This document shows positions 1 through 33,853 of a DNA stretch of 33,853 nt, piece after piece. The DNA comes from Bacteroidia bacterium (lineage in GTDB: Bacteria > Bacteroidota > Bacteroidia > CAILMK01 > JBBDIG01), in contig JBBDIG010000023.1 in assembly GCA_040880525.1 (NCBI GenBank), positions 1 to 33,853 on the forward strand. Reading direction: 5' to 3'. Numbering within the stretch: the first letter of the stretch is position 1; each line of letters begins with the position of its first letter. The notes beneath the pieces are model-generated. The model had not been told where the DNA came from, did not search any database, and saw only the letters and a list, made by a program, of their open reading frames with translations. The position numbers and the translations under genes are program-made.

Positions 1-180
1 TAAAGCATTTACTGTTTGTCCTAAAAATCCTCTAACCCTGCCTTCATATTCAGAACCATCAGCATTAAATAAATTACCTCCTTCATAAGTTAAAGTTTGT
101 TTTCTCCCAAGACCTAAAAATCCTGCACGATGTTCAATCTTAACTGTATCTCCAAATGGATCACTAAACCAAATCGGATT
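1..180 (-). pseudogene. Out-of-frame Rhs C-terminal tip, continues off left edge
   Basis: Reading the minus strand from 180 down to 1 gives 60 uninterrupted codons that begin NPIWFSDPFGDTVKIEH. This is what should follow an Rhs core ending in 'MQGN'. The visible frame upstream instead reads MQGNQSDLV and stops. The segment after DPFGDT would be the variable, strain-specific tip of an Rhs polymorphic toxin, and it is visibly more AT-rich than the core, as such tips usually are. No toxin family can be recognised in the roughly 50 tip residues available. The gene continues outside the window. Confidence 0.7.
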
Positions 181-1045
181 GATTGCCTTGCATAATAGCA
201 TACGGACTTATAGAAGGGTTTGGCTTAGGGTCTAAATTCCAGCGGTGATCCACACGGGGATTATATTCCCAAAAAAGTGCAGTGTAATGATTTCCAGCCC
301 CTGCAATCTCATCAACCTTTTCTTGTGTGTTATAGCCATAACGATAAGACCCAGAGGTATATTGGCGGTCTTCCATTACCATCCCAAACGGATAGTAATT
401 AGCATACATCTCCAATACAGCCGTAAAGTCGGATGGGCTGGCGGTAGAAGCAGGTAACTTTCGGTCTGCTACAACAGCGCGCACGTTCCCTAAGTGGTCT
501 TTCAATTCGTATTCCCTTTTGTTCAGTTCCCGGGTATAGGTGTTTCCAGTAACAGCAGAGAGATCACGGGTAATATTCGCGCGGTAAATCCCCAAGCGAT
601 CACTGCCGTAGAGCGGTATTTCAGTAAGCTGCTGCTGGTTGTCATTCACCAACTCATAGTTGGCCAGTATATTCCCGGATGCATCGCGCACATACCATGT
701 GGTGGTAGTACCGCTTTCCGTCTGCACGCTTTTCTTTACGCGGTTGCCCATTGCATCGTATGTAAACGTGATAACATCGGTATAGGTGGCAGTGCTGTTT
801 ACATTTAATACAGTAGCTACTTTGCCATATACATTCCAAGTGGTAGTAATTCCTTCTTGCACGTCTTCAATTAAATTTCCAATAGCGTCATAACGATAAT
901 TCGTGGTGGCCTGGCCCGAGGAGATTTCCTGGATACTGATAGCTTCTTCTACCTCAATTATCGCAGCCTGCATTCGTGTTTTGGTATCCTGGATTATGAT
1001 TTTTCTGACATCCCGCAGAAAAGAATTGGCGAACTCAACCTTCAT
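164..1045 (-). CDS. Chimeric ORF: RelE/ParE-like toxin N-terminus joined to Rhs core
   Basis: The 293-residue ORF has two unrelated parts. Residues 1 to ~41, starting MKVEFANSFLRDVRK, look like the N-terminus of a RelE/ParE-family toxin. From about residue 42 the protein is Rhs/YD-repeat sequence: YRYDAIGN, TYDAMGNRVKK, YELKDHLGNVRAVV, YYPFGMVM, YRYGYNTQEKVDEI and the variant core RWNLDPKPNPSISPYA. Its ATG overlaps the antitoxin stop by 4 bp (1042-1045), the normal geometry of a toxin-antitoxin operon. The ORF ends early because of a 4-bp tandem duplication at about 177-185; the other frame continues the Rhs protein to the left edge. A complete Rhs protein would have far more YD repeats upstream, so this is a 5'-truncated fragment. 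I infer it is not a working toxin of either kind, although it may be transcribed from the antitoxin promoter. Confidence 0.8.
   Translation of the reverse strand: MKVEFANSFLRDVRKIIIQDTKTRMQAAIIEVEEAISIQEISSGQATTNYRYDAIGNLIEDVQEGITTTWNVYGKVATVLNVNSTATYTDVITFTYDAMGNRVKKSVQTESGTTTTWYVRDASGNILANYELVNDNQQQLTEIPLYGSDRLGIYRANITRDLSAVTGNTYTRELNKREYELKDHLGNVRAVVADRKLPASTASPSDFTAVLEMYANYYPFGMVMEDRQYTSGSYRYGYNTQEKVDEIAGAGNHYTALFWEYNPRVDHRWNLDPKPNPSISPYAIMQGNQSDLV
923..1045 (-). pseudogene. Truncated RelE/ParE-family toxin N-terminus
   Basis: About 41 codons resemble the start of a RelE/ParE-type mRNA interferase: an initial beta strand (MKVEFANSF) followed by a Lys/Arg-rich helical hairpin ending EEAISIQEI. 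The family is usually about 85-100 residues, with the catalytic Arg/His/Tyr residues in the second half. That half is absent here, replaced by Rhs sequence from about position 922. It follows the antitoxin gene with a 4-bp overlap. The family call rests on sequence character and operon position, not on an alignment. Confidence 0.6.
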
Positions 1046-1239
1046 TTTAAGGCATCCAATATATCCTTGCGATCCACTTTAGCACTCTTTAGTCCTGCAT
1101 CAATAGCTTTGGAAAAAAGCTCATCTTCCGCTTCCTCCAACGATAATACTTTGAAACCTATCTTCTCTGCAAGTTTCAATAAGAGTTCTTTATCGTCCCT
1201 GGAGTCCGTTTTAATAACACTGAATTCTGACATATCCAT
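1042..1239 (-). CDS. Antitoxin of a broken RelE/ParE-type toxin-antitoxin pair
   Basis: This is a 65-residue acidic/amphipathic protein. Its pattern, a short N-terminal segment, a central KLAEKIGFKVLSLEEAEDE helix and a C-terminal VDRKDILDAL tail, is typical of small Bacteroidota antitoxins encoded directly upstream of a RelE-like toxin. The stop overlaps the toxin start (1042-1045). Two in-frame Met codons (residues 1 and 3) could start it. No DNA-binding motif is obvious. It would neutralise the toxin by binding it, but the adjacent toxin is truncated, so it is either an orphan or protects against a homologue elsewhere. Homology was not tested. Confidence 0.65.
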   Translation of the reverse strand: MDMSEFSVIKTDSRDDKELLLKLAEKIGFKVLSLEEAEDELFSKAIDAGLKSAKVDRKDILDALK

Positions 1240-1316
1240 TCATTTTATAATAGCAGCCAATTTACATCAATTTTCAAGCATAAAAATAAACGGGAGATCA
1301 CCTGCCTCTGCTGCAA

Positions 1317-1459
1317 TAATGCAGGTCCCAATTATTTTGGGACAAGCCCGGATACGGGTTACAGCCCATGGTGATGAGGCGTTGGCAACGGTCGCAAGCC
1401 AGAAAGCCGCAGTATTCCGCTGGCGCGGAATTGTCCGGTAATAAATCGGACCTGCATTA
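1317..1459. repeat. 143-bp multi-hairpin element with 12-bp terminal inverted repeats
   Basis: TAATGCAGGTCC at 1317-1328 is the exact reverse complement of 1448-1459. Inside are further perfect stems: 1325-1331 with 1337-1343 (7 bp, 5-nt loop), 1347-1350 with 1355-1358 (4 bp, 4-nt loop, extendable by a G-T and an A-T pair) and 1414-1420 with 1425-1431 (7 bp, 4-nt loop). It is more GC-rich than the flanking intergenic DNA. I see no target-site duplication. It could be a MITE- or REP-like dispersed element or a structured RNA. It sits next to the disrupted toxin-antitoxin/Rhs locus, which fits an unstable region. Confidence 0.5.
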
Positions 1460-1627
1460 ACCGCTCTTAGGTGGTACGATTTTAATCAAAACCTGGATTA
1501 TAAATAAATTATCGTTTAATTTTCCCTCAAAAAACATCAACACTCAACAAATCAATGCAACAGCAGAAGAGAACGTTTTGGAAAGATAATTTGTATCATA
1601 GGAAAAGAACCGGACGTTCTTTCCCTA

Positions 1628-1655
1628 TTTGCTGCAAAATATTTGTCTTAAATTG
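1628..1655 (+). promoter_or_regulatory. Candidate Bacteroidota-type promoter of the VCBS gene
   Basis: TTTG at 1628-1631 is followed after 17 bp by TAAATTG at 1649-1655. This is close to the Bacteroidota consensus TTTG-N(17-23)-TAnnTTTG, but the -7 element is one T short. It lies about 17 bp before the ATG at 1672. Confidence 0.35.
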
Positions 1656-1671
1656 TACCCATAAATATTGA

Positions 1672-4020
1672 ATGATGAAGTATTACTTACTCTCTGTCGT
1701 TGCCATTCTCTTCACCTGTTCTGCAACCGCTCAGCAGGTGAAGCTCTACCCAAGTGTTACTCCGAAGATCGTATCAGGTTCAAACCACGACACACTCTAT
1801 AATCCCTTTGCCGGGGGGCTGGTTGGTCCGCAATTCTCCAATATTGACATGAACTTCGATGGAAAGCAGGATCTTCTGGTATTCGATATTTCAGGAAACC
1901 AGATACTGCCTTTTATTGACGAGGGAGAGCGGGGGGAAATGTCCTTTCGCTACCGCCAGGATTATGCAGACTTCTTTCCACCTGCGCGTAATTTCATGCT
2001 GCTGGCCGACTATAACAATGACGGCTTGCCTGATTTCTTTACTTATTCACGCCTCGGCAGCGGCATGGAGATCTGGGAAAATACTTCTGAAAATGATCAG
2101 CTTTCATTTGAATTGCGCACGCCACAGGTGCTGTTTCCACACAATAATTATGAAACCAACGTTTTCATCGGGAACACGGATTTACCCGCGCTGACGGATG
2201 TGGATGGAGATGGCAGGCTGGATATTCTGAACTTCGGAACGCTGGGCGGATATGTATATTACTACCGCAATGTTTCATTAAATCCTGACAGCCTGAGGTT
2301 TTGCCTCATGGATGAGTGCTTCGGAAAATGGCTGGAAAGCTCCACCACCAACGCTCCGATCCTCGGTATCAGTTGCGGCCCGCGAGATACGAACTGCAAC
2401 AGATTGCGTTTAGAAGATCCGGATGAAGGACAAAATAAAAAACATGCCGGCTCCACGCTCCTTGCGCTGGATATGGATGGCGACAATGATAAAGACCTTG
2501 TGGTGGGAGATATCAGTTACCCAAACCTCATTTTGTATACCAACGGCACTAAAGAACTTAACAATGGAGGAGTGGATACTTTCATTTCGTATGATACGGC
2601 TTTCCCGGCCTCTACCGTGCCGGTAGATATTTTCTATTCGCCCGCAGCCTTTTATGTTGATGTAAACGGAGACGGCATCAGGGATATGGTTTCCGCGCCC
2701 TTCGAACCAAGAGCTGGGAAAAAACTGAACCAGGTGTGGCTCTATCTGAACAACGGTGCCGACAACAATCCCGACTTTGAATTCAAAACCAGCAGATTCC
2801 TTCAGGAGGAGATGCTGGACCTGGGAAGCAAGACGGCACCGGTATTTGTGGATATTGACGCAGACGGAGACATGGACCTGATTGTGGCTACCGCAGGAGA
2901 GTACATGGAAAATTTCAATATGGCAGACCGGCTTGTGCTCTATGAGAATATCGGGTCGGCCACCGATCCGATATACGTACTCAAGGACGATGATTATCTT
3001 TCTTTAAAACAGCAGGGACATTCTGATCTGCGACCGGCTTTCGGAGATATTAATGGTGATAATTCGTCAGACCTGCTCATCGGCACGCGCTTCGGAAATT
3101 TCATCTATTATGAAAATACCGCAGAAGCTGGAAACCCAATGGAGTTTACCTTCAAGACAAATGATTTCAAAAATATGGGGAGCGACATTGGATATATAAC
3201 GGCTCCATTTATTTATGATTTAAATGGCGATGGAAAAAATGACCTGATCATTGGAGAAGCCGGAGGCAACATAAATTATTACCAGAATACTGGCCAAACC
3301 GGAAATCCTTCTTATACTTTGATTACCGAAACGCTTGGGAATATTCACACCAACTCCTTTTTCTACACCTATGATTATGATACCTCCGGAAATATCATTG
3401 ACTCCACAATTGTTATGGAATCTACCGGAGCATCTGCGCCTGTAATTGCCGATTTTAACGGAGACGGAACGCCTGAACTGGTGAGCGGATCGCTGAACGG
3501 CAAAATATTCTTTTTTGAAGTTGGCGCTGATCCCAACGCTGAATGGCAGGAACTGGATACCGTATTTTATAATTACATTTTAGAGCGGGGCGTAAACAGA
3601 AAACTTGGGTATTTCTCTACCGTTACCACAGCTTCCATTAATAAGGATTCATTGCCTGACCTGATCGTGGGCAGCGAGCGGGGCGGCCTCGTATTCTTCA
3701 GCAGTATAGACGAGGGGCTGGACTCCTCCGGGTCTGTAGGAATTACACCAAAACCCGCAGCAACCATTCAGGTGCGGGTATTCCCCAATCCTGCGCAGGA
3801 TGAATTGAATCTCTCCATCAGCAACCCTTCTTCGGCTGCCAATTATCATGTAGAAATGATCGGATTGACCGGACAAACGGTTTATCTTAATAATTTGGAA
3901 AACGGCAGGAATTCCATTATTATTCCTACCGATGATTTGCCACGTGGCATTTACTTATTGCGAATTACTGACAGGAACAGCAGTGTTCATTACACAACTC
4001 AAAAGGTTGTTTTGCGATAA
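1672..4020 (+). CDS. Secreted VCBS/FG-GAP repeat protein with T9SS sorting domain
   Basis: This 782-residue protein starts with a Sec signal peptide (MMKYYLLSVVAILFTCSATAQ). The body carries about ten calcium-binding-like aspartate loops of the FG-GAP/VCBS type, e.g. DMNFDGKQD, DYNNDGLPD, DVDGDGRLD, DMDGDNDKD, DVNGDGIRD, DIDADGDMD, DINGDNSSD, DLNGDGKND and DFNGDGTPE. Repeats of this kind form a beta-propeller. The last ~75 residues are a type A T9SS sorting domain: VRVFPNPAQDELNLSIS, then a GLTGQ segment and PRGIYLLRI. It should therefore cross the outer membrane by T9SS and stay surface-attached or be released. No enzymatic domain is visible, so the role is probably binding or adhesion. It is a single gene with its own terminator. 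Confidence 0.88.
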   Translation: MMKYYLLSVVAILFTCSATAQQVKLYPSVTPKIVSGSNHDTLYNPFAGGLVGPQFSNIDMNFDGKQDLLVFDISGNQILPFIDEGERGEMSFRYRQDYADFFPPARNFMLLADYNNDGLPDFFTYSRLGSGMEIWENTSENDQLSFELRTPQVLFPHNNYETNVFIGNTDLPALTDVDGDGRLDILNFGTLGGYVYYYRNVSLNPDSLRFCLMDECFGKWLESSTTNAPILGISCGPRDTNCNRLRLEDPDEGQNKKHAGSTLLALDMDGDNDKDLVVGDISYPNLILYTNGTKELNNGGVDTFISYDTAFPASTVPVDIFYSPAAFYVDVNGDGIRDMVSAPFEPRAGKKLNQVWLYLNNGADNNPDFEFKTSRFLQEEMLDLGSKTAPVFVDIDADGDMDLIVATAGEYMENFNMADRLVLYENIGSATDPIYVLKDDDYLSLKQQGHSDLRPAFGDINGDNSSDLLIGTRFGNFIYYENTAEAGNPMEFTFKTNDFKNMGSDIGYITAPFIYDLNGDGKNDLIIGEAGGNINYYQNTGQTGNPSYTLITETLGNIHTNSFFYTYDYDTSGNIIDSTIVMESTGASAPVIADFNGDGTPELVSGSLNGKIFFFEVGADPNAEWQELDTVFYNYILERGVNRKLGYFSTVTTASINKDSLPDLIVGSERGGLVFFSSIDEGLDSSGSVGITPKPAATIQVRVFPNPAQDELNLSISNPSSAANYHVEMIGLTGQTVYLNNLENGRNSIIIPTDDLPRGIYLLRITDRNSSVHYTTQKVVLR

Positions 4021-4049
4021 CTATTTCACGTTCATTTTTTCTATATGTT

Positions 4050-4082
4050 AAAGCCGGGATTTTAAAAAGTCCCGGCTTTTTT
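4050..4082 (+). terminator. Rho-independent terminator after the VCBS gene
   Basis: A perfect 10-bp stem (4050-4059 with 4070-4079; arms AAAGCCGGGA and TCCCGGCTTT) with a 10-nt A/T-rich loop is followed by a run of T. It lies 30 bp after the VCBS stop and between two convergent genes. Confidence 0.85.
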
Positions 4083-4130
4083 AATTCTAAAAAAATAATT
4101 ACAGCTAATTATATAAATCTCAATTTCTCC

Positions 4131-4706
4131 TTATTCTTCCTGCTGAGCTTTTACTATTTCATTTATTGAAATGCCATCAATCAGCACGTCCTTCAGCACG
4201 GCCTCCCCGTTTTTAATTCTCACCAAAGCATACGTTTCTAAACTATCGTTCTGCTGGGAATCAATGTAGGCCAATTCCGCTGGGTAAGCCTTTGATTCCT
4301 CCATATAATACCTGTCAAATGGATACTGAACTGTCAATATATTTGTCGTATCTCCCGAAACAAACCACACTTTGGCTTTCAGGAAATCCTCGCTTTCATC
4401 AGGCTTTTCCTTTGATACCGAATTAATTTTAACAAAACCTTCCTCATCCGTTTTCAGAGAAAGATAAACGGATTCACCCGAAACCCAGTCGTCTTCATTT
4501 TGAACTCCCACGGTGTTCTCTGCAAAGTTCAGGGTAATGTACTTCCCTCTGAAAGGATCGGACGGATCAACCGGTGCTGTCCTGAATTTGTATTCAGTTC
4601 CCGTGCGCAATACGTTCTCCCGGTCCATAATCATTTTGGCAGGAACATAAATTTGCACCAGCGCAACCATTACAAAAACGATCATAATTATTTTTTTGCT
4701 ATTCAT
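4131..4706 (-). CDS. GDYXXLXY-family membrane-anchored protein
   Basis: I choose the ATG at 4706 (MNSKKIIMIVFVM): it gives a clean N-terminal membrane segment, has AGAGGAA just upstream, and overlaps the preceding gene's stop by 8 bp. That makes 191 residues. One TM helix spans about residues 5-22. The family motif is seen as DPFRGKYITLNF, where GKYITLNF matches G-D-Y-x-x-L-x-Y with conservative changes. The rest is a beta-rich soluble domain. The family is of unknown function and is usually encoded beside DUF2157 and DUF4401 membrane proteins. Here DUF2157 is the translationally coupled partner and no DUF4401 gene is present. Confidence 0.82.
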   Translation of the reverse strand: MNSKKIIMIVFVMVALVQIYVPAKMIMDRENVLRTGTEYKFRTAPVDPSDPFRGKYITLNFAENTVGVQNEDDWVSGESVYLSLKTDEEGFVKINSVSKEKPDESEDFLKAKVWFVSGDTTNILTVQYPFDRYYMEESKAYPAELAYIDSQQNDSLETYALVRIKNGEAVLKDVLIDGISINEIVKAQQEE

Positions 4707-5982
4707 TTGTTTTCCTCTTTTTAAGCATCCAATAGTTTGTTGCAAAAAACCCTGCTCCCACTGATACGAACAAAATTCCCCGCATTACAAAACTCAGGTC
4801 GGTGTCAAAAAACCGGCAAACCACCAACGCTGTAATTATCAGCAACCCATAATTTAATATTCCCAAATGGAACTTTTTCGCGCCATCCATAATTGTCAAA
4901 ATCCCAATGGTAAGAACATACAAATTGATCAATACCACGGCAAAAGGCAAAACCCCTCCAATTATAAAAGTGACGATAAACAGCATAAAAATAAATGCGA
5001 AGGGTTCATTTGCCTTTATCCTTTCCTTTTTGAAATTAATATAAAAAAGCCCCGCTGCCGCCAATGATAAAACCACAGAAGCATAAAATTCAGGCGCCAA
5101 TATTATTTCATTTAAAAGAAGATTCCTGCTTCGCAAATCTTCCCAAAACCCATCGAAGCTCAATATCAGCAGCAGAATAAGCGTGCCCGCTGAACCTAAT
5201 ACCCTGAAGCTGTTGTTCCGCGTTTTTTGCTGCCTGAAATATCCTGACATCCCAACCAGATAAAATACGCCAAACAGGCTCATATAGGCAATGAACATTA
5301 ATTCATCCGTATTTTTCGCCACGGTGCCAAGTGCAATGATCAGCGAAACCGGAAAAATCCAGTTGTGCATCACCATGAAATTGCTATCAGGCTGCTTTCC
5401 GTACAAATAATAATAATGCGGCAAAACGCCCGCAAACATTAGCCAGTACCAATAGGATTCGGTGGATGGATATGACCAATAATTGGTTTCGCAGGCGAAA
5501 TAAGTTATCCCGATAATATAAAGCAAAGAGGTAACGGAGGACTTCATTACGTAAACCAGCGGCAGGCACAGCAACATCCACGTCATCAGAAAGGAACTGA
5601 GGTTGCCGGGAATATTATAAATCTGGCTGACCAACGAAATGCTTGCCCCCACGGCAAAAAACAAAAAAGCCGTGCTGGCCTCTTTCCAGGCGGTGCTGTC
5701 CGGTTGTTTAATAAGGCTATAACCGCAAAGCACCTGGCCCGCAAGAAGCGGTAAAAAAGCAAACACCACCTTCACCGTTCTTGAAAATTCGTCCCAATTA
5801 TGAGCGATGATCAGGATAATTCCCAGCCCGACTAAAATAGCGCCCAGTATTCCAAAAACTATGAATAGCCGGTTGACGGATGAACTTTCCTTGCTATTAT
5901 AATAATCGCGGATTTTGTCTGCCGTTTCAGGTGTGATCACTTCCGCTTGCAGAAGCTCCGGCAGGCTTTTCAGTACACTCAT
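4699..5982 (-). CDS. DUF2157 polytopic membrane protein
   Basis: This 427-residue protein has a soluble N-terminus of about 40 residues (ELLQAEVITPETADKIRDYYNSKES) that fits the DUF2157 domain. A dozen or more hydrophobic helices follow, beginning LFIVFGILGAILVGLGIILI. The ATG at 5982 is the only sensible start. The function of the family is unknown. The gene overlaps the downstream GDYXXLXY gene by 8 bp, so the two products are probably made together and may form an inner-membrane complex; that last point is inference from linkage. Confidence 0.82.
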   Translation of the reverse strand: MSVLKSLPELLQAEVITPETADKIRDYYNSKESSSVNRLFIVFGILGAILVGLGIILIIAHNWDEFSRTVKVVFAFLPLLAGQVLCGYSLIKQPDSTAWKEASTAFLFFAVGASISLVSQIYNIPGNLSSFLMTWMLLCLPLVYVMKSSVTSLLYIIGITYFACETNYWSYPSTESYWYWLMFAGVLPHYYYLYGKQPDSNFMVMHNWIFPVSLIIALGTVAKNTDELMFIAYMSLFGVFYLVGMSGYFRQQKTRNNSFRVLGSAGTLILLLILSFDGFWEDLRSRNLLLNEIILAPEFYASVVLSLAAAGLFYINFKKERIKANEPFAFIFMLFIVTFIIGGVLPFAVVLINLYVLTIGILTIMDGAKKFHLGILNYGLLIITALVVCRFFDTDLSFVMRGILFVSVGAGFFATNYWMLKKRKTNE

Positions 5983-6221
5983 ATTTTTTTATATAATTCA
6001 AGGCATTAAGACTATTTCTGTCGGAAAATTATTCCTGTCAAATATGCGTATTTTTTAAAAGATCACAACACAGGCGGCCCGCAGCATTCCTGCCTCCTTT
6101 TCCGTTTGCCAGGCATTTTTTCAACCTTGAAGAAAGCTCAGTGTTAAGTTCACATCTGCATGAGCCGGAGACGAACTTCCGGGAAACATGCGATACATCT
6201 AACCCAAATAAATGCTGCGCA

Positions 6222-7631
6222 ATGGCAAGAGAAGTGAAAGTCCCGAAAATGGCTGAAGGTGCTGATTCGGCAACCGTAAGTGAAATCCTGGTGAAGGAAG
6301 GAGATACTGTGGAGAAAGAGCAGTCGCTGATTACCGTGGAATCTGACAAGGCTTCCCTGGAAGTGCCGTCTGACGCTGCCGGAAAGGTGAAAGAAATAAA
6401 AGTTGCTGAGGGAGATGAAATTTCTGTGGGGGATGTGATCCTGCTTCTGGAAGATGAAAATGGGGAGGATGGGGACAAGGAGGAAGATGAGGAAGAAACT
6501 CCGGAGGAAGACCAGAAAGAAAAGCCAGAGAAAAAAGAAAAAGAAAAGGAGGAGGAAAATGATAAAGAGGTAAAAGAGGAACCAAAGGAAAAGAAGGATA
6601 AAGATAAAAAAGAGGCTAAGCCGGAAAAAGAAGAATCATCGCAAGAAGAAGAAGAGAAAAATAAAGCTAAAGAGAAAGACAAGAAAGAAAAATCCAGTGA
6701 AGAGGAGAAACCGCAAGTAGAGGCGGAATCCAGGTCAGAAACTGATGAGGCCGCAGCAGGGCCTTCAGCGAGAAGGCTGGCGCGGGAACTTAGCGTGAAG
6801 CTGACGGAAATACGCGGCAGCGGACCGGAAGGACGAATCCTGGAAGATGATGTAAAAGCATTCGCCAGCGAAATTATATCGGGCCGGGCGACTGCCGCAC
6901 CTGAAAGCAGCTTGCCGGACTTCTCGCGATGGGGAAAGGTGGAGCGCAAGCCGCTCAGCGGAATCAGGAAAACAACGGCTCAGCACGTAGCCAGTGCCTG
7001 GCGACAGATCCCGCACGTTACGCATTTCGATGAAGCTGACGTTACAGGGCTGGAGAAATTCCGCGAAGATTATGGCGAGGAAGTAGCTAAAAAGGGAGGT
7101 AAACTCACGGTAACGGCCATTTTACTGAAGATCTCCGCAGTCGCTTTACAAGAATTCCCGGAATTTAACGCCAGCCTTGATATGCAGAAAAACGAGATGG
7201 TGCTGAAGCATTACATCCATATCGGGATTGCTGCAGATACGGAGAACGGGCTGTTGGTACCGGTAATCCGCGATGTGGACAAAAAGCCGGTAATTGATTT
7301 AGCCCTGGAACTTGACCAAATGGCTGAAAAGGCCCGGAACCAAAAGCTGACAAAGGAGGAGATGGAGGGCGGAAACTTCATCATCTCCAATCTTGGCGGC
7401 ATTGGCGGAACCAACTTCACGCCTATCATTTATCAGCCGCAGGTAGCTATTTTGGGCGTGAGCCGAACTGCAACAAAACCCGTTTGGCGCAACGAACAAT
7501 TCGAGCCGCGGCAAGTCCTTCCGCTTTCGCTCAGCTATGACCACAGGATGATTGATGGTGCAACTGCCGCCCGCTTCCTCCGCTGGATCTGCGAAGTGAT
7601 AGAAAAACCCTACAAAATGCTGCTGGAATGA
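6222..7631 (+). CDS. Dihydrolipoamide acyltransferase (E2) of a 2-oxoacid dehydrogenase complex
   Basis: The ATG at 6222 (MAREVKVPKMAEG) places the lipoyl domain at the N-terminus; the 27 residues upstream in the same frame do not belong to the family. The protein has 469 residues. The lipoyl domain is about 1-77, with the lipoylated lysine in ESDKASLEVP (K43). A linker at ~78-178 is almost entirely Lys, Glu and Asp. A peripheral subunit-binding domain (~181-216, PSARRLARE...GPEGRILEDDV) and a catalytic domain (~238-469) follow, ending with the active site YDHRMIDG (His441, Asp445). It transfers acyl groups to CoA, most likely acetyl in pyruvate dehydrogenase. No E1 or E3 gene is adjacent, so the substrate cannot be read from context. 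The charged linker replaces the usual Ala/Pro-rich one. Confidence 0.92.
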   Translation: MAREVKVPKMAEGADSATVSEILVKEGDTVEKEQSLITVESDKASLEVPSDAAGKVKEIKVAEGDEISVGDVILLLEDENGEDGDKEEDEEETPEEDQKEKPEKKEKEKEEENDKEVKEEPKEKKDKDKKEAKPEKEESSQEEEEKNKAKEKDKKEKSSEEEKPQVEAESRSETDEAAAGPSARRLARELSVKLTEIRGSGPEGRILEDDVKAFASEIISGRATAAPESSLPDFSRWGKVERKPLSGIRKTTAQHVASAWRQIPHVTHFDEADVTGLEKFREDYGEEVAKKGGKLTVTAILLKISAVALQEFPEFNASLDMQKNEMVLKHYIHIGIAADTENGLLVPVIRDVDKKPVIDLALELDQMAEKARNQKLTKEEMEGGNFIISNLGGIGGTNFTPIIYQPQVAILGVSRTATKPVWRNEQFEPRQVLPLSLSYDHRMIDGATAARFLRWICEVIEKPYKMLLE

Positions 7632-7748
7632 CTAAACCGGTTTTCCAGTTTCTTCTGAACTTCTTTTCCTTATCCTGAGCCGGCATCCTGCTCTTTAATG
7701 ACGGAATGCTGAAATTCGTCCTATGAAAAGCCGAAACTGCCTGCTTCA

Positions 7749-8195
7749 ATGAAATACAGCTATCTCCTCTTCGGACTTATCATGGGCTTGCTTCTCTTGC
7801 TTTTGCAAACGCTCCAGTATCGCGTTATGCTGCGCGATCTTTCACTGGAATTATATGGCGGTATCATAGCCATCATTTTTGCCGGCATCGGAATTCTTCT
7901 TGGCAGCGGCATTTTCAGGAAGAAGCACGAAAAAAATTCCCCTGCATCCGTAGCCCATCCTGACCGGGCGAAAATTGCAGCCTCCCAACTCAGTTCGCGG
8001 GAACTCCAGGTGCTGGAACTGATGGCAAGAGGATATACCAATCAGGAAATTGCAACGCAGCTTTTTGTTTCGCGAAATACCATTAAAACGCACACCTCAA
8101 ATATCTACAGCAAACTGGAGGTAAAACGCAGGACGCAGGCGGTACAGCGGGCTCAGGAAATGAACCTGATCACCTCACCCGTTGGGGTGAAATGA
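7749..8195 (+). CDS. Membrane-tethered LuxR-type transcription factor
   Basis: This 148-residue protein has two TM helices at the N-terminus (about 5-23 and 36-56) and a C-terminal LuxR/GerE helix-turn-helix. The HTH is clear: LSSRELQVLELMARGYTNQEI, then LFVSRNTIKTHTSNIYSKLEVKRRTQAV (residues ~81-130). There is no receiver or autoinducer-binding domain. The product should be a DNA-binding protein held at the inner membrane, perhaps responding to membrane state or released by proteolysis; that is inference. It is followed after 78 bp by a DUF4199 membrane protein, so the two probably form one unit. Confidence 0.85.
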   Translation: MKYSYLLFGLIMGLLLLLLQTLQYRVMLRDLSLELYGGIIAIIFAGIGILLGSGIFRKKHEKNSPASVAHPDRAKIAASQLSSRELQVLELMARGYTNQEIATQLFVSRNTIKTHTSNIYSKLEVKRRTQAVQRAQEMNLITSPVGVK

Positions 8196-8273
8196 GGAAA
8201 ATCACCCAAAGGTATGACCGGGTTTCTATGCCCTCGTCATTGATTTGCGTCAAAATTTAAAATCATAAAAATC

Positions 8274-8813
8274 ATGAGAAAAATTATCTGGATTTCCGGC
8301 AGCATTGCCGGAGCTATTATGATCTTCAGTTGGTTCATAATGGGAATGGTTTGGCAGTCAGAGGACGGAACTTTTGATTTCGACAAAGGTGAGGTTATAG
8401 GATACACGGCAATGCTGCTGGCACTATCCACTGTGTTCCTGGGCATTAAGGTGTACCGCGACCGCCACCTCGATGGTATTATTTCTTTTAAGACTGCTTT
8501 TCTCACCGGCCTCTATATTGTGCTGGTGGCTTCCGGAATTTATGTGGTGGGATGGATGGTGTATTACCCCAACTTTATGCCCGACTTTGCCGACAAATAC
8601 CAGAAACATCAGGTGGAAAAACTTGACGCAGAGCCTGACCTGACGGAAGAAGAAAAACAGGAACAGATTGCAGAAATGGAAGAGTGGATGGAAATGTACA
8701 AGAATCCCTTCGTAATGGCAGGATTTACTTTCCTTGAAATATTTCCCATCGGATTGGTCGTAGCCATCCTGAGCGCGCTTATCCTGAAACGCAAACCACA
8801 GCCTGCAACATAG
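8274..8813 (+). CDS. DUF4199 domain membrane protein
   Basis: The 179-residue protein has four predicted TM helices: at the N-terminus, ~41-60 (VIGYTAMLLALSTVFLGIKV), ~75-97 and a C-terminal one (FTFLEIFPIGLVVAILSALI). An acidic segment (EPDLTEEEKQEQIAEMEEW) precedes the last helix. The layout and the RDRHLDGIISFKTAF segment fit the DUF4199 family, common in Bacteroidota and of unknown function. It follows a membrane-tethered LuxR-type regulator in the same direction, which suggests a functional pairing. Confidence 0.78.
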   Translation: MRKIIWISGSIAGAIMIFSWFIMGMVWQSEDGTFDFDKGEVIGYTAMLLALSTVFLGIKVYRDRHLDGIISFKTAFLTGLYIVLVASGIYVVGWMVYYPNFMPDFADKYQKHQVEKLDAEPDLTEEEKQEQIAEMEEWMEMYKNPFVMAGFTFLEIFPIGLVVAILSALILKRKPQPAT

Positions 8814-9115
8814 CTCTGTGGAAATTAATGGTAATTGTTCCGGTAACCGGTTGCAACACTTTTTGCTGAATTTTTATAGCATTGCCCAGGTTTAAAAATT
8901 TGCCTATGCTATAAATTTATTTTTTGAAGATTGTCCTTCATAATTGCATTCCCGGACTATTAAGATTTTGGTAATAATTCAATTTCCGAACAAAAGCAAT
9001 TTCAATTTTCTGATCCCGCATCTTTGTCAAAAGATCATGGAAACAAGGGCGATCCGCTGGTAAAATGCCTAATTTTGCACCGCGAAAAATTCTTGGATCA
9101 GAAAAACACAACCCA
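8814..9115. other. 302-bp intergenic region before pruA
   Basis: No gene is supported here. The only clear signal is the -7 promoter element at 9070-9077. A CCGGTAACCGG palindrome near 8840 has too short a loop and no good T-run, so I do not call it a terminator. Confidence 0.5.
9066..9083 (+). promoter_or_regulatory. -7 promoter element of pruA
   Basis: TAATTTTG at 9070-9077 is an exact match to the Bacteroidota -7 consensus TAnnTTTG, within TGCCTAATTTTGCACCGC. The identical 18-mer precedes guaB at 20893-20910. No clear -33 TTTG lies at the expected distance. Transcription would start near 9084, giving a leader of ~30 nt to the ATG at 9116. Confidence 0.6.
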
Positions 9116-10747
9116 ATGTCAAACGCAGTATTTACCGTACCCAAACCTATCAACGAACCGGTTAAAAGTTATGCGCCCGGATCCCCGGAGCGAAAAGAAC
9201 TCAAGGCCGCTATAGATCACTATTACTGCAGTGCCCCTGTGGAAGTGAAGATGGTGATAGATGGAAAGCCGACTGAGACCGCAGATATACGCGAGATCCG
9301 CCCGCCTCATAAGCTGGATACGTTGATCGGCCAATATCATTATGGCAATGAATCACACATAAATCAGTGCATTGAAGCCTCCTTGAATGCACAGCAATCC
9401 TGGGCCGAAATGCCCTGGCCGCAGCGTGCCGCTATCTTCCTGCGGGCAGCCGATCTTATTGCAGGGCCATACCGCGCCAGGATTAATGCTGCAACCATGA
9501 TCGGGCAAAGCAAAAACGCCTACCAGGCAGAGATTGATTCTGCCTGCGAACTCATTGATTTTCTCAGGTTCAATGTGGCTTTTGCGGAGGAACTGTACCA
9601 GCAGCAACCGGTATCATCACCCGGAATATGGAACCGCATGGAATACCGTCCGCTCGAAGGATTTGTGCTGGCCGTAACGCCATTCAACTTCACGGCTATT
9701 GGCGGCAATCTTCCCACGGCTCCTGCGCTCATGGGAAATGTGGTGGTTTGGAAACCTTCGCTGAAGCAATTGCTGAGCGCGCAGGTAATTATGGAAGTGC
9801 TGGAAAAAGCAGGACTGCCAGCCGGTGTAATCAACCTGCTGTTTGCTCCGGGAGAAAAAACGGTTGACGTTTGCTCTCAGCATCCTGATTTTGCCGGGAT
9901 CCATTTTACGGGCAGCACCGGAGTTTTCCAGTCCATCTGGAAGAAGATTGGTGACAATATCAGCACATTCAGAACCTATCCGCGCATTGTGGGCGAAACA
10001 GGCGGCAAGGACTTCGTGATGGTGCATCAATCGGCAGTAGCTGAAGAAGTGGCAACAGCACTGGTGCGTGGCGCTTTCGAGTACCAGGGCCAGAAATGTT
10101 CTGCCGCTTCACGCGCTTATATTCCCGCTAACCTTTGGGACAAAGTGAAGGAATTATTGCTTAGCGATCTAAAAACCATCAAGCTTGGCCCGCCAGAGGA
10201 TTTTTCAAATTTTGTGAATGCCGTGATTGATGAGAATGCATTTAATAAACTGGCAAAATATATTGATGAGGCAAAAGAGAGTGGCGATGCAGAAATAATA
10301 GCCGGTGGAAATTATGATAAATCCGAAGGTTATTTTATTGAGCCCACGGTTATTCTGGCCAAAGCGCCAAAATACGTAACCATGTGCGAAGAACTTTTTG
10401 GCCCTGTACTTACCATTTACGTTTATGATACAGCCAAATTTGAAGAAACACTGGATCTGGTAAATAACACGTCCATCTATGCGCTCACGGGTTCTATTTT
10501 CGCTAAAGATCGGAAGGCTGTGGAAATGGCCACGAAAAAACTGGTGAATGCTGCCGGCAATTTTTACATCAATGATAAACCAACCGGAGCCGTTGTAGGA
10601 CAACAGCCATTTGGTGGCGCACGGGGTTCAGGAACCAATGACAAGGCGGGTTCCATCCTCAACCTCATAAGGTGGGTATCAGCCCGTACGCTGAAGGAAA
10701 CTTACGTGCCGGCTACGGATTACCGCTATCCCTTCCTGAAGGAATAA
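9116..10747 (+). CDS. pruA: L-glutamate gamma-semialdehyde (1-pyrroline-5-carboxylate) dehydrogenase
   Basis: I start at the ATG at 9116 (MSNAVFTVPKPINEPV), which gives 543 residues, the usual length of the single-domain Bacteroidota enzyme. The in-frame ATG at 9065 lies upstream of the promoter element and is rejected. Aldehyde dehydrogenase features are clear: the NAD-binding NFTAIGGNLPTAPALMGN region, the catalytic Glu in VGETGGKDFVM, the catalytic Cys in YQGQKCSAASRAY, and EELFGPVLTIYVY near the end. It oxidises glutamate semialdehyde (from proline) to glutamate with NAD+. No proline dehydrogenase gene is adjacent. The gene appears monocistronic. Confidence 0.92.
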   Translation: MSNAVFTVPKPINEPVKSYAPGSPERKELKAAIDHYYCSAPVEVKMVIDGKPTETADIREIRPPHKLDTLIGQYHYGNESHINQCIEASLNAQQSWAEMPWPQRAAIFLRAADLIAGPYRARINAATMIGQSKNAYQAEIDSACELIDFLRFNVAFAEELYQQQPVSSPGIWNRMEYRPLEGFVLAVTPFNFTAIGGNLPTAPALMGNVVVWKPSLKQLLSAQVIMEVLEKAGLPAGVINLLFAPGEKTVDVCSQHPDFAGIHFTGSTGVFQSIWKKIGDNISTFRTYPRIVGETGGKDFVMVHQSAVAEEVATALVRGAFEYQGQKCSAASRAYIPANLWDKVKELLLSDLKTIKLGPPEDFSNFVNAVIDENAFNKLAKYIDEAKESGDAEIIAGGNYDKSEGYFIEPTVILAKAPKYVTMCEELFGPVLTIYVYDTAKFEETLDLVNNTSIYALTGSIFAKDRKAVEMATKKLVNAAGNFYINDKPTGAVVGQQPFGGARGSGTNDKAGSILNLIRWVSARTLKETYVPATDYRYPFLKE

Positions 10748-10893
10748 TTCAGTATTAAAATAATAAAGTTTGAGGGTTTTAATTTTTTGGGTTTTATCAA
10801 AATATTAAATTTTATCTCAATTCTTAATTTAATTTTTAAACCATGTAATGCTGATTTTTTGAATTTGCACAAAATCGGCAATTAAAATAAAAT

Positions 10894-11991
10894 ATGGCTT
10901 TACGATGTGGAATTGTTGGACTTCCGAATGTGGGAAAGTCCACGTTGTTCAACTCGCTGTCAAGTGCTAAGGCGCAGGCGGCCAACTTTCCGTTTTGCAC
11001 CATCGAACCGAATGTGGGCGTCATCACCGTGCCGGATGCACGGTTGAATCAGCTATCTGACCTCGTGCAACCGGAGCGGATCGTGCCGAATACCATTGAG
11101 ATTGTGGACATTGCCGGGCTTGTAAAAGGTGCCAGCAAGGGTGAGGGATTGGGAAACCAGTTCCTTGCAAACATCCGGGATACCAACGCTATCATCCACG
11201 TCATCCGTTGCTTCGAAGATGCGAACGTGGTGCATGTGGATGGTTCTGTAAATCCTGTTCGCGATAAAGAGATCATTGATTATGAGCTCCAACTCAAGGA
11301 TCTTGAAACCGTTGACAAGCGCCTGGACCGGGCCCAAAAGCTGATCAAGTCCGGGGATAAACTGGCCCAGCGAATGGTGGATTTGCTGAAGCGCCTGAAA
11401 TCCCACCTGGAAGAAGGGAGATCAGCACGGGCAATGGATTTTACGCAGGAAGAGCTTGAGGATGTGCGCGACCTCCATCTCATCACGCTGAAACCTGTAC
11501 TCTATGTGGCAAATGTGGATGAACATTCCGTAATTGATGGAAATGAATTTTCCCAGCAATTAAAGGAGGCCATTTCCGGAGAACAGGCCGAGATGATCCT
11601 GATCAGCGCAAAGATCGAATCGGAGATTGCGGAGCTGGCTGATCCTGAAGAGCGAAAAGAATACCTCGCCATGTATGGCCTCACCGAGCCGGGCGTAAAC
11701 CGGCTAATCCGGGCGGCTTATAACCTGCTGAAGCTTATCACTTATTTTACTGCCGGGAAAAAGGAGGTCCGTGCCTGGCCTGTAAAAGCAGGAAGTACTG
11801 CCCCGCAGGCCGCAGGCGTTATCCACACCGATTTTGAAAAAGGATTTATCCGGGCCGAAGTAATTAAATTCAAAGATTATTTAGAATTAAAATCAGAAAA
11901 TGCCTGCAAAGAAGCCGGACGGCTGAAGCTGGAAGGAAAGGAATACAAAGTGGAGGATGCAGATGTGATGCACTTTCGCTTTAATGTTTAA
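10894..11991 (+). CDS. ychF: Ribosome-binding ATPase YchF (Obg family)
   Basis: This 365-residue protein has a P-loop near its N-terminus (GLPNVGKST), the switch region FPFCTIEPNVGVI, the G3 motif DIAGLVKGASKGEGLGN and the altered G4 motif NVDE, which makes the family prefer ATP to GTP. A coiled-coil arm lies in the middle (LKDLETVDKRLDRAQKLIKSG). A TGS domain follows at about 280-363 (LITYFTAGKKEVRAWPV...TDFEKGFIRAEV). It associates with ribosomes and is implicated in stress and redox responses in other bacteria. The length and motifs are standard. A TGAATTTG element at 10860-10867, ~27 bp upstream of the ATG, may be its -7 box. Confidence 0.96.
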   Translation: MALRCGIVGLPNVGKSTLFNSLSSAKAQAANFPFCTIEPNVGVITVPDARLNQLSDLVQPERIVPNTIEIVDIAGLVKGASKGEGLGNQFLANIRDTNAIIHVIRCFEDANVVHVDGSVNPVRDKEIIDYELQLKDLETVDKRLDRAQKLIKSGDKLAQRMVDLLKRLKSHLEEGRSARAMDFTQEELEDVRDLHLITLKPVLYVANVDEHSVIDGNEFSQQLKEAISGEQAEMILISAKIESEIAELADPEERKEYLAMYGLTEPGVNRLIRAAYNLLKLITYFTAGKKEVRAWPVKAGSTAPQAAGVIHTDFEKGFIRAEVIKFKDYLELKSENACKEAGRLKLEGKEYKVEDADVMHFRFNV

Positions 11992-12132
11992 AGTATTTGT
12001 TTCTTAATTTATTTCTAACCGAATTAAAATTCAGCGCTGGCAGGAAGCAGGAATAAAAGACACGGATGTCATTGGCGTCTGATTTCTTTAACTTCGTATT
12101 CTTCTATTAAACTTTTGAGAAAAACACGAACC

Positions 12133-12963
12133 ATGAAAACGCTGCTATCCTTACTGCTCTTTTTTTCTCCGGTCATAAGTCTTTATTCGCAGGATACGAT
12201 CCCGCCCGTCATTACGCTGAATGGCTCCGCATACGATACCATTGAGGTTTACGATCCATACCCGGAGCCCGGATATTCCGCAATGGATGACATAGATGGC
12301 GATCTCACAGCGCAGGTTACGGTTTCGAGTTTATTGGATACATCCCTTTTAGGCACATATATCATTGAATATTCAGTAGCTGATGAAGCAGGGAATACAA
12401 GCGAAAAAACGCGCTGGGTACATGTTCAGGATACGGAAGCTCCACACCTTGAACTCGTGGGAGATTCCCTCAAGCAGGTCGCATTAAATGAGCAATATGT
12501 AGATGAAGGTTATACTGTTTCAGATAATTATGATTCGATTCCAAACGTAATTTCCTGTGGTACCTATCGTAATTCTTCCAGCCACGGATGTTTTACGATC
12601 TGTTTGATGGCAGAAGATCAGTCAGGAAATAAATCCAGGATCATTACCAGATATATCAGCGTGGACAACGGGTGTACCGGTACGCTGGATTATGCTGTTT
12701 GTGAAACGCTGCTGAACGTCAGGCCCTCCAATGTTCCGGAAATTGAGATATACCCAAACCCTGCAAAAGATGTTTTAATAATTAAAAATTTAACTCAAAA
12801 AATAAAGGGTGTTTCATTTATTAATTTGCAGGGACAAGTAATGGCAATGGCTAATGTGGATGGAAATTATTTAAAAATACCTGACCATTTATCACCCGGA
12901 GTTTATTTTATTAAAATTGAACTGGAAGACCAAATAGTGGTGAGAAAGCAGGTGATTGAATAG
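12133..12963 (+). CDS. Exported Ig-like (DUF5011) protein with T9SS sorting domain
   Basis: I choose the ATG at 12133 (MKTLLSLLLFFSPVISLYSQ), which begins directly with the signal peptide; a TTG 18 bp upstream is an unlikely start. The 276-residue protein has two Ig-like modules of the DUF5011/HYR-like type: PPVITLNGSAYDTIEV...DDIDGDLTAQVTV...AGNTSEKTRWVHV and APHLELVGDSLKQVAL...DQSGNKSRIITRYISV. The second module and the segment after it hold several Cys residues. The C-terminus is a type A T9SS sorting domain (IEIYPNPAKDVLIIKN...PGVYFIKIELEDQIVVRKQ). It is likely surface-located; the partner is unknown. The C-terminal codons are richer in A/T than the rest. Confidence 0.85.
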   Translation: MKTLLSLLLFFSPVISLYSQDTIPPVITLNGSAYDTIEVYDPYPEPGYSAMDDIDGDLTAQVTVSSLLDTSLLGTYIIEYSVADEAGNTSEKTRWVHVQDTEAPHLELVGDSLKQVALNEQYVDEGYTVSDNYDSIPNVISCGTYRNSSSHGCFTICLMAEDQSGNKSRIITRYISVDNGCTGTLDYAVCETLLNVRPSNVPEIEIYPNPAKDVLIIKNLTQKIKGVSFINLQGQVMAMANVDGNYLKIPDHLSPGVYFIKIELEDQIVVRKQVIE

Positions 12964-13079
12964 TCTGCTGAAACCATTCATTTTCCTAATCGGTCAATCT
13001 TCCTGCGTAAATATCAATATCCGCAATACGGCAGTTTCTGACATGAAAACCGGCCCGGCAACTTTGATTTTCCTGAACC

Positions 13080-13110
13080 TTTGTCGCTACACAATATCTC
13101 CTGACCTTTG
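13080..13110 (+). promoter_or_regulatory. Candidate promoter of the hem block
   Basis: TTTG at 13080-13083 is followed after 19 bp by GACCTTTG at 13103-13110, a one-mismatch match to TAnnTTTG at the expected spacing. It ends 25 bp before the hemD ATG, which has AGAGGT as a plausible ribosome-binding site. Confidence 0.45.
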
Positions 13111-13135
13111 CAGCCCCAATGTGAAGAGGTAGTGA

Positions 13136-13948
13136 ATGGAGCAAAAACAAGCATCTCCCTTAGCGGGAAAAACAATCCTCGTAACCCGGCCAGAGGCTCA
13201 GGCCGCTGATTTTGTTGAGAAGCTAAAGCGAATTGAGGCCAACCCGGTTCTCTTTCCTGCCATTGCCATTTCAGCGCCTGAAACCTACAACGCAGTGGAT
13301 GCTGCCATCGGAAACCTGGCGGGCTATGACTGGGTGATCTTTACAAGCGTAAATGGCGTGCGCTTTTTCACAGCGCGGATGCAGGCACTCCAACTCCCGG
13401 TTGATGCATTGAAAAAATGCCGGATTGCAGCCATTGGACCAGCCACCGCCTCCTTGCTGCAGGAGCTTGGCCTGCATCCGGAATTTGTGCCTTCCAAATT
13501 TGTTGCAGAGGTTTTGGCTGAAGAATTTCCCGATGTAGAGGGACAGAAAATCCTGCTGCCGAGGGCTGATATAGCCAGGAAAAACCTGAAGCACGACCTG
13601 GAGGCACGAGGTGCAAGTGTGGAGGAACTGGTGGCCTACCGCACCAGCGGCTCGCATTTCCCCGAAGACGAAGCGCGGCAACGCCTGTCGCAGGAAGAAA
13701 TAGACATCATCACTTTTACAAGCTCATCAACCGTGCGGTATTTCCGCGAAAAAATGGAAAAGCTCGGCATGTCGCTGCCCGAAGCAAGGATTGCCTGCAT
13801 CGGACCTATCACAGCAAATACGGCCAGGGAACTGCAATTTGATGTTTGGACGGAGGCCGAAACCTATACGATTGACGGACTCATTAATTCTATGGAAAAA
13901 GCATTAGCCAATGAAAAAACGGCCAAGAAGGCTCAGAAAGAGCGATAA
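13136..13948 (+). CDS. hemD: Uroporphyrinogen-III synthase
   Basis: This 270-residue protein starts with [23 protein letters not shown], the standard opening of HemD. It has the two-domain pattern with [15 protein letters not shown] in the first half and [16 protein letters not shown] plus [14 protein letters not shown] in the second. It closes and inverts ring D of hydroxymethylbilane to make uroporphyrinogen III, the last common precursor of haem, sirohaem and cobalamin. Its 3' end overlaps hemB by 38 bp, indicating a co-transcribed, probably translationally coupled pair. The family diverges fast, so motifs are weak, but the context supports the call. Confidence 0.9.
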
Positions 13949-14864
13949 CCTCCGCAGCTTGGTGAGGGAGACGCACATCACAATGGACGACATTGTGTAT
14001 CCCCTCTTTGTGAGGCCGGGAACCGGAATTATGGAACCCATCATTTCCATGCCTGGGCAGTTCCGCTGGTCGCCTGATACGCTTGTGCAGGAGGTGAAAG
14101 AGGCAATGGATGCGGGTGTGAAAGCCGTGCTCCTGTTCGGGTTGGCGAACCACAAAGACGAGCTGGCCAAGGATGCTTACCATGATGACGGTGCCGTACA
14201 ACAGGCTCTTCGCAAACTGAAACAGACATTCCCTGAATTGCTGGTGATGACCGATGTCTGTGTTTGTGGATTTACCAATCACGGCCATTGCGGAATTGTA
14301 AAGGATGGCCATGTGGCGAATGACGAAACCCTGGAGATCCTGGCGAAAACTGCTATAACCCATGCGAAAGCTGGCGCTGACATAGTGGCTCCCAGCGCTA
14401 TGATGGACGGACAGGTCGGGGCCATCCGCGAAGCACTGGATGCCACCGGATTTTCGGATGTGGGCATAATGGCCTATTCAGCCAAGTTTTGGAGCAGCTT
14501 CTATGGTCCGTTCCGTGAGGCCGCTGATTCGGCTCCGCAATCCGGCAACCGGGCCACTTACCAGATGGATACAGCCAACAGCCGCGAAGCCCTCCGCGAA
14601 ATGGATATGGATGTGGAAGAAGGTGCGGACATCCTCATGATCAAACCCGCTGTCAGCTACCTGGATATTATTTACCAGGCACGCCAACGGCATAATCTGC
14701 CTATTGCGGCTTATAATGTTAGTGCAGAATATTCTATGATAAAAGCTGCTGGCGAAAAAGGATGGATCAATGAAAAAGCTGTAGTAATGGAAATGCTTAC
14801 CTCTATAAAGCGTGCAGGAGCAGACATTATCATTACTTATTTTGCAAAACAGATTTTTAAATAA
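13911..14864 (+). CDS. hemB: Porphobilinogen synthase (5-aminolevulinate dehydratase)
   Basis: This 317-residue protein begins [20 protein letters not shown] and YPLFVRPG, as expected for HemB. Both active-site lysines are visible: K192 in [15 protein letters not shown] and K245 in [13 protein letters not shown]. The cysteine zinc site is complete in [14 protein letters not shown] (C117, C119, C127), so this is a zinc-type enzyme. It condenses two 5-aminolevulinate molecules to porphobilinogen. Its start lies inside the 3' end of hemD. The gene after it is a HemQ-like protein, extending the haem theme. Confidence 0.96.
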
Positions 14865-14963
14865 AAATGATTGGTGTTTAATTTAAAAATAAAACATTTA
14901 ATACAAAATAATCACATTTTATAAATTGCCTCTTTTTGCTTAAACAACAAAACCTAAATTAAA

Positions 14964-15650
14964 ATGGATAAAAGAATATTAGTACATTACCAAACCTTCA
15001 GTTTTTCTGAAAGCTTCTGGATGATGGAAAGAAGTGATAAGCGTAAACTCCTGAGAGAATTCATCAAAGCAGCGAGGGAGGTTTGCGGACAGGCGGAATT
15101 TTACCAGCTTTATCCTGCCGCAGGAGAGTGGGATCTGATGCTATGGAGCAGCAATAATGCTGAGGACAAAATGGCCCCGGATCAATATTTCAGGTCGTTT
15201 GCCGGCAAATTCAATGCGTTGCGAAGCCACATCCTTCCGGGCCGCAATTTTTGGGGAATGACCAAGCCTTCGGTTTATTCTAAGGCCCGCAGATCGCCTC
15301 AGGAAATTGATCCTTTTGATACAACAAAGCGAACTCCTTATTTCATTATTTATCCATTTTCAAAAACACCAGAATGGTACATGAAAAGTAGGGAAGAAAG
15401 GCAGGAAATGATGAATGCACATATTACGCTGGGAAAAAAATACAAGGAAATAAATCAACTGCTCCTGTACTCATTTGGATTGCAGGATCAGGAATTCATC
15501 GTGAGCTATGAAATGGAAAGCCTTGCCCAATTCTCCGACCTTGTGTACGACCTACGCATGACGGAGGCGCGGCTGTTTACATTGCTGGATACGCCAATTA
15601 TTACGGCCCTGAGAAGAGAAGAAGACGACCTGATGGACTTGTATTGCTAA
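14964..15650 (+). CDS. HemQ-like (chlorite dismutase family) haem protein, probable coproheme decarboxylase
   Basis: The 228-residue protein belongs to the chlorite dismutase/HemQ superfamily. Family signatures include FWGMTKPSVYS, then PYFIIYPFSKTPEWYMKSREER, in which Y130 and K134 form the YPxSK motif that matches the catalytic Tyr/Lys pair of coproheme decarboxylases. The likely proximal haem ligand is His153 in MMNAHITLGKKY. A nearby Gln (Q165) may be the distal residue, which in true chlorite dismutases is Arg. SFGLQDQEFIVSYE follows. Coproheme decarboxylase converts Fe-coproporphyrin III to haem b. The gene lies 99 bp after hemB in the same direction. The enzymatic role is inferred; other members of the family have unrelated or unknown roles. 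Confidence 0.8.
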   Translation: MDKRILVHYQTFSFSESFWMMERSDKRKLLREFIKAAREVCGQAEFYQLYPAAGEWDLMLWSSNNAEDKMAPDQYFRSFAGKFNALRSHILPGRNFWGMTKPSVYSKARRSPQEIDPFDTTKRTPYFIIYPFSKTPEWYMKSREERQEMMNAHITLGKKYKEINQLLLYSFGLQDQEFIVSYEMESLAQFSDLVYDLRMTEARLFTLLDTPIITALRREEDDLMDLYC

Positions 15651-15744
15651 ACCCCAATTTTCCTTTTAAATACCGGATATTCTATTTTGGTTTGTTCCGG
15701 AAAATTTTCTGCACGGAAATAACGGGAATGCTACAAGTGGTTTT

Positions 15745-16080
15745 TTAACCTCCGCTGAATTTTACCTTATAGCCTTCCGCTTTTAAAATTTCTCCAACTT
15801 TTTCCCGGTGGTCGCCCTGGATAATTATTTCCCCATCCTTTGCGCTGCCACCGGTACCGGCTTTGTTTTTCAGCATTTTTCCCAGGTCCTTCAGTGCTTC
15901 ATCGCTGCCCCGGAAACCTTCAATCAGGGTAACGATTTTGCCGCCACGGCCTTTGCTGCTGCGGCTCACCTTCAACTGTTGCGCAGAAGGAACGGGGGTT
16001 TCCACTGGTTTTTCCTCATGATCAAGATCAAAATCAGGATTGGTGGAATAAATTAATCCACCCTTATTTTTTTTCGCCAT
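15745..16080 (-). CDS. Translation initiation factor SUI1/eIF1-like protein (YciH family)
   Basis: I use the ATG at 16080 (MAKKNKGGLIYSTNPDF), because that opening is typical of bacterial YciH/SUI1 proteins; the eight codons before it overlap the end of the upstream gene. The 111-residue product has a flexible basic/acidic N-terminus and a SUI1 domain over the last ~75 residues (KGRGGKIVTLIEGF, LGKMLKNKAGTGGSAKDGEIIIQGDHREKV, EGYKVKFSGG). It probably affects start-site fidelity at the 30S subunit, as proposed for E. coli YciH. It follows the lipid-kinase gene by 16 bp, so the two are co-transcribed. Confidence 0.92.
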   Translation of the reverse strand: MAKKNKGGLIYSTNPDFDLDHEEKPVETPVPSAQQLKVSRSSKGRGGKIVTLIEGFRGSDEALKDLGKMLKNKAGTGGSAKDGEIIIQGDHREKVGEILKAEGYKVKFSGG

Positions 16081-16096
16081 TACTGCTTTTTTATTA

Positions 16097-16972
16097 TTAA
16101 ACAATTACGCGCAGCGCTTTTTGTTCCACCCGCAAACGGATTTCATCTGTGGCCGGATAGGGTTCGCCATCAATATGCAAAAAGCCATCTTTCCCGCATT
16201 TTATCACCGCTTCTTTTACTGAAAATGATTTGAAATAGGACGACTTAAAAATTTTTTGCTTAAATATTAAACCCATAATATGCGGTGCCTGAAAAATCGG
16301 GAATGGCTCTAAAATGCAAATTTCAATTCGTCCGTCATTAATTTTTCCTGAAGGATTGATGCAGGCGCCATTGCCATATTGTGAAGAATTGGCAAAGCTT
16401 ACTATAAATGCTTTATCATGAAAACTTCCTTCAGGGCATTGAATCTCTATCCGGGAGGGTTTATATTGACGGAGGCTGCTGGCCACCGACCGTGCATAGG
16501 AGTAGAATCCGCGGCTTTTCGTCTTGGAAAAGGCATCACCTACAAAGGCATCGAACCCTACCCCGCTCACATTAAAGAATACGTGCTCATTTGCATAAGC
16601 CGCATCTATGCGCTTGCTGCGATAGCGGTTTATCCGCTGGAGCGCCTGCGGAATGGAGAGGGGAATTTTGAGGTGCCGGGCCAATCCATTTCCGGAGCCA
16701 AACGGCAGGATTCCGAGCTTAACGTCTGTACCGGTGAGGCTGGCAGCCGTTTCGTTTACAGTGCCATCGCCTCCGCAGGCTACAACGGAATCGAAACCTG
16801 CTGCAACGGCCCCGGCAGCGAGTTCAGTTGCATGGCCTGGCCTTTCCGTTTCTGTTATCTCCCCCTTAAACCGTTCCTTCCAAAGCTGCTTCTTTATTAC
16901 ATCCCTGAGTCCGCTTTTCGACCTGCCACCTGAAATCGGGTTGCTGATAAAAAGGATTTTTCTCTTTTTCAT
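16097..16972 (-). CDS. Diacylglycerol kinase-type lipid kinase (DagK/YegS family)
   Basis: This 291-residue protein has the N-terminal DAGK catalytic domain: ILFISNPISGG, then ACGGDGTVNE (GGDGT at 67-71), then GILPFGSGNGLARHLKIP. The C-terminal beta-sandwich half holds VSGVGFDAFV, SQYGNGACINPSGKINDGRIEI and the nucleotide/metal-associated HIDGEPYPA. It phosphorylates a lipid, diacylglycerol or a related lipid, at the membrane; the exact substrate is not evident. Length and motifs are complete. The SUI1-like gene follows 16 bp downstream. Confidence 0.93.
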   Translation of the reverse strand: MKKRKILFISNPISGGRSKSGLRDVIKKQLWKERFKGEITETERPGHATELAAGAVAAGFDSVVACGGDGTVNETAASLTGTDVKLGILPFGSGNGLARHLKIPLSIPQALQRINRYRSKRIDAAYANEHVFFNVSGVGFDAFVGDAFSKTKSRGFYSYARSVASSLRQYKPSRIEIQCPEGSFHDKAFIVSFANSSQYGNGACINPSGKINDGRIEICILEPFPIFQAPHIMGLIFKQKIFKSSYFKSFSVKEAVIKCGKDGFLHIDGEPYPATDEIRLRVEQKALRVIV

Positions 16973-17132
16973 TGATATACTAGGGAATTATCTAAAACGC
17001 TTTCTGAAGGCAAAAATGGAATATTTTAATTTATTAAAAATAAAATCCATTGTTCTTTCAATAAATACAAAAAATCAAAATTTGAATTTACGCAGCCATT
17101 CTCAGTGTGGAGAATGATGAAGTTGAATTCTT

Positions 17133-18953
17133 TCAATTCATAATATCGCCCCGCAACAACCGGTAGCGCTTCCGGGCCTCCACAGCGTAAATGCTGTCAG
17201 GATGTTTCAGGATGAGTTTCTCGTATAGCTCCTTAGCTTTTTCATTGTTGTTAAGCGAGTTTTGGTAGATGGTTGCGGCTTTAAAGAGCGCATCATCCGC
17301 AAGAATGTCATCTCCGAACAGCGTATACACCTTAGCATAATACTCTACAGCTTCCTGAAATTTCCGTTGCCTGGAGCGAATATTTCCACGCCTGTAATGT
17401 ATTTCGTCTGTGAGGCTGTGGCCGGGGAATTTTAGCAGGATCGTATCAAACTTCGCTTCAGCCGTTGCAAACTTGTTCTGGAAGAAATTGAAATCCGCTT
17501 CCGCAAACAGTTTTAGCGGAACATCGGTGGTGTCGAGCCCGAGGTTATCGGTTATCGTCATAGAAAGCTGCAGCGCGTCATTGGAGATCAGTTCAGATGT
17601 AGAGCCTTTCAGCACGTCCAACTGCGCTTTGGCCCATTCAAATTCACCACGGTAAAAGGACAGTCTTGCATCCTTGAATTTCGCCATTGAGCCGAGCGGA
17701 TGATCCTTGAAATCCTGCTGCACTTGTTTATAAAGCAGGGCAGCTTCCCAAATATCGTTCGCCATTACCATGTAATCCGCTTTGGCAATTTTGGCTTCCG
17801 CCTTTGTAAATCTATCCAGCGAAAGTCCCTCAATCACCGGGTCAATGTAGTTGATCGCCTCCTCCGGCTCATCAAGATAAACCGCTTTGATCTTTGCGTT
17901 ATTCATGACGGCTTCAGCCCAAATTGCATCGCGCGCATGATAGTCCTGCAGAAAATCTTCGTATGCCGCCACCAGTCCGGTGAGGTCTTCTCTGCTATAG
18001 TTATTGAGTTTTGTAATGCGGTCATAGCGTATCCTGAGAAATCCGCGCTTTGCCGCCTGGTAATAATACCCCTCTTCGCCCAGGCTTGCGATGTATGTAT
18101 AAATATCTTCGGCTACATCGTAAGCACCATTGCTCATCGCAATTTCAGCAAGTGGCAACAGGCGTTCTCCCTGCTCCTTCATCCGCCTGTCCAACGCTTT
18201 AAGCTGCACAAGCGCTGCCCGGAAATCTTTTTTCTGTACGAAAAGCCAGCTAAGCAATTCTGTTAGTTGCCGGCTGTTGGGTTCACTTTGTACCTTCTTC
18301 AATAAGATCACCCGGAGTTCCTCATAGTTCTGGTCGTCCACTACCAGATCCTGCAGGTTGTTTTGCATGGATTCCAAATACCCGGGGCTTTCCCGAAGCA
18401 TATTCAGATGCTCCTCCATCATTTTCTCTAAATCTCCCTGCTGCTGATAAAGCGTGGCAAGCTGCACCGCCAATAGGTTCTTATCGCGCATCAACTGTCG
18501 CGCTTTCAGGTAAGCCTGGATGGCATATTCGGTTTTCTGCCTGCGGATAAAAGCGTTGGCCACCCGTGAAATTTTGCCCATATCAACCGTCAGTTCATTG
18601 ATGGCCTCGGTATAGGCTTCCTCGCTTTTCTTTTTATCTCCGGCCTGCTCATAAACATAACCCAGATCTACATAATAGCCGGGATTTTCAGGATGTTTAC
18701 GTGTCAGCTTTTTCAATGATTTTTCCGCTTCGTCATATTCGCGAAGCTTCATCATTGTATTAAAATAATAATCGTAGAGATAATTGCTTTCGGAATTTTT
18801 CCAAAAAAGCTTTTCAAACATCGGGAGCGCTTTGTCAAATTCTCCTTCCTGGTAATGCTGGATTGCAAGCTGTTCTTCGGTATCCTGTGCAATGATGGGT
18901 GCGGTGGTCGCTGCAAAAACAAGGAACAGGATAATAGATGATATTTTCTTCAT
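17133..18953 (-). CDS. Exported TPR-repeat protein
   Basis: The 606-residue protein has a Sec signal peptide (MKKISSIILFLVFAATTAPIIAQ) and many tetratricopeptide repeats along its whole length, e.g. AIQHYQEGEFDKALPMFEKLF, NPGYYVDLGYVYEQAGDKKKSEEAY and ALFKAATIYQNSLNNNEKAKELYEKL. The last ~150 residues resemble BamD/YbgF-type TPRs (FPGHSLTDEIHYRRGNI). No lipobox is visible, so it is probably periplasmic and acts as a scaffold, perhaps in envelope assembly. It lies 40 bp after the DUF4837 lipoprotein gene, in the same direction, and is likely in its operon. Confidence 0.85.
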   Translation of the reverse strand: MKKISSIILFLVFAATTAPIIAQDTEEQLAIQHYQEGEFDKALPMFEKLFWKNSESNYLYDYYFNTMMKLREYDEAEKSLKKLTRKHPENPGYYVDLGYVYEQAGDKKKSEEAYTEAINELTVDMGKISRVANAFIRRQKTEYAIQAYLKARQLMRDKNLLAVQLATLYQQQGDLEKMMEEHLNMLRESPGYLESMQNNLQDLVVDDQNYEELRVILLKKVQSEPNSRQLTELLSWLFVQKKDFRAALVQLKALDRRMKEQGERLLPLAEIAMSNGAYDVAEDIYTYIASLGEEGYYYQAAKRGFLRIRYDRITKLNNYSREDLTGLVAAYEDFLQDYHARDAIWAEAVMNNAKIKAVYLDEPEEAINYIDPVIEGLSLDRFTKAEAKIAKADYMVMANDIWEAALLYKQVQQDFKDHPLGSMAKFKDARLSFYRGEFEWAKAQLDVLKGSTSELISNDALQLSMTITDNLGLDTTDVPLKLFAEADFNFFQNKFATAEAKFDTILLKFPGHSLTDEIHYRRGNIRSRQRKFQEAVEYYAKVYTLFGDDILADDALFKAATIYQNSLNNNEKAKELYEKLILKHPDSIYAVEARKRYRLLRGDIMN

Positions 18954-18993
18954 AAAACTTTTATACGCTTAGGCGCTGTGCTACTTGCTTATT

Positions 18994-20139
18994 TCATTCC
19001 ACTTTCAGGGTGGAGAAAATAATTTCGAGGCGCTTGATAAAAGGCAATTTTGCCTGATCAGGAGCATAAACGAATCCATCCAACGTGATCACCCTGTTGT
19101 TCTTTTCATCCAGCAATGTGAAATTGGTAAAGGGGCCGCCCATAAAATCACCTTCCACGCGCCAATGGCCACGATTGATCACGACCGGCAGATCGTTGAG
19201 CGTAGACCGGCTCATGGCAGGCTCTATTATCGGCTCCGTTTGCATATAAGAAGTATCCGTAGGCCCCGGCACGAAAGCCTCTCCTACCTTGTTCCGAAGG
19301 TTTATTATATAAGACTGCGTTAATTGTTCCTCGCTCGTGTAATCCTGGGTATACACCAGAATATTGTTGGCCACATTCCGCGTATCATTCCGAATCCAGA
19401 AAAAGGTTTTCAACCCGGTTTGCAACAGTTTATCTTCCTCCTCCTGGTCACTAAGCTCTTTTGCTACTCTGTAAATGGCGGGAATCTTCAACTGAACACC
19501 CAGGGCGCTCCTTAGCTGCTCTGTCTTTTCATTTTGTCCACGTTCAGGATATATAATGCTATACACGCGCTGCCGCTCGTTTCGGTCAAACATGTTGAGC
19601 AGCAGCCTTTTATTCTGCCGGAGAGTTTCCAGGATTTCGTTTTCATTTTGTGCAGGAATATAGGCCAGTTGCTGAGGCCGGGCCCACAAATTTTTGTCCG
19701 TCAATATTCCCCGGCCCTCCATAGCTTCTGCTACGCTTTCCTGCGAAAACACCTCCAGCATCACGCCCATAGCATCATCATTTGCGCGGCTGGAAAGAAA
19801 GAGCAAATTAGCCTGGCGCTTTTGCAAACCACTGAATGCATCAGCCGTAAGAAAGGAAGGCTTTAGTGAAGATTCTTTGGAAACCAGCCCCGAAAAAGGA
19901 TCATGCAAAATTTCACTGAGCGATTGCCTGAATTCCGGAGTGTTCAGTTCATCATCCACCACGATGAGGTAGGTAAACTCAGTCCCGGTAGCGCTTGCAA
20001 GCGACCGTTCATTTGAGTCTCTTTCCTGCTGCCCGGTAGCGGTTTGTTTGCCATCCCCATTTTGCTCCTTGCATTGGGAAACGGATATGGCCAGCAAAAG
20101 ACAAAAAATATAGTAAGCCGGTTTAATAAAATTGTTCAT
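18994..20139 (-). CDS. DUF4837 family lipoprotein
   Basis: I choose the ATG at 20139 (MNNFIKPAYYIFCLLLAISV), which gives a lipoprotein signal with lipobox SVSQC; the upstream 13 codons precede it without family character. The mature protein has a flexible Gln/Ser-rich linker and a conserved body ending RGHWRVEGDFMGGPFTNFTLLDEKNNRVITLDGFVYAP, recognisable as the DUF4837 C-terminus. The family is nearly restricted to Bacteroidota and has no known function. It is followed 40 bp downstream by a TPR protein, which suggests a shared envelope role. Confidence 0.85.
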   Translation of the reverse strand: MNNFIKPAYYIFCLLLAISVSQCKEQNGDGKQTATGQQERDSNERSLASATGTEFTYLIVVDDELNTPEFRQSLSEILHDPFSGLVSKESSLKPSFLTADAFSGLQKRQANLLFLSSRANDDAMGVMLEVFSQESVAEAMEGRGILTDKNLWARPQQLAYIPAQNENEILETLRQNKRLLLNMFDRNERQRVYSIIYPERGQNEKTEQLRSALGVQLKIPAIYRVAKELSDQEEEDKLLQTGLKTFFWIRNDTRNVANNILVYTQDYTSEEQLTQSYIINLRNKVGEAFVPGPTDTSYMQTEPIIEPAMSRSTLNDLPVVINRGHWRVEGDFMGGPFTNFTLLDEKNNRVITLDGFVYAPDQAKLPFIKRLEIIFSTLKVE

Positions 20140-20328
20140 AACGCTTTTGAGGATTAATAACGAAATCACGGATGCCATCCAATATATTCAGCTCCGGATA
20201 TTTTTCATAGCCTGTCGTTTTCATAACTGCCATTTTTAATCATATTTTGAATAAAATGTTTGAAAAAATAACAGTGCAGGCCGGTTTCGTAAATACTAAT
20301 ATTCCTGGTGCTTAATGGAAGTCCCTTT

Positions 20329-20745
20329 TTAATCGGTCTCCTTCCGGTCATCCGTTTTCTCTGTAGCAAGCCGGAAAAATAAAAGGGACAGGAAGAAAGT
20401 GAGCGGGCCAAAAATGATGGTTTCCCATGTGTTCTCGGCCAAAATGTTTCCAATGGTATTCAGCGCAAAAAGTATGGCGAATATCCAAAACAGTATTTTC
20501 AGTGATTTTTTTGAGAAAAGTGGTTTCAGGTATCCGGCATGCATGGCAACCACGGCAATAATGAGGAGATTGATCACTATGGAAAGGAATTCAAAAACAT
20601 ACATTTCCTTAGCCGTTTCCAGCCGTCCACCCCAAACCACCTGATACGGAACAAGGCCGAATAACACGAGCAGGTAAAAGCCAATAACGAGCACCAATAT
20701 TAGTATAATGGCATTGCCGGCAAGCCTGGCGCTGATTGCTTTCAT
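20329..20745 (-). CDS. Small four-helix membrane protein, function unknown
   Basis: This 138-residue protein has four strongly hydrophobic segments (about 9-30, 50-68, 82-100 and 105-124), a short hydrophilic loop (WGGRLETAKEMYVFE) and a charged C-terminal tail (ATEKTDDRKETD). It resembles the small integral membrane proteins often annotated as hypothetical in Bacteroidota and Firmicutes, but I cannot assign a named family. It is transcribed divergently from guaB. The coding character is convincing from membrane periodicity and length. Confidence 0.7.
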   Translation of the reverse strand: MKAISARLAGNAIILILVLVIGFYLLVLFGLVPYQVVWGGRLETAKEMYVFEFLSIVINLLIIAVVAMHAGYLKPLFSKKSLKILFWIFAILFALNTIGNILAENTWETIIFGPLTFFLSLLFFRLATEKTDDRKETD

Positions 20746-20892
20746 GTTTGTACCTTCTTGGATTGATAATGTGGATGATTGCGCGAATGTCAGCAGAAAA
20801 TTCTTGTAACGGTTTAAAAGAAAAACATTTCATTATCCCTTGCCACTTCACCCTTCTTTAAAAAATCTATGCTATGAAGTTCATCCAAACAT

Positions 20893-20910
20893 TGCCTAAT
20901 TTTGCACCGC
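20893..20910 (+). promoter_or_regulatory. -7 promoter element of guaB
   Basis: TAATTTTG at 20897-20904 is an exact TAnnTTTG match within TGCCTAATTTTGCACCGC, the same 18-mer as at the pruA promoter (9066-9083). No good -33 TTTG is present at the usual distance. The predicted leader to the ATG at 20944 is ~33 nt. Confidence 0.6.
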
Positions 20911-20943
20911 AAATAGGTCTTTATTATTTAAGCCATTTGCAAC

Positions 20944-22416
20944 ATGACAAATTCCAATGAAAAATTCGTAAGCCAGGGATTGACTTACGATGACGTGCTG
21001 GTTGTTCCGGCATATTCCCAGGTACTCCCGTATCAGGTAGATCTCACCACCCGCCTCACCACAAACATTACCATTAATATTCCCATCGTTTCGGCTGCTA
21101 TGGATACAGTAACCGAATATGCGCTGGCCATCGCCATTGCACGGGAAGGGGGATTGGGCTTTATTCATAAAAATATGAGCATAGCCCGGCAAGCCGATGA
21201 AGTAAGAAAGGTAAAGCGCTCTGAAAGCGGGATGATCAAAGATCCGATCACGCTTTCGAAAGATGCGCGGCTCTCTGAGGCCGTAGAGATAATGCGCGAG
21301 AATAAGATCGGAGGTATTCCTATTGTGGATAAAGACGAAATTCTGGTCGGCATCCTCACCAACCGCGATCTGAGGTTTGAAAAAGACCTCACGCGCAACG
21401 TTTCAGAGATCATGACCAAAGAAAATCTGGTTACCGCACCGGAAGGCATTGATCTCAAGGAAGCAGAGCAACTTCTTCAGCAATATAAAATAGAGAAGTT
21501 ACCGGTGGTAACCGGAGAAGGTAAACTCATCGGCCTGGTAACTTTCAAGGATATAAAGAAAGTTAAGGATCACCCTCGTGCCTGTAAAGATCATTTTGGC
21601 AGGCTGCGGGTAGGCGCGGCCATTGGCGTAACGCCTGATATGCTGGAACGCGTACAGGCGCTGATAAAAGCGAGCGTGGATGTTGTTTCTCTGGATACGG
21701 CTCACGGAAACAGCAAGGGCGTAATTGAAGCAGTGAAACAACTCCGGGAAAATTTTCCGGACCTTGAGATCATAGCCGGAAACGTAGCCACCGCAGATGC
21801 GGCCGTCAACCTGGCTCAGGCGGGTGCAAATGCTGTAAAGGTAGGCGTGGGTCCGGGCTCCATTTGTACCACACGCATTATAGCGGGCATCGGGTATCCG
21901 CAGCTTTCAGCCATCATCGAATGCGTCCGGGCGCTGGTGCCCTATAATATTCCGGTAATCGCAGACGGTGGCATTCGCTATTCCGGAGATATTGTAAAAG
22001 CTATTGTTGGCGGAGCAAGCACCATAATGGCTGGTTCGCTGTTCGCTGGGGTTGAAGAGGCTCCCGGAGAAACCGTAATCAATGAGGGGCGGAAATTTAA
22101 GCTTTACCGGGGAATGGGTTCCGTAGAGGCCATGAAGGAAGGATCGGGCGACCGCTATTTTCAGGATCCGGAAGATGAGATCAAAAAGCTCGTGGCCGAA
22201 GGGATCGTTGGGAGAATGCCGTTTAAAGGTAGCCTGAGTGAGGTAATGTATCAATACATCGGTGGCCTGCGGGCTGGAATGGGCTATTGCGGAGCGGCAA
22301 CCATTGAGGATCTCATGCAAAACAAGTTTGTGCTCATTACTTCAGCCGGGATCAGAGAAAGCCATCCCCATGACGTTACAATCGTAAAAGAAGCTCCGAA
22401 CTACAGCCCTCACTGA
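20944..22416 (+). CDS. guaB: Inosine-5'-monophosphate dehydrogenase
   Basis: This 490-residue protein has the standard IMPDH layout. The N-terminal barrel part ([18 protein letters not shown]...[24 protein letters not shown]) is followed by two CBS domains (~95-215), then the barrel resumes with [29 protein letters not shown] and the catalytic loop [15 protein letters not shown], with the nucleophile Cys308. The phosphate-binding site ([24 protein letters not shown]) and the flap ([10 protein letters not shown]) are present. It converts IMP to XMP with NAD+, the committed step of GMP synthesis. CBS domains in this family bind ATP/GTP for allosteric control. The gene is monocistronic. Confidence 0.97.
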
Positions 22417-22442
22417 TCCTGGGAATGCAGGATATTTCCGAA

Positions 22443-22865
22443 TTACATCATGATATGATATCCCCGCGAAATGGCCGTATCATTCTCGGAATGGTCTGAT
22501 GCCTCTACTCTCAGTATCAGGTCGCTGTGAATGGGGACCGAAATAATGTAAAAGGTATCCACCTCAGCGGAGGCTGCATCAAAATGATAATGCGCATGAA
22601 AGATCTCTGAATCGTCATTTGTGCGGGTAATCGCTACCGCCACATCATGTACGGTTTCATTATCCGTAATGACTGCATGAATATGCATAGTATCGCCATT
22701 TTCAAAAGTCGCCCCCTCTATCGGTTGCACAAGGTTCAGTGTGGGCTTTTCCGTGTCTACCTGTGGATCGTCTTTTTTATCATCATCATTATTATTATCT
22801 TTTTTGCATGCAGTGCCCAGGGAAAGCATTAAAAGAGCTAACAAAAGGAAAGTGGTATTTTTCAT
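22443..22865 (-). CDS. Small Ig-like lipoprotein with His-rich strand
   Basis: This 140-residue protein has a lipoprotein signal with lipobox LGTAC (Cys20), an Asn/Asp/Lys linker (DNNNDDDKKDD) and a domain opening EKPTLNLVQPIEGATFENGDTMHI, typical of the extracellular Ig-like lipoprotein domains common in Bacteroidota. Several His residues cluster in EIFHAHYHFDAA and VPIHSD, and might bind metal; that is speculation. No enzymatic motif is seen. DUF4625-like is one possible assignment but the match is weak. It lies downstream of the giant protease gene on the same strand, with a hairpin between them. Confidence 0.75.
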   Translation of the reverse strand: MKNTTFLLLALLMLSLGTACKKDNNNDDDKKDDPQVDTEKPTLNLVQPIEGATFENGDTMHIHAVITDNETVHDVAVAITRTNDDSEIFHAHYHFDAASAEVDTFYIISVPIHSDLILRVEASDHSENDTAISRGYHIMM

Positions 22866-22896
22866 CGTTTAATTTTAAAAATTAACTATTGGATTT

Positions 22897-22904
22897 CAAA
22901 AATA
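22897..22904 (-). promoter_or_regulatory. -7 promoter element of the lipoprotein gene
   Basis: On the minus strand this reads TATTTTTG, an exact match to TAnnTTTG, about 31 bp upstream of the ATG at 22865. No TTTG -33 box is evident. Confidence 0.4.
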
Positions 22905-22961
22905 CAGAAACAGAATAATCCGGAAATTAATTCAGTGGTTTAGCATTTAAAATAAACCCCG

Positions 22962-22995
22962 GAACGCCCTTCCGGCTATTGCCCGAAGGACGTTC
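22962..22995 (-). terminator. Hairpin downstream of the giant protease gene
   Basis: Arms 22962-22972 and 22985-22995 pair over 5+5 bp with one internal mismatch and a 12-nt loop. It lies ~16 bp past the stop of the minus-strand gene at 23012. The following U-tract is weak, so it may be an attenuator or an mRNA-stabilising hairpin rather than a strong terminator. Confidence 0.4.
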
Positions 22996-23011
22996 TGAGG
23001 AAAAGGCTATG

Positions 23012-26000
23012 CTATCGCACAACAAGAAGTTTATGATAAGAAACCGCTGCATTGATCCTGACCCGCACCACATACAGGCCCTGCTTTAAATCTCCAATAT
23101 CAATGGGTCCCTGATTGTTGTGGCGTTTAACGATAGTTCCTTTCCCGTCAATGAATTCTACAACACCCTCCCCTTTCGAGGCCTCCCAGGTAATGTTCAC
23201 TTCATCACCGGCAGGATTTGGATAAATGCGAACCTGCGACCCTTTCGCCTCCCGAATGGCTGATTCAGAACTGCCTTCAACGGAATGTAGCATTACAACA
23301 GATCCAGCGCCAGCCATCCCTTCGATGAATTTCACGTAATCATTCTCATTGTCCGGTATCAACATGGGGCTGTAGGCCAGGTTAAAGATATAGACCGCTC
23401 CCGCACTGCCACCTCTGGAGTCATCTCCTTTTGCCCCTACTATCGCGAAGTTGTTGGAAATGCCAACAGTGAAACCAAAATCGTCAAGAAATTTAGGGCT
23501 TGGAGCCGTCATTTTTCTGTCCTGAATCCATGAAGTGCCGCTACGGACGAATAAATAAGAAGAGCCGCTACGCAGTCCATTGGGTTCATCCAGGTAAACG
23601 CCAACCAAAGCAGAATCCGTTTCAAGGCTGATAGCCGATCCGAATTGTTCACCTGCACCGGCATCATCCGAAACGAACCTGGCTTGCTGGCTCCAGGTGG
23701 TTCCATTCCTGGAAAAGATATAGACGGAACCTGCATTTGTTGCCGGAGAGTCTACGCCTATGGCACCTACCATTGCATCGTCTCCATGAATGCTGACGCT
23801 GTATCCAAAGCTGTCTTTAAGGTTGGCATTTGATGCAAGAAGCTTAGCCTGCTGGCTCCAGGTTGTTCCATTTCGATTAAAAATATAGGCGGAACCGCTG
23901 TGGGTTCCGTTATCATTATTACGGTGCGCACCTACAATGGCATCCGTTTCCGTCAGATCCACAGAAAAACCGAAATAATCATTCGCCCAACCGTCTGCTG
24001 CTGTAAGCTTGGTTTGCAGCTCCCAATCTCCGTTTCCGTTGCGGAAGAAGAGATAGGCCGAACCGGATTGCGGGCCCTTGTCATCATCTCCCAGTGCGCC
24101 TACAATGGCATAGTCGCCAGAAATTCCGACACTGTAACCATACCAGTCGCCAGTCTGATTGTCTGCAGGGATGATCCTGGCCTTTTGCGTCCAGTGAACT
24201 CCCTGCCGCTCGAAGATGTACGCTGCACCGCTAAAGTTGCCGCTGTCATTAACCTCAGGGGCGCCCACAATGGCATATTTATCCGAAATGGCTACGGATG
24301 ATCCAAACTTATCCTTCGCAGTGCTATCACTTGCAAATATTTTGGCTTGCTGCTTCCAATCTCCATTGTCATTGAAAAGAATATAAACGGCCCCTTTATG
24401 ATTGCTGGTTCTTGGAGCAGATGCAATGGCATAATCACCATGAATATCTACGGCATACCCAAGAAAGTTTCCTGCTGCAAGGGGTAGTATCTCCAGCGTC
24501 CCGAGGTCATAACTCACATCGAAGTTTTCAGAAATAAGGGCGCCCGGCACCACCTTATGAATGCCTTCCGAGGTTCCTGTGATCATGGTTATTGGCAATA
24601 GTCCCGTAACGGAATCGTCTGGCGGAGCATAAGCATCAAGTGAATCTATGATCACCACCACATCTGCACCACCTGAATCGGGCAGGGTACTGTTGTTAAC
24701 CAATGGCCTTCCGTTTACCAGCGGACGCCCGTTAACGAGCGCTCTCCCGTTCACCAGCGCCCTGGCGTTCACAAGGGCTCTCGCGTTTACAAGAGGCCTT
24801 GCACTCACCAACGCAGCAGAGTCAGGATTATCCTGATATTGAAAAATTGAAGCTAATGCTACATCAATAATTTGCAGGGTATCAGGCACAACGTTGTTGA
24901 CCAGAGGCCGGCCATTGACCAGGGGCCTTCCATTTACCAATGCGCGTGCGCTCACCAGAAATGTCAGGTCCTGAATGTCAGAATTCACGAGCGGGCGGCC
25001 ATTAACGAGCGCCCGGCCATCCACCAGCGCAAATGCATTTTCCACCAGGTTGCTCTGATGTTCATGGATAAGGTTATTACGGAATGTTTCCCGCTCAGCA
25101 GAATCAATATTTGATTCATCATAGATATAAATGAAATTAAAAGCTCCAATCGGATCACGAAAATCCAGAGTTAAATTTTCGGGCTTTATGAGCACCGGCA
25201 GCTTTTCAATGGTCAGCAGTCCATCAAAGAATTGATATTCAAAAACTACGGATGTATCCGTACTGTTGGTATCATCCAGGTAAGGCCTGATAAAATATAT
25301 TCCGGTATTGCTGGTGCTGACGGCTGGTGTGAGGAACATCAGGCTGTCAAGGCCCAGGTCGGACAGTGAGTAAGCGGTGCTGTCCATCGGAATTCCATCC
25401 ACCGTTATTGAAGCCCTAAACTCAGGCAACTTCTCACCGAATTTTTTAGCTGTGTCATTAGCCGTTATTGCAATTGTATGCTTCACCGAATTGAAAAAAC
25501 GGAGGGTATCAGAACTTCCACCATCCAGACCGCTGGGGGAGAATGGCGGATTATATACATGCACACCCGGATTTCCCAGGAAAGGCGGAACCGTTGCAGT
25601 CAACTGAGTCTCGTTCAGAAAGGCTGTAGGCAGCGTATCGCCCTGAAGCAATACTTTGGATTGCGGAGAAAAATACTCCCCTTCTAAGTTGAGAACAAAG
25701 GGCTGCGTTCCCGGCACCTTTGAAGTATCATAGGCCAGTTCTGACAGGGTAGGAATGGGTGTACCTAAAGTAAACATAGCTGCCTGCGCATTTACAAATC
25801 CATTTCCGGTCTGAAAGTCGAAACCCGGAGCATCCATATCAATGGCGGTGGAGCTTAAAAGTGTGCGCATTTGAGTTGCGCTAAATGAATCATTGTAAAA
25901 TTTATGCTTCGCCTGCATTAGGAGAGCCGCAACGCCCGCTGCATGAGGCGCTGCCGCTGAAGTCCCGAAAAAGTTAGGGAAGGCATCATTGTCTATGTTG

Positions 26001-28495
26001 AGGCCGCCAAGATTTACGGTGGTGTTGCCCCCGTTCGGAGCGCAGATGTCCGGTTTATTGCGCACCACGCCATTTACAGGCGTTCCGCCCACTGAAGAGA
26101 AAGAAGCAACGGTGGGTGGATCCACACCAAAAATGGGCGTATTGAGGTACAACACTGCGCCCACAGCAATGGCACCTTCAGCATTTGCCTGACCTACAAT
26201 AGTAGAGCTGCCGCTGTTATGCTCATCAATGGTCATCTCCCCCCTGAAGACCACGTATTTAAAATTTACGGTTCCGGAACCGGAGGCGCGAACCACCATG
26301 ATATTAGAGGTGGTTTCATTCAATACTGTGAAAGGAAGTATTTCTATCGGATCACCGCCCAGGTTATTCCGGTTGAATCCAAAAAGCGCCACCCCGTTGT
26401 CATCTGTCAAGTAAATATCAAGATCATTCTCTGTACCCGTGAGCACCTGCCCATTAGAATAGATTGAATCCTCCCACTGCAATACGATGGTGTATGTGCC
26501 GGGTTTCAGTGACACCTTTTGAAATATATCGTTGCCGCCAAAGTTGTGGGCACCACCAACAACGCCAGGAGGAGCCATAGCAGAATCAAAAACACTCTGG
26601 TAAGATTTATTTCCATAGTTCCCGGCAGCGCTGAAGTACGTTGCTCCGTTTGCAACCACGGTATCAACGGCTTGTGCCACCACGCCATCCTGGAAGAAAG
26701 GTTCTGTGATATAAGTAATGTCATCCAGGATGATGTCGCAGTTTGCCTGCTGAAGTTGCAGGATCCCCTGTGCAAAATCATTCGCGCTGATGAAGCCTGT
26801 ACGAAAAGCTAAATCCGCTGCAGGTGCGATGTCGTGGATGATCTGAAGCATTGCCCTGCCCTCATCCGTTCTTCTTCCGAATGGGTAATCCTGTAATATG
26901 TCGACCGAAGCGGGAAGGTCTCCGTTCAGCACATCAGTGAGTGCAGGATTATTTGGAATGGTGTTATAGCTGTCTGACAATACGCCAAGTTTGATCCCTG
27001 TTCCATCAATATTGTAGGCGTTCCGTGCCACAAAACTCCGCATGGAGCTGTCGCCTTTGCTGAGCGTCAAGCCACTATTGCTTAGCGGAGGATATAGCGG
27101 GCGGCAGAAATTGATAAGGCTCTGAAGGCTATCCAGTTTCCACAGGTTGGCGACAGGGAATTTTCCACTGATGATGAGATCGCTTTTCCAGTTGTTGATA
27201 ATATCCGTCAATCCATAAGGGTGCGTTTGCAGCAGCGCAAGGAGCGTATCATATTTACCGGCTATCGCAATGATCTCCACATACACGCTGTCATTTTCCA
27301 GGTTAAAAATATTTCCAAGCGTATCAGAATAGGAATGCGCATTTTGATAGAGGGAGGTAAGTTCTGATCCAAGCGGAGAAGAATGCTTGCCCAGAACAGG
27401 TGGCGGATAATAAGGCAGGATAGTCGGAGAAGTAAACGGAATATGCCTCATCGCTACGTTGTTCCCGATCTGAATATTCGCACGGCTGATCAGGGCACCT
27501 TTCACTTTAACATTTCCTGATCCGGAACCTATATTGATCCCACCGTTCGGGGCGTAGATCGTACCCAGCCACAGCCCTTGCGCGCTGTTATGCGTATTTA
27601 CTGCAAAGCCTCCGGATGAGGTGCCGCTGCCATGGACTTCCATTCTAATTCTGGAAGGATCTCCGCCATTTACTAGGGCTGCTTCAAGTTTCCCCAGGCT
27701 GGCATCATCTTCCACGTAAATCCATAATTGTCCTGTAACGCTGTTCTGAAAATCATAAAGAAAATGAGCTGACGATCCGCTGATGCTGATGGATTTAAAC
27801 ACGTACACACCGGGCCCATCAAACGTGATGGTATCACTGCCACTTGATAAAATAAGGTCACCATAAGCCCCGGGGACGATCGCCTGGCTTGCTGTAATAT
27901 CCTGGGTTCCTGCAGCGGGGATAGAAGCAGGCGCAGGCAGCAGAGGTAACTGGGGCAATGAGGGAGCAGCATTCGTTACACCTCCACCCGAAACAGGTCC
28001 GCTGTAGGTAGAGCCCGCTGGAAGGGTAACTGTGCCTCCCACAAAACCGCTAACAATATTTATATCCCCGTTTGCATCTACATTTCCTGTAAAAACAGCG
28101 TTGGTTCCGGCATTTACTATGTTTCCTGAAACGCTGTTATTATTGGCAGCAGAAATATTCCCGGCAATATTATTCCGGGTCTCTAAGATCACAGTTCCTC
28201 CGCTGTGAATATTTCCTCCGGCTATCATTCTGCCCTGGATGCTGATCTGTATATAACTTCCGACATCTCCGCTGTCCAGATTAAAGTCATCACCAATGGA
28301 TACACTACCGGAAGTTCCCGAATCACCGCCAAAAATGGCGAATTCCGTAAGCTGAAGTGACTGCCCCGCAACATTAAGGGGAAGCAAGAATAGGAAAAGG
28401 ATGAGCGTGTTCTTTATGCCCCTGCGAATTCCTTTTTGAAAAAGGAATCTCTGAAATAACAGGCCGAAGCTGTGCAGACATAATTTTGTATTCAT
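23012..28495 (-). CDS. Giant exported S8/S53-like peptidase with MBG, LVN-repeat, FG-GAP and T9SS domains
   Basis: The 1827-residue protein starts with an extended signal peptide (~45 residues). Regions in order: a Gly/Ser/Asn-rich beta region (~46-355; no named family is certain, though it resembles ice-binding or bactofilin-like beta-solenoids); a subtilase domain (~500-910) with Asp in GVLSDSYN (~509), Glu in RRTDEGRAM (~545) where S8 enzymes have His, and Ser in GTSAAAPHAAG (~845); an IPT/TIG domain (~915-1000); an MBG domain (~1005-1095); a second MBG-like unit (~1096-1338) interrupted by (A/P)LVN(G/A)R arrays (1156-1268); seven FG-GAP-like repeats (~1341-1709; e.g. DYAIVGALGDDDKG); and a T9SS sorting domain (~1755-1827, VRIYPNPAGDEVNITW). 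It is probably a surface or secreted protease or adhesin. The Glu-Asp-Ser triad is inference. Confidence 0.88.
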   Translation of the reverse strand: MNTKLCLHSFGLLFQRFLFQKGIRRGIKNTLILFLFLLPLNVAGQSLQLTEFAIFGGDSGTSGSVSIGDDFNLDSGDVGSYIQISIQGRMIAGGNIHSGGTVILETRNNIAGNISAANNNSVSGNIVNAGTNAVFTGNVDANGDINIVSGFVGGTVTLPAGSTYSGPVSGGGVTNAAPSLPQLPLLPAPASIPAAGTQDITASQAIVPGAYGDLILSSGSDTITFDGPGVYVFKSISISGSSAHFLYDFQNSVTGQLWIYVEDDASLGKLEAALVNGGDPSRIRMEVHGSGTSSGGFAVNTHNSAQGLWLGTIYAPNGGINIGSGSGNVKVKGALISRANIQIGNNVAMRHIPFTSPTILPYYPPPVLGKHSSPLGSELTSLYQNAHSYSDTLGNIFNLENDSVYVEIIAIAGKYDTLLALLQTHPYGLTDIINNWKSDLIISGKFPVANLWKLDSLQSLINFCRPLYPPLSNSGLTLSKGDSSMRSFVARNAYNIDGTGIKLGVLSDSYNTIPNNPALTDVLNGDLPASVDILQDYPFGRRTDEGRAMLQIIHDIAPAADLAFRTGFISANDFAQGILQLQQANCDIILDDITYITEPFFQDGVVAQAVDTVVANGATYFSAAGNYGNKSYQSVFDSAMAPPGVVGGAHNFGGNDIFQKVSLKPGTYTIVLQWEDSIYSNGQVLTGTENDLDIYLTDDNGVALFGFNRNNLGGDPIEILPFTVLNETTSNIMVVRASGSGTVNFKYVVFRGEMTIDEHNSGSSTIVGQANAEGAIAVGAVLYLNTPIFGVDPPTVASFSSVGGTPVNGVVRNKPDICAPNGGNTTVNLGGLNIDNDAFPNFFGTSAAAPHAAGVAALLMQAKHKFYNDSFSATQMRTLLSSTAIDMDAPGFDFQTGNGFVNAQAAMFTLGTPIPTLSELAYDTSKVPGTQPFVLNLEGEYFSPQSKVLLQGDTLPTAFLNETQLTATVPPFLGNPGVHVYNPPFSPSGLDGGSSDTLRFFNSVKHTIAITANDTAKKFGEKLPEFRASITVDGIPMDSTAYSLSDLGLDSLMFLTPAVSTSNTGIYFIRPYLDDTNSTDTSVVFEYQFFDGLLTIEKLPVLIKPENLTLDFRDPIGAFNFIYIYDESNIDSAERETFRNNLIHEHQSNLVENAFALVDGRALVNGRPLVNSDIQDLTFLVSARALVNGRPLVNGRPLVNNVVPDTLQIIDVALASIFQYQDNPDSAALVSARPLVNARALVNARALVNGRALVNGRPLVNGRPLVNNSTLPDSGGADVVVIIDSLDAYAPPDDSVTGLLPITMITGTSEGIHKVVPGALISENFDVSYDLGTLEILPLAAGNFLGYAVDIHGDYAIASAPRTSNHKGAVYILFNDNGDWKQQAKIFASDSTAKDKFGSSVAISDKYAIVGAPEVNDSGNFSGAAYIFERQGVHWTQKARIIPADNQTGDWYGYSVGISGDYAIVGALGDDDKGPQSGSAYLFFRNGNGDWELQTKLTAADGWANDYFGFSVDLTETDAIVGAHRNNDNGTHSGSAYIFNRNGTTWSQQAKLLASNANLKDSFGYSVSIHGDDAMVGAIGVDSPATNAGSVYIFSRNGTTWSQQARFVSDDAGAGEQFGSAISLETDSALVGVYLDEPNGLRSGSSYLFVRSGTSWIQDRKMTAPSPKFLDDFGFTVGISNNFAIVGAKGDDSRGGSAGAVYIFNLAYSPMLIPDNENDYVKFIEGMAGAGSVVMLHSVEGSSESAIREAKGSQVRIYPNPAGDEVNITWEASKGEGVVEFIDGKGTIVKRHNNQGPIDIGDLKQGLYVVRVRINAAVSYHKLLVVR
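24692..25030 (-). repeat. Coding hexapeptide (18-bp) repeat arrays, consensus (A/P)-L-V-N-(G/A)-R
   Basis: Inside the giant protease gene, residues 1156-1268 contain 14 copies of a six-residue unit in three blocks of 3, 4 and 7: roughly 24980-25030, 24892-24960 and 24692-24815. Every block ends in PLVN followed by Ser or Asn. The codons differ between units at most wobble positions (Leu is ttg, ctt, ctg or ctc; Val gtg, gta, gtt or gtc; Arg agg, aga, cgt, cgg or cgc), while the amino acids are kept. This is therefore a protein-level repeat under selection rather than a fresh DNA duplication. Confidence 0.9.
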
Positions 28496-28687
28496 AATAC
28501 CTTGTGCATTAAGTGGTTTTTAATTTTTTATAGTTTCTCAAAGCAATCCGGCTGGCGAAAAAATTACTGAATGCATTACCTGCCCGGATTTTCAATCAAA
28601 AAAATGAAGACATAAATTCCTGGGTTGAGCAGGAAGAAATTGTATTAATGAGGGGATAAATTGCCGGTTAATGTTTGTAAAAGGCAC

Positions 28688-30652
28688 TTATGCCTCTTGC
28701 AGATCTTCAGCAGGATGGCGTATTGATTTTGAGTTTTGAAATTCCACAAAATACATTCTCATAGCACCTTTATTTTTTGCTGAGATCATTCCTCGTTCTT
28801 CAAAAGCAAAGAGGGGGTCCTTGCTGATATAACTGTAAGTAGTTTCGCTAATATTCACTTTTCCGGGTTTCCCGGCAGTTTCCAGCCGCGAAGCTGTATT
28901 GACGGAATCGCCCCAGATGTCATACTGAAACTTTTTGACGCCCACTACCCCGGCTACCACCGCGCCTGTATGGATGCCGACTCTCATTTCCAGTTCTTTA
29001 TCAATATTGCTTACCACCTGGCTTTTTAAATTTGCGATGAACCGTTGCATCTCCAGACCAGCCATTACAACATTCTTCACAGCCTGAACCGAATTCCCCG
29101 TCAGGCCTCCCACGGCCATGTAGGCATCACCGATTGTCTTTATCTTTTCGAGGCCGTATTTCGTTACGATACGGTCAAACTCCGCGAAGCAATGGTTGAT
29201 GATCTCCACCACCTCACGGGCAGAGAGCTGCTCAGACATTCCGGTAAAGTTTTGAAAATCGGTAAAGATGATGGTAGCCCGGTCATAGTTCCTGGGTTCC
29301 ACGCGCCCCTTTTGTTTCAATTCATCGGCTACCTCTGCCGGCAAAATATTAAGCAGCAGGTTCTCGCTTCTATGCTTCTCCTTCCTGATCTTTTTCATCT
29401 GGAAGAAACCAATGATCAGGAAAATAATGAGAGAGAAAAGGCCGGTAATAATAAAGTTCTTTTCCAGTTCCTGCACCTCATTCTCCTTTTTGAGCAGATT
29501 GATCAGCACCTCTTTTTTTTCCATTTCAAATCCAAAAACCAAATGGGCCAGCCTGTTATTCGTCTCGGCTGTCATCAAGCTGTCGGCAAGGTTGGTATGC
29601 AGCTTCTGGTAATGATATGCATTTTTAAAATCACCCATTGTGGCATAAATACGGGCAAGGTCCTTCGCAATTTTACTCATTTCCGGCCGTGCTCCTGCCT
29701 CCGTTGCCGCCTCTACAGCCTGGGTTAAGAAACCCAAAGCATCTTCAGGCCGGTCCTGCTCAGCAGCGATGATCCCCAACTGGTGCAGCGCCTTAGCTCC
29801 ATCAGTTTTGGCGTTCAGGCGGTTGGCAGTAGCCAACGCACTGTCAGCATAATTTTTCGCCAGGTCCAGCTTGTTCTCTTTAATGTAAACATCACCAATC
29901 TTCAGCAATGCATAAGGAGCATTGGCCGAGCCCTCATAGGCGATTATGGCTTTTTCCAAAAAATGGAGGGCAGAGTCATACTGCTCCATTTTGGTATATA
30001 TCTCTCCAATGTTGCTGTTCACAGTGCCGATGGCATCCTGATCCTCCAGTTCTTCGCTGATGGGGAGCGCACGGTTGTAGAATTGCAATGCCCTGGAAAA
30101 CGTCTCCTCTTTCTCGCTGAAAATAGCCCCTATATTGATGCAAAGGGTGGCAATCCGCAGCTTATCACCGGTTTCTTCGGCCACCTTCAAAGCCTGCAGA
30201 TATAGCTGCATTGCCTTTTCATAAGAGCCCTGATCGAAATATACAGCACCCTGGTTGCTGAGAATATTGGCCACACCGGGTTTATCACCTATCTCCTCAA
30301 AAACCTCACGGGAGGATTCCCATCTTAGCAGTGCGTTTTCCAGATCACCCTGAATGTAGTGGCCAATCCCGATGTTCTTTAAAGCCACGGCAGCCCCTTT
30401 TTTATAGTTCATCTCTTCTGAAAGCTTCAGCGCTTCCTCGCCATACTTCACCGTCTTCAGGGGATCAGAATTGAAATAGTATTTGCTGAGACTTAATAGC
30501 GCTTCTACTTTTGTGGAGTCCTCACTGGCCTTTTCCCACACCAGCATTAAACTGTCCAGCACGGGGCCGCCCTTAGCCACGCTTGGGAGAACAGACATAC
30601 AGGAAGCCAAAATGACTGCGGCAATGACTCGGACGAAACTATTTGAGCGCAT
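28688..30652 (-). CDS. Class III adenylate cyclase with periplasmic TPR sensor
   Basis: The 654-residue protein has a signal-like N-terminus, about eight TPR-type repeats (~60-370, e.g. AVALKNIGIGHYIQGDLENAL and ANILSNQGAVYFDQGSYEKAM), a short coiled coil, a TM helix (~398-418, FIITGLFSLIIFLIIGFF) and a C-terminal class III cyclase domain (~440-625). The metal-binding Asp residues are in IIFTDFQNF and KTIGDAYMAVGG. The adenine-selecting Lys (EKIKTIGD) and Asp (YDIWGD) and the transition-state Asn and Arg (DSVNTASRLE) are present, so ATP is the likely substrate. A periplasmic TPR sensor would control cytoplasmic cAMP. A TACTTTTG -7 element lies just upstream. Confidence 0.92.
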   Translation of the reverse strand: MRSNSFVRVIAAVILASCMSVLPSVAKGGPVLDSLMLVWEKASEDSTKVEALLSLSKYYFNSDPLKTVKYGEEALKLSEEMNYKKGAAVALKNIGIGHYIQGDLENALLRWESSREVFEEIGDKPGVANILSNQGAVYFDQGSYEKAMQLYLQALKVAEETGDKLRIATLCINIGAIFSEKEETFSRALQFYNRALPISEELEDQDAIGTVNSNIGEIYTKMEQYDSALHFLEKAIIAYEGSANAPYALLKIGDVYIKENKLDLAKNYADSALATANRLNAKTDGAKALHQLGIIAAEQDRPEDALGFLTQAVEAATEAGARPEMSKIAKDLARIYATMGDFKNAYHYQKLHTNLADSLMTAETNNRLAHLVFGFEMEKKEVLINLLKKENEVQELEKNFIITGLFSLIIFLIIGFFQMKKIRKEKHRSENLLLNILPAEVADELKQKGRVEPRNYDRATIIFTDFQNFTGMSEQLSAREVVEIINHCFAEFDRIVTKYGLEKIKTIGDAYMAVGGLTGNSVQAVKNVVMAGLEMQRFIANLKSQVVSNIDKELEMRVGIHTGAVVAGVVGVKKFQYDIWGDSVNTASRLETAGKPGKVNISETTYSYISKDPLFAFEERGMISAKNKGAMRMYFVEFQNSKSIRHPAEDLQEA

Positions 30653-30675
30653 TTTCAGGTGTTCTTGACAGGAAT

Positions 30676-30683
30676 CAAAAGTA
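30676..30683 (-). promoter_or_regulatory. -7 promoter element of the cyclase gene
   Basis: On the minus strand this reads TACTTTTG, an exact TAnnTTTG match 23 bp before the ATG at 30652. I see no -33 TTTG at the expected spacing. Confidence 0.45.
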
Positions 30684-31191
30684 GCAAGAGTAATTCAATA
30701 TTTTACATATTTCAGATCGCCTGTGAGCCGAACAAAAGCTGGAATGATCAATCCTTACACCAGCTGCCAATCTTCAGGCAATAATGGATTTAACGATTTG
30801 TTCATAAAGAAAACCAGCACCCGGAAGCTGCCAGGGCCATGTTGGCAGGCTACGCAAGCAATCCGGTCTTTTTTCCACCGGTTGCAATCCGGGATCCTTT
30901 TGCCGGAAACTTCAAATTGAGATGGAATGAAACCAGCGTTGCCTTACGGATGTAAGAAGCGGTCGAATTTAGAACTATTTTTTGGTGAAGAAGAGGAAGG
31001 ACTACACCCCCTTTGCGCCCTCTCAGGAAGATCATGCTTTGCTTTAGGGTCAACAATTATCCCTGGCACATCCGCTATTTCTTCAAGCCCGTGAATTCTA
31101 CTTATCTGTTAACCCATCATACTCTCAAAAACACCCGGAGCCTAAAATAATTTGTGCGAAAAAATTAACCCACCAAAGGAATTTTTTTCTT

Positions 31192-31214
31192 TACTTTGCA
31201 CCTCAAAGTACTTT
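31192..31214 (+). promoter_or_regulatory. Promoter with overlapping palindromes before the 190-residue membrane protein
   Basis: TACTTTG (31192-31198), a near-consensus -7 box, is followed after 5 nt by its exact reverse complement CAAAGTA (31204-31210). That in turn overlaps the palindrome AAAGTACTTT (31205-31214). The repeats cover the expected transcription start, so they could be an operator or form a hairpin at the 5' end of the mRNA. Confidence 0.4.
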
Positions 31215-31233
31215 AATAAAAATTGTAATTATT

Positions 31234-31806
31234 ATGAAACACCAAAGAAAATTTTATCAGTCAATCATTGCGGTTGTGCTATTAACCGCAGCTCTGTTAA
31301 CGATCCCATTAATTGCTATGCAGTTTACCAATGAAGTAAACTGGAGTTTCAGCGACTTCATAATTGCCGGTATACTCTTGTTCGGCACCGGGATGTCCTA
31401 CGTGCTGGCCACGAGAAATGCAGCAACCATAGCCTACCGTGCAGCTTTCGCCCTTGGGATCGGGGTAACCCTCTTTTTGGTATGGGCAAACCTTGCCGTG
31501 GGCCTCATTGGTGCCGGACCAAACCCAGGCAACCTCTTGTATATCGGTGTAGTGCTTATCGCGATCATCGGTAGTATTATCTCCAATTTCAGAGCAAAAG
31601 GAATGGAGCACACGCTGTACATGATGACGTTCGCCATTATCCTGATTTCCGTAATCGCACTGGTAACCAACATGCACCACTACCCAGGCAGCTCAGTAAA
31701 TGAGATCATTGGCGTGAATGGATTTTTCGCGGTGCTGTTTGTGATTTCGGGGGTGGCGTTTCGGTTTGCGGGGGATGGAAGGGGTGTTAGGTCAGGTACT
31801 GAGTAG
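31234..31806 (+). CDS. Polytopic membrane protein of unknown function
   Basis: The 190-residue protein has about six hydrophobic helices: ~8-30, 40-58, 68-92, 100-118, 128-146 and 160-177. A conserved-looking stretch, PLIAMQFTNEVNWSFSDFIIAGILLFGTG, and a second, FLVWANLAVGLIG, recall an uncharacterised membrane family found across Bacteroidota and other phyla. I know no function for it. The C-terminal tail (GDGRGVRSGTE) is unstructured. It is monocistronic, with a near-consensus -7 box and palindromes upstream. Confidence 0.75.
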   Translation: MKHQRKFYQSIIAVVLLTAALLTIPLIAMQFTNEVNWSFSDFIIAGILLFGTGMSYVLATRNAATIAYRAAFALGIGVTLFLVWANLAVGLIGAGPNPGNLLYIGVVLIAIIGSIISNFRAKGMEHTLYMMTFAIILISVIALVTNMHHYPGSSVNEIIGVNGFFAVLFVISGVAFRFAGDGRGVRSGTE

Positions 31807-31923
31807 TGGAAAATATAGAACAGTTTCCACCTGTCATTCTTCTGTCCGGAAAAAGCACCTGACTAAATTGGTTGACGATACGTACATTTTAATATAAGCA
31901 GGTAAATCATGCGATTAGTTGCA

Positions 31924-32463
31924 TCATGACTTCAACTTCTTGCTCAGATAATTCTCATGAGTCTTCAGATCGTGTTCTGAAAATAATACCATCGCCACAT
32001 GCTGCACCGATTTGAGGCTGGGAATTTCATCCAGGATGGTGTCAACCGCGATTGCCACGGCCTCGTCCAGTGGATAGCCAAAAGCACCTGTGGAAATAGC
32101 CGGAAAGGCAATGGAGGAAATTCCTTTCTTCTCCGCAAGTTGCAGGGCATTGCGGTAGCAGTTGGCCAGCAACCGATCTTCGGGTTTATCGCGGCCGTAG
32201 ACAGGCCCCAGGCAGTGGATGACGTATTGGTTGGGCAGATTGTGCGCCCCGGTGATCACCGCCTCGCCCGGTCTTATCGGTGCAAGCGGGCGGCATTCCT
32301 GTTCCAGGCCTGGCCCCGCTGCCCGGTGAATGGCCCCGGCCACGCCCCCGCCAATGCGCAGTTCGGCATTGGCAGCATTCACAATGGCCTGCATATCTAG
32401 TTGACTGACAATGTCTCCAACTCTTAATTCAAACGATACGTATCCGAAACGGTACTGGGTCAT
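31924..32463 (-). CDS. Macro-domain ADP-ribose hydrolase (MacroD/YmdB type)
   Basis: The 179-residue protein is a single macro domain. Conserved binding-site stretches are IVNAANAELRIGGGVAGAIHRAAG (~28-50), the turn HCLGPVYG, and FPAISTGAFGYPLDEAVAIAV. The Asn/Gly-rich loop and the STGAFGYP phosphate loop are those of MacroD-type hydrolases, which remove ADP-ribose from O-acetyl-ADP-ribose or mono-ADP-ribosylated targets. No adjacent sirtuin or ADP-ribosyltransferase is present, so the substrate is unknown. It is a single gene. Confidence 0.92.
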   Translation of the reverse strand: MTQYRFGYVSFELRVGDIVSQLDMQAIVNAANAELRIGGGVAGAIHRAAGPGLEQECRPLAPIRPGEAVITGAHNLPNQYVIHCLGPVYGRDKPEDRLLANCYRNALQLAEKKGISSIAFPAISTGAFGYPLDEAVAIAVDTILDEIPSLKSVQHVAMVLFSEHDLKTHENYLSKKLKS

Positions 32464-32719
32464 GATTGCTCTTTTTTCAAGACAAAATACCGGGTGTCTA
32501 TTTGTTCAGAGAGAACCTTAATAAACTCAATGGTTGAGAATAAAATCAGAGCAACACTTCACCCGGATTTTATTCGATATTTCTGAAACCGCCTGCGCTG
32601 CAAAATTAAATCACAGAATCCGGCCAGTGGTTTTATTTGTAAGTGTCACTTTTATTTTGCGCCTTTTCATCCTTCATTTCTTTTGTTAAAATATAACAGA
32701 CTTATTTATTTTGATTAAA

Positions 32720-32815
32720 TCGAATTACACCAATTGTAAAAAACGGATGTTATAAAATTTAAATAAATAATGCAATTGAAAAGAAAGGCTTTAAATATGG
32801 AGGCCTTTCTTTTTA
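32720..32815 (+). ncRNA. Possible ~95-nt small RNA
   Basis: TTTG at 32682-32685 and TATTTTG at 32707-32713 (21-bp spacing) form a plausible promoter. About 65 bp further on is a terminator-like hairpin: a 9-bp stem (AAGAAAGGC 32781-32789 with GCCTTTCTT 32803-32811), a 13-nt loop and a short T-rich tail. No coding frame exists between them and no plus-strand gene lies upstream that would need this terminator. I recognise no known RNA family. Confidence 0.3.
32781..32815 (+). terminator. Terminator-like hairpin in the intergenic region
   Basis: A perfect 9-bp stem (32781-32789 with 32803-32811) is followed by TTTAGTTTT. No protein gene on the plus strand ends nearby; the closest ends at 31806, with an opposing gene in between. 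Confidence 0.5.
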
Positions 32816-32910
32816 GTTTTATAGGGTTTTTGAGGTTTGCTCCAAATCTTCCTGAACCGCTTGTCAAATCCTCCACACTACAAAAAATTAACAATTATTT
32901 AAAGATGTCT

Positions 32911-32918
32911 TAAATTTG
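32911..32918 (+). promoter_or_regulatory. -7 promoter element of the phosphodiesterase gene
   Basis: TAAATTTG exactly matches TAnnTTTG, 20 bp before the ATG at 32939. An AAGGA ribosome-binding site sits directly before the start codon. Confidence 0.5.
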
Positions 32919-32938
32919 TCTTTTCTAAAAAAAAGGAC

Positions 32939-33799
32939 ATGCAGAAAATTTCGCTTCTTTTACTTCTTTTAATATCTATCGCTACCGGCTGTTCAGAATC
33001 GCAACAAGCCGTTTCTATGGACCATGAGCCTTATATTCTTGGCCACCGGGGAAGCGGGAATACCGGTTACAATTCACTGGGATTAACGGAGAATACATTG
33101 CCATCAATTTTGAAAGCGATGGAGCTATTGGATGGAGTGGAGATTGATATTGAGATGAGCCGGGATTCGGTTGTTTACGTTTTTCATGACAGCAAAATTC
33201 CCGCTTGCGGAAACATTCACTTGTCTTGCATTCCAACCTCAGTTTCCAGCCAGATTAACGCCCACAATCAGTGCTTGCCTGAAGACGAAAGGATTCCCAC
33301 CCTTAGAGAGGTTTTCCAGGCCCTGAAGGAAAATAATTATCAAAAATTTGTGTCGCTGGATGTAAAGGGTTGGTTTGAGGAAGAGTGTATACCCGGCCAT
33401 AACGTGAATAAAGTTTACCAGGAGGTAATTGCCGCTGAAATTGCACAATTGATTGAAGAATTTCAACTTGCAGGAAAGGTTTTCGTAGAAACCAATTACA
33501 CGGTGGTGCTGGACGAGATGAAGAGAATTCAGCCTGAAACGCCTACATATTTATTGGGATATGGAAAGCTGCCACACAACATTGAATATGCTTTAAAACA
33601 GGGCTATGATGGAATTTCCTTTAGCTCCTTTGATTCTACCCTAACCCAGGAAAATGTGGAGACATTGCACCAGTCGGGCCTTAAGCTTCAGCTTTGGACG
33701 CCAAATGAAAGCCAACATTTATTAAAAGCCAAAGAATATCATCCTCATTTTATTCAAACTGATAATGTGCTGGAAGCCAAAGCTATTCTAAATAATTAA
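32939..33799 (+). CDS. Glycerophosphodiester phosphodiesterase family lipoprotein
   Basis: The 286-residue protein has a lipoprotein signal (MQKISLLLLLLISIATGC; Cys18). The GDPD TIM-barrel motifs follow: GHRGSGNTG with the first catalytic His, LTENTLPSI with the metal-binding Glu, then VEIDIEMSRDSVVYVFHDSKI with metal ligands and the second His. A Cys-containing loop (IPACGNIHLSCIPTSV) sits where the family usually has a short strand. The C-terminus has DGISFSS and the family's LQLWTPNE, a variant of the usual VxxWTVN. It hydrolyses glycerophosphodiesters to glycerol-3-phosphate and an alcohol at the periplasmic or outer surface, scavenging phospholipid head groups. It is monocistronic. Confidence 0.9.
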   Translation: MQKISLLLLLLISIATGCSESQQAVSMDHEPYILGHRGSGNTGYNSLGLTENTLPSILKAMELLDGVEIDIEMSRDSVVYVFHDSKIPACGNIHLSCIPTSVSSQINAHNQCLPEDERIPTLREVFQALKENNYQKFVSLDVKGWFEEECIPGHNVNKVYQEVIAAEIAQLIEEFQLAGKVFVETNYTVVLDEMKRIQPETPTYLLGYGKLPHNIEYALKQGYDGISFSSFDSTLTQENVETLHQSGLKLQLWTPNESQHLLKAKEYHPHFIQTDNVLEAKAILNN

Positions 33800-33829
33800 T
33801 TAGGTATAGGCGCTTAGGTAGCAATATGT

Positions 33830-33853
33830 TATTTTTGCTCCATGTTAAAGAGA
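33830..33853 (+). promoter_or_regulatory. -7 promoter element and possible start of the next gene
   Basis: TATTTTTG at 33830-33837 exactly matches TAnnTTTG. An ATG follows at 33842 (ATG TTA AAG AGA to the window edge). If that ATG is used the mRNA would be nearly leaderless; otherwise the real start lies beyond the window. Confidence 0.3.

Follow-up and report, generated by a model that had tools for sequence, protein, structure and literature searches.

A probable decayed copy of a GTAG-tagged REPIN family in a Bacteroidia genome that encodes a RAYT flanked by related elements

The window, by which we mean the whole stretch of 33,853 nucleotides that was analysed, is one contig (C23) of a 3.80 Mb host genome in 60 contigs (G000), which by itself makes up our sample of the genus. 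Between two divergently oriented open reading frames (ORFs) lies a compact element of 143 bp. It is overlapped by no ATG-start ORF of at least 80 aa, and the 124-aa TTG-start ORF that extends into it (1067-1441), antisense to a 65-aa ORF (1042-1239), looks spurious, in agreement with a preliminary description of the element as non-coding. That description also placed the element beside a rearranged toxin-antitoxin/Rhs locus, a setting that is weakly supported: ORF 164-1045 gives a weak YD-repeat match (TIGR01643, 17.7 bits against a cut-off of 15.8, E 0.0036) but matches no Pfam family, and the 65-aa ORF has no NCBIfam match and a single Pfam match below cut-off. On the minus strand at 164-1239, this 65-aa ORF overlaps a 293-aa ORF whose start resembles, by eye, a RelE/ParE toxin and is followed by YD/Rhs-like repeats, as if two genes were fused. 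Elsewhere on the minus strand of the window, an 1827-aa ORF (23012-28495) includes stretches in which short, near-identical repeats of ALVNGRPLVN type recur. A type IX secretion sorting domain in the host DNA, together with the relatives of its RAYT (described below), points to a host within Bacteroidota.

Four hairpins lie inside the inverted ends of the element (Table 1). Two of them have perfect 7-bp stems and two are shorter or imperfect, so the preliminary count of at least three perfect hairpins stands if short stems are included and falls to two otherwise. The outer hairpins are two REP hairpins that face each other in inverted orientation within one unit. When the region 1300-1480 was folded, its stability gave z = -3.39, with 1 of 200 shuffles equally good, and of 5000 first-order resamples of the element, 2 contained two perfect 7-bp hairpins. 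The inverted ends reported before, 12 bp long and exact, are confirmed. By itself such a repeat is unremarkable and is weak evidence, as at least one within 200 nt arose in 74 of 200 first-order resamples of the whole window (mean 0.61). The ends alone would be compatible with a chance inverted repeat, a reading that the homologous copies described below rule out. The window holds a second perfect 12-bp inverted repeat (8299-8418, inside ORF 8274-8813), which is about the chance expectation.

Table 1. Features of the element in the window (positions are those of the window; a point marks features given without strand).
Feature	Position	Strand	Basis or remark
Whole REPIN-like element, inverted dimer of REPs	1317..1459	.	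143 bp; match to covariance model R1 at 1318-1456
Perfect 12-bp inverted repeat, left end TAATGCAGGTCC	1317..1328	+	sequence
Left tag, GCAG in window copy	1321..1324	+	sequence and alignment of 8 copies
Left REP hairpin GTCCCAA-TTATT-TTGGGAC, perfect 7-bp stem	1325..1343	+	
Left arm, second hairpin AGCCCG / CGGGTT, one G-T pair	1345..1360	+	
Spacer, length and sequence differing between copies	1361..1413	.	alignments
Right arm, second hairpin ATTCCGC-TGGC-GCGGAAT, perfect 7-bp stem	1414..1431	+	
Right REP hairpin, plus-strand GTCCGGT-AATAA-ATCGGAC, 5 bp and one G-T pair	1433..1451	-	
Right tag, GCAG on the minus strand in window copy	1452..1455	-	sequence and alignment of 8 copies
Perfect 12-bp inverted repeat, right end	1448..1459	-	sequence

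The element belongs to a dispersed, multi-copy repeat family that lies mostly between genes. Comparison of the window sequence with the host genome returned 15 matching pieces, and a pattern for the right arm, allowed up to 3 mismatches, was found at 12 places against 0 for its backward control. A covariance model built from 8 copies, the window copy among them (R1), gave 26 matches at E ≤0.001 in the host genome, 150 of 233 candidates having been scored; after merging of strands these are 15 distinct places, 8 of them the training copies. They are distributed over C33 (four), C30 (three, of which one, at the start of the contig, is a fragment), C37 (two) and C9, C16, C22, C23 (the window), C24 and C57 (one each). 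The window copy scores 117.7 bits as a training copy. Outside the 15 places, a third element on C37 (3112-3222) scores 58.0 bits in a direct R1 search. Among 15 copies whose gene context was recorded, a set slightly different from the 15 of R1, two lie inside an ORF of at least 80 aa (116 and 89 aa), four touch an ORF end and nine have no overlap. Weak matches at C48:53448, C28:99494, C46:15590 and C10:40040 were rejected as family copies; they share mainly one hairpin with the element and look like another dispersed repeat, which reads GGAGATTCCTGATATTCCGCTATCGCGAAATTCAGGAATGAC in its C28 copy and has close variants at the other three places.

Some copies have neighbours in common and others do not. 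Tandem arrays occur with a period of 110 (C30 and C33) and of 240 (C33), those on C33 including flanking sequence. By eye, the right flanks of the C9, C30, C33 and C57 copies are alike, which suggests that these copies spread by duplication; also by eye, the left flanks of the window, C22, C16 and C57 copies differ, and the neighbouring ORFs are not the same between copies. On C9, C30 and C33 (loci L019, L020 and L017) the copies sit at the same spot near the end of repeated fragments GQLSIYNRCGETIWKGENEGWDGT, seemingly amplified together with them; by eye these fragments look like type IX secretion C-terminal domains, and C57 has a similar junction.

Across the family, a copy reads ATGTAG, hairpin, second hairpin, a spacer of variable length, second hairpin, hairpin, and CTACAT or a near variant. 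At the foot of the outer hairpin the family carries a GT[AG]G tag: GTAG is found on the left in 6 of 8 aligned copies (the exceptions being GTAA in C22 and GCAG in the window copy) and on the right in 7 of 8, the window copy, again GCAG, being the one that departs from it. The left arm ends in CTAC in 6 of 8 aligned copies. The arm of two hairpins in tandem is the one unusual feature of the family.

To examine the pairing of the stems we fixed only tag and loop in a search and let the five stem letters of either side vary. With up to 2 mismatches this search returned 157 places and its backward control 78, and pairing was examined on the 10 exact places. All 10 have fully complementary stems (8 of 8 pairs), drawn from 5 stem types. 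The covariation score on the 5 distinct rows was 0.425, a value reached by 0 of 500 shuffles. Two of the five measures of pairing, taken on the same rows, are less strong: the number of stem pairs with two-sided changes, three, is reached by 26 of 500 shuffles, and the number of pair types by 12 of 500. Within the window subfamily alone, the single pair with a two-sided change is the window's own tag position. Across the family, the stems are kept by compensatory changes. The preliminary description had proposed a search for dispersed copies and had set against its own reading the prospect of a single copy with neither homologues nor transcript, or of homologues with uncompensated stems; copies, homologues and compensatory changes are all present.

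Pfam Y1_Tnp is matched at 8 places in the host genome. At one of these, C37:5371-6141, the match to the NCBIfam model for the REP-associated tyrosine transposase (RAYT; NF047646) reaches 87.7 bits against a cut-off of 80. From an ATG at C37:5530 the gene encodes 203 aa with the motifs NHVH, WQ and YVLNNP, and it is intact. On either side the gene is flanked by an element that shares the architecture of the family and has other stem letters. Neither of the two was in the training set of R1, with which they score 74.5 and 37.8 bits. The third C37 element mentioned above lies about 2 kb upstream of the gene. The stem letters are GTCCC and GTCCG in the window subfamily and CTCGG, ATCGG and CTCGT beside the RAYT gene; the latter elements belong to a sister subfamily. 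A joint alignment of both subfamilies misaligned the upstream C37 copy, and neither the model nor the pair counts make use of that alignment. The motifs of the C37 RAYT would put it close to subclass 2.4, a placement by motif alone and with YVLNNP instead of YIxNNP.

The same association recurs in a second genome. Among 12 genomes of the order R1 has matches in 3, and in a wider draw, at E ≤1e-4 and with stricter filters, in 3 of 295 genomes of the class, two of the three with elements beside a RAYT gene. In G006, which belongs to another family of the order, R1 matches flank a RAYT 52% identical to that on C37 and its best relative among the 60 genomes searched. That RAYT match contains one TAA, which in translation precedes the first ATG of the open reading frame. 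In two genomes, the host and G006, a RAYT gene thus has members of one structural family on both sides, and in each the stop codon of the gene is the TAG of the flanking GTAG. The REP-arm pattern, with up to 1 mismatch, occurs 11 times in the host genome, 12 times in G006 and 28 times in a third genome, G007, and 0 times in each of five other genomes of the order; its control gave 0 in all eight. The copies printed for G006 and G007 mostly have a plain form of two inverted GTAG hairpins and a spacer. G007, for all its 28 arm matches, is without a close RAYT (best E 1.1e-7).

More widely, the C37 RAYT has a match, mostly weak, in 22 of 60 relatives. At 21 RAYT loci we scanned for GTAG or GTGG hairpins within 700 nt of the RAYT match and found them at 8 (L074, L076, L077, L080, L082, L084, L092 and L094) and at none of the other 13; a control of one shuffle each of 12 RAYT loci gave 1 match in 93,685 bases. 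At L074 and L082 the hairpins fall inside the RAYT match, and the single GTGG hairpins at L084 and L092 may each be due to chance. No GTAG hairpin lies near the RAYT relatives in G005, G008 and G031. In two genomes of the order, a large adenine methyltransferase of Eco57I type also has a RAYT-like Y1 domain within its reading frame, on the minus strand in both (L142 199-4677, G005:C231; L143 3-3341, G008:C484, where the frame extends past the end of the locus). Pfam Y1_Tnp is matched at residues 635-713 and 656-732, respectively, followed by Eco57I, and the NCBIfam RAYT scores of 70.6 and 69.3 bits lie below the cut-off of 80. Such nesting of a HuH nuclease within a methylase of restriction or BREX-like type looks unusual.

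The remaining Y1 genes of the host genome offer other candidates for the enzyme that moves the family. The RAYT loci at C48 (two genes), C29 (two genes), C15 and C19:54607 were set aside as drivers, no GTAG or GTGG hairpin being present in the loci scanned; the frame at C19:54607 contains a TGA. The two C48 genes are a near-identical pair, as are the two at C29 (L058), and the C48 RAYT motifs are SHVH, WQ and YIHNNP. RAYTs at C48:51129-52307 (L053) and from C19:54511 onward (L061) are flanked by hairpins of other kinds, of the GGTACGAGTTACGCTATCGCTAAACTCGCACC and GCGCGCGTTTAGC types, and the GCGCGCGTTTAGC type recurs on C33 at about 47000 (L017). An IS200-type transposase at C19:94513-94857 (L057; NF033573, 78.0 bits against a cut-off of 55) has a GTAG hairpin on each side and could in principle be the mover in place of the C37 RAYT. 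Its two hairpins have other stems and loops, of the GGTAGGGTT..AACCCTACC type, and both point one way, as expected for the ends of an IS200/IS605 element and unlike the inverted arms of a REPIN; we regard it as a scarcely credible source of the family.

It is also conceivable that the REPIN family is no longer moved by any transposase and that its present copies spread only by tandem duplication and by recombination together with their flanks. This is compatible with a REPIN origin, and the tandem arrays at C33 and C30, the shared right flanks and the decayed tags of the window copy would fit it. The differing left flanks and the presence of an intact RAYT speak against it, and we judge exclusive spread of this kind somewhat unlikely. 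That the elements spread by way of a single-strand transposase of the same genome is, on sequence grounds, very probable. For the window subfamily in particular, we infer mobility by the C37 RAYT from elements of a sister subfamily, since those flanking the gene have other stem letters.

The preliminary description had left a choice between a MITE/REP-like element and a structured RNA. A conventional MITE, derived by deletion from an insertion sequence that has terminal inverted repeats and a DDE transposase, and moved by cut-and-paste, would likewise be short and multi-copy with inverted ends, and the window copy has no sizeable ORF. Yet each arm is itself a tagged hairpin, and the transposase adjoining family members in two genomes is a Y1 RAYT, which leaves a MITE very unlikely. 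The REP half of that suggestion is the one borne out, by a dispersed inverted dimer of GTAG REPs and a RAYT flanked by the same structural family. The other half would make the copies duplicated genes for a small or riboswitch-like RNA, and the stable fold and the compensatory stems are what such an RNA would display. Rfam 15, however, has no match at gathering threshold over the window and none at E up to 1 over 1200-1600, and the element is nearly palindromic, with R1 matches to either strand (117.7 and 61.9 bits); on these grounds the RNA was rejected. The variable neighbouring ORFs and the confinement of the family to 3 of 295 class genomes, beside a RAYT in two of them, point the same way, and we hold an RNA to be extremely improbable.

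We consider it highly likely that the window element represents a decayed REPIN, that is, an inverted dimer of GTAG-tagged REPs (equivalently, a BIME), of a family present in the host and in two other genomes of the order. The window copy is counted as a decayed member because its nearest relative, on C24 (86%), carries GTAG at both ends. In each family arm GTAG stands at the foot of a hairpin whose stem is 7-8 bp long, and in the host genome a second hairpin follows. The RAYT, a HuH/Y1 single-strand endonuclease, would recognise tag and hairpin on single-stranded DNA, cut beside them and so spread the element. The window copy is probably now immobile, since both its tags are GCAG and hardly any cleavage of a GCAG substrate was detected for a Stenotrophomonas REP of the same geometry, in which an 8-bp stem with a 3-nt loop directly follows GTAG (PMC8266576, in the portion available to us). 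The paired change to GCAG has kept the ends complementary, and looks as if it had been copied from arm to arm via the hairpin; because the matching change on both sides leaves the ends perfectly paired, they were noticed in the first place.

A bolder reading, which we think unlikely, joins two proposals: that the host lineage evolved a two-hairpin REPIN arm read by a group-4-like RAYT, G006 and G007 keeping the one-hairpin arm, and that both window tags went from GTAG to GCAG together by hairpin-templated copying. If it were true, a REPIN could be switched off in one step with its palindrome still perfect. For the window itself the finding is an ordinary one, a worn repeat between two ORFs. 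For the family, one- and two-hairpin arms accompanied by RAYTs 52% identical offer a natural experiment on the recognition of REPs by RAYTs.

The family appears to be new, as our literature searches found no paper on this particular GTAG REPIN, and to that extent the preliminary term 'undescribed' was apt; its kind, a REPIN or BIME accompanied by a RAYT, has been described in other bacteria. In the parts of the following sources available to us, REPINs are doublets of inverted REPs whose spread is attributed to RAYTs (PMC3116915), and GTAG REPs and their RAYTs have been catalogued (PMC3733652). The elements described here resemble these in being inverted dimers of GTAG hairpins, dispersed and partly in tandem arrays with their flanks, and in the RAYT flanked by repeats of which GTAG gives the TAG stop (PMC3116915, PMC3733652), a contribution to the RAYT stop codon that has been noted for GTAG REPs (PMC3733652). 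They differ in the second tandem hairpin of the host-genome arms and in their low copy number; spacers with hairpins at both ends are, for their part, recorded for several A. tumefaciens CGTC-3 dimers (PMC3733652). In the same portion of that catalogue GTAG repeats are listed in Proteobacteria, Cyanobacteria, Chloroflexi and the PVC group, and Bacteroidetes for CGTC repeats only (PMC3733652). Our results add a GTAG REPIN family with its RAYT, probably in Bacteroidota, where in the sources available such pairs stand so far at survey level.

Closer parallels are found in two known systems, compared here with the sections of each source that were available. RAYTs of subclass 2.4 (group 4), described as plentiful among Cyanobacteria and Bacteroidetes, are accompanied by GT[AG]G REPs and have NH[IFV]H, WQ and YIxNNP motifs and about 194 aa (PMC6006769). 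The C37 RAYT shares NHVH, WQ and Y-x-x-NNP with this TnpA_REP and is flanked by GT[AG]G REPs, and the CTAC at the end of the left arm in most aligned copies recalls the 'double foot' REPs of the same source; the RAYT differs in having YVLNNP for YIxNNP and 203 aa for about 194, and the two-hairpin arm of the host family was not found described in those sections (PMC6006769). The Stenotrophomonas REPtron Sm belongs to a group 3 RAYT of S. maltophilia, with no second arm hairpin in the part of the account available, and resembles the present family in its GTAG directly at the foot of a perfect 8-bp stem with a 3-nt loop, which is the geometry of the 10 exact arms found here (PMC8266576).
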